Both the position numbers and the translations under genes were made by a program. The notes under the pieces were generated by a model. It worked only from the letters and a program-made list of their open reading frames with translations, searched no databases and was not told the origin of the DNA. Shown one piece after another: positions 1 to 64,000 of a DNA stretch of 64,000 bases. The number at the start of each line of letters is the position of its first letter. Position 1 is the stretch's first letter. The stretch covers positions 41,298-105,297 of the forward strand of contig NZ_JAOWPT010000017.1 in assembly GCF_025753855.1 (NCBI RefSeq), given 5' to 3'. The DNA comes from Mesorhizobium sp. ZC-5 (GTDB lineage: Bacteria > Pseudomonadota > Alphaproteobacteria > Rhizobiales > Rhizobiaceae).

Positions 1-333
1 CAGGATCGAAGGCCTGAAGACTTCCAATACTATGTGGCTGTCGAGCAAAGCCTTTCGTACAGCCTTGATGATAAAGGTGTTTTCGAGCGGGACCAGATAG
101 CAAAGTAACAGCGTTGCGCGCTCCGGCCAGTTATAGGCCGCAAGATCATAGCGCACGGCGTAGCCGTAGGCGAAGAGGACCGCCGGAATTTGAATGAGAT
201 ACCCGGGCAGATAGTCGGGGAAGCGCTGCGCAACAAACGGCGCGCTGGCAAGGAGGAGCAAAACTGCGATGGCGAGAGCGAAACGGCTCCGCAAACCGCT
301 AGTTTGATTGCCCGGTATATTTAGAACGGACAT
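1..333 (-). CDS. Membrane protein, N-terminal part only (cut by window edge)
   Basis: A reading frame opens with ATG at 333 and stays open to base 1, giving 111 codons of an unfinished protein. The start MSVLNIPGNQ is inside the last codons of the upstream gene, a 35-base overlap that suggests translational coupling. A hydrophobic segment (about residues 20-33, AIAVLLLLASAPF) is followed by another near residues 45-60 and a third near 73-85, so it is an integral membrane protein. It is the last visible member of the minus-strand polysaccharide series, so a transport, polymerase or glycosyltransferase role is possible. No family can be assigned from this fragment. Confidence 0.6.
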   Translation of the reverse strand, partial: MSVLNIPGNQTSGLRSRFALAIAVLLLLASAPFVAQRFPDYLPGYLIQIPAVLFAYGYAVRYDLAAYNWPERATLLLCYLVPLENTFIIKAVRKALLDSHIVLEVFRPSIL

Positions 334-1099
334 CTTGAAGCCAACCTTTAGAAGGGTATTCGTAAGTATAGAAATGATCTGGGCTTTGAGTCGCGTCTAT
401 AGCATACAAAATCTTTGTGATGGGAATGTAATATTCCGCCAAGCTTCTTCCTGGTCGAGGTTTCGCAATATAGTGATGGTTGAACTGTCCGGTTGACGCA
501 CATTCGATCATAGCTTTCGCGTCTAGGAGGTCTCTATCGCCGCAGGAGTAGGTCGTGTTGAAGGTCGGGTCGATCGCGATGACTCGTCCGTCGATCAGTG
601 CCTCGACCAATGTGTGAGTATCACCTAGTGAACCGGTGAAGAAGGACTGTGCCGCAAAGTGGGTTGACCGCGCCTCGATGCCGAACAGGCCGAGCATCCA
701 GTCCAATGTGGTGCTCAACGACGAGCAATAATTGAAGCTCTCCTGGCCAATCGTCATCAGATATCGCTGCGGCTCTATGCTCGAATTTATCCAAGGACCG
801 GAAAACAGAGTTGTCTGGTAGAGATGGTTGGTCAGCTTCTCGGCAATCTCCAGTTTGCTATCTGTGGGTTGTATGTCAGCATTCTTGGATATCAGCCATT
901 TGAACGTTTTTTCATAGGAGTTGAGGCGGTTATCGCGAACTTTTTGTTGTGTATTCAGCTCTGCAATTTCCACTTTCAGCCGCGTCGCGAAGGCCCAGCC
1001 CCGAATGGCGCTGTCGCGAGCTCGAAGCGCATATGTCGACACAGCAATTGCGAAGAGTGAAACACCGACCAAGGCGGCAATGAGCAGGCGAGTTCTCAT
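299..1099 (-). CDS. Transglutaminase-fold (cysteine protease-like) protein, membrane anchored
   Basis: The 266-residue protein starts at MRTRLLIAAL, where a signal-anchor segment covers residues 4-24. A longer frame reaches 1186, but its extra 29 residues lack hydrophobic character and precede the anchor, so the inner ATG is preferred. A coiled-coil-like stretch follows (about 40-62). The core has a Cys (C125 in FNYCSSLS), a His (H162 in DTHTLVEA) and an Asp (D177 in AIDPTF) spaced like the catalytic triad of the transglutaminase/papain-like superfamily. Members of this superfamily can be proteases, peptide N-glycanases or transferases; which applies here is unknown. It sits in the polysaccharide operon and overlaps the next gene, so a role in envelope or polymer processing is inferred. 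Confidence 0.6.
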   Translation of the reverse strand: MRTRLLIAALVGVSLFAIAVSTYALRARDSAIRGWAFATRLKVEIAELNTQQKVRDNRLNSYEKTFKWLISKNADIQPTDSKLEIAEKLTNHLYQTTLFSGPWINSSIEPQRYLMTIGQESFNYCSSLSTTLDWMLGLFGIEARSTHFAAQSFFTGSLGDTHTLVEALIDGRVIAIDPTFNTTYSCGDRDLLDAKAMIECASTGQFNHHYIAKPRPGRSLAEYYIPITKILYAIDATQSPDHFYTYEYPSKGWLQDVRSKYTGQSN

Positions 1100-1222
1100 G
1101 CTGTTGCACCGTAGAGAAACAACCTGGGGCCGGGAAGGGAACACTTCAGTGCTCGCATGCTCAGGCCGGTCCAGAGCGCGGACCAAGAGACTGGATCCAT
1201 CACGGACCGTCGGCTCACGACG

Positions 1223-2074
1223 TTATTCATCAATGTTGACGGTTCGGGTACTGATGGAATTCGCGCCACTGCTCGCGGCCTTCCTAGCCTTGCAAGCCAC
1301 GTACCATCCAAACACAGACGAGAGAGGCAGTTCCTTGTTCCGCAATCGCCCGACCGCGGACGAAGGCAAGATATGTTCCGCAAACAACTGGTGAACCGAA
1401 ACGTCGTCGACCTCAAAGTTCTGTAGCAATCGGCGTGTCTCCGCTTTGCCGTAAAGCTTCACATACGGCTTGACAACTTTGCCATCCGCCCCCGTCTCGA
1501 TAGTCGCGAGCAAACCGGAATAACCAAGCTTGAACATGTCCCCTTTGAGAAGTCCTTTCAATAACAGCCACTTGATCAGGTGGAATGCCGACCATTTGTA
1601 ATAGAGAGCGACCATGATAACGCCATCTGGTTTCAGGACCCTGTGCACCTCGGCGACGACGCGATCGATCTCCGGAATATGGTGCATGACGCCGAAAGAA
1701 TAGACACAATCGAAATATCCGTCGGGAAACGGCAATTGGGTGGCATCGGCCTTTCGCAAATCGACTTTCTTCCCGCGTAACCTGAAATTGCGGGCGGTGA
1801 GTTCCAGATGATTGTCGGTAATGTCGACTCCGAAGCATTCGGCGCCGGCCTTGGCGAATTGCATGAGGTCCGTGCCCTGCCCGATGCCGATTTCCAAAAC
1901 CCGCTTTCCGGCAAATCGAGAATAGTCGAAATACTCAAGCGCCCAAGCTTGCTGAGCGAACCTGTCTTTCTCGACTGCAAGGAAATAATCCGGCGTTTCC
2001 TTGTCGCCCTCCAGTTCTCCGCACGCAGTTGCGTTCCACTGCTTCTGTGCCTCAAGTCGGGCTTCGCTTTTCAT
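1223..2074 (-). CDS. Class I SAM-dependent methyltransferase (UbiE/Methyltransf_11 type)
   Basis: The protein has 283 residues. The SAM-binding motif I reads VLEIGIGQGTD at about residues 59-69, the acidic residue after strand 2 is in FGVDITDN, and the motif YSFGVMHHIPE with VLKPDGVIMVALY follows, all typical of class I methyltransferases of the Methyltransf_11 group. An AAGGGAAG ribosome site lies just before the ATG at 2074. It follows the GT4 gene with a 56-base gap inside a one-direction polysaccharide run, so methylation of a sugar or of a lipid-linked intermediate is the likely job. The C-terminal 100 residues are not diagnostic, and O-, N- or C-methylation cannot be told apart. Confidence 0.75.
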   Translation of the reverse strand: MKSEARLEAQKQWNATACGELEGDKETPDYFLAVEKDRFAQQAWALEYFDYSRFAGKRVLEIGIGQGTDLMQFAKAGAECFGVDITDNHLELTARNFRLRGKKVDLRKADATQLPFPDGYFDCVYSFGVMHHIPEIDRVVAEVHRVLKPDGVIMVALYYKWSAFHLIKWLLLKGLLKGDMFKLGYSGLLATIETGADGKVVKPYVKLYGKAETRRLLQNFEVDDVSVHQLFAEHILPSSAVGRLRNKELPLSSVFGWYVACKARKAASSGANSISTRTVNIDE

Positions 2075-2130
2075 GTGCTTCCCTTGGTGTGACTACGGTC
2101 GTCCGACGAATTCAAAGATGGCCGCACCAA

Positions 2131-3798
2131 TCAACGCAGCCCCAGTTTCTGCATTCTGTCAAGGATCGCGCCGACGTGATGGTCCCATGTGTACGAATTC
2201 AGCGCGGCACGACGCGCCCGCTTTGCCATATCTGCAGCCACTAGGGGATTTTCGACGATCCGGCGAAGGGACACCAGGAAACCGTCCTCGTCGCCGGGCG
2301 TGAAAAGCTCCGCCAGCGGAATCTCCGATTCGCTTTCGGACAGGTATGTTCCCCGCAACACCTTCCCGATCTGGTCGAGATCGGAGGCGATGATCGGCCG
2401 CGCCATCGCCATGTATTCAAAAAGCTTGGTGGGTGAACCGAAGAACGCGGTGCCATCAGGATTCGGCATATGAGGCGACAGAAAAATGTCAGATGTGGCC
2501 AAATATCCAGGAGCTTGGTTCTGCGATACCAAACCCGTCAGCGTGACAAAAGACCGGTACTTCAGATCGTCCAGCGCTGCCCTAACGGCAGGCATTTTAA
2601 GACCATCGCCAACGAGGAGGAAATGCAGTCTGTTCCGCTCTACCCAATCCCGGTCTTCATTGATGAGGCGGCACACCGCATTAGCGAGAAAATCCACACC
2701 ATGCCAGGTTCCGAATGTCCCTACGAATGTGGCAACCATCGCGTCTGCCGGAATGTTCCAGCGCTTCCGAAGCATAGCATTGTCGGTTTTGCTGAACCGG
2801 GAAGGATTGAAGATTTCGGGGTCGATGCAGTTGGGATAGACGACAATGCGCTCCTGCGGCACGCCTGCCGCCGCGACCTCCTCTCCGAGAATTTTCGAGA
2901 CTGTTATGACAAGGTCGGCATTGCGCAAGGCTATCCGCTCCATTGCGACGGCCATGTCGTTAAACACAAGCTTTTCAGCCCAGTTCGCGGACGCCCATGC
3001 CTCCGAACCATTATATTCAAGAATCAGGGGAATATTCAGACGATTCCTCAACCTGGCGCCGGAATAATTGTGCATCGACATGCGCTGGTAGAGGAATGCG
3101 TAGCTTCGCTTCCTCGCCCAACCTTCCACATATCGCTCGTAAATACGCCCAAACGAATAGTAGTTCAGTTCCACAGGAAAGCTGTAGAGGCTTGGCGCAG
3201 GGACTTGTAGCCCGCGTGACCGCGGGCGGTCGGTCGGTATCTGCTTGACGCTTGCATAGTCGACAGCAAACCCCTTGCCTATGAAACCGTCGATCACGCC
3301 TTTCGTGTGCCCGACAGAGCCGCCTGCTACAACGCCGAAAGAAAGATTGGCATCCAGGAAAAGAACAGCTTTCGAATCCGCAACGGGTTGTGCTGTGTTC
3401 AATGGCCGAAAGCGATCCAGCTTGCTCGCTTCACGTGCCGCTATCCTATAGGCAATGCGGCTGGAGATCTGATCCTTCATGATCTCGAACAGATAGCGTG
3501 CGACTTTCCAACGCGGGACCTCTTCCGAATGTCCATCCGGCCAGATCAGACCTATGCGGGGGGTTCCCGTCAATGCCGCAAGCAACATAAGCGGGCCAGC
3601 AAGAGGACGGGCACTGTCGCTCTCGATGGCCACGGACATTCGCGACGCTTTTAATCTGCGAATCTCCCTGAGCATTGCTCCCATGGAAAGGTTGCGCAAG
3701 CTACCAACCGCGGAAAACTCCACCTTGCCCGAGCTTTGCAACTCGATCGAGTGGCGGAAGCGATCAGTCAGCGCATAATAACTTATGACTCTTTGCAC
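2131..3798 (-). CDS. Glycosyltransferase family 4 protein
   Basis: This is a 555-residue cytoplasmic glycosyltransferase. Its C-terminal half is a GT-B fold of the GT4 family: MVATFVGTFGTWHGVDF marks the start of the nucleotide-binding domain, and the E-x7-E type motif is in GSPTKLFEYMAMARPII at about 455-470. The N-terminal 170 residues are an extra region, longer than in most GT4 enzymes, that I do not recognise. Translation appears to start at a GTG three bases after the stop of the flippase gene, so the two are probably coupled. It should add one sugar to the undecaprenyl-linked repeat unit; donor and acceptor are unknown. Confidence 0.82.
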   Translation of the reverse strand: MQRVISYYALTDRFRHSIELQSSGKVEFSAVGSLRNLSMGAMLREIRRLKASRMSVAIESDSARPLAGPLMLLAALTGTPRIGLIWPDGHSEEVPRWKVARYLFEIMKDQISSRIAYRIAAREASKLDRFRPLNTAQPVADSKAVLFLDANLSFGVVAGGSVGHTKGVIDGFIGKGFAVDYASVKQIPTDRPRSRGLQVPAPSLYSFPVELNYYSFGRIYERYVEGWARKRSYAFLYQRMSMHNYSGARLRNRLNIPLILEYNGSEAWASANWAEKLVFNDMAVAMERIALRNADLVITVSKILGEEVAAAGVPQERIVVYPNCIDPEIFNPSRFSKTDNAMLRKRWNIPADAMVATFVGTFGTWHGVDFLANAVCRLINEDRDWVERNRLHFLLVGDGLKMPAVRAALDDLKYRSFVTLTGLVSQNQAPGYLATSDIFLSPHMPNPDGTAFFGSPTKLFEYMAMARPIIASDLDQIGKVLRGTYLSESESEIPLAELFTPGDEDGFLVSLRRIVENPLVAADMAKRARRAALNSYTWDHHVGAILDRMQKLGLR

Positions 3799-3801
3799 GA
3801 T

Positions 3802-5070
3802 TCACTCGCTGCCTTCTGACGATGAATGCTCGTGGGAAATCTTCGATCGCATCGCAGATGCTGCTTGCAGCAAAATGACAAACACCAGCGCAGCCGACAC
3901 GGCCAGCGCGATCGCGACGCCGAAACCACCGAACTCCCCGGCCAGCCAATAGCTCAACCCCGCCTGAACAGCAAATCCGGCCAGCCACGCCGTCACCTGT
4001 CGCCAGGGATAGCCTTCGGCGGCGAGATATTGGGAAAGGACAGTGATCATTGAAACGATCAGCACTGAGGGCAGCATCGCCAGGGTCAACAAAACGGCTT
4101 TCTGGTAGGCGACACCGAAGATCACCGGCAGAATCCAGGGAATGAGTAAGGCGCCGACGATAAGCAGGGCGATCATCAAGGCGCCCAATCGCCGGAATAC
4201 GCGCCACATCGCTGTCCGGCGATCCTCTCCCTCCATGCGCAGAAGGCTGGGGAAGAGGAGCAGCCCGACCGTACCGGGGAGCAGGATGAGCGCATCCGCG
4301 ATCTGCGTGGCAATCGAAAACTGACCGATCTCCAGGAGATCCGACCGCTGCTGGAGTGCAATCACGCCGACACGCATCATCAGGAAGCTCAGGAACCCCG
4401 AAACATAGACTTTCAGCCCGAACAGCGCGCCCTTGCGGAAAAGTGGAATGTCGAAGGAGAGTGGAACGCTGGTGCCCGAAAGGACAAGCACTCCGCCAAC
4501 CACGCAACTGACCGCCACCGCTCCTGCGGCTGCGAACAGAAAATCCGTCGTTCCCCCGTGGTACAGCCCCACGGCCGCGGCAGTGCCCACAGCGGCAACG
4601 CCCGAGAGTATCGTCAACCCATTGAAAAGCTGTATCTTCCCGATGCCGACAGCCATGTTGACGATGTAGAGAAATAGAACGATCAGCGGCGCAAGCAGGA
4701 CCGCCATGAACGCCTCCGGGCCAAGCGAGGCGCCGGACGGAGCGCCCAGGCCGAGCAATTCCGGCCGGCCGACGAAAATCACGATCGCCAGTGCTACGAT
4801 GGGCGTGACGATCGCTGCCACATAGAAGCTATTGACGAGGAGCCGGCCAACGAGATCCGATTTGTTCGCGACGAGATATGTATTGGAGGTCTGAAGCCCC
4901 AGATTGGCCATTTGCGCCGCTATCTGCGCATAGGAGACGATCAGGAAGTACTGGCCGCGATCCTCCGGTCCCAGCACTCGTGCCGTGATGATGCTTACAC
5001 CGAACGGCCCGATCATCGCGACAGCGCGAGCCAGGACCGTGGTGACGATATCGCGGGCGCCGGGAAGCAT
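3802..5070 (-). CDS. Polysaccharide flippase (Wzx/MATE-like transporter)
   Basis: The 422-residue protein starts at MLPGARDIVTTVLARA (ATG at 5070), two bases after the heparinase gene ends. An open frame extends further upstream, but it would lie wholly inside the heparinase gene. The protein has about 12 hydrophobic segments, and its opening, with VSIITARVLGPEDRGQYFL, is characteristic of the polysaccharide_synt/MATE flippase family. Such proteins carry undecaprenyl-pyrophosphate-linked repeat units across the inner membrane, so the locus probably follows a Wzx/Wzy-type export route. No Wzy polymerase is certain in the window; the edge membrane protein at 1-333 is one candidate. Confidence 0.82.
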   Translation of the reverse strand: MLPGARDIVTTVLARAVAMIGPFGVSIITARVLGPEDRGQYFLIVSYAQIAAQMANLGLQTSNTYLVANKSDLVGRLLVNSFYVAAIVTPIVALAIVIFVGRPELLGLGAPSGASLGPEAFMAVLLAPLIVLFLYIVNMAVGIGKIQLFNGLTILSGVAAVGTAAAVGLYHGGTTDFLFAAAGAVAVSCVVGGVLVLSGTSVPLSFDIPLFRKGALFGLKVYVSGFLSFLMMRVGVIALQQRSDLLEIGQFSIATQIADALILLPGTVGLLLFPSLLRMEGEDRRTAMWRVFRRLGALMIALLIVGALLIPWILPVIFGVAYQKAVLLTLAMLPSVLIVSMITVLSQYLAAEGYPWRQVTAWLAGFAVQAGLSYWLAGEFGGFGVAIALAVSAALVFVILLQAASAMRSKISHEHSSSEGSE

Positions 5071-5072
5071 GC

Positions 5073-7094
5073 TCAGGTGTCTGATTTCGGCATGGCAGCA
5101 ATCGTCACCGAAAGCCGCAGCGACAGTTCCGCTTCGATCCGCCAGACCAGCCGCTTCGCGGGCAGCACGACGCCGTAGCTCGGCGATATGCGCGTATCCT
5201 CTTCGACGACCGCCCATCCGCCCCCGCTCCATTCGATCAGGAAAGAACAGTCGTCGCGTTCCGCGACCCAGCGGCCCACACTCTGCTCCCTGAGCGAAAT
5301 CCCGGGTGCGAAATGGAGGGGCACCGATACCGCATGAGTGCCTTTGCCCTCGATCGTATCGATCACAGTCAATGAAGCCGGGCGGACCGAAAGAGCGATC
5401 TCGCGCTGCACGCTTACCGGCTCGGCAAGCCGCCCGTAACCCGAATGCCTGCCGCGGAAGCTTCCCCCCAGCTCCGTGACCTCGAAGGACAAGGCTTCTG
5501 CCTTCGCATCGTCGTGCAGGTTCCAGAGGTTGTCCGGCGCATACAGCCGGTTGACCTCTTTGCCATCAACGCGGGGCGTGTTGTGGACATCCGTCGATCG
5601 GAACGCGTTGCGGTCCTCGAAGGAAGCCGTATAGACGAAAGAACCCGGATCGACGATCAGCGGCGCCCCTTCGAGCCAGGCCTCGAAAGAGAGGGGATCG
5701 TTGTGACCATGGCCGCCAAGGCCGGCAAGACCGACCGGGCCGCAGTCGATGAAGACATGGTTGCGGGCATCGCGCAGAATGTAGACACCGCCGTCCGGGA
5801 AAGCGACCGAGTCCGGCTCGTGCCACACCGGCGGCCTATCCAAGACCTGCATGCCGCAGTGCCAAGCGATTTCGTCACCCTCACCCCACGCCTTTGCCAT
5901 CAGTTGCTCATCACCAAAGGTAAGCCCGATCAGCCCCACTAGGTAACGATGGTCATCCAGTGGCTGCGTACCGAATGGCAGCGCGCGGCCGTCGTCGGCA
6001 TCTCCCCAATGCGGCGATGTCCCGTCCGGCCGGCAATAGGCGTCGGCGAAGCGCGCCATGGCTATCAGCCGCTCGCGGTAACTTGCGGATATTGCCTGGC
6101 CTGCTGCCAACTTGTAGCGCGCTGGCAGCAGAAAAAGTTCCGCGACCAGGCGATGATAGGGAACCGAAGCCTCGAAATCGACACCGTCGGGATGAACCTG
6201 CACGAGAATTTCCTGCTCGAGCGTGCGCCAGCCCTCCGCCGCCCAGCGGTCGGCATTGCCGATGCCCTGGAAAAAAAGCCCCGCGAAAACCAGTCCCGAG
6301 GCATCGGCCGTCAGGTGATTTCCGTTGATGGTCGACCGCTCGATATGCCGTTCGGTGAATTGTCCGTGCAGATAAAGTGCTGAAAGAAAGCGTCCCCTGA
6401 ATGATTCGTCGTTCCAGGCGCTGGAGCGGGCGAAAACGTGGAACAGCCATGTCCAAGCCAGTATCCTGAGCGCCGGCTCCATCGTGCATGACCAGTTTAC
6501 GGTCCATGCATAGGGATTTGCCTCGATCCATTGTTCGAGTACGTCGCGTGCGGCTTCGGCATAACGCTCTTCGCCGGTCAGCAGGAATGCCTGCCCGGCA
6601 GGCAGCAGCCACTGCAGGCGCGAGATTTCCCACGGCACCTTTACATCGCTCGGCCGGCCCTTGTTCATATAGTCGATGGCGCGGCAGAAGGCCGGCGCCC
6701 AGCGATCACCTGTCTTGAAGTCCTGAAGCCAGTCGATCGGCACACCGAGATCCACCGGTCCGGTGCCGAGAAGATCGACTCGATGCGCTATGGCGCGTTC
6801 AGCCGCCGCAGTAATCAATTGCCGGGCCTCGGGAAATCGACTGGAAAACGCGTGGGCGTCGAAGTCCCGCGTCACGGTCGGATAGGGTCTAGAAGCCAGT
6901 TTTTCCCACAATTCGCCGATGTCGGCCGATCCCGCCATCCTGGCGAGGCGCTCTCCCGCCATGCGGCGAGCCGATACCGGAGCCAGCACACGGTCCGCTT
7001 CCATCGCCGCTTCGCGCGCCAGCCGGCGGACCAGATAGCCGGGCGGCTTGCGGACGAGCCGCGCGGCCCGGCGCAGGATTGAAGAGACGGCCAT
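5073..7094 (-). CDS. Heparinase II/III family protein (uronate polysaccharide lyase-like)
   Basis: The protein is 673 residues. The N-terminal two thirds form the alpha-helical toroid of heparinase II/III and alginate lyases (WLQDFKTGDRWAP, PWEISRLQWL, NGNHLTADASGLVFAG). The C-terminal beta-sheet domain contains GGHGHNDPLSFEAWLEGAPLIVDPGSF, the conserved Heparinase_II_III signature, near residues 455-480. The family cleaves uronic-acid polysaccharides by beta-elimination. In this cluster next to wecBC it may trim or release a uronate-containing polymer. No clear signal peptide is seen in the basic start (MAVSSILRRAARLVRKPPGYLVRR), so the compartment is uncertain. It is three bases from the asnB-like gene. 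Confidence 0.85.
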   Translation of the reverse strand: MAVSSILRRAARLVRKPPGYLVRRLAREAAMEADRVLAPVSARRMAGERLARMAGSADIGELWEKLASRPYPTVTRDFDAHAFSSRFPEARQLITAAAERAIAHRVDLLGTGPVDLGVPIDWLQDFKTGDRWAPAFCRAIDYMNKGRPSDVKVPWEISRLQWLLPAGQAFLLTGEERYAEAARDVLEQWIEANPYAWTVNWSCTMEPALRILAWTWLFHVFARSSAWNDESFRGRFLSALYLHGQFTERHIERSTINGNHLTADASGLVFAGLFFQGIGNADRWAAEGWRTLEQEILVQVHPDGVDFEASVPYHRLVAELFLLPARYKLAAGQAISASYRERLIAMARFADAYCRPDGTSPHWGDADDGRALPFGTQPLDDHRYLVGLIGLTFGDEQLMAKAWGEGDEIAWHCGMQVLDRPPVWHEPDSVAFPDGGVYILRDARNHVFIDCGPVGLAGLGGHGHNDPLSFEAWLEGAPLIVDPGSFVYTASFEDRNAFRSTDVHNTPRVDGKEVNRLYAPDNLWNLHDDAKAEALSFEVTELGGSFRGRHSGYGRLAEPVSVQREIALSVRPASLTVIDTIEGKGTHAVSVPLHFAPGISLREQSVGRWVAERDDCSFLIEWSGGGWAVVEEDTRISPSYGVVLPAKRLVWRIEAELSLRLSVTIAAMPKSDT

Positions 7095-7097
7095 GGC

Positions 7098-9125
7098 TCA
7101 GTGCACGCTCTTTTCGCCCTTACCGTCGATCCAGTAGTCGTACCAGGCAGTCAGGTTGTAGAGCGTCCATATCTGCAAGCTCGTGTCCGCACGCTTGCTC
7201 CGATGATGCGCAAAAAGTTCGTCGATATAGCCCGTGTTGAAGAAACCGCGTTTCAAGAGGTTGGAATTCCTGATCCCGCGCTCGACCCGCTCGCCGAACG
7301 AACCGCGCAGCCAGTCGGCCATTGGCGCTCCGAAACCCATCTTCTTGCGGTAGATCAGTTCGTCCGGGATCAGACCTTCGACGGCCTTCTTAAGCAGATA
7401 TTTCGCAGTGCCGTTCTTCGTTTTCCAGTTTTCCGGGATGTCGAAGCTGAAGTCGACGAGTTCGTGGTCGAGGAAAGGGACGCGAGCTTCCAGTGAAACC
7501 GACATCGAAATCTTGTCGACCCGCATCAGCAAAAGCTCAGGCAGCCGCAGGCGGAACTCGTTGTGAATCATGCGCGTCAGCGCGTCCTGGCCCTTATGTG
7601 CCCTGTCGAACGGCTCGAGGAACGACTTGATCACATTATAGCTGTCGGGCCTGACATAGCTTGCATCGAGCACGCCAGCGCGGATCATCGGATCATGATG
7701 GCTGGAACTGCCCAGCGCGTCGTAGCGCACCAGGCGATCCTTGCTGGTGTTCCAGAACACCATCGCGCCTGCCCAGAAATGCTCGCGATCGCGCGCAGCC
7801 CGGTCGATAATGTCGGCGTACATCGGAAACCGCGGATTGAGCCCGGAAGCACCCACGGCGGCCATCGCTGCGACCTTCCTCAACGGCTGCGGCACATAGG
7901 AGCGGAACGGCTGGAAATAGCGGTGATAGAGCCGCAGATAGCCCATGTAGGACTTGTAGCCGCAGAACTGCTCGTCGGAGCCTTCGCCGACCTGGACGCC
8001 CTTAACGCCTTGGTCCTTGGCGAGTTTCGAAACGAAATAAAGCGGAATGCAAACCCAGTCTGCGAGCGGCTCGTCCTGGTGATGAATAAGGCTGTCGAGG
8101 TAGCCGATCATGTCGGCTTCGTCGATCAGCACCTCGTGATGGTTCGTATTGAACCGCTTGGCGGCGATGTTGGCGTAATCGAGCTCATTGAGACCGGTAA
8201 AGTCCTTGAAGCCAACCGTGAAGGTGTCGATCGGCTTGTCCGAAAACTTCGACATCAAGGCGACATTTGCGGAAGAATCGATGCCACCCGAGAGGAATAC
8301 GCCGATGGGCACGTCGGAGACCATCCGCCGCTCGACCGCATCGTGCAGCCGTGTGCGGATACCGTCGGTATAGAAGTCCTCCAGCGCCGCCTCGGACAGA
8401 TTGCGCGTCTCCGACGGGTCGATACCCTTGCCGGGCACCGCATCGTAGTATCGGACCATCTTGATATCGCCGTCCGGTCCGATCCGAAGCCAGCAGCCCG
8501 GCGGCACCTTGTAGATGCCCTTGAACATCGTCATCGGCGCCGGCGTGGTCAGAAAGCTCAGGTAATGGACCATCGCCTGAGGATCGATGTCGCGCTCGGC
8601 CTTCGGATGGGCAAGCAGCGCCTTGATCTCGGAGCCGAACACCAGTTCGCCGTCGAACACGGCGAAATAGAGGGGCTTCACGCCGATCCGGTCGCGGACG
8701 AGATAGAGGGCATCCTCGCGTGCGTCATGGATGCCGATGGCGAAATCACCCGATACGCGCTCCAAAAGACCATCCAGCCCCCATTCCTCGTAGCCATGCA
8801 CGAGGATCTCGGTGTCGGAGTGGTCGGTCTTGAACTGGTGCCCCGCGGCCTCCAACTCGCCACGAAACTTGGCGTGATTATAGATCTCGCCGTTGAACAC
8901 GAGCCAGATGCGGCCGTCCTCGTTACTCATCGGCTGACCGGCCAGGTCACTGAGATCGATGAAGGAAAGACGGCGGTGGCCGAAGCCGACTTGGCCACTG
9001 GGCGAGACCCAAAGGTCGCTGCCGTCGGGACCTCTGTGGGCCATTGTATCGCGCATCCGCTCGATCAGCGGCGCGGTCACCCTGCCCGGCTTTCCGTAGG
9101 CAAAGACACCGACTATTCCGCACAT
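7098..9125 (-). CDS. asnB: Asparagine synthase-type glutamine amidotransferase (AsnB family)
   Basis: The protein has 675 residues when started at MCGIVGVFAYG; this start is needed because Cys2 becomes the N-terminal nucleophile of the class II glutaminase domain (residues 1 to about 200, with NGEIYN at 78-83). The synthetase domain carries the ATP-binding PP-loop SGGIDSS at 279-285. The family makes asparagine from aspartate, but members within polysaccharide clusters often amidate sugar uronic acids (WbpS-like proteins). Its place among wecB, wecC and a heparinase-like lyase favours uronamide formation over amino-acid synthesis; this is inference. The extra upstream 15 codons of the open frame are not used in this model. 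Confidence 0.85.
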   Translation of the reverse strand: MCGIVGVFAYGKPGRVTAPLIERMRDTMAHRGPDGSDLWVSPSGQVGFGHRRLSFIDLSDLAGQPMSNEDGRIWLVFNGEIYNHAKFRGELEAAGHQFKTDHSDTEILVHGYEEWGLDGLLERVSGDFAIGIHDAREDALYLVRDRIGVKPLYFAVFDGELVFGSEIKALLAHPKAERDIDPQAMVHYLSFLTTPAPMTMFKGIYKVPPGCWLRIGPDGDIKMVRYYDAVPGKGIDPSETRNLSEAALEDFYTDGIRTRLHDAVERRMVSDVPIGVFLSGGIDSSANVALMSKFSDKPIDTFTVGFKDFTGLNELDYANIAAKRFNTNHHEVLIDEADMIGYLDSLIHHQDEPLADWVCIPLYFVSKLAKDQGVKGVQVGEGSDEQFCGYKSYMGYLRLYHRYFQPFRSYVPQPLRKVAAMAAVGASGLNPRFPMYADIIDRAARDREHFWAGAMVFWNTSKDRLVRYDALGSSSHHDPMIRAGVLDASYVRPDSYNVIKSFLEPFDRAHKGQDALTRMIHNEFRLRLPELLLMRVDKISMSVSLEARVPFLDHELVDFSFDIPENWKTKNGTAKYLLKKAVEGLIPDELIYRKKMGFGAPMADWLRGSFGERVERGIRNSNLLKRGFFNTGYIDELFAHHRSKRADTSLQIWTLYNLTAWYDYWIDGKGEKSVH

Positions 9126-9188
9126 GAAAGCTGTCCCTTCTGGCCCCAGGGCATCGACATGTCGATGCAATGCAACCGGGTATTGACC

Positions 9189-11315
9189 TTATAAGGCAAT
9201 TTGACGGTCGACTTCGAAACTGGCGCGTGTCGTCGCCAGCTGATCTTCCAGCGAAATCGGCCACGCTGATCCTGACTTCAGGGTCGCCGCCAACGCCGTC
9301 AACTCTTCCAGCTGGCCCTTCTCGATCGTCAACGCCTTCCAGCCGCCGCTGCCACCTGCCACGCTAAGCTGCTTGTAGTCATCCAGCGTAAGCACCTTGC
9401 CGTCGACAAATATCTCGGCGCGCTCCTTCGGATAGCTCTTCGAGCCCATAGCGGTATAGGTGAGCGTGCACACCGAGCCGTCGGCGTAACGTAGCGTCGC
9501 GACGAAATTGTCGTCCGGTCGCCAATATTTGGTATCGGAAACAATCGACGCCGCCTGGATGCCCACCGGCTGGCTTTCGGTCAGTGCGTTGAAGAGATCG
9601 TAGATATGGCAGGCCTCGCCGATGTTGCGGCCACCGCCTTGCGGACCATGAACCCAATGATCCGACGGAATATAACCCGCATTCATGCGATAGTTGACGA
9701 TCATTGGGGACGTGCGGCCGGCCAGTGCCTTTTTTGCGGCCGCGATGGCAGGAGAGAAGCGGCGGTTGAAACCGGTCATCAGTACCGGTCCCTTCGGGTT
9801 CTCGCTGTAGAAGCTTTCGATCTGCTGCAGTTCCTCTTCCGTCATCGCGAGCGGTTTCTCGACAAAGACGTGCTTTCCGGCCTTCAGTGCCCTCAACGTC
9901 ATATCGGCGTGCAGATCGTGGCGCGTCGCGATCAGCACCAAATCGATAGCCGGATCTGCGAGCACTGCCTCAAAATCGGTCGATGCGTTGGCGGCACCGA
10001 ACCGCTCCGCCGCGCCGCGCGCCGAAAGCCCGGTGCGGCTGACAATCGTGTGAAGTTCATATGAATCCTTCAGCTTCTGCAGGTTCGGCAAGTGCATTCC
10101 CTGGGCGAACCCTCCGGCACCGATCAGAGCCAGCTTGATCTTGCCGCTCTTCGCGGCTGGCGCGGCCACCTGAAGCGTGGCCTTGCGCGCTTCCTCGCGC
10201 TCCGGGTATTTCAGGAGCACCAGCAACGGCTTCGCACCAGGAGCGCTGAGCAAGCCGTAGGCCTCTTCAGCCCGGTCGATATCGAACGGGTCCTGCAGCA
10301 TGTTGGCGAGGCTGATCTTTCCGGCCGCGAGCTGGCGAAGATATTCGCTCATGTTGCGGTTTTCGGTCCAGCGCACATAGGCGATCGGATAGTCCGCGCC
10401 CTCTTCCTCGTAGAGCGGGTCGTAGCGGCCCGGCCCGTATGAGGTGGAAATAAAGAAATCGAGTTCCTTGGTGTAGATGTCCGAGCGGGCGATGTTCAGC
10501 CCGACATCGCCGACAACAACGACGCGCGCCTTGCGCCGACATGCCTGGAAAGCCTGGGCAAGAATCTCGCTGCTCGACGAGGCAGCGGTGATTATGACCG
10601 CATCGGCGCCATATCCATCGGTAAGCTTGGTGATCTTTTCGACGAGATCGCCATCGCCGGCCTTGATGCCGATATCCATTCCGTTGTCGAGCGCGGTCTG
10701 GATACGCTTCTCGTCGACGTCGGTTCCAATCACGCGGCAGCCGCTGGCGGTCAGAAGCTGCGCGGTGATCTGCCCGAGGATACCGAGACCGATCACGACA
10801 ACCGTCTCACCCAGAGTCGGGTTCGTGCGCCGTACGCCCTGCATGGCGATCGCGCCAAGCGTCACCGTCGCGGCCGGGCCGAATTCGAGGCTGTCCGGAA
10901 TGGAAACCGTCAAGTTGACCGGCACGTCGATGATTTCGGCGTGATTGGCGATGCCCGCCCCGGCGCACGCGACGCGGTCGCCAATCTTCAATCCCTCGAC
11001 TTCGGAGCCGACCGCGATCACCGTCCCCGCGGCCGAATATCCGGTCGGCAGGCCTGCGTCGAGCTTGCCCTTGATCTGCTTGTAGACCCGGGCAAAGCCC
11101 TGGTCCTTCATCAACTGCAGGGCTTTCTTGACGTGATGCGGCTGTTTCAACGCGCGCCTGTAAAGCGGCAGGCCCGACATTTTGACGCCGGCCATCTCGG
11201 TGCCGACGCTGACGCAGGACTGCTTGACGCTGACCAGGACATTTTTCGGGCTGACGGTCGGAGCCGGCACATCCTTCAGGAAAACCTTGCCCGATTTGAC
11301 CAAAAGCTGCTTCAC
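9189..11315 (-). CDS. Two-domain oxidoreductase: zinc-type dehydrogenase fused to Gfo/Idh/MocA oxidoreductase
   Basis: This 708-residue protein joins two dehydrogenases. Residues 1-350 are a medium-chain (alcohol/threonine dehydrogenase-like) unit with the Rossmann motif VVIGLGILGQITAQL near 175 and the substrate domain GYSAAGTVIAVGSEVEGLKIGDRVAC. Residues about 390-708 are a Gfo/Idh/MocA unit with LALIGAGGFAQGMHLPNL and EKPLAMTEEEL. The catalytic zinc ligands of the first unit are not clearly preserved. This fused architecture recurs in bacterial capsule and exopolysaccharide loci beside heparinase and asnB-like genes; the exact reaction is not known to me. Its ATG overlaps the wecC stop by four bases (ATGA), so the two are coupled. 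Confidence 0.82.
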   Translation of the reverse strand: MKQLLVKSGKVFLKDVPAPTVSPKNVLVSVKQSCVSVGTEMAGVKMSGLPLYRRALKQPHHVKKALQLMKDQGFARVYKQIKGKLDAGLPTGYSAAGTVIAVGSEVEGLKIGDRVACAGAGIANHAEIIDVPVNLTVSIPDSLEFGPAATVTLGAIAMQGVRRTNPTLGETVVVIGLGILGQITAQLLTASGCRVIGTDVDEKRIQTALDNGMDIGIKAGDGDLVEKITKLTDGYGADAVIITAASSSSEILAQAFQACRRKARVVVVGDVGLNIARSDIYTKELDFFISTSYGPGRYDPLYEEEGADYPIAYVRWTENRNMSEYLRQLAAGKISLANMLQDPFDIDRAEEAYGLLSAPGAKPLLVLLKYPEREEARKATLQVAAPAAKSGKIKLALIGAGGFAQGMHLPNLQKLKDSYELHTIVSRTGLSARGAAERFGAANASTDFEAVLADPAIDLVLIATRHDLHADMTLRALKAGKHVFVEKPLAMTEEELQQIESFYSENPKGPVLMTGFNRRFSPAIAAAKKALAGRTSPMIVNYRMNAGYIPSDHWVHGPQGGGRNIGEACHIYDLFNALTESQPVGIQAASIVSDTKYWRPDDNFVATLRYADGSVCTLTYTAMGSKSYPKERAEIFVDGKVLTLDDYKQLSVAGGSGGWKALTIEKGQLEELTALAATLKSGSAWPISLEDQLATTRASFEVDRQIAL

Positions 11316-12574
11316 GACCAGACTCCCCGTGTATCGATGAGGGTCTTGCCGTCGAGCTTTCCCCGTTGAATTTCAGTGTAAGGCCGGTGATTGACCAGCA
11401 TCACCAGGATTTCGGCCCGTCCAACCACTTCCTGAATGTCTTCCAGCATCCGGACGTGCGGCTTGCCGGCAAGCGATTCGGGCAGCTTGTCGATATTCGG
11501 TTCCGACACGATGATTTCGCAGTTCCCCCATCCGGCCACCGTCTCGGCTATGGCCAGGGCGGGGCTTTCCCTGAGATCGTCCACGTCCGCCTTGAATGCT
11601 AGGCCCAGGAGCGCCACCGTCGGGCGCCCGGCAGCGCCTCTTTTGTCGATCGCCGTCCTGATCTTTCCGAGCACCAGTTGAGGCTTGCTGTCGTTGACCT
11701 CGCGAGAAGTACGGATAAGCCGCGCTTCGTCGGGTGCTGCCGCGACGATGAACCAGGGATCGACCGCAATGCAGTGGCCGCCGACACCCGGACCCGGCTG
11801 CAGGATGTTGACGCGTGGATGATAGTTAGCGAGCTTGATCAGCTCCCAGACATTGATGCCGAGCTTCTCGCAGACGATCGAAAGCTCGTTTGCGAATGCG
11901 ATGTTGACGTCGCGAAACGCATTCTCGGTCAGCTTGCACATTTCGGCGGTGCGCGCGTTGGTGACGTTCAACTCGCCCTTGCAAAAGATGCGATACAGTT
12001 CCTCGGCCTTGGCCGAGCAACCGGCGGTGATGCCGCCGATGACGCGGCTGTTTTCGACGAGTTCGGTCAAGACCCGACCCGGGAGGACCCGCTCGGGGCA
12101 ATAGGCGACATGCACGTCGCAGTCCTCATCACCAGCACTCGGAAACTTCAGGTCTGGCCTCATGGCGGCCATCTGCTCGACAAGCCTGTCGGTCGTGCCC
12201 GGAGGAGACGTCGATTCGAGGACGACGAGATTTCCTTTCCGAAGCAGTGGCGCGATCGACCGGCCGGCCGCCTCCACATAGGCCAGGTCTGCCTTGCCAT
12301 CGTGAAACGGCGTCGGCACGGCGATCATGAAGGCGTCGGCAACTTCCGGCTTGGTCGCGGCGCGCAGGTGGCCTTGTTGGACGGCATGCGCGGTGACGGC
12401 CTCGAGGTCCGGCTCCACGATATGAATTTCGCCCTTGTTGATCTTGGCGACGACCTCTTCCTTGACGTCGATGCCTATCACCTGAACGCCGCGCGATGCG
12501 ATGACGGAAGCCGTCGGCAGGCCGATATAGCCCAGGCCAAGCACACAGACGCTTTTTATATTGGCAGAACTCAT
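11312..12574 (-). CDS. wecC: UDP-N-acetyl-D-mannosamine dehydrogenase
   Basis: The 420-residue protein belongs to the UDP-glucose/GDP-mannose dehydrogenase family. It shows the NAD-binding start [18 protein letters not shown], the central segment [18 protein letters not shown], and the catalytic-cysteine motif [16 protein letters not shown] near residue 265, whose VDPWF wording is typical of WecC rather than UDP-glucose dehydrogenase. It would oxidise UDP-ManNAc twice to UDP-ManNAcA. The gene overlaps wecB upstream and the two-domain oxidoreductase downstream by four bases each, so all three form one translation unit. Confidence 0.9.
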
Positions 12575-13692
12575 TCCTGCTCCTCGATCACGGTTCTAAT
12601 TCGCTTGGCCGCCATGCCGTCGCCGTAAGGGTTTATGGTCTGAGCCATACGCTGATAATGTTCGTCGTCGTTGAGAAGCCGCCGGGCTTCGTCGACGATT
12701 TTGGCCCGTGACGTGCCGACCAGGATAACGGTCCCGGCATCCACGGCTTCGGGACGTTCCGTCGTCTCGCGCATGACAAGGATGGGTTTGCCGAGCGACG
12801 GCGCTTCCTCCTGGACACCTCCCGAATCGGTGATGATCAGATGCGATTTCTGCATCAGAAACACGAACGGTTCGTAGTCGAGGGGATCGATCAGATGGAC
12901 GAACGGCACGCCTTTGAGGAAACGTTCGACCGGTTCCCGTACGCTGGGATTGGGGTGGACCGGATAGACGATTTGCACCCTATGTCGTTCGGAAATATCG
13001 AGAAGCGCCCGGCAGATTTCCTCGAAGCCCGCTCCAAAATTCTCACGGCGATGTCCGGTAACCAGCACGACCGGCCGCTCCGGTTCCAGGAACGAGAATT
13101 TGTGCTCGAACTGGCTGAGCCTCTCCGGCGACGAGCGGATCTTCGCAACAGTCTCGAGCAGCGCATCGATGACGGTGTTGCCGGTTACGTGGATGTTGGC
13201 CGAAGGAATACCTTCGTCGAGCAGATTTTGCCGCGATTTTTCAGTCGGTGCGAAATGATATCGCGTTGCGAGCGTGGCGACGCGGCGATTCATTTCCTCC
13301 GGCCATGGCGCAAGCAGGGATCCGGACCTTAAACCCGCTTCGACATGGCCGACGGGCAATTTGCGATAGAACGCGGCAAGCGAGGCGGCGAGCGTCGTCG
13401 TCGTGTCGCCGTGCACGAGAACAATGTCCGGCCGCACCTTGTCGAGGACGCTCCCTATGCCGGTCAAGACCCGCGCCGTCAGTTGATCCAGCGTTTGGTT
13501 CGGCTGCATGAGATCGAGATCATGATCCGGTCTGATCTCGAAAAGTTCGAGAACCTGATCAAGCATCTGGCGGTGCTGAGCCGTCACGCAAACCGTCGCA
13601 TCGAGCTTTTCGCTCTTGCGAAGTTCCGACACGACCGGCGCCATTTTGATCGCTTCAGGGCGCGTGCCAAAAATCGTCAGGACCTTTTTCAT
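12571..13692 (-). CDS. wecB: UDP-N-acetylglucosamine 2-epimerase (non-hydrolysing)
   Basis: The 373-residue protein begins [20 protein letters not shown], the standard start of WecB; the open frame reaches further up (13752) but adds an atypical Gly/Asn-rich leader. Family motifs seen are [37 protein letters not shown] and [15 protein letters not shown]. The enzyme interconverts UDP-GlcNAc and UDP-ManNAc, supplying WecC directly downstream. About 220 bases separate it from the sugar-phosphate transferase upstream, so a promoter may lie there. Confidence 0.92.
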
Positions 13693-13915
13693 CGGCCGCC
13701 GCGAACCTCGGATAAGCAGTGATCCATTCCCGTTACCGTTACCTCGCGGCAAGGCCAGCTAACTGTCCGAGTGCCAAATATGATTGTCTGCGCTCTTGAT
13801 TCAGGGCGCCACATCGACCGGAATCCCACGAGACCCCTGCAGGTAGGCAGCGTTTAGTAGATCAAGAAATTAATGTCCATCCGAAAGTGTGTCACGGCAC
13901 ATCCCGGCACGAGCG

Positions 13916-14473
13916 CTAGTAGCGCGCGGCATCTCCTGATCCTTTCCCCGCTACGGTCGCGAAAAGTATGCCGAGATCTGAAAAGAAGTTTTTCGTATCG
14001 ATGTATCGGCGATCTGCTTCAGCCAGCGCCTCCGGAGTGGACATATCTATGGCGGCCAATTGTGCGGGGCCTGTTATTCCCGGCCGAATACTGAAGACAT
14101 CCTTTGCCCGCCGTGCCCGGATGACATGTTCCTGATTCGGAAGACAAGGGCGCGGGCCGACCAGACTCATGTCGCCGCGCAGAACGTTGAAAAGTTGAGG
14201 GAGTTCATCGAGCTTCGTGGATCGCAGCCGGCGGCCGGTGGGTGTAATCCAGCTTGCGGACACGTCGTGAGAACCGGCCAGCGGCGCTCCCGTCGCCATG
14301 GTGCGGAACTTGTAGCACTGAAAGGGCTGCTCATGCCTCCCGACGCGGGCCTGCACGAACAGTGCCGGACCTGGCGACGAGCGCCTCACCACGATGGCGA
14401 CGATCGCCATAACTGGCAGCAGAAGGATTATCGCGACAAGGGAGACAAGGAAATCAAATGCACGCTTCGTCAA
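13916..14473 (-). CDS. Undecaprenyl-phosphate sugar phosphotransferase, short WreU/WbkF-like form
   Basis: This 185-residue protein is a minimal bacterial sugar transferase (PF02397, polyprenyl-phosphate hexose-1-phosphate transferase). It has one N-terminal membrane segment (FDFLVSLVAIILLLPVMAIV), then the conserved catalytic region with YKFRTM, RLRSTKLDELPQLFNVLRGDMSLVGPRP and RPGITGPAQL. It should transfer a sugar-1-phosphate onto undecaprenyl phosphate and so begin the glycan. The adjacent NDP-sugar reductase and the nearby 4,6-dehydratase suggest UDP-QuiNAc as donor, as known for Rhizobium etli WreU; this is inferred from context. The ORF is complete. Confidence 0.85.
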   Translation of the reverse strand: MTKRAFDFLVSLVAIILLLPVMAIVAIVVRRSSPGPALFVQARVGRHEQPFQCYKFRTMATGAPLAGSHDVSASWITPTGRRLRSTKLDELPQLFNVLRGDMSLVGPRPCLPNQEHVIRARRAKDVFSIRPGITGPAQLAAIDMSTPEALAEADRRYIDTKNFFSDLGILFATVAGKGSGDAARY

Positions 14474-14518
14474 ATTCCGAACCGCCTGTTCAAGAATGCG
14501 CGACCATAGCCAGATTTT

Positions 14519-15460
14519 TCACCGTTGGAAGCCGGCACCCGAACGTGTGATCCCCTGCCGGGGCCGGATTTCCGGCGACCAGCCGAAGGTTTCGCGAAAC
14601 AGCCTTGAATCGACCTGCAGATTGCCGAGAAGGCTCTTCGCGATCTTCTCCTTGCCAAGCGTCCTGAGCAACACCCTGAGCAATGCCGCGGGCACGGGCA
14701 CGAGCCGCGGCGACATTCCCATGCCGGAACGCAACCAAGTGAGGATTTCCTTCAGACTGACGGATTCCTCATCGGAGACCATGTAGGTTCCCGGCTTCAG
14801 GTCTGCATCCGGCAGCGAAACCAACCCGAAGATGGCATCGGCGAGATTTTCCGCCGCGATCAGCGTACGGCTGTTACCGATGGCGCCGAATGGTAGCGGC
14901 ACTCCCGTCGCGGCGAGGCGCTGGAGCAGGCGCCAGTTCCCTTGTGCGCCTGCCCCATAGACGATCGGAGGCCTGAGGACGATCCCGATACGGCCCGGCC
15001 CGTCGAATTGGCCCATGTGGCTTTCCGCCGCCAGTTTCGAGCGTCCATAAGGAGTTGTCGGAGTGGGCGTGGTCTGCTCGCTGACAGGCGTTTCCGCTGA
15101 GTTATCGGCCACCGCGAACACGCTTGACAACAGAATAAGCACTTTGGCATCGGAGGCTGCGGCCTGCTCCACCAACCGCGCGGTGCCCCGATCGTTGACC
15201 TCGTCGAACGCCTCATTCGGGACTCCTCGCAGCGGTACCTGTGCCGCGAGATGGACGACCGCGTCGCAACCTTGCAGTACAGGGCGCCAGTCGGTTTGCG
15301 ACCCTACCTCACCTACCGCGAAATACTGCACCTTGCCGTGGGGTGCCGCCGTCCTTGCAGCTCTGCCGGCAAGGTTGAGAGCGAATCCGGCGTCGCGCAA
15401 CCGCTGCACAAGCAGGCCGCCGACAAAGCCGCTGGCACCCGTGACAAGGATTCTTTTCAT
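14519..15460 (-). CDS. NAD-dependent epimerase/dehydratase family protein, probable 4-keto-sugar reductase (WreQ/WbpV-like)
   Basis: The protein has 313 residues and belongs to the extended short-chain dehydrogenase family. Visible are ILVTGASGFVGGLLVQRL (NAD-binding), VVHLAAQVPLRG, and the catalytic YGRSKLAAES (Tyr-x3-Lys). The pairing with a small initiating transferase and a WbpM-type dehydratase is the same set (WreQ, WreU, WreV) that makes and uses UDP-QuiNAc in R. etli O antigen; WbpV of Pseudomonas is another relative. On that basis it may reduce UDP-4-keto-6-deoxy-GlcNAc to UDP-QuiNAc. An epimerase activity is the alternative. A 75-bp duplicated element begins about 15 bases upstream of its start. 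Confidence 0.75.
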   Translation of the reverse strand: MKRILVTGASGFVGGLLVQRLRDAGFALNLAGRAARTAAPHGKVQYFAVGEVGSQTDWRPVLQGCDAVVHLAAQVPLRGVPNEAFDEVNDRGTARLVEQAAASDAKVLILLSSVFAVADNSAETPVSEQTTPTPTTPYGRSKLAAESHMGQFDGPGRIGIVLRPPIVYGAGAQGNWRLLQRLAATGVPLPFGAIGNSRTLIAAENLADAIFGLVSLPDADLKPGTYMVSDEESVSLKEILTWLRSGMGMSPRLVPVPAALLRVLLRTLGKEKIAKSLLGNLQVDSRLFRETFGWSPEIRPRQGITRSGAGFQR

Positions 15461-15474
15461 GTCACATTTCCCTC

Positions 15475-15545
15475 ACGATTCCCGATATAACCAGAGAATG
15501 AAGACATCGCCCATTGTTTTTCGGTTGCGGAATCGCGGCGACGCG
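15475..15545. repeat. Copy 1 of a duplicated element of about 70 bp
   Basis: The sequence beginning ACGATTCCCGATATAAC is repeated, in the same orientation, at 16191. The copies share ATGAAG, GGTTGCG and CGCGGCGACGCG at matching positions, with scattered differences and a 2-base gap; I estimate three quarters or more identity by eye. This copy lies directly upstream of the minus-strand NDP-sugar reductase gene. Confidence 0.7.
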
Positions 15546-15765
15546 TCCCGAAAGGCACTGGCCCGTATAGTCAATTCTGCAGGTACACCGAAGCCGCCAC
15601 GCCGGCCACCGTTTCACCTGCAATAGGATCGGCGCTGAAGTGTCCATGTGCCCTTTTGATCGACTGCCGTTTCGATAAGCGCGCAGTGTTTGCCCGAAAC
15701 TGACTAGCCCCGGTCGTAAGATAGGAAGGATTAAGCGTCAACGACGACGGGGATCGAGGCAGCAA
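15546..15765. other. Intergenic stretch without a gene
   Basis: No convincing reading frame or RNA is seen between the first repeat copy and the IS remnant. Just to its right, at 15777-15812, an 18-bp unit TTTTACACCGCGGCCGTC occurs twice in perfect tandem. Confidence 0.5.
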
Positions 15766-16092
15766 TCATCTCACCCTTTTACACCGCGGCCGTCTTTTAC
15801 ACCGCGGCCGTCCGTACAGGGATACCAGTAGTCGCACACATTGAAGAAAAGGCCGAGAAGAACCCCACCCCGTATTTATGCTTCGGAACGAAGCAACTCG
15901 CCCAGCTTGCCGTTCTCGTCCTCGAGTTGCTTCAACCGCTTCGGGCAGCAAGCCGTCGTATTTCTTCTTCCAGTTGAAGTAGGTCGCGTAGCTGATGCCC
16001 GCCCGACTACAGATCTCCGCCATGGGAATTCCGCCCGATCCTTGCTTCAGAATGAACGCCTTCTGTGCGTCTGAGAACTTCGATGCCTTCAT
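15766..16092 (-). pseudogene. IS3-family OrfA transposase remnant (frameshifted, OrfB missing)
   Basis: The frame starting at 16092 reads MKASKFSDAQKAFILKQG, then the helix-turn-helix AEICSRAGISYATYFNWKKKYDGLL, the classic start of OrfA of IS3-family elements (IS407-like group). After about residue 50 the frame is wrong: the expected coiled-coil end LKQLEDENGKLGELLRSEA is still readable but in another frame and then stops. The catalytic OrfB is absent. This is a dead fragment lying between the two copies of the 70-bp element, so transposition or recombination probably shaped this junction. It has its own GGAGAG ribosome site before the ATG. Confidence 0.8.
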
Positions 16093-16190
16093 CGCTCTCC
16101 GCTCCTTCTCCCAGCCGCGAGAATACAGCGAAAAACTCTAACCAAAAACGATCGAGTTTTCAGGAGTCAGAGCATGTCAGATATCCTTCA

Positions 16191-16262
16191 ACGATTCCCG
16201 ATATAACTGAAGGATGAAGGCATCTCTCAATTTTTGGTTGCGAGAGCGCGGCGACGCGCCTC
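16191..16262. repeat. Copy 2 of the duplicated element of about 70 bp
   Basis: Matches the copy at 15475 in the same orientation. Here the core is framed by the inverted repeat CCTTCA (16185-16190) and TGAAGG (16208-16213). The copy lies 110 bases upstream of the 4,6-dehydratase gene on the plus strand, where a promoter or operator would be expected. Confidence 0.65.
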
Positions 16263-16371
16263 AGCAATTCCACCACGAACGAGCGCTGGAATGTTGTAAG
16301 GACAGCTCGATTCGGGTAACTAACAGGCAAGCGGGTAGACAAACAATGAATTTCTGCGGGGAGAGTTCGCT

Positions 16372-18276
16372 TTGAAGCGATACTTGAGCATTGCCCATGA
16401 TTTGATAGTAGCCGGATCGGCATTTTTGCTCTCATATGTGACTGTTCTTGGTATCGATCTCGCGCTCGAGACTCCAGGCATCGCTGAAAAAACCGGGGCA
16501 TTCATCGCGGTTTGCGCTTTTTTCTTCTTTTTCTTTTCGATGCATCGCGGTTCCTGGCGCTACGTCTCCATCCCGGACCTGACAACGATCATCAAGGCGA
16601 CGGCCTTCTCGGTCCTCGTCTACACGGTCGGGGCTTTTTTGATGACGCGCGGTTCCAACGTGCCGCGTTCGGTCCCGGTGCTGACGACCTTGTACATGAT
16701 AGCAGGCCTTTCGGCCTCGCGGCTGGCCTATCGGCTGCTCCTTGAACGCAGTTTGGGATTTCCAATCCTCTCCCAGCAGAGGTTGAAGAAGAAGCGGTAC
16801 GTTCTTCTCTACGGACTTACCGATGCAGCCGAGAGCTTCATTCGGTCGACCCGACGCGACGTGAACCGCGAAACCGCGGTGATCGGCATTCTCGATGACG
16901 GTGCTAACAGCACGCGGATGGTGCAAGGTGTGAAGGTACTGGGCTCGCTGTCCGAGCTTGAACCGATCGTCGCCAAGCTTCAGCGTAACGGCACAAAAGT
17001 TTCCGAACTGATCGTCACGGAAGCTGCTCCCAGCCGAGAGCAGCTCGGCGAGATCGTCGAACTGGCGACACGCCTCGGCATCAAGGCTTCTCGCATTCCG
17101 AGCGTGACCGAAACCGCGCTCATAACCGGCCGCCTGGAGCCGAAGCCGATCGATCTGGGCGATCTGCTGGGACGCCCGGAAGTAAAGACCGATCTCGAAG
17201 GGGTCGCCGGTCTCATCAACGGCAAGGTCGTGCTTGCCACGGGGGCAGGCGGTTCCATCGGCTCCGAGCTTTGCCGCCAGATCGCGATGTTCGGCCCTAG
17301 CGAACTCGCGATCACTGACAGCTCCGAATTCCACCTTTATCTGCTTGATCTGGAATTGCGGGAACGCCATCCCAACCTCAGGATCGTCACTCGCATCGTC
17401 GATGTTCGCGACGGCAGGCGCGTGTCCCACCTCTTCGAGGACGTGAAGCCTGAGGTCGTCTTTCACGCCGCCGCGCTGAAGCACGTCCCGCTGGTCGAGA
17501 GCAATCCCCTCGAGGGCATCAAGACTAATCTCCTTGGCACGCGCAACGTTGCGAACGCTGCGATGGAAAACGGCGCCTCCACGTTCGTAATGATTTCCAC
17601 CGACAAGGCGGTCAACCCCACGAACATTATGGGCGCCACAAAGCGCGCCGCCGAAGCCTACTGCCAGGCGCTGGACGTCGTCACCAAGAAGACAAGGTTC
17701 AAGACCGTCCGCTTCGGCAACGTGCTGGGATCGAATGGCTCGGTCGTCCCGCGCTTTCAGGAGCAGATCGCCAATGGCGGGCCGGTCACGGTCACGCACC
17801 CGAACATGGTTCGCTTTTTCATGACTATCCCGGAGGCGGTCCGACTTGTCCTCCACGCTTCCGCCCGCGCGCTGCGGCAGCAGTCGGATCGCGGCAAGAT
17901 CATGGTGCTGGACATGGGCGAGCCCGTGCGGATCGCCGACCTCGCAGAGCGCATGATCCAACTGGCGGGATTTCGGCCACATACCGACATCGAGATCGCC
18001 TTCACCGGTCTCCGGCCGGGCGAGAAGCTCTATGAAGAGCTTTTCGACACTTCGGAAGCACAGGACGGCCTAACTGAAGAAGGTTATGTGATCGCCTCGC
18101 CGCGGATCATCGATAGCGCGCTTTTGCACCGCACTTTATCCGGGATCGAAACGGCCGTCGGAAAAGAAAATTCCGTGCGCGCGATCGAGCTTTTGTTGCA
18201 CATCGTGCCCGAATATCGGCCCATGCAGCCGAACGAAGTTCAGGACGCTGGAGGCGTCGTCGTCGATCAAGCCTGA
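16372..18276 (+). CDS. Membrane-bound UDP-GlcNAc 4,6-dehydratase (WbpM/CapD/WreV-like)
   Basis: The 634-residue protein has about four N-terminal membrane segments, a degenerate CoA-binding-like domain (about 140-260), and a C-terminal dehydratase domain starting at VVLATGAGGSIGSELCRQI. The active-site segment MISTDKAVNPTNIMGATKR matches WbpM-type 4,6-dehydratases, where Met replaces Tyr near the catalytic Ser-x-Asp-Lys. It would convert UDP-GlcNAc to UDP-4-keto-6-deoxy-GlcNAc, which the reductase at 14519 could turn into UDP-QuiNAc. Translation starts at a TTG (16372) with GGGGAGAG a few bases upstream. It is transcribed away from the main minus-strand series. Confidence 0.88.
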   Translation: MKRYLSIAHDLIVAGSAFLLSYVTVLGIDLALETPGIAEKTGAFIAVCAFFFFFFSMHRGSWRYVSIPDLTTIIKATAFSVLVYTVGAFLMTRGSNVPRSVPVLTTLYMIAGLSASRLAYRLLLERSLGFPILSQQRLKKKRYVLLYGLTDAAESFIRSTRRDVNRETAVIGILDDGANSTRMVQGVKVLGSLSELEPIVAKLQRNGTKVSELIVTEAAPSREQLGEIVELATRLGIKASRIPSVTETALITGRLEPKPIDLGDLLGRPEVKTDLEGVAGLINGKVVLATGAGGSIGSELCRQIAMFGPSELAITDSSEFHLYLLDLELRERHPNLRIVTRIVDVRDGRRVSHLFEDVKPEVVFHAAALKHVPLVESNPLEGIKTNLLGTRNVANAAMENGASTFVMISTDKAVNPTNIMGATKRAAEAYCQALDVVTKKTRFKTVRFGNVLGSNGSVVPRFQEQIANGGPVTVTHPNMVRFFMTIPEAVRLVLHASARALRQQSDRGKIMVLDMGEPVRIADLAERMIQLAGFRPHTDIEIAFTGLRPGEKLYEELFDTSEAQDGLTEEGYVIASPRIIDSALLHRTLSGIETAVGKENSVRAIELLLHIVPEYRPMQPNEVQDAGGVVVDQA

Positions 18277-18284
18277 TTTCATTG

Positions 18285-18325
18285 GCAGGAGAAACCTGCT
18301 GCGGCGCGACCCGTGGCCGCGCCGC
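18285..18325. terminator. Two hairpins between convergent genes, possible bidirectional terminator
   Basis: Stem GCAGG/CCTGC (18285-18299) is followed by stem GCGGCGCG/CGCGCCGC (18301-18325, 9-base loop). They lie in the 66-base gap between the converging dehydratase and bioY genes. There is no U-tract, so function as an intrinsic terminator is only likely. Confidence 0.4.
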
Positions 18326-18342
18326 GCCAATCGACTGGAAGC

Positions 18343-18924
18343 CTACTTGCGTGTGGTCAGCAGCGAGCCGACGGCCCGAACGGTTGCCGTCGCCAGCGCG
18401 ATCTTCACGACATCGGTGACGATGAACGGGCCGACACCGAAGGAGAGCGCCTTTTCGGCCCCCATCAACACCGCGAGCCAAGCGGCGCCCAACGCGAGGA
18501 TGGCCACTTCGCCCAGCATCATAGCGCCGAACAGGGTGAATAGATTGCGGTCGAGACCCCTGTCGGCTGCGTGGCCGACAATCGCCGCAGCGACGACAAA
18601 GCCGGCAAGATAGCCGCCGGTCGGCCCGGTCATATAGGCGAGACCGCCGCCAGTCGCGAATACCGGCAGGCCGATCGTGCCCTCTACCAAGTAGGCTATC
18701 ACGGTAGCAACCGCGAGATTGCGGCCGTAGGTCGCCGCGATCAAGAAGACGGCGAGCGTCTGCAGCGTCATCGGCACCGGCCAGAAGGGCACTGTGATTT
18801 TCGAGGCGAGCGCCAGCAGCGCGGTCCCTGCGAGCACCAGCAGAACTTGAACAACAAGCCTGGCATTGCGGTCTTGCGGCAAGGCAAGCGTTACGAGCGG
18901 ACCTGTGATGGCTGCAGCAGACAT
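18343..18924 (-). CDS. bioY: Biotin transporter BioY (ECF S component)
   Basis: The protein is 193 residues when started at MSAAAITGPLVTLALPQ; GGAAGAGG stands six bases before this ATG, and a longer open frame to 19011 lacks such a site. BioY features are ASKITVPFWPVPMTLQTLAVFL, the Gly-rich GLPVFATGGGLAYMTGPTGGYLAGF and the end VGPFIVTDVVKIALA. It has about six membrane segments. BioY binds biotin and works either alone or with the BioMN energy module; neither bioM nor bioN is nearby, a common arrangement. No BioR-type operator was recognised upstream. It is unrelated in function to the polysaccharide genes around it. Confidence 0.93.
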   Translation of the reverse strand: MSAAAITGPLVTLALPQDRNARLVVQVLLVLAGTALLALASKITVPFWPVPMTLQTLAVFLIAATYGRNLAVATVIAYLVEGTIGLPVFATGGGLAYMTGPTGGYLAGFVVAAAIVGHAADRGLDRNLFTLFGAMMLGEVAILALGAAWLAVLMGAEKALSFGVGPFIVTDVVKIALATATVRAVGSLLTTRK

Positions 18925-19039
18925 AAAGAACCTCTTCCAGTGACACATCGGTGGCGGCGTCGCCGGTTCCGACATAGCCGCTTCCGTGCTACCGGGCAAT
19001 GACGCTATCACGTTCGGTGAATGTTAAGCAGGGATTTCC

Positions 19040-19945
19040 ATGACTCTTGATTTCGATACCCGGTTCGAACCCCATTACGGCGAAGCGATAGAGGTCGCTC
19101 CGGGAATCAGACGGCTGACAGTGAACAATCCCGGGCCATTCACGTTCCACGGCACCAACACCTACATCGTCGGCGAACAGACGCTGGCGGTGATCGATCC
19201 GGGACCGGAAGATCCCGAGCACCTGCAGGCGATTCTGCGTGCCATCGGCGACCGGCCGGTTAGTCATATCTTTGTCAGCCATACGCATCGCGACCATTCT
19301 CCCCTGGCGAAAGAATTGCGACAACTGACCGGAGCGGTCGTTTGCGCCGAAGGCCCACACCGCCCCGCCAGGCCTCTGCGAATCGGCGAGGTCAATCCGC
19401 TCGATGCCAGCGCGGACACTGATTTCGTGCCCGATTTAACGCTCGCCGACGACAGCGTGACGCGGGGTGACGGCTGGGCTGTAAGGATGGTCCTGACGCC
19501 AGGCCATACGGCCAACCATGCGGCATTCGCGCTGGAGGGCACCGGTGTACTGTTTTCGGCCGACCATGTGATGGCGTGGGCCACATCCATCGTCGCCCCG
19601 CCCGATGGCGCCATGACGGATTACATGGCCTCACTCGATCGGCTCATCGAGCGCGACGACAAAATCTTGCTGCCGGGCCACGGCGGCCCAGTAAGCAAGC
19701 CGCGTCCGTTCATGCGTGGACTGAAGACGCATCGGAAAGTGCGCGAGCGCGCCATCATCGAGCGCCTTGCCGGTGGCGACAGAACCATCCCGGAAATGGT
19801 TCGCGCGATCTACCGCGACACCGATCCACGGCTGCATGGGGCGGCGGGGCTGTCCGTACTCGCCCATATCGAGGATCTGGTCAGCCGCGGAATCGCGGTT
19901 ACCGACGGCGATCCGTCGATCGACGGAGAATATGCGCTGAAGTAG
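19040..19945 (+). CDS. MBL-fold metallo-hydrolase (LACTB2/GloB-like)
   Basis: The 301-residue protein has the metallo-beta-lactamase zinc motif VSHTHRDHS (HxHxDH) near residue 76, TPGHTANH, SADHVMAW and LPGHGGP in the expected order. A C-terminal winged-helix-like part (REREIIERL..., AAGLSVLAHIEDLVSRG) matches the LACTB2-type extension. Such enzymes are hydrolases or single-strand nucleases; the substrate is not predictable. It is divergent from bioY with 115 bases between the starts, and it converges with the DUF1499 gene with no gap. Confidence 0.85.
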   Translation: MTLDFDTRFEPHYGEAIEVAPGIRRLTVNNPGPFTFHGTNTYIVGEQTLAVIDPGPEDPEHLQAILRAIGDRPVSHIFVSHTHRDHSPLAKELRQLTGAVVCAEGPHRPARPLRIGEVNPLDASADTDFVPDLTLADDSVTRGDGWAVRMVLTPGHTANHAAFALEGTGVLFSADHVMAWATSIVAPPDGAMTDYMASLDRLIERDDKILLPGHGGPVSKPRPFMRGLKTHRKVRERAIIERLAGGDRTIPEMVRAIYRDTDPRLHGAAGLSVLAHIEDLVSRGIAVTDGDPSIDGEYALK

Positions 19946-20737
19946 CTATTCGGCCGGAATCGTGCCGGCCTGAGCCGCTATGCCCGCATCGAGCTCGTCG
20001 AGAAAGGCCACGATTCGGGCGGCATTGTCGCCAAGATCATGCCGCCCGAAACGTGATGCCGAGCGCATATCGACATAGGTGGAGTTGCCTTCGTCGGTCA
20101 CCCTGATGGCGATATCGCATGGAAACGCCAGCAGCGCGGTCGTCGCCAGCGCCTCAATCGTCACCTCGGGGTTGCTCAATGTCTCTCTCGGCGCCTCGTA
20201 AACCCGCCAGCCGCGACTTTGGACCAGCGTGAGGACCGTGCTCAAGGCCCGATCAGCGGGGACGTCATAGCGCCTGCCGGTGACCTCCGGATAATTTTCC
20301 GCCTGAATTTTCGCCTCTTCCCTGCCAATCGGCACAATCGGATTCATCCCCTGCCCGCGCCCAAGCGCTGCACGCGCGAATCGTGGCGGGTCGAGCGTAT
20401 CGGTGGAAATATCACTAAGTCCCGGATGGACGTAGGCGCGATAACCCGAAACGGCGAACGGTGTGAGAACGGCCACGGCCACGGCCACGCCCTTTGCAAT
20501 ATCGCGTCCACCGAGATCGCCATAGCTCCAGACCCGGCGGAAAGCGATTGCCGCCAGCAGCAGCGCAAGCACCGCCAGCGTCCCGACCAGCCCAAGCACG
20601 ATGATAAAACCGGGTGTCTCAAGCAGGTTGAAGCGATGGCTCAGTGCGGCCGTAACGAACAGCACTGCGGAAAAATATGCCGTCGCGCGCGACCAGCCGG
20701 CGGCACGCGATGTCTGCTGCTCGATATAGACTGCCAT
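19946..20737 (-). CDS. DUF1499 domain membrane protein
   Basis: The protein has 263 residues. Three membrane segments lie at about 18-35, 43-66 and 84-102, followed by a DUF1499 domain (AENYPEVTGRRYDVPADRALSTVLTLVQSRGWRV...AFPCDIAIRVTDEGNSTYVDMRSASRFGRHDLGDNAARI). The segment MRSASRFGRHDLGDNA is the strongest family mark. The function of DUF1499 proteins is unknown; they are widespread in alphaproteobacteria. Its stop codon meets the MBL gene end to end. Confidence 0.85.
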   Translation of the reverse strand: MAVYIEQQTSRAAGWSRATAYFSAVLFVTAALSHRFNLLETPGFIIVLGLVGTLAVLALLLAAIAFRRVWSYGDLGGRDIAKGVAVAVAVLTPFAVSGYRAYVHPGLSDISTDTLDPPRFARAALGRGQGMNPIVPIGREEAKIQAENYPEVTGRRYDVPADRALSTVLTLVQSRGWRVYEAPRETLSNPEVTIEALATTALLAFPCDIAIRVTDEGNSTYVDMRSASRFGRHDLGDNAARIVAFLDELDAGIAAQAGTIPAE

Positions 20738-20799
20738 TTCCGCCGCGTCGCTTCGCCTGTGTTCGGACGCCGTTTACATATTCGCTCGGCGCTGACGGG

Positions 20800-21033
20800 T
20801 CAAAGCTGCCGCGCGGCACTAAGCAAGATCGCCCTGTCAAGCCAGACACGACGAATCATCTCGGCCACGCCTGGGACTTCGCTTGCCGCCCCGGTCTCGG
20901 TGTGGCCGTAGAGAACGCCCTGGTCGGCCGCGATGATCCCGACGGGCTCGCCGGGAAACGTCCTCGAGCGTATGAAGCCGATTTCGACGATGACAGTCTT
21001 CTGAGCTTCTTCAGGGCCCCGATCTCGCCCTCA
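20800..21033 (-). pseudogene. Gene remnant or unannotated coding fragment, family unknown
   Basis: A 77-codon open stretch with coding-like third-position GC runs from an upstream stop at 21033 to a TGA at 20800. It reads TVIVEIGFIRSRTFPGEPVG, then GVLYGHTETGAASEVPGVAE, then MIRRVWLDRAILLSAARQL. No ATG or GTG stands at its beginning, so it looks like the 3-prime end of a decayed gene. The rest of 20738-21125 shows nothing else beyond the leader of the next gene. Confidence 0.45.
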
Positions 21034-21125
21034 GCAGATTGTCGGCGATAAAGGTATTGCTAGTCGCCGCGCTTGTCTCCCGATTACCTGTTGGTCTAGA
21101 GACTGGTCAGTCTGAGGGGATTTGG

Positions 21126-23024
21126 ATGCAACGCATTTTTGCGCGAACAGAAAACTTTTGGTGGCTGGCCGCAATCGCGGCGATCATTTTCGTTTTTTCT
21201 TCCGGGTATAACGACTGGAACAGCCGTCCGGATTTCGGCCATTTCTACCAGGAGCAATATGCTCCAGCAGTTGCGTTCGCCTGTACGGGTCAAATGGCGG
21301 ATATCGTCGGAAAGCGACCTCCAGAATTAAGCGAGTTCCTGAGCCGCCGCAAAAATCGGGTCGATTGCAACTCGATTTTCCCACTCCCAACTGGCGCGTC
21401 ATTGAGCGATATCAAACAATTTCATCACCAGATTATCGGATCGCTCTACACCTTTGGCGGGATCTGGAAGTTCGCAGGGCTTTCATGGTCTGTCACCGCC
21501 GCCGTGGCAGGTGCCTTGAAGGCATTGTTCTTGCTGGGGCTGACACTGCTGGGCAGTCTCATGATGCCACGCATTGTCGCTATCGGGGTGGCGCTCGTGA
21601 TCGTGGCTGTAGATACAACGGCCTCGCAGATTCTCCCGCATCTTCGCGATTTCTCGAAAGCCGCGTTCTTCGCTCTGCTACTTTATCTGCTGGTGAAGGT
21701 TTTCGAGAGTGCCGACCGCCGGCAGATTGTGCTTTCGATAGCGTCCGCTCTTGTGTTGTGCATAACCTTGGGATTCCGGCAAGACTTCCAGTTATTTATC
21801 TATTTTTTCCTGATGGCCATCCTCGCGAGCGCGATGATGCAGCGAAAATTCAGAAATGCCATGATCTCTGCCTTGGCTTTCATCGCGGTTATAACTTTAT
21901 TCAACAATCAAGTCTTCAATTTCTGGTCCACATTGGACAGAAACGTCTTTCATTTTTACTTTCTTGGGCAAAACCGGATGTACCTTTCTGCACTGAGTGT
22001 TGATTCGGATATGTTTTATACACTCAGCTATAAGGATCTTTACGCTTATACAGCCACGAAAATATTTGCGACCGCACAGGGTGCAGATGCCCCGATGTAT
22101 GGCACTCCGGGATATGACGAAACGGGAAAGCAGGCTTTCTTACTGACGATATGGCAATTTCCAGCCGATGCTGCTGCCAAGGCGATCACCGCATTTCACC
22201 GAACATTATTCGGATGGCTAAGCGCCGATGCCGTGATTCAAGTGTTGGCGGCGCTAGGGTCGTTCACCGCCCTTCTGTATTTTCTGCGCCAACGCGCGCT
22301 CGTTTTCCTGGTCCCTATCGCCTTCTTTGCTTCGATAACCTTCATCCAGTATCACCCGCGGCACTTTTTCGTCTACGGTTCCATCGGCATGCTGTTGATG
22401 GCAGGAGCTTTGTGGTCGCTTGCCGCTGGTCTGGTGGTGCGAGGTCGCGCTCGCCCCACTAAAAGTCTCTATTTCGGGATGCTTCCGGCTGCCGCCGTAG
22501 TGCTGTGCGCTGCAACCCTTCTGCCGTTGAGGGTTTGGCAGCAATCAAATTTCGATGAATTGCTTGCCAAGCTCGACTCGATGCCGAAGAACCACATTTG
22601 GGGGCAACCCAGCGTGGATCCGACAAATGCGAAGACGCCGTTTCGATTGTCGCTTGATCTTCCCTATGGGGAAAATCTCCGGTACGCTAGATTGAGACTG
22701 GCTGGGTGTGCCAAGCCATTGACGCTCACCTTTGACTATGGCCAGGCCAAGGCACCGTTTGACTGGGACCAGACCGTCGTTTTGCCCGCCCAAACGGCAG
22801 TGCTGTACTTTCCGGTCTTGCAGGGGGAAGGCAACACGTTTGCCGCGCTTCGAATGGACGAAAATACCAGGGCCTGTTTCCGTTCCCTTGAGGAGATCAC
22901 ACTTCCTGCGGATATTTATCCCGGATTTTATTGGACCCGCGAAGCACCGGGCGAAACGCATCGTTATTCGGCGACGGCAGTCGGCGCTCGCGTGATGGAC
23001 CTCTTTGGTTTGATGGGGCGCTGA
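21126..23024 (+). CDS. Large polytopic membrane protein, possible GT-C glycosyltransferase
   Basis: The protein is 632 residues when started at MQRIFARTENFWWL, where GAGGGGA lies five bases upstream. The open frame begins at 21039, but that extension has no ribosome site. It has about ten hydrophobic segments, a first periplasmic loop rich in acidic and aromatic residues (NDWNSRPDFGHFYQEQYAP), and a soluble C-terminal part of about 160 residues. This layout is that of GT-C glycosyltransferases or of O-antigen related membrane enzymes. No family name can be given with confidence. It sits between the two halves of the polysaccharide locus. Confidence 0.6.
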   Translation: MQRIFARTENFWWLAAIAAIIFVFSSGYNDWNSRPDFGHFYQEQYAPAVAFACTGQMADIVGKRPPELSEFLSRRKNRVDCNSIFPLPTGASLSDIKQFHHQIIGSLYTFGGIWKFAGLSWSVTAAVAGALKALFLLGLTLLGSLMMPRIVAIGVALVIVAVDTTASQILPHLRDFSKAAFFALLLYLLVKVFESADRRQIVLSIASALVLCITLGFRQDFQLFIYFFLMAILASAMMQRKFRNAMISALAFIAVITLFNNQVFNFWSTLDRNVFHFYFLGQNRMYLSALSVDSDMFYTLSYKDLYAYTATKIFATAQGADAPMYGTPGYDETGKQAFLLTIWQFPADAAAKAITAFHRTLFGWLSADAVIQVLAALGSFTALLYFLRQRALVFLVPIAFFASITFIQYHPRHFFVYGSIGMLLMAGALWSLAAGLVVRGRARPTKSLYFGMLPAAAVVLCAATLLPLRVWQQSNFDELLAKLDSMPKNHIWGQPSVDPTNAKTPFRLSLDLPYGENLRYARLRLAGCAKPLTLTFDYGQAKAPFDWDQTVVLPAQTAVLYFPVLQGEGNTFAALRMDENTRACFRSLEEITLPADIYPGFYWTREAPGETHRYSATAVGARVMDLFGLMGR

Positions 23025-23160
23025 GATCTCCGAGATTGCAGTCGAGGTGTCTGATGCCGAGCGCCAAATGAGACCGCATGTATGCCTCTGTCGATGCGGT
23101 GGCTCGCGCTACACTGCGCGTCCGAGTGTTGCTCAGGCGGCCGAGCCGATCCTCATCACA

Positions 23161-24028
23161 GAAAGACGAGCCGTTGCAGATTATACTGAAGCATTTGTCG
23201 GAATCGATGTCCCGAAGCTGAGGAATGCCCTCGCGATTGCGGACGCTAGCCGGGAGGGAGAGGTTCGCTTCTTCGGCGAGGTCGACGCATCGGATTCGAA
23301 CATGCATCGAGTTATCCAGGATCGCCACCATGTTCGATCAGGTGTATTTCTGCTACGAGGCCGGCCCGATCGGCTATGGTCTCTATCGGCTGACCCGATC
23401 GCTCGGCCATGAATGCATCGTGATCGCCCCTCGCTGATCTCGAGGAAGTCCGGCGATTGGGTGAAGACAAATCGCCGGGATGGCTTTGCGTTGACCAGAT
23501 TGCTGCGCGCCGGTGAGTTGACGGCGGTATGGGTTCGCGATGAAGGTCACGAGACCATGCGGGATCTCGTCCGCGTCCGGGCGGCGGAGTCGAGACACTT
23601 CGCGTCCACCGGCAAACATGTGAGCGCCTTCATGCTCAAGCACGGACGTATCTATCCTCGCAAGAAGGGCTAGACGATGCGCTATCTGCGCCGGCTGCAG
23701 GAGCAGCAGTTCGATCACCCCACGCATCAGATGATCGAGGAGTTCGTTCCAGCCTGGTCGCTGGCGCCGATCGTGCGGGCGCCATTGCGCGACGCGGACC
23801 TGATCTTCGTCATGACGTTCGCCACCAGGTGGCGACGTGCAGCGGTTTGAGAGCCCGCGCCAGCTCATGGGATATCTCAGCCTCGGAAAGGCGCAGGCCC
23901 GGCTGACATCCGATATCGGATGTTGAGCGGACGAGGCAAAAGGACAACGTGGTCTGCACCGCGATCCCCCGTGAATGGTCGGCTTCATGTGGGCCGTTGC
24001 AAGGGAGGCGCAGGCGATCAAATCGTAG
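23161..24028 (+). pseudogene. IS110-family transposase, decayed
   Basis: Successive pieces of an IS110-type transposase are read in different frames: YTEAFVGIDVPKLRNALAI (start), VYFCYEAGPIGYGLYRLTRS, VKTNRRDGFALTRLLRAGEL with the DEDD-domain context, EEFVPAWSLAPIVRA, RQLMGYLSL, then RYRMLSGRGKRTT and the end MVGFMWAVAREAQAIKS before a TAG at 24026. There are several frameshifts and an internal loss of the segment normally following RQLMGYLSL. The element cannot be active. It separates the membrane protein gene from rfbG, and marks a rearranged junction in the polysaccharide locus. Confidence 0.85.
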
Positions 24029-24919
24029 ACCCGCTAAGACGACTTACACCTCGCGCATGGGCGGAGGCGGGACAACAGCAGGGAATGCCCGTCGGACGCT
24101 TTGTGGCCGGCAAATCGACCGACGCCCGCAATAAAATAGGAACAGCCCCGGACGCACAATCGGGAATGCGGTAGCCAACCCGCGCATCAGAGCTTGATGA
24201 CCGACGTCCCGCCTCTGCCCATGCGCGATCATCGGCAAAACAGCCGCTTCTCGGGTTGGGTGGGTTTGTGCGCCCATAGTTTTGACAGCGGACATCAGAG
24301 CGGTGTTCTGAGGGCACCCTTTCGGCGCGAGGTGCTGAGGGGCGACGTTCGGAGCCACACTTTTGACACTCAGATGCCGGGAGCGGGAGGCATCCGCCTC
24401 ATCTGCTTCCGTTCGTAAAATCCAAGCGCAGCGCATCCACCACGCACCAAGTGACATCGATTTTATAACGACGTTGCTCGCTTGATGGATAGCCATCCTG
24501 GCTGCTGGAACCGTCGTGTTGCTTTTCGCTTCCTGGCCTGGTGCCGGTTTCGTGGACATCGAGATAAGGTGTTTGGACTGCCCCTGGTGCGGTAGACAGG
24601 CCCCGCCTATCCTTACCCCTCTTCAGATGGCATAGGTGCAGGTCCAGTCGCAGGACAGTTTTCCATCTAAACTGAAATGCTCCAGCCTATTTGGCCTGAA
24701 TCCGCGTCGGCTTGCGCCGCTAACGGCACTGATACGCTCGTCATCGACCAACGTTGGAAGGTCGCACGCTGCCCTGCGGGACACCACTGGGTCGCTGGCA
24801 TTATTTCGCGCGAGCGCCTCGAATTCGCCGCTGAAGCAACCGGTGTACAGAATCGATTTCATCTTGGCGGCGGTTGCGTTCCACGGTATCGGCGGACGTC
24901 CGAGAGAGATGACAAAGCG
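24029..24919. other. Long stretch without a confident gene
   Basis: This stretch of about 890 bases follows the dead IS110 copy. Open frames exist on both strands (for example 24044-24559 minus and 24636-24923 plus), but none shows a recognisable domain, a ribosome site or a convincing start. It probably holds the IS110 3-prime part and old debris, plus the rfbG promoter region. Confidence 0.5.
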
Positions 24920-25975
24920 ATGATGCCGAACGCCTACCGCAATGTACGTGTATTCGTGACAGGCCATACCGGATTCAAAGGCAGTTGGCTTTGCTCCTGG
25001 CTAAAAAGGGAAGGCGCTGCTGTAAGCGGCCTCGCCCTACCGCCGGAGGGCTCCCCCAACCTCTTTGAAACCGCCGGCGTTGCGAATGGCATGAATTCCG
25101 TGATGGGCGATATCCGGGACTTCAACGTCGTCAAGAAGCATCTGGAGGCAGCATCACCGGACGTGGTGTTTCACCTAGCGGCGCAACCGCTGGTGCGTCG
25201 ATCCTACCGCGATCCCATTGAGACTTTTGCATCGAACGTCATGGGCACCGTGCATGTGCTGGAGGCGGCGCGCCAGTGCCCATCGGTGCGTGCGGTCGTA
25301 TGCATAACCACGGACAAAGTTTACCGGAACAATGAGTGGGCCTGGGGTTATCGGGAGACCGATCAACTCGGTGGCAAAGACCCCTACAGCGCCAGCAAGG
25401 CCTGCGCCGAGTTGGTTGCCACCTGTTACGCCGAGACCATGCTGCCGTTGGCCGGCTCCGCCAGAATGGCGACGGTTCGCGGCGGAAATGTCATTGGAGG
25501 CGGCGATTGGTCGGAAGACCGGCTGGTGCCGGATATCATCCGCGCCGGCTATGCCAACCAAACTATCGTGCTGCGGAACCCCGGTTCAATACGGCCCTGG
25601 CAGCATGTGCTCGAACTGGTGCACGCGTATCTCCATATTGGAGAGCGACTGCTTGCAGACGGCGGCGACGAAGGGGCCTGGAATGTCGGCCCGGAGCAGG
25701 GAAATGAGGTCACAGTCGAGACCCTGGTGCGTGCCTTACTCGCGGATATGGGCGAATCCGACCGCACGGTCGAAGTGCATGCCTCCGAATTGAAGGAGGC
25801 GAATTTCTTGCGCCTGGACATTTCCAAGGCGCGGCAGCAATTGCGGTGGAACCCGGTGTTGGACTTTCCGACCACCGTGGCATGGACCGCAGAGTGGTAT
25901 CGCCGTTATCGCAACGGCGAAGACGCCGCGACCTTGATGGAAGAACAGATTGCCCGCTATGCGGACAAACGCTAA
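24920..25975 (+). CDS. rfbG: CDP-glucose 4,6-dehydratase
   Basis: The 351-residue protein starts at MMPNAYRNVRVFVTGHTGFK (ATG at 24920 or 24923); the open frame runs upstream to 24677 but those residues do not match the family. Seen are the NAD motif TGHTGFKGSWLCSWL, the segment ITTDKVYRNNEWAWGYRETD characteristic of RfbG, the catalytic DPYSASKACAELV, and GGNVIGGGDWSEDRLVPDI. It would make CDP-4-keto-6-deoxyglucose. Its partner rfbF lies 7 kb away on the other strand, whereas the two are usually adjacent. The downstream acyltransferase follows closely. Confidence 0.92.
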   Translation: MMPNAYRNVRVFVTGHTGFKGSWLCSWLKREGAAVSGLALPPEGSPNLFETAGVANGMNSVMGDIRDFNVVKKHLEAASPDVVFHLAAQPLVRRSYRDPIETFASNVMGTVHVLEAARQCPSVRAVVCITTDKVYRNNEWAWGYRETDQLGGKDPYSASKACAELVATCYAETMLPLAGSARMATVRGGNVIGGGDWSEDRLVPDIIRAGYANQTIVLRNPGSIRPWQHVLELVHAYLHIGERLLADGGDEGAWNVGPEQGNEVTVETLVRALLADMGESDRTVEVHASELKEANFLRLDISKARQQLRWNPVLDFPTTVAWTAEWYRRYRNGEDAATLMEEQIARYADKR

Positions 25976-26018
25976 CGGGAAAGCTTGCGATTGGGCGCGT
26001 TCACATCGGAGGCCGTTG

Positions 26019-27944
26019 TTGCAATATCGTGCAGAAATTGACGGCTTGCGCGCCATTGCCGTGCTGGCAGTATTATTTTACCACATTGGCTTTGAATTCG
26101 TATCCGGAGGTTTTGTTGGCGTAGATATTTTCTTTGTAATATCAGGATATCTTATAAGCGCTAACCTTTATCGCTCTTCCGTACATAAAGATAAAATTTC
26201 TAGTTTGCTTAAGGATTTCTATGAACGCCGCGCAAGAAGGATAATCCCAGCTTATCTGTTCGTATCCTTAATTGCATTGATAGCCTCATACTTGTTATTT
26301 ATGCCGGATAGATTTTCTGAATTTGGATCATCGCTTATATTTTCAAGTTTATTCTCAGCAAATTTATACTTCTGGATGAATGGGGATTATTTCGGTCCAG
26401 CAGCGGAAACTCAACCGCTTCTACATTACTGGTCTCTCGGAGTTGAAGAACATTTCTATATTATATTTCCTGTATTTGCAATTTTCCTGCTGAGATTCGG
26501 TCTAAAATTATTCACTGCTTCTGCCGCGTTTCTATTTTTTAGCTCTTTATTGCTTTCGCAGGCATTGTTGCCTGTTTCGCCGACAACTGTTTTTTACATG
26601 CTGCCCTTTCGCGCTTGGGAACTGCTGGCTGGCAGCCTTCTAGCGCTACCGTTTGTGCCGAAACCCAAAGGTCAATATTTTGGGGATACGGCCGTTGTCA
26701 CCGGACTGGCATTGATCGGCTTTTCGGCAATCCAGTACTCAGGGGCGACTGCCTTTCCTGGCGTGGCAGCGTTACCACCCGTGATGGGCGCGGCCCTAGT
26801 TATTTGGGGAGGTCAAAGCTTCAGCTTTATAACTCGATGCCTCAGCATTTCTCCACTCGTATACGTGGGCCGCATTTCATACAGTCTCTACCTTGTGCAT
26901 TGGCCAGTGATAGTTTTCACCCGTCACGCAATTCCCGGTGTGGAGTTTTGGTCAGAAACAGCCCTCGTCATTTCCGTATCGCTAGCCCTTGCAATGGTTT
27001 CGTATCATTGTGTAGAGAGCCCTACCCGCCGTCGGGATGGGTTTTGGACGACCAGTTTCATAGCAAAATTTTCATTTTTCGGGACCAGCGCACTGCTTGT
27101 CTTGGCCTTGATTATAGTAGGCAGCGCCGGTTTTCCTCAGCGTCTTCCGCCGGACGTACGAGAAATGCTTGCTTATAAATATGACTACTCGCGAGCCTAT
27201 CGAGAAGGTTCCTGCTTCCTAAGGCCTGAACAAACCTACCAAGAAATTGACATGGACGCTTGCGTACCGACCAAGAAGGGTCCGGTCGTACTATTGTGGG
27301 GGGACAGCTATGCTGCCCACTATGTTCCCGGACTACAGTTGCTTTTTGAGAAAGAAGGATATGGATTTGGACAATTGACGGCATCTGCTTGTCCACCGGT
27401 TGTCGGTCGCTCAGTACCTAGCAGGCCTAACTGCAAGCCCTTTAATGACTATGTCCTATCCTGGATTACCGAGCACAAGCCTGATGTCGTAATACTAGCG
27501 GCAGCTTGGGTAGTCGATGATGCCTTGCCAAATCAGCTATACGCAAATGTTGCTTCTATAGCAAAAGCAGGATCGAAAGTGGTCGTTTTAGGCCAGAGCC
27601 CAATTTATCGTGATGTCGTACCAACATTAATTGCCGAACATTGGATGAGTGGCAACCGCTCCAAATTCTCATCTGCGGAAGAAGTATCCAGCAACGTCTT
27701 TCGCATCGACAAAAACATGATGTCATTGTTTGAGAACGCTGACCTAACTTACGTTTCAGTCATCGATAGGGTCTGCATCAGCCGACGTTGCGAATTTGTG
27801 TCCGAAGCCAAAAATCCGTATCACTGGGACAGGGGACATCTCACTACCGAGGGATCCACAGAATATGTCGCGCGTATTTCTGATCGATTGATGGAGGTTC
27901 TCGCTTCCCGTGAGCATTCTGAAATGGAAGGTAATCGACAATAG
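26019..27944 (+). CDS. Acyltransferase 3 family protein with C-terminal SGNH domain (OafA-like)
   Basis: A perfect GGAGG at 26008-26012 stands six bases before a TTG at 26019, giving 641 residues starting QYRAEIDGLRAIAVLAVLFYH after the initiator. An upstream ATG (25950) would overlap rfbG and lacks a site. The N-terminal 370 residues are a ten-helix acyltransferase 3 domain with the catalytic FYHIGFEFVSGGFVGVDIFFVISG region. The C-terminal SGNH hydrolase-like domain shows LLWGDSYAAHY (Ser) and HWDRGHLT (Asp-x2-His). Such proteins O-acetylate surface glycans at the periplasmic face. Its DNA is clearly more AT-rich than its neighbours, pointing to separate acquisition. Confidence 0.9.
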   Translation: MQYRAEIDGLRAIAVLAVLFYHIGFEFVSGGFVGVDIFFVISGYLISANLYRSSVHKDKISSLLKDFYERRARRIIPAYLFVSLIALIASYLLFMPDRFSEFGSSLIFSSLFSANLYFWMNGDYFGPAAETQPLLHYWSLGVEEHFYIIFPVFAIFLLRFGLKLFTASAAFLFFSSLLLSQALLPVSPTTVFYMLPFRAWELLAGSLLALPFVPKPKGQYFGDTAVVTGLALIGFSAIQYSGATAFPGVAALPPVMGAALVIWGGQSFSFITRCLSISPLVYVGRISYSLYLVHWPVIVFTRHAIPGVEFWSETALVISVSLALAMVSYHCVESPTRRRDGFWTTSFIAKFSFFGTSALLVLALIIVGSAGFPQRLPPDVREMLAYKYDYSRAYREGSCFLRPEQTYQEIDMDACVPTKKGPVVLLWGDSYAAHYVPGLQLLFEKEGYGFGQLTASACPPVVGRSVPSRPNCKPFNDYVLSWITEHKPDVVILAAAWVVDDALPNQLYANVASIAKAGSKVVVLGQSPIYRDVVPTLIAEHWMSGNRSKFSSAEEVSSNVFRIDKNMMSLFENADLTYVSVIDRVCISRRCEFVSEAKNPYHWDRGHLTTEGSTEYVARISDRLMEVLASREHSEMEGNRQ

Positions 27945-27957
27945 CCTGTCCGGAATC

Positions 27958-28932
27958 CTACATCCTTATTAGTTCCTGTTCGATCTCGTCGATGGGATCG
28001 TCGAAGTTCACGGCATCGGAAATGACGGTCGCCGGCCGCAGCCGGACCTGATCGTAGATGCGTCCCACATAAACTCCGATCACGCCAAGGAAGAGGCTGT
28101 TGAGACCGATGCCGAACAGGATGAGGATCTGCGTGGTGGTGAAGCCGCGTGGAATGGATCCGGGGTTGAGTATCGCGAGCAAAAGGTAAAATGCCGCGAG
28201 AACTGCGGCAGCGCCAGCCGTCGCCAATCCGACATAGAAGGCGATCCGCAAGGGAAGGCTTGAATGCGCCAGCACGCCTTGCGCCGCCAGTTTCAGCAAG
28301 GCGCCGAAGCGGAACTTGCTCTGGTTGTGCAGGCGTTCGGCGCGATCGAACGGAACACCGATCTGGCGCCTTGCCAGGGAGGAGATCAGCCCACGCAGGT
28401 ACAGATGTGGCTCATGAATACGGCGCAGTTTTTCGATCACCGATCGATCGATCAGCCGGAAGTCACCTGCGTCGGGGATGAGGTGCGGCCCGTCCAGCCG
28501 CGCCATCAGCCGGTAATAGGATTTGCGCCCCTGATGCAGCATCCGGCCTTCACGTCGCTGCCGGCGCACGCCAACGACGACGTCATGGCCTTCCCGCCAC
28601 TTCTGCAGGAAAGTGCCGAAAAGCGCGGGCGGATCTTGGAGATCGGCGTCGATTTGGATCGCCGCGGCGCCCCTTGCCAGGCGATAACCGGTCAGGACGG
28701 ATTTCTGGAAGCCGAAATTGCGGGCAAAACGAACCAGACGGACCGTGGTGTCCGTCATGGCGATCTCATAAAGTTTTTGGAAGGTGGAATCGGTCGAGTG
28801 GTTGTCGGTGAACACGAACTCGAATTCGTACTCGTCGAGTTCCGCGGTGACCCGCTTCAATTCCCGATAGGTTCGCCCGACATTGTCTTCTTCGTTGAAG
28901 ACCGGGACAACGATCGAGATGAGCGGTTTCAT
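27958..28932 (-). CDS. GtrB/DPM1-like family 2 glycosyltransferase
   Basis: The 324-residue protein has a GT2 catalytic domain (ISIVVPVFNEEDNVGRTYREL; FTDNHSTDSTFQKL; the DxD-type IQIDADLQDPP) and two C-terminal membrane helices (about 230-257 and 267-292). This is the build of GtrB, ArnC and similar enzymes that put a sugar onto polyprenyl phosphate on the cytoplasmic face. A GtrA-family protein is encoded 3.3 kb upstream in the same direction, and such pairs cooperate in side-chain glycosylation. The gene ends facing the acyltransferase gene. Confidence 0.87.
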   Translation of the reverse strand: MKPLISIVVPVFNEEDNVGRTYRELKRVTAELDEYEFEFVFTDNHSTDSTFQKLYEIAMTDTTVRLVRFARNFGFQKSVLTGYRLARGAAAIQIDADLQDPPALFGTFLQKWREGHDVVVGVRRQRREGRMLHQGRKSYYRLMARLDGPHLIPDAGDFRLIDRSVIEKLRRIHEPHLYLRGLISSLARRQIGVPFDRAERLHNQSKFRFGALLKLAAQGVLAHSSLPLRIAFYVGLATAGAAAVLAAFYLLLAILNPGSIPRGFTTTQILILFGIGLNSLFLGVIGVYVGRIYDQVRLRPATVISDAVNFDDPIDEIEQELIRM

Positions 28933-29026
28933 CGCAGGCTCACCCGAGGCGATCGCCGACGAGTTTGACTCTCCGCAATGACGTCGAGAGCAAGATGCCT
29001 TTTCGACCCGAGCGAGCTTTGCGGGA

Positions 29027-30268
29027 TCATTCCAACCGGTCCATCTCTTCCTGCGTCAGAATATCGACGATGGTCCCATCGAATCCCTGCTTTCGCATAT
29101 AGCCGTGGATCTCAGTCGAGATGTGCCAGGCCAGATTGAGGAGAGGGGCATCCTTGGCGGAACGATCGGCAAACTCGTCGTCCGAAAGGATCGGGATGCG
29201 CGTGCCGGGAAGATAATGGCCGACCTTCATTGAGGTCGGCTTCTCGTAGACCGCGGACACCGCCTTCTCATCCAGGTCGAGCAACTTGACCAGGATCGCG
29301 GCGCGACCCGGAAATGCCTTGCCCGGCAAGGGTCCATGTTCGGCGATCATCTTGTCGAGTTCGTTCCGCTTCGCTTTCTTCCATAGCGGGATGCGACGCG
29401 CCAATTCCACCAGTTCCTGCTCGAAGGTTTCTTCGCGCGCCAGATGCTGCGTCAAGTCACATGTCGCGGAACCTGAACCTGCCTGCATCATGATACGGAT
29501 GTTGCCGCCGTAGCGCGCCGGAAACTCGCACAAGTCGATCTTGGCGCCGAGCGTATCGGCGATGAACTTGAAAGAGGTCAGGCTGTAGGTCCGCGGGTGC
29601 TCATGATAGAACGTGTCAAACTGGTGCCGCTCCAGCACCGCGCCAAGATAGTGGTTTTCGATCACCAGCAGCGTCTTATCGGACATCAGCGTCTTGACCG
29701 AGGCAAGCACGCTGGAAAGGTCCTCAATATGCGCGAAGACGTTGGTGAAGGTGACAATATCCGGCTGACCATGTTCTTCGACGAAGCGAGCGGCCAATGA
29801 TGGGGTCAGATAGTCGTTATAGACTGTATGCGCCGCGCCCTTTGCATCCGCAGCCGCGCCTGTAGGCTCGATGCCGAAGGTGACGGCGCCTTTTTCGGCG
29901 AAGATCGACAGCAGGCTTCCGTCGTTGCAACCCACGTCGAGAACTTTTAGTCCCTTCAAATCGCCCAGTTGATTTTGGCACGCCTCGACAAGTTGGCGCA
30001 TCCCATTCAGCACGTCCGCCGTATGACGCGCGCGATAGTGGTAGCTTTCCGGGAATAGTGTGCGCTTGGGAACCTGATAATTCTGGTGCGCCGTTTTGCA
30101 AGTTGGGCAATAGGCTATGGAAATCGGGTACTCAACTGGAACCCGCTCGTCACCGACAGGGACAAGGTCGTCGCAAAGGGGATGATTTCCCAGATCCAGA
30201 ACGTCCCTGAGCTCGGAGCTGCCGCATACTTCGCATCGGGTAATGGAAATAGTATCGGTGCGTTGCAT
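29027..30268 (-). CDS. Sugar C-methyltransferase (NDP-hexose 3-C-methyltransferase-like)
   Basis: The protein has 413 residues from MQRTDTISITRCEVCGSSEL, chosen since GGAAG lies close before this ATG; eight residues more are possible. An N-terminal zinc-binding region with CEVC and YCPTCKTAH is followed by a SAM domain (VLDVGCNDGSLLSIFAEKG near 105) and a C-terminal domain with PARYGGNIRIMM and PGRAAILVKLLDLD. This three-part build (Methyltransf_13, 11 and 14) is that of TylC3-type C-methyltransferases acting on 4-keto-6-deoxy sugars. With rfbF and rfbG in the locus, CDP-4-keto-6-deoxyglucose is the likely substrate; this is inferred. Confidence 0.87.
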   Translation of the reverse strand: MQRTDTISITRCEVCGSSELRDVLDLGNHPLCDDLVPVGDERVPVEYPISIAYCPTCKTAHQNYQVPKRTLFPESYHYRARHTADVLNGMRQLVEACQNQLGDLKGLKVLDVGCNDGSLLSIFAEKGAVTFGIEPTGAAADAKGAAHTVYNDYLTPSLAARFVEEHGQPDIVTFTNVFAHIEDLSSVLASVKTLMSDKTLLVIENHYLGAVLERHQFDTFYHEHPRTYSLTSFKFIADTLGAKIDLCEFPARYGGNIRIMMQAGSGSATCDLTQHLAREETFEQELVELARRIPLWKKAKRNELDKMIAEHGPLPGKAFPGRAAILVKLLDLDEKAVSAVYEKPTSMKVGHYLPGTRIPILSDDEFADRSAKDAPLLNLAWHISTEIHGYMRKQGFDGTIVDILTQEEMDRLE

Positions 30269-30422
30269 TCGTGCTTCCATCCCGTTTCGCAATGATCGCC
30301 GAGGCGTCCGGTGCTCCCCTTACACGACGCTTGAGATGTGTTGCAATCACGCACTTTAGAATTGCGGGACTATTTTACGACCGGAGAGATTGATGGGATA
30401 TGTCTCGATGCCGCTACTGCCA

Positions 30423-31424
30423 TTACCCAGAAAAACTCTCTAACGCGGCGTGCAAGGCGACCATTTCATCGAGTCCGGACGTAAGCGGACTTGAGGGAAG
30501 CGATCCGGCGGCCTCCGCCAGGAAAGCTCCGAATTCGAGCCTCAGCGTGCTGTCCATTGCGAGAATTCCAGGCGGTAGTTCAGCCGCTTTCCCCGCGACG
30601 ACGAGCTCGGCGGGATGGCTGGAGAAATCGACGCTGCCGCGGAAGTTACCCGTTTCGATATGGAGGAGTCGGCGACGCAAATCGCTTCCGGCGTTGCAGG
30701 AAAGGCGAAAAGAGCATCCATCTTGATCCCGCAACACGAGGCAGGCACGCTGGTCCGCCGCAAGCCATTTTTCCACCAAGGTGAAATGCGCGTACGGTTT
30801 CAGGACGCGGAAGATGGACAGCGCATGCGGCAGGAGGTCGCCCAGAACGTCGACTTCTTCGTGGGTTGTCTTTTTGACCCCGTGCCGGATCTCGCCCCTC
30901 GGATCTTCCCATTCGAGCAAAACGGAGAGGTCGCTCAATGCCTCAGTCTTCATCGTTGATGCCGCCTGATGAAACGCCGGCAGCAAGGCGAACTCCGTGC
31001 CGACGCCGAGGATTCGGCCGGTACGTGCGGGCGCCTTCAGCAGCGTGAGGGCGTCCAACGCAGTGCTTGCAATCGGTTTTTCGACAAGAACATGAAGACC
31101 TGCGGAGAGCATATCGAGGGCATCGCGCACATGATCGCGTGGCCGGCTCGCAATGATCGCGATTTCCGGTCGAGGTTCTAAATCAAGGGCCGAAGCGATG
31201 CTTCCGCTTATCGCCAATCCCCGAATGCCGGCCGTAATAGCCCATTCGCGGGTTTCGGAATGATTCTGGCGGGCAACGATCGTGATGCCTGAGCCTGTTT
31301 TTCTGGCGCCCGAGATGACGGAGGCCCACACACGCCCCCAGCGCCCGCCGCCCACGATCACAACCGGAACCGGTCGGGCCGCCTCCCGCCAAAAGACTTC
31401 GAAATCGCTCGGACTGAGCCGCAT
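30423..31424 (-). CDS. Gfo/Idh/MocA family oxidoreductase
   Basis: The 333-residue protein starts at MRLSPSDFEVFWREA; the open frame extends to 31508 inside the upstream gene. It has a Rossmann start VVIVGGGRWGRVWASVI and the family motif VLVEKPIAS near residue 115, followed by a helical segment with the usual glycine and histidine context (LGDLLPHALSIF). NAD(P)-dependent members reduce or oxidise sugar carbons. In this cluster it may act on the keto sugar made by RfbG and the C-methyltransferase, though the usual reductase for these sugars is a short-chain type. It begins 20 bases inside the neighbouring methyltransferase gene. Confidence 0.75.
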   Translation of the reverse strand: MRLSPSDFEVFWREAARPVPVVIVGGGRWGRVWASVISGARKTGSGITIVARQNHSETREWAITAGIRGLAISGSIASALDLEPRPEIAIIASRPRDHVRDALDMLSAGLHVLVEKPIASTALDALTLLKAPARTGRILGVGTEFALLPAFHQAASTMKTEALSDLSVLLEWEDPRGEIRHGVKKTTHEEVDVLGDLLPHALSIFRVLKPYAHFTLVEKWLAADQRACLVLRDQDGCSFRLSCNAGSDLRRRLLHIETGNFRGSVDFSSHPAELVVAGKAAELPPGILAMDSTLRLEFGAFLAEAAGSLPSSPLTSGLDEMVALHAALESFSG

Positions 31425-31443
31425 CGTTCGCCCGGCGCAGCTC

Positions 31444-32184
31444 TCAGGTTTTGGTCGCGCTGAGATGATATTGCGCGCCAAACGGCAGGTTGCCGAGGAA
31501 GGAATCAAGCTTGGCGAGGAACACGCCCTTCGGCGGCACGGTCAGAATGCTGCGCGTGCCGACATCCCGGAATCCTGCGCCACTGAAAAGCCGGCGCAGT
31601 TTTCCCGGCGTCAACAGGACCGCGTCTTTGTCGATGGCGCAGGATCGAACAATGTACTGCGTCGCAGGGTTATAGGGATTATGTTCAAAGACGAGAGCAA
31701 GACCGGAAGGCTTGAGCACGCGTTTCATCTCGGAGACGAAGCTTTCCCACTGCACCGGCGGAACGTGATGCATCACGCAGATCGTGAAGACCAGATCGAA
31801 CCGGTTGTCCGGATATGGCATCCGGACACCGTCGAAGCTTGCATAATGCACGAACGGGTGTTTCTCGGCGGCCAACTCCACGCTTCTGGCGGAAACGTCC
31901 AAACCATGCAGTTCGTGAAAGACGTTCTCCAGGCCGGCATGATATGCACCGAGCCCACACCCGAGGTCGAGTACGTCGAGGCGCTTCACATCGCCAAACC
32001 GTGCGCTCGCGAGCCGCACCAGATGGTCGCGCTTCACGTCGATGAAGAAGGTGTGCTCCATGCCCGCGAAGGCGATCGCCTCGTTGATCTCGCTCTCGTA
32101 GCTTGCTGTCAGCCGATCGAAATCGTCGGCCACCTGTTCCTGTGTGACCGAGCCACCATCCACCATTCGAGTTTTCGGATTCAT
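31444..32184 (-). CDS. Class I SAM-dependent methyltransferase
   Basis: The protein has 246 residues. SAM-binding motif VLDLGCGLGAYHAGLENV lies near residue 70, followed by LHGLDVSARSVELAA, and FDLVFTICVMHHVPP with VLKPSGLALVFEHNPYNP, typical of Methyltransf_11 proteins. It is placed between gtrA and a Gfo/Idh gene in a single-direction run. The substrate is probably a sugar or glycolipid of the polysaccharide pathway; nothing finer can be said. The stop is 20 bases from the next start. Confidence 0.78.
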   Translation of the reverse strand: MNPKTRMVDGGSVTQEQVADDFDRLTASYESEINEAIAFAGMEHTFFIDVKRDHLVRLASARFGDVKRLDVLDLGCGLGAYHAGLENVFHELHGLDVSARSVELAAEKHPFVHYASFDGVRMPYPDNRFDLVFTICVMHHVPPVQWESFVSEMKRVLKPSGLALVFEHNPYNPATQYIVRSCAIDKDAVLLTPGKLRRLFSGAGFRDVGTRSILTVPPKGVFLAKLDSFLGNLPFGAQYHLSATKT

Positions 32185-32193
32185 CGGCCCCTT

Positions 32194-32700
32194 CTATCTT
32201 CGGTCTGACTCAGCCGATTTTCCGGCTGGATGCCTGCGGACGAAAACCCAGTGCTGGAAGACGAAATAATTGGTGAGCGGTATGAGGACACAAACCGCCG
32301 CGGCCCCGGCCGCATAGGGGAGTTCCAGCACATTGACGGAGAACGACATAGCCCAGAAGGAAATGGCTAACCCACAGAGCGAGGTAATGACGAAACGCAG
32401 GCCCTGACCAAACGTGTCCTCCCGCACCCTGAAAGTGAAACGGCTCTGCATGACATAGGAGAATACGAGCGCGATCAGATAGGCGTAGACGGACGCCACG
32501 ACAGGGTCAATACCGAGGCCACTGACGATCGCGCTGACGAGTATAAAATAGAGGATCGTCGCCAGAATACCGGCAAACCCGAAGCGGAGAATGCGGCTGA
32601 ACCGACTTGTCAGCAGAGCCGACCCGGATCGCTGCTTGTCGAGACTCTCCCAGATCCGTCTCACGCCGTTACCAAATTTTCCAAGGCGCGTTTCCGCCAT
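32194..32700 (-). CDS. GtrA family membrane protein (probable polyprenyl-glycan flippase)
   Basis: Starting at MAETRLGKFGNGVRR gives 168 residues with four membrane segments: FGFAGILATILYFILVSAIV, PVVASVYAYLIALVFSYV, FVITSLCGLAISFWAMSF and AAGAAAVCVLIPLTNYFVF. The combination of the first two and the end TNYFVFQHWVF is the GtrA signature. GtrA is thought to flip polyprenyl-phosphate-linked sugar. The start lies 32 bases inside the end of rfbF, so the two genes are coupled. The GtrB-like gene is at 27958. Confidence 0.85.
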   Translation of the reverse strand: MAETRLGKFGNGVRRIWESLDKQRSGSALLTSRFSRILRFGFAGILATILYFILVSAIVSGLGIDPVVASVYAYLIALVFSYVMQSRFTFRVREDTFGQGLRFVITSLCGLAISFWAMSFSVNVLELPYAAGAAAVCVLIPLTNYFVFQHWVFVRRHPAGKSAESDRR

Positions 32701-33439
32701 TCCACATCGTTTCGAGTTCCCTTTGGTCGCGCAACGTATCCATCGGCCGCCAGAACCCGGTATGGCGGAAGGCCGTAAGTTCCCCATCTGCCGCCAATCG
32801 CTCCAATGGGCTCCGCTCCCACACGGTTTCGTCGCCCTCGATATAATCGAGAACGGAGGGCTCAAGCACGAAAAAGCCGCCGTTGATCCAGCCCATCTCG
32901 TTGTCCGGCTTCTCATGGAAGCGGCTGACAGAGCCGCGATCGTCAAGGTCGAGGATACCGAAACGGCCGGGCGAAGGGACAGCCGTCACGGTCGCCTTGC
33001 GGCCATGCTTTCGATGATGTTCCACGACCTTGGCGATGTCCAGGTCTGTGACGCCATCGCCGTAGGTGAGACAGAAAGCCTCGTCCTTCACGAACGGCGC
33101 AATGCGCCTGATGCGCCCGCCGGTCATCGTGTGGAGGCCCGTGTCGACGAGCGTCACGCTCCAGCGCTCGCTCGCATTGCCGTGAAAATCGATCTTGTTC
33201 TCACCGAGGTGAACGGTGATGTCATAGTTTTCGGTGAAGTAATTGACGAAATAGGATTTGATCAGGTGGCCTTTGTAGCCGCAACAGATCACAAAGTCAG
33301 AAAACCCCGCCGCAGCATAGACTTTCATTACATGCCAAAGGATCGGCCGACCTCCGATTTCGACAAGAGGCTTGGGTTTTGTTCCAGTTTCCTCCGAAAG
33401 CCGGGTCCCCAGCCCTCCCGCCAATATCACAGCCTTCAC
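32669..33439 (-). CDS. rfbF: Glucose-1-phosphate cytidylyltransferase
   Basis: The 256-residue protein begins KAVILAGGLGTRLSEETGTK after a GTG start with AAGGAAAA upstream. The nucleotidyltransferase motif GGLGTRL, the lysine context KPKPLVEIGGRPILWHVM, and the end FRHTGFWRPMDTLRDQ are diagnostic of RfbF. It forms CDP-glucose from CTP and glucose-1-phosphate, the first step towards CDP-linked deoxy sugars, and would feed RfbG at 24920. It is the first gene of a minus-strand run to GtrB. Confidence 0.94.
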   Translation of the reverse strand: MKAVILAGGLGTRLSEETGTKPKPLVEIGGRPILWHVMKVYAAAGFSDFVICCGYKGHLIKSYFVNYFTENYDITVHLGENKIDFHGNASERWSVTLVDTGLHTMTGGRIRRIAPFVKDEAFCLTYGDGVTDLDIAKVVEHHRKHGRKATVTAVPSPGRFGILDLDDRGSVSRFHEKPDNEMGWINGGFFVLEPSVLDYIEGDETVWERSPLERLAADGELTAFRHTGFWRPMDTLRDQRELETMWNGGNAPWKIW

Positions 33440-33759
33440 GGCAATTTTTCCTTGTTGTCGCTCGCGGCCCTAGTATCGCATGGGCCGATCCGAGGCAACC
33501 GAGCGTTACCATAGGCTCGTAGCCTCCCCCGCCCCCGACGCTCGCTCGATCTGCACGACGAGCCCGGTCCCAGGTAGTCGTAGAACAACATACTTGTGTC
33601 GGCCGGCATGGAAGGTCATATGGCCCAATGCGGTCGCTGCCGGACGCTATTGCGCCCGCCGGTTTCGCCGGCTGGTGCTGTCCGGTATCAGCATGCGCGT
33701 CGACTTGTGACAGTGACATTCCTTGGGAGGCGGATTATGCGGAACCGGAAAGCCGAGAA
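33440..33759. other. Divergent intergenic region with no gene seen
   Basis: This stretch of about 320 bases lies between the divergent rfbF and the membrane protein gene. It holds the short hairpin CCGGTTTCGCCGG around 33660 and presumably two promoters. No reading frame here looks coding. Confidence 0.5.
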
Positions 33760-35541
33760 ATGAACAAGGCGCTCAAGAGCCGACATTCCATTTCCGTCGC
33801 CGCCGTTGCCTTTGCGATGCTCTTGTTCGGGGCATGGCAACATATCCAGTTTTCATTCCGCGTCGGCGAACCGGCATGGTTCAAGAATGCTTACGACGAA
33901 GACACTTACATCCTGCTGTCGGGCGGATTGAGTGCTCCACGCCTCGACCGCATGATGTCGGACGCTGTCGCCCGTTTGTTTCAGTCGGTCCTGGGCGACA
34001 CGCCGGCCGCAACCCTCGTAACCTTCGATGTTGTCTTTCCGCCGCTTATTTTCCTGGCCGCATATTTCCTTGCGTCGCGACTTTTCAAAGGCTTCGGTCC
34101 CCGTCTCCTTCTCTCGCTGCTGTTGATGTTCGGAACGGATCTGTTCTCCCTGGGCAACAGCGCATCGGTGCTGAGCAGTGTCGTTTCGCTGCAGCATTTC
34201 AATGCGCTGATCGGTCTGTTCGGGCAGAATCTCGTACCGCCGATCGAAACCTCCTATCTGGCCATCGTGCGATCTCCGGAACCGCAGGTGGTTTATGTGG
34301 TGGGATTTCTTTTCGCCGGGCTGCTCATCGAAATCGTGCGCCGCGGCGGCCGCGGGATCGGGCCGGCTTTTTGGCTGATGTTCACCGGTGCACAACTCCT
34401 GCTGACGCTTTCCTATTCGTTCGTGAGCTTGCCTCTGCTTGCGGTGGAGGCCTTCGCGGTCTTTATCCTGGCGGCCTGCGGATCCTTTCGTGCGGCGGCA
34501 TGGCTGGCGGTGCTATGCGCTGCCTCGATCGCGGCTGTGGCCTCCGCCTACGCCGGCGTCGAAGCGGAAGGTTCACGTTTCTTCGGCAGCCGGCTCCCAT
34601 CGATATCGGTTGCCGTGCTGGGCGCCTGCGCTCTCCTTTGTGTGACTATGGTGCTTCTGTGGAGACGGCGCTTTGCCGATCGCATGCTTTGGCTGGCGCT
34701 GGCTTTAGCAGGTCTTCCGATAGCCCTGCTCAACCAGCAACTACTGACCGGGGTGATGATCAGCACACGCGACTGGGAGCGCTACATCAATCATCCCGCT
34801 CTGATGATCGCTCTTGGTATCGTGTTTTCGAGGCTTGACTGGGACGATGGGGTGTTCAAACACTTTCGTCGATGGGTCCCGGTGGCCGTCATTGCTCTTT
34901 CACTGTTCGCCATCTTAAGCCTGAATCGGTCGACATCGCTCTGGCATTCACCGAATGCGCGGGCATTCGCCATGGCTAAGGCCATCGAAGTGGCGCCAAA
35001 CGAACTCGAGGGCTGGACACTTGTGCTCGAGGAACCGGGCCTTGCCCCTGCTCTGGCCGTAAGGCGGGGTGGCAAGCGCGATGCTCTGATCGACTACACC
35101 GACGTCGTGATCGACTGGATCCCCTCGTCGGAGCATGCCGAATTCGGGCTGACACGCCACGGAGAAGCGTTGTTCGAATATTGGCGGTTGCTGGGACTCT
35201 CCAAAGCTGAGGCCGCCAAGATTCTCCAGACCGAGGTAGCCGCACGGGGCGGCTATTATTCGGCGTTCTTTTTCAATATTTGCGACTACTGGTACCCCTG
35301 CACGGACAATCGCGCAGTACGGACAGAGGAGATAACCGCACTGCTTCCCGAGGTAATCGCTTCTTATGAACGATATAGAGCGCAGCCGTCCGAAAGATTT
35401 GAAGGCCGTCGCTATGCCTTCGTCGCCACCGGAACGACGGCCACGCGGCTGAATGAAGAAATTTTCGATCCAGCCCCCGTTTCGCGCGTCATGATCGACG
35501 GAGAGACGGTTAGCATCCATCTGCAGAAACGAGGAACCTAA
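33760..35541 (+). CDS. Large polytopic membrane protein, possible GT-C glycosyltransferase
   Basis: The 593-residue protein is started at MNKALKSRHSISVAAV because the preceding 44 codons of the open frame are not membrane-like. It has about ten to twelve hydrophobic segments and, after the first one, an acidic motif (FKNAYDEDTY, residues 41-50) like the DE/ED/DD pair in the first periplasmic loop of GT-C enzymes. The C-terminal 160 residues are soluble (DCW-type contents, NICDYWYPCTDN). It could be the third component beside GtrA and GtrB. The family is not certain. Confidence 0.6.
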   Translation: MNKALKSRHSISVAAVAFAMLLFGAWQHIQFSFRVGEPAWFKNAYDEDTYILLSGGLSAPRLDRMMSDAVARLFQSVLGDTPAATLVTFDVVFPPLIFLAAYFLASRLFKGFGPRLLLSLLLMFGTDLFSLGNSASVLSSVVSLQHFNALIGLFGQNLVPPIETSYLAIVRSPEPQVVYVVGFLFAGLLIEIVRRGGRGIGPAFWLMFTGAQLLLTLSYSFVSLPLLAVEAFAVFILAACGSFRAAAWLAVLCAASIAAVASAYAGVEAEGSRFFGSRLPSISVAVLGACALLCVTMVLLWRRRFADRMLWLALALAGLPIALLNQQLLTGVMISTRDWERYINHPALMIALGIVFSRLDWDDGVFKHFRRWVPVAVIALSLFAILSLNRSTSLWHSPNARAFAMAKAIEVAPNELEGWTLVLEEPGLAPALAVRRGGKRDALIDYTDVVIDWIPSSEHAEFGLTRHGEALFEYWRLLGLSKAEAAKILQTEVAARGGYYSAFFFNICDYWYPCTDNRAVRTEEITALLPEVIASYERYRAQPSERFEGRRYAFVATGTTATRLNEEIFDPAPVSRVMIDGETVSIHLQKRGT

Positions 35542-35592
35542 AACATCCGGCCATGGCGGCACCGGCGCCCCGTCCTCCGCTTGGTCGGCCTT

Positions 35593-37221
35593 CTATTCGG
35601 TTGGCAGCCTGTATCCGCTGAACTGCTCGCGCAACTTGGTCTTCTGGATCTTTCCGGTCGCCGTGTGCGGAATCTCGTCGACGAAGGCGACGTCATCCGG
35701 CATCCACCACTTCGCGACCTTGCCGTCCATATAGCCGAGGATCTCCGACTTGCTCGGTTCCTTGCCGGGTTTCCTGACCACCACCAGCAGCGGACGCTCA
35801 TCCCATTTGCTGTGGCGAACTCCGATGACGGCCGCCTCGGCGATATCCGGGTGACCGACAGCAAGGTTTTCAAGATCGATGGTCGAAATCCACTCGCCAC
35901 CCGATTTGATGACATCCTTGGCGCGATCGGTGATCTGCATGTAGCCGCTCGGGTCGATATGAGCGACGTCGCCGGTATCGAACCAACCTTCTTCATCGAA
36001 CTGCTCGGCGCCGGCCCCGCCGTAATAGGCTCTGGCGACCGCGGGTCCTCGCACCTTCAGCCGGCCGAAGGTCTTGCCGTCCCAGGAATGCTCCACATTG
36101 GCGTCGTCGGTGACCTTCATCTCGACGCCGAACGGCGAGTAGCCCTGCTTTTCCTGAACCGTGAGACGATCATCACCCACCAGCCCGGCATATTCCGGCT
36201 TCATCGTGCCCAGGGTGCCAAGCGGAGACATCTCGGTCATGCCCCATGCGTGGATGACTTCGACATCGTAGTTTTCCTGGAATTTCTTGGTCATCGCACG
36301 GGGACAAGCCGAACCGCCGATCACCACCTTCTTAAGGTAAGGCAGTTTCTTGCCGGATTCCTCCAGAAACTGCAGCAGCATCAGCCAGACTGTCGGCACG
36401 GCAGCCGTGAAGGTCACCTTCTCGGTATCGAGCAATTCGTAGATGGACGGACCATCCATCTTGCCGCCTGGCATCACCAGTTTGGCACCGATCATCGGCC
36501 CGCTTTGCCCAAGCCCCCAGGCATTGGCATGGAACATCGGCACGACGGGCAGGATGGTGTCCCGCGACGAGATCCCCATTGCATCCGGCATCGCGGCTAT
36601 CATCGCATGCAGCACGTTGGAGCGATGGCTGTAGAGTACCCCTTTGGGCTCACCGGTCGTGCCGGACGTGTAGCACATGCCGGCGGCGGTATTTTCGTCG
36701 AAACTCTTCCACTGGAAATCGCCGTCCGCCTCGGCAAGCCACTCCTCGTAGGCGACGGCATTCGGCAGCGACGTCGCCGGCATACGGGCAGCATCGGTGA
36801 ACACCACCACTTTCCCCAGCGACTTGACGCTCGCAGCGATCTTCTCGACCAGAGGCAGAAACGTCAGGTCGGTGAAGAGAAGCTTGTCCTCCGCATGGTT
36901 CATGATCCAGGCAATCTGCTCCGGAAACAGGCGCGGGTTGAGCGTGTGATAAACTGCGCCAATGCCCATGATGCCGTACCAGGCCTCGATATGGCGCGCC
37001 GTGTTCCAGGCCAGCGTGGCGATCCTGTCGCCAAGGCGGTAACCGTCGCGTTCAAGGCTCTGCGCGACCTTCAGCGCGCGCGTCCGAACCTCGGCATAGT
37101 TCGTCCTGACGATCGGCCCTTCGATCGAGCGCGAGACTATTTCCCTGTGGCCGTGCTGTCGCGCCGCGTTGTCGAGGATCTTGTGGCAAAGGAGCGGCCA
37201 CTCCTGCATCAGTCCCAGCAT
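35593..37221 (-). CDS. Long-chain/medium-chain fatty acid-CoA ligase (FadD/AlkK-like)
   Basis: The 542-residue protein is an adenylate-forming enzyme. It shows the P-loop [17 protein letters not shown] near 185, the acid motif [42 protein letters not shown] with [15 protein letters not shown], and the C-terminal lysine in [11 protein letters not shown]. This order and the ending [16 protein letters not shown] are typical of AlkK-like acyl-CoA ligases. It activates a fatty acid as acyl-CoA via acyl-AMP. GGGAGGA precedes its ATG. It has no obvious operon partner and stands at the border of the polysaccharide locus. Confidence 0.92.
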
Positions 37222-37402
37222 TCGGTTCCTCCCGTTATTCGTTGTGTTTTATTGTGGGGAACAGCGGGCTTGTCCAGTAGGCGGTTGGTAGGTGATGCCG
37301 CAGAAGAGAACCGATTAACGAAATAACGTTGCCACAAAGCGGCTGTTGTCGTTATAAATCCCCTCAGGGCTGGTGGGTGTGTGCAGTAAGATGAGGTTTC
37401 GC

Positions 37403-37762
37403 ATGACCGCGCAAACCACCCAGAGTACCGGAAAAACCAGTTCTTCCGACACGGCGGAGATCGAGGCAGCCCTTCAGGATCAGGATATCGTTGGGCAGGA
37501 TTTCGAGCGTTCGTTGCAGACTGCTCTTGCCACGACCGGCGGAACGCTGCTCTTCCAGATGCAGATCGACAAGGATGAAGGCCACGAACACGTCGCGGCA
37601 ATCAGTATCGGCGACGCCGGGGAAAGGCGGCTTTTCCTGGTTGTCCTGCCGGCCGATGGCGGCAAGCTCAAGCTCGAACCGGTCGAAAGCAGCGACAACC
37701 CGCTGGCCAAGATCACGCCGGCTTATGCCGGGCTGGTCGACGTATTCGACATCGCTGCCTGA
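37403..37762 (+). CDS. Hypothetical small acidic protein
   Basis: The 119-residue protein starts at MTAQTTQSTGK, with GAGG six bases before the ATG; other in-frame ATGs at 37373 and 37391 are less well placed. The first 25 residues are Ser/Thr rich, followed by a predicted alpha/beta part (GTLLFQMQIDKDEGHEHVAAISIGD...RRLFLVVLPADG). It has no membrane segment or recognised motif. It stands alone between the acyl-CoA ligase and the aminotransferase, so context gives no function. Confidence 0.6.
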   Translation: MTAQTTQSTGKTSSSDTAEIEAALQDQDIVGQDFERSLQTALATTGGTLLFQMQIDKDEGHEHVAAISIGDAGERRLFLVVLPADGGKLKLEPVESSDNPLAKITPAYAGLVDVFDIAA

Positions 37763-37876
37763 TCCGCAGGGATAGCCAGATAGAGCCACTTTACGAGCGC
37801 TCTTGAACCAGCGCACGAAGGGTTTTGCGCCGGAGAGTGCAAACGGCTAGGGTCGTTGCGATCTTCGGAGGCAACA

Positions 37877-39274
37877 ATGCTGAACACCCCGCCGCTTTCC
37901 AACCTGCAGACACGCGACATCGAGTCGGTGCTGCATCCCTACACGCCGCTCCACAAGCTGAATACCACCGGAACGCTAGTGATCAGCCACGGCAAGGGCG
38001 TGCATGTCTACGACACGCAGGGGCGCGGTTATATCGAGGGCATGTCGGGCCTCTGGTGTGCCGGCCTCGGCTTCGGCGACGAGGAGTTGATCGACGCGGC
38101 GACCGAGCAGCTTCGCTCCCTGCCCTATTACCATCTGTTCGGCGCCAAGGGCACCGAGTCGGCCATCGAACTGGCTGAAAAGCTGAAGGAGATCGCGCCG
38201 GTGCCCATCTCCAAGGTGTTCTTCACCTCGTCGGGCTCAGAGGCGAACGACACCCAGGTAAAGCTTGCCTGGTACATGAACAATGCGCTTGGCCGGCCGA
38301 ACAAGAAAAAGATCATTTCACGCATGAAGGCATACCATGGCGTGACGATCATGTCGGCGTCGCTGACCGGCCTGCCCTACAACCACATCGGCTGGGATCT
38401 GCCGGTCGACCGCGTGCTCCACACCGATTGCCCGCATTATTACCGCTTCGGCCAGGATGGCGAGAGCGAGGCAGATTTCGTGCGTCGCATGGCACAGTCG
38501 TTGCGCGACCTGATCGAACGCGAAGGTCCCGACACGATCGCCGCGATGATCGCCGAGCCGGTGATGGGCGCCGGCGGCGTGATCGTGCCGCCGCGAGGCT
38601 ACTACAAGGCAATTCAGGAAGTTCTCGACGAGCACGACATCATGATGATCGACGACGAGGTCATCAACGGGTTCGGCCGCACCGGCAACTGGTGGGGCAG
38701 CCAGACGCTCGGCATGACGCCGAAGACCATTTCCGCGGCGAAACAGCTCACCGCCGCTTACGCCCCGCTCGGCGCCGTGATGGTACCGGAGGACGTCTAC
38801 CAGGCCTATGTCGACCATTCGGCTGAGATCGGCACTTTCGGCCACGGCTTTACCTACGGGGGCCATCCGCTCGGCTGCGCGCTCGGCGTCAAGGCGATCG
38901 AAATCTACCAGAAGCGCGACATCGTCGGCCACGTACGGACGCTTTCACCGCATTTCGAGGCGCGCATGAAAAAACTGAACGACCATCCGCTGGTTGGCGA
39001 GACCCGCTATTGCGGCCTTGTCGGCGGTGTGGAACTCGTCGCCGACAAGAAAACAAGGCGGCCGTTCGATCCCAAACAGGCCGTCGGCGCGCAGCTGGTC
39101 AAATTTCTCGAGGGCCATGGGGCGATATTGCGTGCACTCGGCGATACCATCGCCTTCTGTCCGCCGATGGTCATTACCGAAGCCGAATTGAACGAACTCT
39201 TCGACCGTTTCGAAAAGGCGCTCGCCGATACCGAGGCCCTGGTATCCAAGGAGGGGCTGCGGGCCGCGGCCTGA
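37877..39274 (+). CDS. Class III (omega-type) PLP-dependent aminotransferase
   Basis: The 465-residue protein starts at MLNTPPLSNLQTRDIESVLHP with GGAGG four bases upstream of the ATG at 37877. Class III features: GMSGLWCAGLGFGDEELIDAA, FFTSSGSEANDTQVKLAWY, MKAYHGVT, the Asp of MMIDDEVINGFGRTG, and the PLP lysine in ISAAKQLTAAYAPLGAV. It transfers an amino group from a primary amine, beta-amino acid or diamine to a keto acid. Substrate prediction is not possible from sequence alone. It is followed by a DUF427 gene in the same direction. Confidence 0.9.
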   Translation: MLNTPPLSNLQTRDIESVLHPYTPLHKLNTTGTLVISHGKGVHVYDTQGRGYIEGMSGLWCAGLGFGDEELIDAATEQLRSLPYYHLFGAKGTESAIELAEKLKEIAPVPISKVFFTSSGSEANDTQVKLAWYMNNALGRPNKKKIISRMKAYHGVTIMSASLTGLPYNHIGWDLPVDRVLHTDCPHYYRFGQDGESEADFVRRMAQSLRDLIEREGPDTIAAMIAEPVMGAGGVIVPPRGYYKAIQEVLDEHDIMMIDDEVINGFGRTGNWWGSQTLGMTPKTISAAKQLTAAYAPLGAVMVPEDVYQAYVDHSAEIGTFGHGFTYGGHPLGCALGVKAIEIYQKRDIVGHVRTLSPHFEARMKKLNDHPLVGETRYCGLVGGVELVADKKTRRPFDPKQAVGAQLVKFLEGHGAILRALGDTIAFCPPMVITEAELNELFDRFEKALADTEALVSKEGLRAAA

Positions 39275-39326
39275 CGGAACAGGTCGCTAGCTGCCGCGTT
39301 TGTACCGGCAGCAAAGGAGATCACGC

Positions 39327-39740
39327 ATGGATACGGCATCGAACCCCTCCCCCGGCTTTCAGCGCAATCCCGGACGCCGCATCACGGTTGATCCGTTCGA
39401 CGGCGTGGTTACCGTCACTTTCGCGGACGCCATCGTCGCCTCGTCGGACAAGGCGCTGGTTCTGCGCGAACAAGACTACCCGCCGGTCTTCTACATCCCG
39501 TTCGACGACATCTATTTCGACTTCCTGCAGCCCACCGATACCAGCACGCATTGTCCCTACAAGGGTGACGCCTCCTACTGGAATGCGACGGCCTCGGGTG
39601 AAGCCGAAAAGGACGTCATGTGGGCTTATGAAAACCCATATGACGAAATGATCCGCATCAAGGACCACGGGGCTTTTTATCCGAACAAGGTCAGGATCGA
39701 GGCCAATCCGAACTCGGGCGCGGCCGGCGCCGATCTTTAA
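39327..39740 (+). CDS. DUF427 domain protein
   Basis: The 137-residue protein starts at MDTASNPSPGFQRNPGRR with GGAG seven bases before the ATG. The body (VVTVTFADAIVASSDKALVLREQDYPPVFYIPFDDIYFDFLQPTDTSTHCPYKGDASYW...YENPYDEMIRIKDHGAFYPNKV) is the DUF427 fold, with the cysteine in THCPYKG as a family mark. Its role is unknown; it is often monocistronic in proteobacteria. It ends against the convergent merR gene, sharing about four bases. Confidence 0.9.
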   Translation: MDTASNPSPGFQRNPGRRITVDPFDGVVTVTFADAIVASSDKALVLREQDYPPVFYIPFDDIYFDFLQPTDTSTHCPYKGDASYWNATASGEAEKDVMWAYENPYDEMIRIKDHGAFYPNKVRIEANPNSGAAGADL

Positions 39741-40162
39741 TCGATCCGCTCGTGTTCGTCGGCGCAGAGTTCGTGACGGGCGAGCGCGCGGATCACGTAA
39801 CAGTCGCTGACCGTCGAGCCTTGGCAGTGCGTCGCGATACGCTCCAGTTCGGCTTCCAGTTTGCGCAGGCTGGCAATCTTTTCGCGCACTGATGACAGAT
39901 GCGCGGCGGCTATCCGGTCGGCATTTTCGCAAGGCCGGTCGGGATGCCCGCTCAAATCCAGCAACTCGCGGATGGCGTCGATTGTCAGGCCGAGGTCGCG
40001 GCCGTGCCTGATGAACATCAGCCGCTCCAGATCGGCTTGTTCATAACGCCGCTGGTTGCCCTCGGAGCGTTCCGGCGCGCCGATCAGGCCCATCTGTTCA
40101 TAGTAGCGGATGGTCGGCACCTTGACCCTCGAACGGCGCGACATGTCTCCGATCGAAAACAT
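39737..40162 (-). CDS. MerR-family metal-responsive regulator
   Basis: The protein has 141 residues. It has the winged helix-turn-helix of MerR (FSIGDMSRRSRVKVPTIRYYEQMGLI) and a dimerisation coiled coil (about 80-110), with cysteines at 78, 113, 121 and 133 and a His at 130, resembling the metal-binding set of ZntR/CadR. It would twist the promoter of the divergent CDF exporter into activity on metal binding, with zinc or cadmium more likely than mercury. The two starts are 72 bases apart and the promoter between them has the expected MerR geometry. Confidence 0.87.
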   Translation of the reverse strand: MFSIGDMSRRSRVKVPTIRYYEQMGLIGAPERSEGNQRRYEQADLERLMFIRHGRDLGLTIDAIRELLDLSGHPDRPCENADRIAAAHLSSVREKIASLRKLEAELERIATHCQGSTVSDCYVIRALARHELCADEHERID

Positions 40163-40173
40163 GAAAAAACCTC

Positions 40174-40204
40174 TTGAACCTCTAGTCGCTAGAGATTGTA
40201 GGCT
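40174..40204 (+). promoter_or_regulatory. MerR-type promoter and operator for the CDF exporter
   Basis: A -35 box TTGAAC (40174-40179) is followed by a 19-base spacer and a -10 box TAGGCT (40199-40204). The spacer holds a perfect inverted repeat CTCTAG-TCG-CTAGAG (40180-40194). The overlong 19-base spacer with a dyad inside is the hallmark of MerR-controlled promoters. Confidence 0.8.
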
Positions 40205-40233
40205 TTTTGAAAATCAAGATCAAGGAGCGGATC

Positions 40234-40935
40234 ATGAGTGCAAGTTGCGGCCACGGCGCTGTTTTCGACGGTATTTCCGCGGATTACAAACGCCGGCTTT
40301 GGCTGGTCATCGCCATCAACGCAGCCATGTTCGTAGTCGAGATGACCGCCGGCCAACTCGCCCGGTCGCAGGCCTTGCAGGCCGACGCCCTGGATTTCTT
40401 CGCCGACGCCATGACCTACGGCATTTCACTGGCCGTCATCGGTGCGTCGCTGAGAACCCGCGCCAGCGCGGCACTCGCCAAAGGCGCCAGCCTTTTCCTG
40501 ATGGGACTGTGGGTTTTCGGATCGACGGCCTACCGTGTCTTCTATCTCGGCGTGCCAGAGGCTGGCGTGATGGGCGCGATCGGCTTCATGGCGCTTGCCG
40601 CCAACGTCGCCAGCGTGCTTATCCTCATGAGCTACAAGGATGGCGACGCCAATGTGCGCTCCGTCTGGCTCTGTTCGCGCAATGATGCCATCGGCAACGT
40701 CGCCGTGATGCTTGCTGCCCTCGGGGTGTGGGGAACGACCACCGGTTGGCCGGACATTATCGTGGCAAGCCTGATGGCTGCGCTATTCCTGTCGTCGTCC
40801 TTCCAGATCCTACGGCAGGGATTGAACGAATATCGCGCGAAACCCGTGCATGCGCACATACATGAACAGCAGCATGGCTTCGACGCGGGCTGTTGCGGGC
40901 ATGATCACGCCCATGAACGCCGCCACGCCCACTGA
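40234..40935 (+). CDS. Cation diffusion facilitator (CDF) family metal exporter
   Basis: The 233-residue protein starts at MSASCGHGAVFDGIS with GGAG before the ATG. It has about six membrane segments, an Asp pair in the helix region QADALDFFADAMTYG and an N-D pair in RNDAIGNVAVMLAALG, like the metal-site pairs of CDF proteins. The tail is rich in His (AHIHEQQHGFDAGCCGHDHAHERRHAH) and likely binds metal. It exports Zn, Cd, Co or Fe. The N-terminal Cys-Gly-His may also bind metal. The usual cytoplasmic C-terminal domain is shortened to the His tail. It is divergent from its MerR regulator. Confidence 0.85.
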   Translation: MSASCGHGAVFDGISADYKRRLWLVIAINAAMFVVEMTAGQLARSQALQADALDFFADAMTYGISLAVIGASLRTRASAALAKGASLFLMGLWVFGSTAYRVFYLGVPEAGVMGAIGFMALAANVASVLILMSYKDGDANVRSVWLCSRNDAIGNVAVMLAALGVWGTTTGWPDIIVASLMAALFLSSSFQILRQGLNEYRAKPVHAHIHEQQHGFDAGCCGHDHAHERRHAH

Positions 40936-41052
40936 CTGCGCCGACGAACCCCGAAATCCATCGGCAGGAAATCTGGATCGAGCAACAGCAGTTCCAGTCG
41001 AGGCGCGATTTCAGGCTACCCGGCTGGTGGATTTCGGCCTAGAAGCATCGTC

Positions 41053-41547
41053 ATGAGCGCATTCGACCGGATCTTTTCAGCGATAGCAGGCATTTGCCTT
41101 GCGGCTTGGCTGATCGCCGTCGTGCCGGTTTCCCTCAGCTATGCGACGCTGTTTGGCAGCTTTTCCTTCGACGCTCCCCAGAAGACGGCAGTCACGCTTG
41201 TCACGATAGCCGGATTTGCCATTTTCTGGTGCCTGATGGCCGTATTGGTGAAACTTCTGATTTCGGATTGGCTGGCAGCCAGAAAGCAATGCGGCCTCAC
41301 GATCACATTCGACCGGATTTTTCCGCTGATTGCTGGCCTCTGCTTGGCAATTTGGCTGGTCGCCATGCTTCCGGCGGGGTTTGGATATCTCAGAACGTTC
41401 GGCGTCATTTCTCTCGCCGATCCAGAAAAAACCGCCGTTACCGCTGCCGCCGTCCTTGCGTTCACGATTTTCTGGGGGCTGGTCGCCGTGCTGGCCAAAT
41501 TGCTTTTCTCCGACTGGCGGGCGGGCAGACAGCACCCCAGCAACTAG
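41053..41547 (+). CDS. Small membrane protein made of two tandem repeats
   Basis: The 164-residue protein consists of two similar halves of about 78 residues: FDRIFSAIAGICLAAWLIAV through LLISDWLAARKQ, and FDRIFPLIAGLCLAIWLVAM through LLFSDWRAGRQH. Each half has two hydrophobic helices and the internal motif (P/D)QKTAV or PEKTAV. This looks like a recent gene-internal duplication making a four-helix membrane protein. The ATG at 41053 lacks a strong ribosome site. Function is unknown. It is in the same direction as the CDF gene with 117 bases between. Confidence 0.7.
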   Translation: MSAFDRIFSAIAGICLAAWLIAVVPVSLSYATLFGSFSFDAPQKTAVTLVTIAGFAIFWCLMAVLVKLLISDWLAARKQCGLTITFDRIFPLIAGLCLAIWLVAMLPAGFGYLRTFGVISLADPEKTAVTAAAVLAFTIFWGLVAVLAKLLFSDWRAGRQHPSN

Positions 41548-41552
41548 CCAAC

Positions 41553-41909
41553 CTATTCGCCCCAGACGGCAAGTTCGTTGCCAGCGGGATCGATGAAATG
41601 GAAGCGGCGGCCACCTGGGAATTCGAAGATCGGCTTGGCTATTGTGCCGCCTGCCGCCTCGACAGCCGCCAGCGTGTCCTCGAGGTCTTCCGAAAAAAGC
41701 ACCGGCAGGGGTTTTGCCGATACCTCGCCACTATCCGCCTGGAACCCCCCCTCCAACCCTTCATCGAAGGCCGAATAGGTCGGGCCATAATCGGTGAACG
41801 ACCATGAAAAGGCAGCACTGTAGAAGGCTTTGACGCGATCCAGCGTACCGTGGGCGGCAGGCATTTCCAGATAATCGAGCTTTCCAGTCTGTTTCATCGA
41901 TACACCCAT
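41553..41909 (-). CDS. VOC (glyoxalase/bleomycin resistance) superfamily protein
   Basis: The 118-residue protein has a single VOC module: YLEMPAAHGTLDRVKAFYSAAFSWSFTDYG at the start and EDTLAAVEAAGGTIAKPIFEFPGGRRFHFIDPAGNELAVWGE at the end, with the metal-site residue E near the C-terminus. A ribosome site AAAGAGA precedes the first ATG; a second ATG four codons on is possible. VOC proteins of this form (PF00903) are isomerases, dioxygenases or resistance proteins. It ends next to the tandem-repeat membrane protein with 5 bases between. Confidence 0.85.
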   Translation of the reverse strand: MGVSMKQTGKLDYLEMPAAHGTLDRVKAFYSAAFSWSFTDYGPTYSAFDEGLEGGFQADSGEVSAKPLPVLFSEDLEDTLAAVEAAGGTIAKPIFEFPGGRRFHFIDPAGNELAVWGE

Positions 41910-42098
41910 TTGTTCTCTTTATGTTCTACGAAATTTCGAATCGAAACGCAAGTTGTGCATGGCGCCAGCCTTGCTAATCGATTCGAACCCGCTTTGATCT
42001 TTTCGCCGGGTTGCCTTTCGCAGCGCAGCATCCTATCGCTCGCCCGTCCGGGCTTCGTCCGTGACATGAAATCCAGCTTGCGGTCGTGAGGAGCATGC

Positions 42099-44762
<2,664 letters not shown>

Positions 44763-44939
44763 CAACGTCGTTCGAAGTGCTAGTGGCGTCACGCCTACTC
44801 ATGTCCAGCGGGAATCGGATCTGTGCCGCAGGCGCCTTTTCGGCTGCGGCAACTTCGCCGGCCAAGTGCGCCCGGGAGCGATTGTGCTTTTCCCTCACTC
44901 TCAATATAAGACGGGCCGTCGACTCGACCCGTCGGCCAT

Positions 44940-45014
44940 TGGGGCGTCGCCAAGTGGTAAGGCATCGGTTTTTGGTACCGACATTCCCAGGTTCGAATCC
45001 TGGCGCCCCAGCCA
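44940..45014 (+). tRNA. tRNA-Gln (anticodon TTG)
   Basis: A complete cloverleaf can be drawn: acceptor TGGGGCG pairs with CGCCCCA, D stem GCC/GGC, anticodon stem TCGGT/ACCGA with loop TTTTGGT, and T stem CCAGG/CCTGG with TTCGAAT loop. The anticodon is TTG (Gln). G73 is followed by an encoded CCA (45012-45014). Its 3-prime end faces the accessory region, as in common integration targets. I saw no repeated copy of the tRNA end within the window. Confidence 0.95.
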
Positions 45015-45330
45015 TTCCAATTTTTCTGTTCCATTCTCCGGTGCATGGCATTCTAGGGATTTTTTTAGGGGACTTCGGCTGTCGACCCTATTTGCTTCGC
45101 TCCTGGAGGGAGCCGGCTTTTCGTGCTTTGGCGCGATGTAGAACCGCATCCACAAAGAATTGCGGAACGTCCCGAGACTTTTCCAATCGGGATCAGGAAA
45201 TGCACCGAGGCTCCAAGAGCGAAAAGCTCGTCGAGTTGATTTGCGCCAGATCCGCGTATCCCCATGACTGCCAGCGGCACCTTCGACGTCGCGTCATAGG
45301 CCTGACACATCACCGCATCCGATCATATGC
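45015..45330. other. Unassigned stretch after the tRNA gene
   Basis: A T-rich stretch (GGGATTTTTTTAGGGG) about 45 bases beyond the tRNA could end its transcript. A minus-strand frame of 82 codons at 45065-45313 reads MCQAYDATSKVPLAVMGIRG, but its GTG/ATG starts have only weak ribosome sites, so it may be a fragment. No family is recognised. Confidence 0.4.
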
Positions 45331-45528
45331 TCAAAGACGCGAATGGTACTTGCATGAAAAACGGGGTATCCACATGGAGCCTCCGACCAACCTGACGCGG
45401 TTCAGAGTGCTGCTGAAGACTAGAGCGATTACACCTGCAAGCCGAGAGATCAAAATGCACGAGAGGGCTGTAGTGCCGAATTCGACTACCGAGGCGTCGA
45501 ATTCTTCGAGGCTGCCACCCGCCGTCAC
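45331..45528 (-). CDS. Small hydrophobic protein, translationally coupled
   Basis: The 65-residue protein starts with GTG at 45528, which overlaps the TGA of the upstream gene (GTGA). It has one membrane segment (about ALSCILISRLAGVIALVFSS, residues 21-40) and a basic end. No family is recognised. Coupling to the neighbouring membrane-anchored small protein is the main reason to call it a gene; coding bias is weak, so it may be spurious. Confidence 0.4.
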   Translation of the reverse strand: MTAGGSLEEFDASVVEFGTTALSCILISRLAGVIALVFSSTLNRVRLVGGSMWIPRFSCKYHSRL

Positions 45529-45725
45529 CTGACGACGAGCAAAATCAATAGAAGAGCTATGTTCAGCGCCAGTGAAACTTGGAAGCAGCGGAGGTGTAAA
45601 CTGGATCCGGCACAGGTGGTGTTTTTCGGAGAGAAATTGTCAACGCGTGCAGCCTCCTGCGCCAACTCATGGGAGACATCGAGCGAGCGCAAGACACTGT
45701 AGAGCTCTCCGTAGACCACGGCCAT
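45525..45725 (-). CDS. Small protein with C-terminal membrane anchor
   Basis: The 66-residue protein has an excellent ribosome site (AGGAGG, spaced before the ATG at 45725). The sequence MAVVYGELYSVLRSLDVSHE is soluble, while the end VSLALNIALLLILLVVR forms one membrane helix, giving a tail-anchored build. It is not recognised, but small tail-anchored proteins of this kind occur in mobile regions. The next gene starts within its stop codon. Confidence 0.65.
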   Translation of the reverse strand: MAVVYGELYSVLRSLDVSHELAQEAARVDNFSPKNTTCAGSSLHLRCFQVSLALNIALLLILLVVR

Positions 45726-45778
45726 TGTCGTCCTCCTGGCGAAATTTGCGTCGAACAGGCCGCGTAAACGGCATAAGC

Positions 45779-45949
45779 CTACTGTAGCATGGCAATTTTG
45801 CGATACAAATTCGAGAGCAAGTGAACTTGCATCCGCGCTCTATCCCGCTCCTGATCTGTAAGCACCTTGCGCTTCAAGCGCAGGTTCGGAAACAAGCGCA
45901 TCATAAGTGCAAGGATTGCGAAGTCAGTCATAGTCGGCTTCATGTGCAT
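45779..45949 (-). CDS. Small basic hypothetical protein
   Basis: The 56-residue protein starts at MHMKPTMTDFAILALMMR with AAAGGA before the ATG at 45949. It is basic in its second half (LKRKVLTDQERDRARMQVHLL). A longer frame to 46033 would lie inside the upstream gene. The start overlaps the end of the preceding gene by 26 bases, suggesting an operon. No family is recognised. Confidence 0.5.
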   Translation of the reverse strand: MHMKPTMTDFAILALMMRLFPNLRLKRKVLTDQERDRARMQVHLLSNLYRKIAMLQ

Positions 45950-46253
45950 TTCCTTTATCCTCTGATTGAATATCCAACTGCATAGCTCGCTTTTGCGGTC
46001 TAGTAGGCAAACTAGATTTAAGGGACGCGGCACGTTCCTTTTCTTGCTTCTGATTCTCTTCCGCCCTCGCTCGTACTTTCTGCCGCTCCAGTTCGGCTTC
46101 TTCTGCGTGCTGTTGCCTGATCAGCGGCATTTCCGTACTCGAAACCGTAGATATCGAGCTGCTGTGCCGGTGACTCTGCTTCGGCGGTTGGGCATATTGT
46201 ATGAGGACCAAGTTGCCTTGGTCATCATACGCGTAGTCATGATGGGCAGGCAT
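45924..46253 (-). CDS. Hydrophilic hypothetical protein with charged helical region
   Basis: The 109-residue protein begins MPAHHDYAYDDQGNLVLIQY and has a highly charged helix-prone stretch (about 45-75, rich in Glu, Lys and Gln). The start has only a weak ribosome site (GAAGAAA). It is upstream of, and overlaps, the 56-residue gene. No domain is recognised, and both may belong to a former mobile element. Confidence 0.5.
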   Translation of the reverse strand: MPAHHDYAYDDQGNLVLIQYAQPPKQSHRHSSSISTVSSTEMPLIRQQHAEEAELERQKVRARAEENQKQEKERAASLKSSLPTRPQKRAMQLDIQSEDKGNAHEADYD

Positions 46254-46382
46254 GAGTTTCTTCGCTAAATGTCGATGACATATTGGGATGCAGACAGCAT
46301 TCTAGATGGCTTGCTGAGAATTCTGTGTGCAAGGCGCGGGGCGCCGAGAAACAATCATCTCACGTTTCTTGATATTCCTGTA

Positions 46383-46444
46383 GACAATAAGTGACATATC
46401 CACTTAGCCATCCATGAAGTCAAGCGATAATGTCACTTATCGTC
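46383..46444. promoter_or_regulatory. Long inverted repeat upstream of the XRE regulator (putative operator)
   Basis: The 15-mer GACAATAAGTGACAT (46383-46397) and the reverse complement of ATGTCACTTATCGTC (46430-46444) match at 14 of 15 positions, with 32 bases between the arms. A third half site CACTTA occurs at 46401-46406, forming TAAGTG-N7-CACTTA with the left arm. The pair ends 37 bases before the GTG of the regulator, so self-control of the XRE gene is likely. Confidence 0.6.
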
Positions 46445-46481
46445 TGTAGACTGATCGTCGGCTACGCTCAACGCTGTCGAT

Positions 46482-46688
46482 GTGGACATTCGTGAACGCC
46501 TAGCCCGAAATTTGCGCAGGCTGCGGCAGCAGAAAAACCTGTCGCAGGAGGCTTTCGCACACGACGTAGGGATCCATCGCACGTACATATCCGACCTTGA
46601 ACGTGGCGCCCGGAATCCGACCGTAACCATCATCGATAAACTGGCACGGTTCCTAGATGTAACGCCCGGGACGTTGTTGGACGAGTAG
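46482..46688 (+). CDS. XRE-family helix-turn-helix regulator (small)
   Basis: The 68-residue protein, translated from a GTG, is a single Cro/C1-type HTH: ERLARNLRRLRQQKNLSQEA, FAHDVGIHRTYISDLERGAR, NPTVTIIDKLARFLDV. The length and the DLERGARNPT stretch resemble controller proteins of restriction-modification systems and small phage/plasmid repressors. No methylase or endonuclease gene is beside it. The inverted repeat upstream makes autoregulation likely. No strong ribosome site is seen, so the message may be leaderless or poorly translated. Confidence 0.85.
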   Translation: MDIRERLARNLRRLRQQKNLSQEAFAHDVGIHRTYISDLERGARNPTVTIIDKLARFLDVTPGTLLDE

Positions 46689-46749
46689 ATACACAACGTC
46701 ACGCCGCCCGATATGCTCCTATCCTATGCAGTGTCGAGTGTAGAATACG

Positions 46750-47370
46750 ATGCCCGATGGCAGCTTTCCGATTGTGTTGAAGAAGGCGACGGTGAAGCTG
46801 GTAGCTCTGCCGCCTTCCTGAGTTTTATTTCCGGGTGCGATGACAAAGGTCTCCTGGTGGATCCGATGGCGGCGGAAGACGGCGATGTCGAGCACGTCAT
46901 AGATGGGGAAAGAGTCTAAAAAGACGATGGGATGGGGCTCGATTTTGGCCTTGATGATGGGAATGAGTGTGGTGCGCCGGCAATCCGAGCCATCGTTGTA
47001 TAGACCCGGCCCGCCGTGCTTGAGGATGTCAAAAACAGCTACCTTTCCCGCTGCGCCGCGGCCGCGATTGCCCTTTCGGTGACCGAAGTAGCTCTCCCTT
47101 CGGTGTCGCCCACGATCGACGACTCATTCTCGATCTGCTTGGCGACGATCTCCCCAACCGATGATAGAACAGGGCAACGGAGTTCTTGTTGACACCGACC
47201 AGTTCGACGGCGGTTCGCGTCGGCGTCCGGCAACGAATGCTCGCTTAGCCGTGCGGTCTGATTTGCCGAGAGTCCTCATCGCAACCGGTTCAACGTTCTG
47301 CTCAAGGACGGCTTCACGTCCCCGCGGGTTGCTCACCCGCCCTACGACGTAACCGAAACAGCCCATCTCA
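46750..47370 (-). pseudogene. IS1595-family (ISXO2-like) transposase remnant
   Basis: Reading the minus strand in successive frames gives RTAVELVGVNKNSVALFYHR, then ESYFGHRKGNRGRGAAGKVA, then IIKAKIEPHPIVFLDSFPIY, all in the order of an ISXO2-like DDE transposase domain. Several frameshifts separate these pieces and no terminal repeats were recognised. It is inactive. The strand between the XRE gene and the repeat array is otherwise empty. Confidence 0.7.
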
Positions 47371-47675
47371 GCGCCTACAATTTCGGTCGCCCCCTTCTCA
47401 ATTCAATCAATCATAGATTTAAATAAAGCGCCATAAATCAACCATAAGTAGCCTCATGCGCGCGTCGGCGACCAGATTGCATTTGGGCCGAGGCGGTTCC
47501 AGCACGTCGCCGATCAGCCGGTCGCAGACGTGGCGCAGTTCTGCGTGGAAGTGCGGACGCAGTCAGGGATGACGATGTGGTCCTGGAGCTCTTCCGGCAT
47601 CTGGCAAGACATCGGGCATCAGGACGATTGGGCGCCGGTGGCGGGCAGTGAACATCTTGGCGTACTCCTTGACCC
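47371..47675. other. Debris region before the repeat array
   Basis: The minus strand holds coding-like pieces in different frames, such as MFTARHRRPIVLMPDVL and CDRLIGDVLEPPRPKCNLVA, ending in a stop near 47420. They look like one decayed gene whose family I do not recognise. No complete gene is present. Confidence 0.45.
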
Positions 47676-48273
47676 ACTGGATCATTCTCAGGTGCGACGT
47701 GAGTGGCTTGTGGTTTGCATAATTCCGGCCTGCCAGGCGGAGAGCGGTGACCAAAAATTGCAACGGGTTGCAACGAATTCGCGGACAACTTCCTGGGGGA
47801 ATTTGTAACGCGTTACAGCTGACGCGACGCACTGGATCATTCCCCAGGTGCTGCGTGAGCGACTTGTGGCTGCCCGCCAGGCGGAGAGCCGGCGACCAAA
47901 AATTGCAACGCGTTGCAACGAATTCGCGGACAACTTCCTGGGGGAATTTGTAACGCGTTACAGCTGACGCGACGCACTGGATCATTCCCCAGGTGCTGCG
48001 TGAGCGGCTTGTGGCTGCCCGCCAGGCGGAGAGCCGGCGACCAAAAATTGCAACGCGTTGCAACGGGCGAATTCGCGGACAGCGTACCTGGGAAAATTGC
48101 AACGCATTGCAATTGACGTGATGTACTGGCTTATCCCCCAATGCGGCCTGAATGACCTGTGGTTTGCATAGCTCCTGCCCGCATGGCGGAGAAGCCGGTG
48201 ACCCAAAAATGCAACGGGTTGCAACGGGCGAATTCACGGACGCCTACCTAGGGAAACTGCAACGCTTTGCAAC
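47676..48273. repeat. Tandem repeat array with palindromes (left part)
   Basis: Four units of about 145-155 bp begin with ACTGG at 47676, 47831, 47976 and 48125. Each carries two palindromes: TTGCAACGCGTTGCAA-type sites (47758, 47903, 48048, 48209) and a second site, TGTAACGCGTTACA (47804, 47949) or a TTGCAA-type relative (48097, 48257). Units also share GGCTTGTGG, GGCGGAG and GAATTC. The two central units are nearly identical. IS66 interrupts the last palindrome at 48273. Confidence 0.85.
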
Positions 48274-48350
48274 GTATGCCTCCGGTGAGAGCCGCCCTGT
48301 AGCTGAGGGCGAACGTTGGAAGTCCCAGAGGTAATCCTAGGAGTAGCCCT

Positions 48351-48724
48351 ATGACGATACCGCGAGTGGAGGTGATCACGTCGGTTGAGAGAAGGAAGGC
48401 TTGGTAGCGTTGTCGTTCGAGCCCGGCGTGTCGGTGTCGGAAGTTGCGCGATCAGCGGGCATTCACGTCAGCCAGCTCTTTCGATGGCGTAAGGACCTGT
48501 GCGATCGGGTCGATGCCAGTTCATCGCAATTGGTGCCGTGGAGATCGTTCCGGCTGCTACCGTGTCACCCGCGTTGATGCGCCGGTGCCATCGGCCTCTC
48601 CCGGCCGACGTCGCCGCAAGAGCGGCATCAGATCGAACTTGGCGGCGGGCGCTGCGTCCGCGTCGATCGAGACGTGGATGCCGAGGCGCTGCGGCGCGTT
48701 CTGGACGCAATCGGCTCGCGATGA
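48351..48724 (+). pseudogene. IS66 TnpA, frameshifted
   Basis: The start MTIPRVEVITSVERRK runs into a TAG at about codon 19. The helix-turn-helix part VALSFEPGVSVSEVARSAGI and HVSQLFRWRKDLCDRVDAS are readable in another frame, then another shift follows before the end VDAEALRRVLDAIGSR. The stop overlaps the tnpB start by four bases (ATGA), the normal coupling in IS66 elements. Confidence 0.8.
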
Positions 48725-49068
48725 TCCAGGTTCCGAGCGGTGTGCGGGTGTGGCTTGCGACAGGCCACACCGACATGAGGAAGGGCTTTCCGGGCTTGGC
48801 GCTGGTGGTGCAGGAGACGCTGAAGCATGATCCGCACAATGGTCACCTGTTTGTCTTCCGCGGTTGCCGCGGTGATCTGATCAAGGTTCTGTGGCACGAC
48901 GGCCAGGGCGCCTGCCTGTTCTCGAAGAAGCTTGAGCGCGGCCGCTTCATCTGGCCGTCGCCGGCCGACGGCGGGGTCACGATCACGCCGGCGCAGCTCA
49001 GCTATCAGCTCGAAGGCATCGACTGGCGCATGCCGCAGAAGACCTGGCGGCCGACGGCGACCGGCTGA
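48721..49068 (+). CDS. tnpB: IS66 TnpB accessory protein, intact
   Basis: The 115-residue protein is complete: MIQVPSGVRVWLATGHTDMR, KGFPGLALVVQETL, DPHNGHLFVFRGCRGDLIKVLWHDGQGACLFSKKLERGRFIWP. These are the standard IS66 Orf2 (TnpB) motifs. TnpB is needed for IS66 transposition but its exact role is unclear. Because tnpA and tnpC are broken, it has no working partners in this copy. Confidence 0.93.
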   Translation: MIQVPSGVRVWLATGHTDMRKGFPGLALVVQETLKHDPHNGHLFVFRGCRGDLIKVLWHDGQGACLFSKKLERGRFIWPSPADGGVTITPAQLSYQLEGIDWRMPQKTWRPTATG

Positions 49069-49113
49069 CGATTTTGGCCTTGCACATGGTGGTGGAGGTG
49101 AATCTATCGCCCT

Positions 49114-50720
49114 GTGTCCGCTGCTGAATCGCTCCCTTCCGACCTCGCCGCCGCGCACGCGATGATCCTCGCGGAGCGCGCCGCACGCGTCGAGGCCGAA
49201 GCGCTTGCCGCCCGCGCGGCGGCGGTCAGTTCCGGGACGGAGGCGCTGATTGCACAACTGAAGCTGGAGATCGAGAAGCTCAGGCGCGAGCTCTACGGCA
49301 GCTGCTCGGAACGCAAGGCCAGGCTGCTCGAGCAGATGGAACTACAGCTCGAAGTTCTGGAGGCGGATGCAACCGAGGACGAGTTGGCGGCGGAGCAGGC
49401 AGCCCTCCAGTCACAGACTGTTCGCACGTTTGAGCGCCGGCGCCCCTCGCGCAAACCGTTCCCGGAGCATCTGCCGCGTGAACGCGTCATCATCGCCGCG
49501 CCCGAGAGCTGCCCCTGCTGCGGGTCGACCAAGCTGTCGAAGCTAGGCGAGGACGTTACCGAGACGCTGGAGGTGATCCCGCGCCAATGGAAGGTGATCC
49601 AGACGGTGCGCGAGAAGTTCGTGCCGGCAGTGCGAGGCGATCAGCCAGCCACCGGCGCCGTTCCACGTCACGCCGCGCGGCTTTGCCGGGACGAACCTGC
49701 TTACCATGATGCTGTTCGAGAAGTTCGGCCAGCATCAGCCGCTGAACCGGCAGAGCGAACGTTATGCCCGGGAGGGCGTCGATCTCAGCCTGTCGACGCT
49801 AGCCGATAAGGTCGGCGACTGCGCGGCGGCGCTGCGTCCGCTGCATTCTCTGATCGAGGAGCATGTGCTGAAGGCAGAGCGCCTTCACGGCGACGACACC
49901 ACGGTGCCGATCCTGGCGAAGGGCAAGACCGATACCGGCCGAGCCTGAGTTTATGTCCGCGATGATCGCCCTTTCGGTGGGGCATCACCACCGGCAGCTC
50001 TGTTCTACGCCTCACGCGACCGGTCGGGCGAGCATCCCGAGCGGCACCTGAAGCAGTTCATCGGCATTCTGCAGGCCGATGCCTATGCCGGTTACAACCG
50101 GCTCTACCTCTCCGCCCGGAAGCCCGCACCAGTGACGGAAGCGCTCTGCTGGAGTCATGCCAGGCGCAAGTTCTTCGTGCTGGCCGACATCGCCGCCAAT
50201 ACCCGCCGGGGAAAGACCGCGCCGGCGATCTCGCCAATCGCCTTCGAAGCCGTCAAACGCATTGATCTCCTGTTCGACATGGAGCGCGACATCAATGGTA
50301 TTGGCGCAGCCGAACGCCTTGCCGTGCGTCAGGAGCGGAGCGCGTCGCTCGTCGCCGAACTGGCGGCGAAGGGGCCCAACTCTCGCGCCATGCGCCCGCC
50401 GCACAGGCGATCGACTACATGCTCAAGCGCTGGAATGGCTTCACACGCTTCCTCGCAGAGGGCGCGTCTGCATCACGAACAACGCGGCCGAACGGGCGCT
50501 GCGTGGCCTGGCTTTCGGCAGAAGTCCTGGCTCTTTGCCGGCTCCCAGCGCGGCGCCAATCGCGCCGCCGTCATGTATACGCTGATCGCAACCGCCCGCC
50601 TCAACGACGTCGACCCGCAGGCCTGGCTCGCCGACGTGCTCGCCCACATCGCCGATACGCCGCAAAGCCGGCTGAGCGATCTCCTGCCGTGGAACGGGCG
50701 CCGATCCACCGTCACGGCGA
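49114..50720 (+). pseudogene. IS66 TnpC (DDE transposase), frameshifted
   Basis: The reading frame begins at a GTG (SAAESLPSDLAAAHAMILAE) with the N-terminal leucine-zipper and zinc-finger part (CPCCGSTKLSKLGEDVTETL), but shifts after REKF. Later pieces LLTMMLFEKFGQHQPLNRQS, RLHGDDTTVPILAKGKTDTG, ADAYAGYNRLYLSARKPAPV, EALCWSHARRKFFVLADIAA and SWLFAGSQRGANRAAVMYTL are in shifting frames. At least four frameshifts or stops are present, so the transposase is not functional. Confidence 0.88.
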
Positions 50721-50755
50721 GAGCAGCCTGGCCGCGGCCCTCACCGGACGCCTAC

Positions 50756-51089
50756 GTTGCACCTGACGTGGCGCACGTGGATCTAGCGCCCAGGAGCGGC
50801 GTGAGTGGCTTGTGGTTTGCATAGCCCGACCCGCCATGCGGCGAGCGGGTGACCAAAATTGCAACGGGTTGCAACGGGCGAATTCACGGACGGCGTACCT
50901 AGGGAAATTGCAACGCGTTGCAACTGACATGCTCCCTGAATTGTTCTGGCTTTTGAGTTTAGCTTGTTCCCCACCGACGGCAGCATCGAAATAGACCCCT
51001 GCGCGAGCATGCCATTCTTTGAGCGCAGAAGCGATCCTCCCGCAGGGGGACGGCGTACCTAGGGAAATTGCAACGTGTTGCAATTGACA
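50756..51089. repeat. Tandem repeat array with palindromes (right part)
   Basis: The array resumes after IS66: the unit with GAGTGGCTTGTGGTTTGCAT and palindromes TTGCAACGGGTTGCAA (50859), TTGCAACGCGTTGCAA (50908) and TTGCAACGTGTTGCAA (51068). These continue the units seen at 48125-48273, which supports a single array split by the insertion. Confidence 0.8.
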
Positions 51090-51176
51090 TGCTCCCTGAA
51101 TTGTCCTGGCTTTTGAGTTTAGCTTGTTCCCCAACGACGGCAGCATCGAAATAGACCCCTGCGCGAGCATGCCATT
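50890..51176. repeat. Direct repeat, two copies of about 127 bp
   Basis: Bases 50890-51016 and 51050-51176 are near-identical (a few differences), offset by 160 bases. Each begins ACGGCGTACCTAGGGAAATT, contains one palindrome, and ends GCGCGAGCATGCCATT. A further shared block CTTTGAGCGCAGAAGCGATC occurs at 51017 and 51217, with about 40 extra bases before the second. The duplication belongs to the edge of the repeat array. Confidence 0.8.
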
Positions 51177-51397
51177 TTGTGCCATCGGTTTCGTTCCCGC
51201 GCTGTCCATCGCCTATCTTTGAGCGCAGAAGCGATCCTCGCGCAGGGGGGACGGCGAACCAGTCCATCACATTAAGAAAGATTTTGAAACGCTGCGTATC
51301 CGGCCTTTCCAGCGTGGATATGCGGGTTCACATGATCGCCAGCCAACGCCTGCGCGTGTAATGTAGAGAAAGGATCTGGGGGAGCCGAGACCGTACG
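51177..51397. other. Intergenic region before the cyclase gene
   Basis: Beyond the second copy of the shared block (51217-51250) nothing is recognised. It leads to the TTG start of the cyclase gene; GGGGGAG stands at about 51378. Confidence 0.5.
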
Positions 51398-53383
51398 TTG
51401 AAGTTGCCGGGCCGTGCTGGAAAGAAAGAAATCCCGATAAAGGGGGATGGCTCCACCTGGAGCCGCTCGCTGCAGTTCCTGCTCGGCGCGACGATGGTCT
51501 CGCTGATCGTCCTGGTTTCGGCGGCCCTGGTCGGCTTCGACTACTACCGAGCGCGGAATTCGGCCATCGAGGATGCCAAGGCCGAAATGCGGATCTTCTC
51601 CGATCGGCTTGCTGACCGTTTCGGCGTTCTTTCAGGCCAGACCGTCACGTTCGTCGGCGTGATCTCCTCCATCGCCAACGCGTTCCTCGTGCCGCCGCCG
51701 GAGCGCCTCGACGACAAGATCGCATTGCTACGGGAATTCATCGGCCGGTCCGCACAGGTCGACGGAGCGTATGCCGGCTATCCCGACGGTTCCTTTTTCC
51801 AGGTCGTGAACCTGAAGGAAGAAGGCTGGCGCAAGGCACTCCGCGCGCCCGACGATGCGGCGCTGGCTGTCCGGGTTGTCGCGGTGGAAGGCGATAAGAG
51901 AACCCAGCGCTGGCTCTTTCTTAATGCCGCCGGAGCGACGATCAGGGAATCCCCGGCGACGCCTACCGACTTCGATCCCCGCACGCGCCCCTGGTACAAG
52001 GCGGCCGCAAACATCGACAGCGCCGTCTCCATCGGCCCTTACCAGATGGCGACCACCGGCAACCTCGGAATGACGCTCGCCCAATCGCATCGGGGAAACC
52101 GGCAGATCGTAGTCGGCGCCGATATCATCCTCGACACGATAACGGACTTTCTTGCGGCCGAACGCATGTCCGCCGACACGATCGCCTTCATCGTCGACAC
52201 ATCGGGCAATCCGGTCATTCACTCCGACCGGAAGGTCATGAGCCGATTGATGCTCACTCCCGGAGAAGCCAAATCCCTGCCTCCGGCCGAGCCGGATCCG
52301 CTGATCGACAGCATCCGGTCCGACGATTCTTGGACGAGCGAACCCCGCTTCATCGATGTGAACGGTCGAACCTTCATGGTCCTGCTTACTCCGATAAAAT
52401 CCGGAGTGCTCCTGGAACGGCATAGGATGGCGGTGGCTGCGCCGCTCGACGAGTTGACGGCCCCGGCCAACCGCGCGCTTCTACAGGGGCTGGTCATCTC
52501 GGCCGGCGTCGTGGCGGCGGCAATCGCGCTTGCCCTGCTGCTTTCGCATGTGATCACAAAATCGCTCGAGCGCCTCACCGAAAGCGCCAACCGCCTGCAG
52601 AACCTCGATTTTGCCACGCCGATCGAAGTCGCCTCGCATGTACAGGAGATATCGACCCTCGGCGGAGCGATGAACAGGGCGCGCGACGCGATTTTCACCT
52701 TCGCTCTCTATGTCCCCAAGGAATTCGTCCGCAAAAGCGTGCAGGCCGGATATTTTACCGGCAGGTCGGCCAAACGGCAGGAAGTCACGGCGCTTTTCAC
52801 GGATATCTACGACTTCACCACGATCAGCGAAGGCCATTCTCCGGAAGAGGTGGTCGCCATGCTGTCGGAATATTTCGACATCCTCGACGAGGCCGTGAAG
52901 ACGCACGAAGGGTCCATCATCCAATTTCTCGGCGATTCGATCTTCGCGATGTGGAACGCACCGATCCCGGATTCGAACCACGCCAAACACGCCTGCAAGG
53001 CAGCGCTCGCCGCCGCGCAAAGTCTCCGGCTTTTCAACGATGCACAGGTAGCCAAAGGCCTGCCGGAATTTCGCACCCGTTTCGGCATCCACACGGGTCA
53101 GGCGGTCGTCGGCAGCGTCGGCGCGCAGGAACGGCTGCAGTACACGGCGATGGGCGACACCATCAACGTCGCGTCACGGCTGGAAGGCATCAACAAGGTC
53201 TATGGCACGACCATCCTCTCCAGCGCTGCCGTGGAGCAGGCATGCCGGCATGTTATCGAGTTCAGGCCGCTGGGGGTCGCTCAGGCGAAAGGCCGTGCCG
53301 AAACGCTGGAGGTCTATGAGGTCGTGGGCGCCCGCTCTGACGCAAGGACGGCCAGCCACGAAAAACTGGCCGTTCCGACATAG
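51398..53383 (+). CDS. Class III adenylate/guanylate cyclase with Cache sensor and HAMP domain
   Basis: The 661-residue protein is translated from a TTG at 51398. A membrane helix (about 27-48) leads into a periplasmic dCache domain (about 55-350, with FDPRTRPWYKAA), a second helix (ALLQGLVISAGVVAAAIALALL), a HAMP-like segment with SLERLTESANRLQNLDFATP, and the cyclase domain VTALFTDIYDFTTISEGHSP through GDTINVASRLEGINKVYGT. The metal-binding Asp of FTDI and of LGDSIFAMW are present. It makes cyclic AMP or GMP in response to an extracellular ligand. Rhizobia carry many such cyclases. It borders the accessory region. Confidence 0.93.
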   Translation: MKLPGRAGKKEIPIKGDGSTWSRSLQFLLGATMVSLIVLVSAALVGFDYYRARNSAIEDAKAEMRIFSDRLADRFGVLSGQTVTFVGVISSIANAFLVPPPERLDDKIALLREFIGRSAQVDGAYAGYPDGSFFQVVNLKEEGWRKALRAPDDAALAVRVVAVEGDKRTQRWLFLNAAGATIRESPATPTDFDPRTRPWYKAAANIDSAVSIGPYQMATTGNLGMTLAQSHRGNRQIVVGADIILDTITDFLAAERMSADTIAFIVDTSGNPVIHSDRKVMSRLMLTPGEAKSLPPAEPDPLIDSIRSDDSWTSEPRFIDVNGRTFMVLLTPIKSGVLLERHRMAVAAPLDELTAPANRALLQGLVISAGVVAAAIALALLLSHVITKSLERLTESANRLQNLDFATPIEVASHVQEISTLGGAMNRARDAIFTFALYVPKEFVRKSVQAGYFTGRSAKRQEVTALFTDIYDFTTISEGHSPEEVVAMLSEYFDILDEAVKTHEGSIIQFLGDSIFAMWNAPIPDSNHAKHACKAALAAAQSLRLFNDAQVAKGLPEFRTRFGIHTGQAVVGSVGAQERLQYTAMGDTINVASRLEGINKVYGTTILSSAAVEQACRHVIEFRPLGVAQAKGRAETLEVYEVVGARSDARTASHEKLAVPT

Positions 53384-53528
53384 CCAACTTGCGTCAAAAC
53401 GGCTGGCACCTGCGTTCACCAACCCGATTCACATCGAACGGTGAAGATCGGAACTGGAAAGCGCGGCTGCGCTGGCGCTGGCCGTAAACGTTGCTCCCGC
53501 ACTGTTCCGGTGTAACGAGATCGCCATC

Positions 53529-54524
53529 TCATTTTTTCTCCGGCGGATAGATCGTGTTCCAGTCCGATTTCATATCCACCACGATCCAGCCACGGCTCCC
53601 GGCCTCGTCCAGCGCCTTGTCGAGCTTGCCGACATGGGATTGGCGGTCGTAGGCCCATTCGCGTTCGGCATCGGTATGGTGGACGATCAGTCCAAAACGC
53701 AAGCCTTCATTCAGCGTCGTCCACTGCAGCATCTGAAGATCACCGTCCGAATTCCCGGCGGCAAACAGCGGGCGCCGGCCGATGAAGCGGTTGATGCCGA
53801 CCGGCTTGCCCGGACCGTCGTCGACGAACTCGATCTTCGCTTCCTTCGTGAGCGAGGGCTTATCACCTTCCAGTTTGTAGGTGACGACACCCGACGAACC
53901 GACGACCTGTTCTGGCGGAATGCCGTAGGCTGCCTCCACCCACGGCCGCATGAACTCGACGCCGCCGCCGGAGACGATGAAGGTCTTGAAGCCATTGGCG
54001 CGCATATAGGAGAGCAGTTCCACCATTGGCCGGTAGATCAGTTCGTTGTAGGGGCGCCCGAACTTCGGATGACGTGCCGTCGCCATCCATTCCCTGACCG
54101 TGTCGGCGAACTCCTGCGTTGTCATGCCGGCATGGGTCACCGCAATGATCTCGCCAAGGCCCTTTTCTCCAGACGTGAGGACTCCTTTGATGTCGCCAGC
54201 GAGGAGCGACTTGAACGGTTCGGTGTCCTTCCACTCGGGGTGCCCGGGCGCCATGGCTTTTACACGGTCGATGGCAAAAGCCAGTTGGAAGTACATCGGT
54301 TGCTCGGACCAGAGCGTGCCGTCATTGTCGAAGACGGCGATGCGCTCGGCCGGCGCCACATAGTCGGCACCACCTTCCATGGTGGTGCGGTTGACGAAAT
54401 CGGTGATGGCGGCCTTCGCCGCGCCGTCGTTCCAGGAGGGCAACGGATCGACCTGCGCGAACACCAGGCCGGGTGCGGCGAGCAGCGCCAGCAACAGGAA
54501 GAGTGGAAGGAACTTGCGGCTCAT
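53529..54524 (-). CDS. Secreted HAD-family phosphatase
   Basis: The 331-residue protein has a cleavable signal peptide (FLPLFLLLALLAAPGLVFAQ). HAD motif I is VFDNDGTLWSEQPMYFQL, motif II IVSGGG, and motif IV GNSDGDLQML. AGGAG precedes the ATG. It resembles the next HAD protein over its length (DGAAKAAITDFV, PKFGRPYNELIYRPMVELLSYMRANGFKTFIVSGGGVEFMRPW), so the pair arose by duplication. It likely acts in the periplasm on a phosphoester; the substrate is unknown. It is the last gene of the sulfatase run. Confidence 0.87.
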   Translation of the reverse strand: MSRKFLPLFLLLALLAAPGLVFAQVDPLPSWNDGAAKAAITDFVNRTTMEGGADYVAPAERIAVFDNDGTLWSEQPMYFQLAFAIDRVKAMAPGHPEWKDTEPFKSLLAGDIKGVLTSGEKGLGEIIAVTHAGMTTQEFADTVREWMATARHPKFGRPYNELIYRPMVELLSYMRANGFKTFIVSGGGVEFMRPWVEAAYGIPPEQVVGSSGVVTYKLEGDKPSLTKEAKIEFVDDGPGKPVGINRFIGRRPLFAAGNSDGDLQMLQWTTLNEGLRFGLIVHHTDAEREWAYDRQSHVGKLDKALDEAGSRGWIVVDMKSDWNTIYPPEKK

Positions 54525-54525
54525 G

Positions 54526-54888
54526 TCAGGCTCCTTTGGGCTCCGCCGGCTCGTGCTGGCGCTTGCGGACCTCCTCCAGATCGCGGTCGAGGAAGTAATT
54601 GAGGAAGGTGCGGATCACCGCGATCACAGCTATGCGGCCAACCGCCTCCCATTCCGTCGTGATGGAGGTCTCGATGATGTCGGCGGCGAGTTGGAACGTC
54701 AGTCCCGCCACCAGCCAGCGGGCATAGCGCAGCCAGATATCGCGCCGCTCGTGACCGGTCGGCGATGACAGCATTGCCCGCATTCCGCCGAAGAAGGCCT
54801 CGATCGTGCCGACAAGCACTATGATCAGCGCCAGTATATCGATCAGGACGATCGCGTTTTCGGTGATGATGACCAGCCATTCCTTCAC
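54526..54888 (-). CDS. DUF1622 membrane protein
   Basis: The 120-residue protein has an N-terminal membrane helix (ITENAIVLIDILALIIVLVGTIEAF), a second (LRYARWLVAGLTFQLAADIIETS) and a third (VGRIAVIAVIRTFLNYFL), ending in ELEEVRKRQHEPAEPKGA. The motif RTFLNYFLDRDLEEV is the DUF1622 mark. Its start overlaps the previous HAD stop by four bases and one base separates it from the next gene, so it is coupled to both phosphatases. Function is unknown. Confidence 0.88.
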   Translation of the reverse strand: MKEWLVIITENAIVLIDILALIIVLVGTIEAFFGGMRAMLSSPTGHERRDIWLRYARWLVAGLTFQLAADIIETSITTEWEAVGRIAVIAVIRTFLNYFLDRDLEEVRKRQHEPAEPKGA

Positions 54889-55817
54889 GGTGCTCTCCCC
54901 GGCGCAAACACCGTCTTCCAGTCGTTCTTCATGCTGACGACGGTGATGCCGTACTCCCCGGCATTGTCGAGCGCCTCGGCCAAGGGGCTCAGCCGGAAGT
55001 CGCGGTCGTAGGCTACCTCCCGCACGTCATCATCGTGGTGGATGAGCAGCGCAAGCCGCGCGCCGACACCGGTTTTTACATAGCGCAGCATGGCGAGATC
55101 GCCGTCGGAATTGCCGAAGGCCAGAATGGGACGCCGGCCGATATGCAAGCCGATATTGGCCGGCTTCACTTCACGGTCGTCGAAGCTGTTGAGTTCGGAA
55201 ACCTTCATCACCACGGCGCGACCATCCTGAAGCTCGTAGCGCAGCCTGGCGGACGAACCGATCACCTGCTCGCGTGGGATGCCGTAGGCGTCTTCCGCGA
55301 AAGCCCGGATAAGGTCGATGCCGCCGCCCGAGACGATATAGGTCTTGAAGCCGTTGGCGCGCAGATATTCGAGCAGTTCGACCTGCGGCCGGTAGGTGAG
55401 ATTCTGGAACGGCCGCCCGAATTTCGGATGCTTCGCCGACGCGAACCATGCTTTCGCGATCTCGTCGAACGCCTCCTCGCTCATGCCGGAATGGGTGGCG
55501 AAGGCAAGTTCCATCAGCCCCTGCTTGCCCTGTTCATGCAGCGCCTTGAGGCTGTGCTCGAGCAGCGCCTTGTAAGGCTGGCGGTCCTTCAGCGACGGGT
55601 CCTTCGCGGCAAGCTGCTTCACCCTGTCGATCAGGAAGAAGACCTGCGGCTGCATCGGCTGTTCGCACCACAGCGTGCCGTCATTGTCGAAGGTAGCTAT
55701 GCGCTCGGCGGGCGGCACGAAATCCGGCCCGCCCTCCTTCGTGACGCGCGCAACGAAATCGAGGATTGCGGACTTTGCCGCTCCGTTGTTCCATGAGGGG
55801 AGAGCCTGATTTGACAT
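54885..55817 (-). CDS. HAD-family phosphatase (paralog of the 53529 gene, no signal peptide)
   Basis: The 310-residue protein starts at MSNQALPSWNNGAAKSA with the TGATG overlap to the DUF1254 gene; an open frame reaching 55904 lies inside that gene. HAD motifs are ATFDNDGTLWCEQPM, YIVSGGGIDLIRAF and LAFGNSDGDLAML. It is a clear paralog of the secreted protein at 53529, but it lacks the signal peptide and so probably acts in the cytoplasm. Its substrate is unknown. Confidence 0.87.
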   Translation of the reverse strand: MSNQALPSWNNGAAKSAILDFVARVTKEGGPDFVPPAERIATFDNDGTLWCEQPMQPQVFFLIDRVKQLAAKDPSLKDRQPYKALLEHSLKALHEQGKQGLMELAFATHSGMSEEAFDEIAKAWFASAKHPKFGRPFQNLTYRPQVELLEYLRANGFKTYIVSGGGIDLIRAFAEDAYGIPREQVIGSSARLRYELQDGRAVVMKVSELNSFDDREVKPANIGLHIGRRPILAFGNSDGDLAMLRYVKTGVGARLALLIHHDDDVREVAYDRDFRLSPLAEALDNAGEYGITVVSMKNDWKTVFAPGRAP

Positions 55818-56842
55818 CAATTGGCCGCTTTCGGTTCCGGGAACGTCCAGCTGCCATCGAGGATCGCAGCCTGCGGCCGGTAAAGCCTGACGGTATAGTT
55901 CCACCCCTGCATGATCGGCAGGCAGTTCGCCACCTTGCCGTCGCAGCCGCCGAACTGGATGTCGATCGAGCCATCCTCGTTCTTCTTGGCTGTTATGTCG
56001 TTGAGCGAATAGGCGTTGTGCTCGTTCTTCTCGTAGTAGCCCTCGGCATTGTAGAGGCTGACCGACCAGAAGCCGTCGACGGGAACGTCCCTGACATTGA
56101 GCTTATAGACGGTCGTGCCGTCATTGTTGGGTGGCGTGATGTTGAGATAGAAGGCATCCTTGTCGGGATTGCCGCCCCAGCCAAGCGCTGTCCCGATTAA
56201 ATGGCGGATCGGATCGACCTCGTCCTTCTTGCCGAACGCATTCTTGAAGTCCGGCATTGTCGAGCCGAGCACCAGCAGCGCGTCGCGCACTTTCTTCTGG
56301 CTGGCCGGATCCCAGTCGGGCACATCGAAGCTGCCCGCACTCGCCTGCTCAACCTTTATCGCATCCTGCAATGCGTGAACCCTCTTTGCATCTTCGGGAT
56401 CGGCCGGATCGACCAATGTGCGAACTCCGGCCATCGCATAGCGTGTGCCAACCTTGTCCTTGTCGAGCATGTAGCTGCCGGCGCCGTAAACCACCTCTGG
56501 CACGTAGTGGTTTTCGCTGATCACCTGCATCGACATGAAGCGGTCGCCTGCGTCGGGCAGCGTGATCGTCACAGGACCGGCATCGAGGTCAAAAACTGCG
56601 GCGGAATAAAGCGTATCGCGATTTGCGCGGATTACAGCCTGATGATCGATCTGCATCGGCTCGCGGCGGTGATGGAATTTGCCCGGCCCGCCGGCGTCCT
56701 TGATCGCGTTGCCGAAATAGAGGTCGGATTCCGCGACCTGGAAGTTGTCGACGGTGACCGGTTCGGCAGCAAGCAAGATCGCAGGGCATCCGGTCGCAGC
56801 GACCAGCATTCCTAGGGAGAGCGCAGCAAAGCTCGTTCGCAT
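55817..56842 (-). CDS. DUF1254/DUF1214 domain protein, exported
   Basis: Starting at MRTSFAALSLGMLVAATGCP (GGGAGGA before the ATG) gives 341 residues with a lipoprotein-like or Sec signal (LVAATGC). The body shows the DUF1254-type VDNFQVAESDLYFGNAI and the DUF1214-type VYKLNVRDVPVDGFWSVSLYNAEGYYEKNEHNAYSLNDITAK. The end FGGCDGKVANCLPIMQGWNYTVRLYRPQAAILDGSW is the family signature. These proteins are of unknown role, often in clusters with sulfatases or phosphatases. A longer open frame to 57001 has no site and runs within the neighbour. Confidence 0.85.
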   Translation of the reverse strand: MRTSFAALSLGMLVAATGCPAILLAAEPVTVDNFQVAESDLYFGNAIKDAGGPGKFHHRREPMQIDHQAVIRANRDTLYSAAVFDLDAGPVTITLPDAGDRFMSMQVISENHYVPEVVYGAGSYMLDKDKVGTRYAMAGVRTLVDPADPEDAKRVHALQDAIKVEQASAGSFDVPDWDPASQKKVRDALLVLGSTMPDFKNAFGKKDEVDPIRHLIGTALGWGGNPDKDAFYLNITPPNNDGTTVYKLNVRDVPVDGFWSVSLYNAEGYYEKNEHNAYSLNDITAKKNEDGSIDIQFGGCDGKVANCLPIMQGWNYTVRLYRPQAAILDGSWTFPEPKAAN

Positions 56843-56858
56843 ATCGATATCCTCCCGC

Positions 56859-58268
56859 TCAGTTAACACGCTCAAGCGACGGGGCTTTCCATTTGCCATC
56901 CAGCGCTTCCTCTTTCGGCCAGTAGAGCCGCATAGCCATGAAGAACGGGCCTTCCGGCGCCGGTAGCCAGTTGGCTTCCTTGTCCGCTCCCGGGCTCTCA
57001 TTTTGGATGTAGAGCGTCAGCCCGCCGTCAGCGTCCTTCTTTAGGTCGGGCAGCATGTCCGAATTGATGAGATAGCGGTTCAGCTTGTTGGCCGACAGCA
57101 GGCTCTCCGGCATCTTGTACATCGTCAGCGACCAGAAAGCGTTGACCGGCGGCAGCCCGTCCGGCGCGAAACGCATGGTGTAGCGGTTCGCGCCCGACGT
57201 CGGCTGGTGCCCGGCGTCGGTGAAGTAGGCGGGATACATCGCCTCTTGTTTGGAGTTGCCATAGATACCGAGCACCGCGCTCGACATGCGGCTGAGATAG
57301 TCGCCGTTCAGATGTTCGCGTGTTCCAAAACCGTCGCCGCTTGTCTTCTTGCCCGTATCGAGTTCGGTTTCCTTGAAGGTCTTGAACGCCGCCCAGGCGT
57401 CAGCCATGCCGCCTTCAACCGCGGCGCGTGTCTCAGGCGACAGCGCATTCGGGTCGAATGTCTTGCCGCCCTCGATGCCGAGTTTGGCGAAGCGCGCCCT
57501 AATGTCGGTCTCGACCGGATTGACCGGGGTGAACTGCAGCAGGAAGTTCAGGACGTTGAAAAATTCCGGCGAGGTTTTCTGCTCGTCGGGGGTCAGCGGC
57601 TTCCTGAAGTCGATGGCGGGTGCGGCCGCGGGCGCGGGCTTTCCGAGAAATGCCGAAAGCGGCTCGACCTTGTAGCCGGCCTGTATCGACTTCACATTCT
57701 CGATGTCGTCGGGACCGAAGAGCTGCGTGCGATAGAGCACGAAAACCAACTCGGTTTCCGAACGAATGATGTCCTTGATGCCCTCCGGCTTCTCCCCTTG
57801 CCAGTTCGGCCCTGCGAGCAAGAAGCTGCCCGCGCCGTTGCCGGTCGCCCGGCTGCCGACATAAGCGAAGTTGAAGGTGTACATGTCGATGAACTGCAGC
57901 GAGTAATATCTTCCCTGGTCGACTTCCGGCACCGTGAAGACGAGCGGCTCGGCCCTGAGGTCGGCGCCCACATAGGAATAGGGCGTATCGGAATTGGGAG
58001 TCTGGATCGCCTTGTCGTCGGGTGTGTAGACGCGGGCGTTGTTGAAAATCTCGTTCCAGGGGGCCTTGTATTCAGGGCTGCCCTTATCGACGAAATACGA
58101 GTGCTGAACGCGGTAGCTGTCCACCATCGGGAAGCCGTAGATGTAGGCCTCTTTTGCGATGGCCCGCGCCTCATCCGGCGTAATGTCGGCCGCCCGCGCG
58201 GTCGATTGAAGAGCCATCGTCGCCAGCGGCGCCGACGACAGAAGCAGCATCATCTCTCTGCGGTTCAC
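56859..58268 (-). CDS. DUF1254/DUF1214 domain protein, exported
   Basis: The 469-residue protein begins with a GTG preceded by GGGAG, and a signal peptide with a twin-arginine-like NRREMMLLLSSAPLATMALQ. The DUF1254 domain has EAYIYGFPMVDSYRVQHSYFVDKGSPEYKAPWNEIFNNARVYTPDDKAIQTPNSDTPYSYV, and the DUF1214 domain FAPDGLPPVNAFWSLTMYKMPESLLSANKLNRYLINSDML. It is a paralog of the next gene in its second half. The reaction is unknown; export is likely. It is followed by the 341-residue protein in the same unit. Confidence 0.9.
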   Translation of the reverse strand: MNRREMMLLLSSAPLATMALQSTARAADITPDEARAIAKEAYIYGFPMVDSYRVQHSYFVDKGSPEYKAPWNEIFNNARVYTPDDKAIQTPNSDTPYSYVGADLRAEPLVFTVPEVDQGRYYSLQFIDMYTFNFAYVGSRATGNGAGSFLLAGPNWQGEKPEGIKDIIRSETELVFVLYRTQLFGPDDIENVKSIQAGYKVEPLSAFLGKPAPAAAPAIDFRKPLTPDEQKTSPEFFNVLNFLLQFTPVNPVETDIRARFAKLGIEGGKTFDPNALSPETRAAVEGGMADAWAAFKTFKETELDTGKKTSGDGFGTREHLNGDYLSRMSSAVLGIYGNSKQEAMYPAYFTDAGHQPTSGANRYTMRFAPDGLPPVNAFWSLTMYKMPESLLSANKLNRYLINSDMLPDLKKDADGGLTLYIQNESPGADKEANWLPAPEGPFFMAMRLYWPKEEALDGKWKAPSLERVN

Positions 58269-58339
58269 GGCACGCTCCCGATCTCACGGTTACGACACTT
58301 GGCTGGGCGGCGGGATCGCTCCCGCCGCCCCGCGAATTG

Positions 58340-59893
58340 TCAACGACCGCTGCCAACCGAATCGCGCATGGTCTGCAGCGCGTCGTCGATCGTGAAAGTG
58401 TTGGGTTTCTGGATGGGCGGGAATTCTTTGAACGTGTCCGCCCATCTCGCCGCGATCGTCTGGGCGGCAAAGATGAGGTAGTCGTGATAGAGGAACCAGT
58501 CGTAATACGAGTTCGAGGTAATATCCGCGAATTCGTAAGGATCGGTCCTCAGATTGTAGAGTTTTGGCACGCGAAGCTTTGTGAATGGCTCCGCCCACAC
58601 TTGCAGCGTGCCCTTACAACGCTGCTCCATAAAGACGATCTTCCAGTTGTCATACCGGATCGCCAGCACATCACCGTCGTCGCTGACATAGACGAACAGC
58701 TGGCGCGGGCACTCTTTTTCCTCGCCGGTCAGGTAGGGAAGGAGATTGTAGCCGTCGATGTGGTTCTTGTAGGTACGGCCGATCGCCTTGTAGCCCTTCT
58801 TCAGCTTGTCCGACACGTCCGGATCGCCGGCCAACGCAAGGAAGGTCGGGAACCAATCGTGGTGCTGAACGATGCCGTTCGCGACAGAACCCGGCTTGAT
58901 ATGGCCCGGCCAGCGCACCAGCAGCGGAATGCGGAACGCGCCTTCCCAGTTTGTATTCTTTTCCGAGCGGAACGGCGTCATGCCGCCGTCCGGCCAAGTG
59001 TTCCGATGCGGGCCGTTGTCGGTCGAGTACATGACGAAGGTGTCATCGGCGATCCCAAGCTTGTCGAGATAATCGAGAACATCGCCAACGTTCTTGTCGT
59101 GGTCGATCATCGTGTCGTGATACTGCGACTGCCACCGTCCGGCCTGCCCCTTGCTCCCGGGCTTGGTATGCGTGAACAGGTGCATGTGGGTGAAGTTGAG
59201 CCAGACGAAGAACGGCTTGCCCGCATCATTCTGGCGCTTGATATAGTCCTTGGCGGCCGCGGCGAAATCGTCGTCGCAGGTTTCCATGCGCTTCTTGGTC
59301 AGCGGACCGGTGTCCTCGATCTTCTGCTTGCCGACCTTGCCCCAGCGCTCCTCCACCGTCGGGTCGTCCTTGTCGGTCGCCCATGACTTCATGACGCCGC
59401 GCGGACCGAAGTTTTTCTTGAAGTTCGGGAAGTCCTTTTCCGGCGGGTAGTCATACATCTCCGGCTCTTCCTCGGCGTTCAGGTGGTAGAGGTTGCCGTA
59501 GAATTCATCGAAGCCGTGATTGGTCGGCAGCATGTGGTTCAGGTCGCCGAGATGGTTCTTGCCGAACTGTGCCGTCGCATAGCCCTGATTCTTGAGCGCG
59601 GCAGCGATTGTGATGGCCTTGTCGGTCATCCCGATGGGCGCGGCCGGAATGCCGACCTTCGACAGGCCGGTCCGAAAAACGCTCTGCCCGGTGATGAAGG
59701 ACGAGCGGCCCGCGGTGCAGGACTGCTCGCCATAGCTGTCGGTGAACAGCATGCCTTCCTTGGCAAGTCGGTCGATATTGGGCGTGCGATAGCCCATCAA
59801 ACCGTGGGTGTAGCAACTCAGGTTCGATTGTCCGATATCGTCGCCCCATATGACGAGGATATTGGGTTGCTTTGTCTTCGGTGATTTAGCCAT
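58340..59893 (-). CDS. Arylsulfatase (type I, CxAGR)
   Basis: The 517-residue protein is a type I sulfatase: ILVIWGDDIGQSNLSCYTHG, then the formylglycine site CTAGRSS at residues 58-64 (C-T-A-G-R, the CxAxR form of the motif), FGKNHLGDLNHMLPTNHGFDEFY, and the C-terminal PYEFADITSNSYYDWFLYH. The key Cys must be turned into formylglycine, and the C-terminus of a matching maturation enzyme is at the right edge. AGGAGG precedes the ATG. No signal peptide is evident in MAKSPKTKQPN, so it is probably cytoplasmic. Substrate unknown. Confidence 0.92.
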   Translation of the reverse strand: MAKSPKTKQPNILVIWGDDIGQSNLSCYTHGLMGYRTPNIDRLAKEGMLFTDSYGEQSCTAGRSSFITGQSVFRTGLSKVGIPAAPIGMTDKAITIAAALKNQGYATAQFGKNHLGDLNHMLPTNHGFDEFYGNLYHLNAEEEPEMYDYPPEKDFPNFKKNFGPRGVMKSWATDKDDPTVEERWGKVGKQKIEDTGPLTKKRMETCDDDFAAAAKDYIKRQNDAGKPFFVWLNFTHMHLFTHTKPGSKGQAGRWQSQYHDTMIDHDKNVGDVLDYLDKLGIADDTFVMYSTDNGPHRNTWPDGGMTPFRSEKNTNWEGAFRIPLLVRWPGHIKPGSVANGIVQHHDWFPTFLALAGDPDVSDKLKKGYKAIGRTYKNHIDGYNLLPYLTGEEKECPRQLFVYVSDDGDVLAIRYDNWKIVFMEQRCKGTLQVWAEPFTKLRVPKLYNLRTDPYEFADITSNSYYDWFLYHDYLIFAAQTIAARWADTFKEFPPIQKPNTFTIDDALQTMRDSVGSGR

Positions 59894-59973
59894 TCCACTG
59901 CCTCCTTGTTGTAGCGGACCGATCCAGTCCGGACCGCTTTCCGTGGTCTACTGTTGCCGCCCATTCGGAAGGC

Positions 59974-61251
59974 TCATACGAGTTCTCCCTCGATGGGCAT
60001 TGTCGAGCTTTCGTTTCCGGACGAATCGAGGCGAGAGGCCATCGACGCATCGATGACAATAAGGTCGTGCTCCCACAGCTTCCTGAAGAACACCGGCGTC
60101 AGATCAGCGATGTTTTCCTCGGAGGCATTCCGTTCGATCTCACCGAGCGTCCGCTTTCCGTCGATCTGAGCGAGCAGCAACGCCTCGCTGGAAGTGATGG
60201 GTAGATACAGGTCGGAGTGCTTGTGACCCGGATTCAAAAGTACGGCAGCGGCGTCGGCGGGTAACCGTTCCCGAACGGTCCTGGTCCACGGCAAGCGGAC
60301 CGGCACATAGTTCCGCCACCGCTCGCCCGAGAAACGAATAGGTTGCGCCGCCTCTGCACGATCGTTGCGATAGGCGACGAAGCTGTGTTGTGTGATGGTG
60401 CCGCGGAAAAGCTCAACGGCTGAATGTTGTTCGGGCTCAGGCAACTCGGCGATCCGCGTGGCATGCGGCGTGCAGGCAACGACGCCACATTGCGGAAGAT
60501 AGGGGGCCTGTTCGAACCACCGGCCGAATGACATGCCGCAGCGGTCAAGCCACTCATGGATCTGCGCAACCGTATAGGCACGATCCTGAGGATGGAGCAG
60601 CGCATCGGCTAGCGCGTCGGGCTGTGAGAAATCCTTGACCCTGTGCAGAAGCGGAGCCATCGGATGATCGTCGGGCAGATACTCTATCGCGCTGCTCAGT
60701 GAGCTTAATTCCCGATCCGTCGGCTTGATTTCGAGCAGACGGCAATACTCCTGCATCATGTAGATGCCAGCGCGCCCATAGCTTGCATAAACCATGATGT
60801 GCATCGCGCCATCGGGGCTAAGTACGTCGCGCAACGATCGGAGCCCCTGGTCAGGGTCTGGAAGGTGGTGCAGCACGCCAGTGCAGATGATCTGATCGAA
60901 AGTCTGCTCAAGCGACGAGACATCGAGAATCGACAGTTGCCTGAGTTCGAGGTTCTCCAGTGCATACTTCTGCTGAAGCCCACGCAGGTGCCCGAGACTT
61001 GTACGGCTGATGTCGATCGCGGTCACTCTTGCGTTGGGCTCGCGCATGGCGACCTTCGCCGCCTGGGATGTTCCGCATCCCGCGACAAGAATCCTCTGAT
61101 GCCCACCCAGCTTTCCGCCAGGAAACATAAGCAGGGAGCGTGCTCGCTGCCCTTCTGGGCTCCCTAAAACCTCACGATGTTTATCCAGGCTGGTGAGCGG
61201 TGCTGGATAAGGCATTCGTTCGTAGAAAGACTGGACGTCCTCGGGTTTCAT
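59974..61251 (-). CDS. Class I SAM methyltransferase with C-terminal PqqD/RRE-like domain
   Basis: The 425-residue protein opens MKPEDVQSFYERMPYPAPLT and has a SAM domain with ILVAGCGTSQAAKVAM, VTAIDISRTSLGHL and DQIICTGVLHHLPDPDQGL. A second segment (about 240-330) contains CGMSFGRWFEQAPYL. The last 90 residues, LYLPITSSEALLLAQIDGKRTLGEIERNA through FRKLWEHDLIVI, look like a winged-helix domain of the PqqD/RiPP-recognition kind. That domain call is tentative. A 22-codon ORF starts 93 bases upstream. The substrate could be a peptide, lipid or sugar. Confidence 0.7.
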   Translation of the reverse strand: MKPEDVQSFYERMPYPAPLTSLDKHREVLGSPEGQRARSLLMFPGGKLGGHQRILVAGCGTSQAAKVAMREPNARVTAIDISRTSLGHLRGLQQKYALENLELRQLSILDVSSLEQTFDQIICTGVLHHLPDPDQGLRSLRDVLSPDGAMHIMVYASYGRAGIYMMQEYCRLLEIKPTDRELSSLSSAIEYLPDDHPMAPLLHRVKDFSQPDALADALLHPQDRAYTVAQIHEWLDRCGMSFGRWFEQAPYLPQCGVVACTPHATRIAELPEPEQHSAVELFRGTITQHSFVAYRNDRAEAAQPIRFSGERWRNYVPVRLPWTRTVRERLPADAAAVLLNPGHKHSDLYLPITSSEALLLAQIDGKRTLGEIERNASEENIADLTPVFFRKLWEHDLIVIDASMASRLDSSGNESSTMPIEGELV

Positions 61252-61275
61252 GATCGGTCACCCATCTCCCTGACC

Positions 61276-61344
61276 TCAAATCGTGCCGTGGGAACCGCCC
61301 CCCTCCGGGAGCATCATGCTGATAACCGCGAATGACTTCGCCAT
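61276..61344 (-). CDS. Tiny 22-codon ORF upstream of the methyltransferase (candidate peptide)
   Basis: A complete reading frame of 22 residues starts at ATG 61344, preceded by a purine-rich ribosome site AAGGAAGGGA, and ends with TGA 24 bases before the methyltransferase ATG. Its last 19 residues are SFAVISMMLPEGGGSHGTI, with a Gly-rich end. The stretch FAVISMM, including its DNA, is nearly identical to the 3-prime end of the DUF202 gene (20 of 21 bases), so it may be a duplicated gene end rather than a real peptide. Both readings are open. Confidence 0.35.
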   Translation of the reverse strand: MAKSFAVISMMLPEGGGSHGTI

Positions 61345-61369
61345 GTTACGTTCCCTTCCTTCACTTGGT

Positions 61370-62617
61370 TCAGAACAGAAGGCCCCGCAGGTTGGCCATG
61401 ATCACGCTCACGGGAATGGCGAGCAGCACCACCGGCACGAATGGAATGAGCATCGCGACCACCAGCATCGCGAGGTCCTTCAGGCTCACCGGCACGAAGT
61501 GCAGCGACCCGACATTGGCTACGACCTGGTAGAGATCGGTCAGCGCGGACGAGTCCGGCTGTTCCAGTATTTCCCCGTCGGCATGATCAGCCTTCAGCCA
61601 TTTGGCCTCGAATGCATGTCCGGCCCGGGCGGCGAGTGCTCCGTATTCGAGCATGCCGTGACGCCAGGCCCCCATCAGCGAGGACGTGAAGGCCAGCAGC
61701 GGCGCAACGAAAACGACGAGCAGCACCGCCGCCAGTCCGATGTTGAAGTAGAAATTCTGTGTCGGGGTCGCGTCTCCGCCAAGAACGAGTTGCGCCGAAC
61801 GGCCCGCCGCCACCATCATCACGGCCATACCCACGATTGAAAAAGCGCGCACCGATTGCCCGAGAAAGGCGAGACCGGCGCACCGGTCGGGATGGGACGC
61901 GATCAGCCGGAGTTTCAGCCTGGCAACCGATCGCAGCAGTTGCGCCCAAAGCACCACCCGCCACAGCCAGCCCAGACAGAGCGCAAGAAGCAGCGGCAGG
62001 CTGACCAACGCATGCCACCAGCCCGCCAGCGACAGCATCGTCCGATCGGCGGATAGAGCCCATGCCGGCAGTTGTTCGTAGGTGTACGTGAGGACTGTCG
62101 CCATGCTGACGCAATAGGCGAGGATGACAACGACGACCTCGGCGACGGTGCTCCGCAGGCGCGCCTGCGCCGACGCTATCGCCTGGTCGAAGGCAGCGCG
62201 ATCCGCGTCCGCGACAAGGCCGCCGTGGACGAAGTTCGCAAGGATGGTGCCCAGTTGTGGTGCACAGAACCTCTCGGCCAACACAAACAGCGGCACCGCG
62301 ACCAGGTAGCGCGCATGCAGCCCAACTTCCGCCAGTACGGAACCCAGACGGCCAGCGGGATTCCAGAGTTCCTGCAATGCAGCCAGCAAGACGAGCGGCA
62401 ACCAGGCGAGCACTCCAAGCGCAATCGCCCGCCACCACACGTCGATCGCGAGTCCTGCCTGCATTGTGATGGGAGGCGCGCGTTCGAACAAAGGAGCGAG
62501 GTCTTCGGCCGCGGCGTCGACCGCCACGTAATCCGCCGGGCGGTGTGACACATTCCGCGTCATCGCCGGCCTGCTTGGCCCTGATGGCAGCGATCTGATG
62601 ACGGCCGCATGGCTCAT
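61370..62617 (-). CDS. Integral membrane protein, function unknown
   Basis: The 415-residue protein has a hydrophilic start (about 50 residues), then six or more membrane segments, including RAIALGVLAWLPLVLLAALQ, LVVVILAYCVSMATVLTY-type, WWHALVSLPLLLALCLGWLW and VLLVVFVAPLLAFTS, and a C-terminal double helix LAMLVVAMLIPFVPVVLLAI. GGAG stands before the ATG at 62617. No family can be named with confidence. It lies between the DUF202-like gene and the tiny ORF in the sulfatase run, suggesting a membrane role in that system. Confidence 0.6.
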   Translation of the reverse strand: MSHAAVIRSLPSGPSRPAMTRNVSHRPADYVAVDAAAEDLAPLFERAPPITMQAGLAIDVWWRAIALGVLAWLPLVLLAALQELWNPAGRLGSVLAEVGLHARYLVAVPLFVLAERFCAPQLGTILANFVHGGLVADADRAAFDQAIASAQARLRSTVAEVVVVILAYCVSMATVLTYTYEQLPAWALSADRTMLSLAGWWHALVSLPLLLALCLGWLWRVVLWAQLLRSVARLKLRLIASHPDRCAGLAFLGQSVRAFSIVGMAVMMVAAGRSAQLVLGGDATPTQNFYFNIGLAAVLLVVFVAPLLAFTSSLMGAWRHGMLEYGALAARAGHAFEAKWLKADHADGEILEQPDSSALTDLYQVVANVGSLHFVPVSLKDLAMLVVAMLIPFVPVVLLAIPVSVIMANLRGLLF

Positions 62618-62678
62618 CCTGGCTCCGCCTTGTGTCGGCGCGGACCGATGCCGCTGCAGAGTTGGCGGGAAAGTCCGC

Positions 62679-63335
62679 TCATCCGAAGGGTCCCACCTGG
62701 AACATCATGCTGATGACCGCGAATATGCCGAGCAGCAGCAGCAGCACGGCCGCGATCAGCGTCATCGAGGGCGGGAAGCGGCTCTCCGCGTGGATCAACC
62801 CTTCAACCCGCATCGCATCGCGCTCGTGACGCAGCCCGATCATAAATTGCAGGTGATAGGCGATGCCGACGACCAGCATGACGATGCCGAGCAGGACCAA
62901 CGTAATGCCGAAGTTACGCGGCGAGGCAGCATGCGTGATCGTGCCCGCATCACGCATCTTCTCGAAGAACTGAAAGATCGTAAATCCGAAGCTGATCAGC
63001 GACAGCGAGGTGCGGATCACCGACATCAGCGTGCGGTCGGCGCTCATGCGCGTGCGCTGGAACGACATTCCCGTGCGCCGCTTCGACATCTCCGTCCGCT
63101 CGGTCGAGAGATCGGTGCGGAACATCGACAGGTCGGTACGAAACTCCGAAAGCGACGTCCGGTGCTCGGAGAGACCCGTTCTGTGATTGGAAAGGCCAGT
63201 ACGGTAGGCGGAATATTGAACCGATGCGATGTCCGACTTCGATTCATCGACCTTGGGAATCGGTGGAACCGGAGATTCCGGCAGGTGCGCGGGCCGCTTC
63301 AGATCGGGCCGCTCCTTTGCTAGTCCAGTTGCCAT
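62679..63335 (-). CDS. DUF202-family membrane protein with ten 7-residue repeats
   Basis: The 218-residue protein has a Pro-rich start, then ten tandem heptads with the pattern xRTxLSx or xRTxMSx (RT at residues 45, 52, 59, 66, 73, 80, 87, 94, 101 and 108). The repeats lead into the DUF202 part DRTLMSVIRTSLSLISFGFTIFQFFEKM and three membrane helices. In ordinary DUF202/YidH proteins the same RTxLA motif occurs only two or three times. The repeats probably form a long helical stalk. Start: MATGLAKERPDLK. Function unknown. Confidence 0.82.
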   Translation of the reverse strand: MATGLAKERPDLKRPAHLPESPVPPIPKVDESKSDIASVQYSAYRTGLSNHRTGLSEHRTSLSEFRTDLSMFRTDLSTERTEMSKRRTGMSFQRTRMSADRTLMSVIRTSLSLISFGFTIFQFFEKMRDAGTITHAASPRNFGITLVLLGIVMLVVGIAYHLQFMIGLRHERDAMRVEGLIHAESRFPPSMTLIAAVLLLLLGIFAVISMMFQVGPFG

Positions 63336-63347
63336 GCAGCCTTCTCC

Positions 63348-63845
63348 TCAACCATGCTCTTTGCGGCCCCGCCACCAGCTCGCGAGGCGCGAAAACGGGC
63401 CGCGCAGCAGCAGATAGGGGACAAATGCGAGGGCGAGCGTGATGACCACCATCTCGCCGGGGTAGAAGGTTTTCAGCACCGTGTACTGATAGATGCCGTC
63501 CATCGCGAGGCCGAGCAGGATGATGCGGCCGGTCGACAGCACCGCCTCGTTGAGCAAGTCGGAGCGGTCGCCGCTTCCCGACAGCAGGCGCTTCAGGTAG
63601 GGTGCACGGCCCTGGCTGGCATCCTTGACCCCGTCGTGGAAAGCGGCAATCGCGGCCATGACCGGCTGCAGCACGAAACGGAACGACATGGGTCCGCCGG
63701 GCCGCTCGACGATGTCGTGCCAGAGTCGCCGATGGACCTCGGCCGAAAACCCATAGATCAACAAAGCCAGCGCGAGCAGTATCGCGACCGCTACGATGGC
63801 GACACGCGCCGTCAGAACTTGCGAACGGGGCGCGGCCTCGGTCAT
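63348..63845 (-). CDS. Membrane protein of unknown function
   Basis: Starting at [20 protein letters not shown] gives 165 residues with membrane helices at about 12-33 ([19 protein letters not shown]), 103-122 ([20 protein letters not shown]) and 127-146 ([19 protein letters not shown]). The ATG overlaps the stop of the formylglycine-generating enzyme gene upstream (ATGA). An ATG further up at 63962 would lie within that gene. It may belong to the sulfatase system. Family not recognised; it resembles small polytopic proteins often found beside sulfatases. Confidence 0.65.
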
Positions 63846-64000
63846 CGGTGCACCCCCCTGTCCCTGACCACGCATCGGAAGCCGACATGGCTCATTGAGG
63901 TGTCGACGGGTTGCGCGTGGCGTGCGGCGGGGCGGTAGCGGCGGCAGTAGTTGGGCGCGCATAGGTGCGAGCCGCCCTTGACCACCCGCCTGGGGATGAG
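63842..64000 (-). CDS. Formylglycine-generating enzyme (SUMF1/EgtB family), C-terminal part (cut by window edge)
   Basis: The last 52 residues of a protein are visible, running off the right edge: [40 protein letters not shown]. Two cysteines four residues apart (CAPNYC) in the GGS...C....C..RYR context match the active-site pair of formylglycine-generating enzymes (Cys336/Cys341 in human SUMF1). It would convert the cysteine of the CTAGR site in the arylsulfatase of the same run. The N-terminus and start lie outside. Confidence 0.88.

Follow-up and report, generated by a model that had tools for sequence, protein, structure and literature searches.

A phage-related palindrome array in Mesorhizobium

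The 64,000-nt window of Mesorhizobium sp. ZC-5 DNA analysed here contains an array of palindromes that begins in a decayed fragment of a phage AAA+ ATPase gene. L338C-like phages (vB_RleS_L338C, RHph_I4 and the R. bangladeshense phage-plasmid p7) have the half-site TGCAAC-NN-GTTGCA in common with the array and carry the AAA+ gene; the p7 version shows DNA-level homology to the fragment. We put the probability at about two in three that the array is a tandemly amplified relic of a phage of the L338C/p7 kind, made of putative sites for a phage protein. Two marks of such descent are present, homology to a gene nearly confined to these phages and the TGCAAC-NN-GTTGCA sites; a blastp comparison of the window reading frames with p7 and with L338C (its first 100 kb) yielded the AAA+ fragment and no further gene of either.

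Architecture of the array

All eleven palindromes reported in an earlier, sequence-only reading of the window are present (47758, 47803/4, 47903, 47948/9, 48048, 48097, 48209, 48257, 50859, 50908 and 51068). Nine match TTGCAACGCGTTGCAA with at most two mismatches and the two TGTAAC sites with three; seven are exact copies of TGCAACNNGTTGCA, the remaining four being altered in one or both half-sites. Dyad pairing is 8/8 in three sites, 7/8 in six and 6/8 in two. Within the window, matches to TTGCAACGCGTTGCAA at 13 or more of 16 positions are confined to the array sites; the 12/16 threshold yields 13 matches, weak evidence on its own because 20 shuffles give 0–10. The pattern TNNAACGCGTTNNA has five window matches against 0.03 expected, a count reached in none of 100 shuffles.

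The palindromes lie in units of 145–161 bp. The description of units of about 145 bp with two palindromes each holds for five A/B units: unit 1 (47676..47830; A site at 47758, B site at 47803), which on its left takes in the upstream end of the AAA+ fragment; unit 2 (47831..47975; 47903 and 47948), of 145 bp; unit 3 (47976..48124; 48048 and 48097); unit 4 (48125..48273; 48209 and 48257); and unit 5 (50756..50931; 50859 and 50908). It fails at the right end, where a different tandem duplication (50888..51181; two 134-bp copies, 160 bp apart, with a B-type site each at 50908 and 51068) leaves 51068 as a lone B-type site. Spacing is 45–49 bp from A to B and 100–112 bp from B to the next A, and the 145-bp copies at 47745–47889 and 47890–48034 are 98% identical. 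Mean pairwise identity among the five units is 0.94 for the A site, 0.82 for the B site, 0.80 for the linker and 0.75 for the upstream part.

The element splitting the array was correctly recognized as IS66 (48274..50755, plus strand): TnpB and DDE_Tnp_IS66 domains were found, in TnpB and TnpC pieces with the transposase broken across frames. IS66 elements have inverted ends and produce an 8-bp target duplication. Here the ends match at 21 of 30 positions and the flanking octamers (TTTGCAAC/GTTGCACC) at 6 of 8, an imperfect likeness consistent with an element that long ago inserted into the unit 4 B palindrome, with unit 5 to its right.

The AAA+ ATPase gene fragment

The frameshifted fragment (47451..47723, minus strand) covers approximately codons 117–215 of the phage gene by tblastn and DNA alignment. 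The p7 protein finds it at E 1.6e-7 (tblastn), L239 gives three colinear HSPs of 48, 61 and 40% identity in different frames, and DNA local alignment scores 74, whereas 30 shuffles reach at most 21.5. With L338C the score in this DNA test is 26.5 and the highest shuffled value 26.0, and when the AAA+ family as a whole was searched as a profile, the window had only two hits at E ≤ 1, both at the fragment, with E 0.07 and 0.25. Judged from these alignments, only the p7/L239 branch shows clear homology. (From the linked tblastx list, whose rows are mostly low-complexity noise, the L239 and p7 AAA+ rows alone were used.) The N-terminal part of the gene occurs in 22 of 50,697 phage records, some phages being counted twice, in 2 of 72,556 plasmid records, p7 being one, and in 2 of 395 genomes of the family, namely the array locus and one weak match; the gene is thus almost restricted to L338C/p7-like phages.

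The units had been described as lacking coding potential, which stands apart from 40–47 nt of the unit. By sequence comparison this part and the left end of the array derive from the minus-strand phage gene, a connection that the earlier reading did not make and that is new here. The stretch that is AAA+ gene sequence in unit 1 is common to all five aligned units, and the link of the other units to the gene depends on their alignment with unit 1. Minus-strand peptides read HKPLTQHLG in unit 3, HKSLTQHLG in unit 2 and HKPLTSHLR in unit 1, against HKMLTQHLG in p7; taken alone, the 9-residue match of unit 3 has E 2.7.

Palindromes in L338C/p7-like phages

We counted gapped palindromes in all of p7, in 100 of the 109.6 kb of L338C, in 50 of the 96.9 kb of JP1 and in 40 kb each of RHph_I4, HJ05, RcMenchie, DLP5 and SM1 (DLP5 entered via its capsid protein and lies outside the set of hosts counted for the AAA+ gene). 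The hosts of the seven phages are Rhizobium, Agrobacterium, Rhodobacter, Aeromonas, Stenotrophomonas and Pseudomonas. In p7 and the stretches of the seven phages the commonest gapped palindrome was of one type, with a TGCAA half-site in seven of the eight. It was TGCAACNNGTTGCA itself in p7 (41 copies), L338C (43 in 100 kb), RHph_I4 (22 in 40 kb) and HJ05 (8 in 40 kb), against top counts of 1–3 after shuffling (two shuffles per phage). All the shuffle controls are small, those here as well as the 30 for the DNA alignment and the 20 for the window matches. In RcMenchie GCAATCGATTGC came top with 10 copies, and nine of these are extended to TGCAATNNATTGCA or similar.

Placement of the sites in p7 is mostly intergenic: 27 of 41 lie in the 7.3% of the DNA that is non-coding, and 18 of those 27 begin 2–15 nt past a stop codon, with the caveat that gene limits were entered by hand and that some genes may be missing from the plasmid gene table. 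Promoter-like motifs follow the palindrome by 6–18 nt at 32 of 106 sites in p7, L338C and RHph_I4, leaving 74 sites without; seen from the motifs, a palindrome lies 0–40 nt upstream of 14 of 24 in L338C, 10 of 14 in RHph_I4 and 8 of 20 in p7, where the stretches 0–40 nt downstream cover 1.5–2.3% of phage DNA. These counts are descriptive, since the motifs were picked after the sites had been viewed. None of 18 JP1 sites has TTGA within 22 nt.

The phage sites are dispersed at least 370 bp apart, whereas the window has a tandem array and a single gene fragment. The smallest spacings in the three L338C-like phages measured are 370, 416 and 521 bp, with medians of 1.7–2.3 kb, and none of the three contains a tandem array. 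No palindrome was found within the AAA+ gene of p7, L338C or L239, so the step that placed two sites in this gene is not seen. Phages of the L338C/p7 kind are large tailed phages of 79–110 kb, p7 having been deposited as a plasmid; DLP5, of the wider group, is reportedly a phagemid.

Neither the palindromic site nor L338C together with palindromes was found described in the open-licence PMC literature. The recurrence of these sequences points to an undescribed phage control system; the TGCAA-type dyads have the look of a system for control or immunity that spans the genome in a group of large phages, some of them persisting as plasmids. A similar arrangement is found in IncP plasmids, where a single plasmid protein reads the dispersed palindromes of the KorB/KorA operators, which differ in sequence from the sites here. 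Cluster A mycobacteriophages have stoperators, sites bound by a phage immunity repressor. These are likewise dispersed, numbering up to ~30 in a phage genome, and their motif drifts from one relative to another, but they are asymmetric and mostly in one orientation, whereas the sites here are palindromes (PMC6550527).

Distribution

In its own 6.3-Mb genome the array is the sole significant locus: outside it only two sites occur at two or fewer mismatches, and the reversed-pattern control also gives two. The concern that the unit might be a common dispersed rhizobial repeat was therefore not borne out in this genome, and nothing like RIME/REP-type dispersal appeared among relatives, where BLAST with the 641-bp left array as query gave hits in just two of 297 other family genomes, of 25 and 33 nt. 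When 395 family genomes were searched with a sequence model of the unit, 10 candidates being scored in each, none showed a second tandem array. Stricter filters retained the own locus and eight others, with per-genome E values from 5e-4 to 5e-3: one (G730, locus L231) has three palindromes and by eye is like the prophage site L022, another (L224) has one palindrome-like core, and six are chance-like. Neither of the two other genomes of the genus has a match to the array. The doublet pattern was confined to the own genome among 397 genomes of the order; in genome_contigs it gave 24 stretches, spread over several phyla, and 13 of them were viewed with their genes.

The 641-bp left array had no BLAST match among plasmids and only chance-level hits to Bacillus phages, and tblastn of a 224-aa minus-strand ORF found none among plasmids. 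An 81-bp query matched p7 at five places, only at E 0.6 and beside three chance-like records; p7 was followed further because its sites are repeated. Viral contigs gave no match to the linker pattern and at least 120 to TGTAACGCGTTACA, a count that is not informative. Other prophages and some host loci also have palindromes of the array type, and two prophage doublets, L022 and L018, match the unit model at E 1.3e-6 and 1.2e-5; palindromes alone are thus no proof of L338C-type descent. Gene names at several of the compared prophage and host loci were assigned by eye, except where a family search backs them.

Origin and present role of the array

We propose that a piece of a phage AAA+ ATPase gene with two phage palindromic sites entered the chromosome and decayed, that a block of ~145 bp comprising a short gene end and the two palindromes was then duplicated head to tail, and that IS66 inserted later into one palindrome. 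In living phages the dispersed palindromes would be bound by a phage-encoded dimeric DNA-binding protein controlling transcription; the chromosomal copy would now be mostly inert. A neutral minisatellite, in which a palindrome-bearing phage fragment was multiplied by recombination or slippage and has no present binding role, has this same origin and differs solely on present activity. We give it even odds: two tandem duplications, separate from each other and of 145 and 160 bp, the frameshifts in the gene fragment and the decay of IS66 speak for it. Against it, conservation seems higher in the A palindrome than elsewhere in the unit, in a comparison of only five units. That conservation would suit a host decoy, tandem copies kept because they titrate the DNA-binding protein of L338C-like phages that enter the cell and so disturb their gene control. 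Eleven phage-type sites in ~0.9 kb outside IS66, against median phage spacings of 1.7–2.3 kb, would serve such a role; the genome has no second cluster, and in units 1 and 2 the B site is changed on both sides with the dyad retained. The paired change may nevertheless be a single event, as units 1 and 2 are near copies, and eight of the eleven sites are imperfect dyads in the 16-bp register, the array is split by IS66 and the two other genomes of the genus have no match to it; we regard a decoy as improbable. The fuller proposal, in which one phage protein reads the many dispersed TGCAA-type dyads of the wider L338C/DLP5/SM1 group through a half-site that drifts among phages in stoperator fashion, and some bacteria captured and multiplied the dyads as a phage-interfering chromosomal decoy, seems to us similarly doubtful. 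If the chromosomal array does bind the same phage protein, it would make it simple to test whether operator decoys interfere with phages.

Roles outside phage biology fare worse. LacI-type operators have CG at the dyad centre. So do the LacI-linked sites compared here, and none of the eleven array sites (nor any of the 41 in p7) does, which counts against the earlier guess of a LacI-type operator. An operator array for a host LacI- or TetR-type regulator could draw on TTGCAACCGGTTGCAA, which precedes inositol-type genes with LacI-type genes near (by eye), and on Bradyrhizobium doublets ~42 bp apart near a TetR-like gene (L030, by eye). However, the genome lacks the second strong site expected of an autoregulated regulator, and another genome (G002) has an ortholog of the adjacent cyclase yet no array; among 18 window proteins scanned none matched the LacI family, and we hold such a regulator very unlikely. 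Slimmer still is the chance of a parS array from a lost or integrated repABC-type plasmid. The repABC parS are likewise 16-bp palindromes, sometimes in several copies (PMC9040568, PMC10194956), and repABC replicons can hold several (PMC9040568). Yet the published RepABC parS consensus GTTNNNNGCNNNNAAC, which has one window match (9987), is unmatched in the array, against the partition-site guess, and no repABC locus was seen beside it. The only RepB gene found lies elsewhere, on contig 7, where the surrounding 11 kb contain no array-type palindrome and no match to the consensus either, so the latter may not fit the strain's own sites. The suggestion of an iteron origin found no replication gene among the ORFs scanned.

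Candidate binding proteins

That the dyads are bound by a dimeric protein, as first proposed, appears reasonable, the more so as the half-site recurs dozens of times in phages, partly at a fixed distance from promoter-like motifs. The XRE protein offered as partner fares less well: the 69-aa XRE gene lies 1 kb left of the array (46479–46688), with nothing tying it to the array. A reverse-strand gene of p7 was considered as encoding the binding protein and is a weakened candidate: the phage collection has no homolog of it, and it falls into no PHROGs family. The reverse-strand genes of L338C and JP1 are unrelated to it, that of JP1 has no such palindrome upstream, and the best match in the ZC-5 genome reaches only E 0.16. 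Relatives of the p7 gene occur in the viral contigs L061 and L064 (77.5%), the L061 protein yielding a low-confidence structure model (pLDDT 61).

Array structure and IS66 insertion

The eleven palindromes that the sequence-only reading had placed between 47758 and 51068 were all found at their positions, and its two-palindrome units stood as pairs of sites, the unit size of about 145 bp widening to a range of 145–161 bp. Within units, the first (A) and second (B) sites lie 45–49 bp apart. The A site is the best-conserved part of the unit, and TNNAACGCGTTNNA matches the window five times vs. 0.03 expected. In the 16-bp register, eight of the 11 array sites form imperfect dyads; dyad centres are GC, GG or GT and in no case CG, a centre likewise absent from the sites of p7, the phage-plasmid discussed below. 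In units 1 and 2 the B site is TGTAACGCGTTACA in place of TGCAAC..GTTGCA; both half-sites are altered with the dyad kept, and because both copies sit within a recent duplication (98% identity), the two-sided change may represent one event.

The IS66 element is decayed, retaining TnpB and pieces of TnpC; its ends are alike at 21 of 30 positions and its flanking octamers at 6 of 8. Its insertion point is the B palindrome of unit 4, and we infer that the array extended to unit 5 prior to insertion.

A phage gene fragment at the array

A minus-strand frame across the array resembles the AAA+ ATPase of p7 (16 of 33 residues, E 4e-6), a 109-kb plasmid of Rhizobium bangladeshense (NZ_CP071625) that carries capsid, tail and phage replication genes. 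With the p7 protein as tblastn query against the window, the array place ranked first (E 1.6e-7). A closer homolog, L239, aligned in three colinear stretches in differing frames (48, 61 and 40% identity), and its DNA alignment scored 74 vs. a shuffled maximum of 21.5 (30 shuffles); the p7 DNA scored 66 vs. 24.0, and that of Rhizobium phage L338C 26.5 vs. 26.0, i.e., no DNA-level signal. On these L239 and p7 protein and DNA alignments, the minus-strand stretch 47451–47723 is therefore a frameshifted piece of an AAA+ ATPase gene. Judged by sequence, it is closest to the p7/L239 branch of the family. A profile of all homologs of this ATPase, many of them distant, gave two matches in six frames of the window (E 0.07 and 0.25), the sole ones at E up to 1.

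The array begins at the upstream end of this fragment. Unit 1 holds 40–47 nt of gene sequence, and the same stretch is repeated in the other aligned units; the minus-strand peptides are HKPLTQHLG in unit 3, HKSLTQHLG in unit 2 and HKMLTQHLG in p7. The N-terminal part of the ATPase occurs in 22 of 50,697 phage records (L338C and phage SM1 each entered twice), from phages infecting Rhizobium, Agrobacterium, Rhodobacter, Aeromonas and Pseudomonas; 2 of 72,556 plasmids carry it, and so do 2 of 395 family genomes, this locus accounting for one of them.

Dispersed dyads in phage genomes

Large siphophages of several hosts carry one type of dispersed palindrome, at 6–43 copies per stretch examined, with a half-site that differs from phage to phage (drift). 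TGCAACNNGTTGCA numbers 41 in p7, 43 in L338C over its first 100 kb, and 22 and 8 in 40 kb of phages RHph_I4 and HJ05, respectively. Phage JP1 has TGCAAANNTTTGCA 18 times in 50 kb; in 40 kb each, TGCAATNNATTGCA occurs 11 times in DLP5 and 9 times in RcMenchie (whose commonest palindrome is GCAATCGATTGC, 10 copies in 40 kb) and GTGCAANNNNTTGCAC six times in SM1. Top counts in shuffled-sequence controls were 1–3.

In p7, 27 of the 41 sites fall within the 7.3% of DNA that is non-coding, 18 of these 27 beginning 2–15 nt past a stop codon. Promoter-like motifs have a palindrome 0–40 nt upstream in 14 of 24 cases for L338C, 10 of 14 for RHph_I4 and 8 of 20 for p7, at an offset of 6–18 nt; 32 of the 106 sites of these three phages have such a motif. 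JP1 departs from this pattern, TTGA being found within 22 nt at 0 of 18 sites. A palindrome lies in the divergent promoter region of the reverse-strand gene in p7 and L338C, and is absent from that of JP1. We found no common binding protein across the phages, and a search of the phage collection with the p7 reverse-strand gene gave no homolog.

The dyads are most likely sites of a phage-encoded dimeric regulator, and their placement fits promoter control and separation of transcription units. The logic is comparable to that of the Cluster A mycobacteriophage stoperators, which passages of PMC6550527 describe as asymmetric and mostly in a single orientation. A centromere role is possible for the phage dyads, since DLP5 is reported to have been recovered in phagemid form and has genes for two proteins with ParB domains (according to sections of PMC7326821; for parS background, parts of PMC4492784, PMC9040568 and PMC10194956). 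The sites in the window are probably a relic, multiplied through tandem duplication; the array might serve as a decoy. Open-licence PMC literature yielded no paper on the palindrome in various spellings, nor on L338C together with palindromes; 'palindrom', 'stoperator' and 'TGCAA' are all absent from the main text of PMC8601537.

Distribution of the array and of similar palindromes

That the units are a common dispersed rhizobial repeat, the alternative raised with the sequence-only reading, does not agree with their distribution. By BLAST in its own genome (6.34 Mb, 68 contigs), the left array matched this locus only, besides 20–25-nt matches at E 0.5; the 16-mer at two or fewer mismatches hit 11 places, nine in the array, the remaining two equalling the reversed-pattern control count. 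Two other genomes of the genus and the plasmid collection gave no match, 298 family genomes (its own included) gave elsewhere only 25- and 33-nt matches, and a sequence model of the unit found no second tandem array among the best 10 candidates per genome in 395 family genomes. Genome G002 lacks the array despite an ortholog (72% DNA identity) of the cyclase gene to its right (51398–53383, Guanylate_cyc domain).

Palindromes alone are insufficient as proof of L338C-type descent, because similar sites occur in other prophages and host loci; the gene fragment carries that argument. Prophage contigs L018, L022 and L032 each carry, where a terminase-like gene begins, a doublet whose palindromes lie 48–51 bp apart; L018 and the Chelativorans contig L032 are one prophage. 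Under the unit model, L018 scores E 1.2e-5 and L022 E 1.3e-6. Locus L231 in family genome G730, with three sites, resembles these contigs by eye. Also by eye, TTGCAACCGGTTGCAA, with a CG centre, precedes inositol-type catabolic genes in genomes G006 and G057 (loci L087, L088, L089 and L090; two of the four G057 sites viewed), with LacI-type regulator genes nearby in L087 and L089. Likewise by eye, loci of Bradyrhizobium and of a MAG from Pseudomonadota (L030, L039, L041) have doublets 40–42 bp apart near SDR- or NTF2-like genes, a TetR-like gene adjoining the doublet of L030. In a Lutimaribacter region (L028, 3817–4600), four palindromes cluster inside 200 bp, with a fifth some 590 bp further; no regulator was recognised there by eye. 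Three Hymenobacter loci (L026, L044, L036) hold small, independent arrays of similar build, with 2–6 TTGCAAC-type palindromes about 42 bp apart.

Within the window, a tRNA-Gln gene (44940–45014) stands 2.4 kb to the left of the phage gene fragment and is a possible candidate for the integration point of the lost phage. An XRE-type gene of 69 aa (46479–46688) lies between the tRNA and the array.
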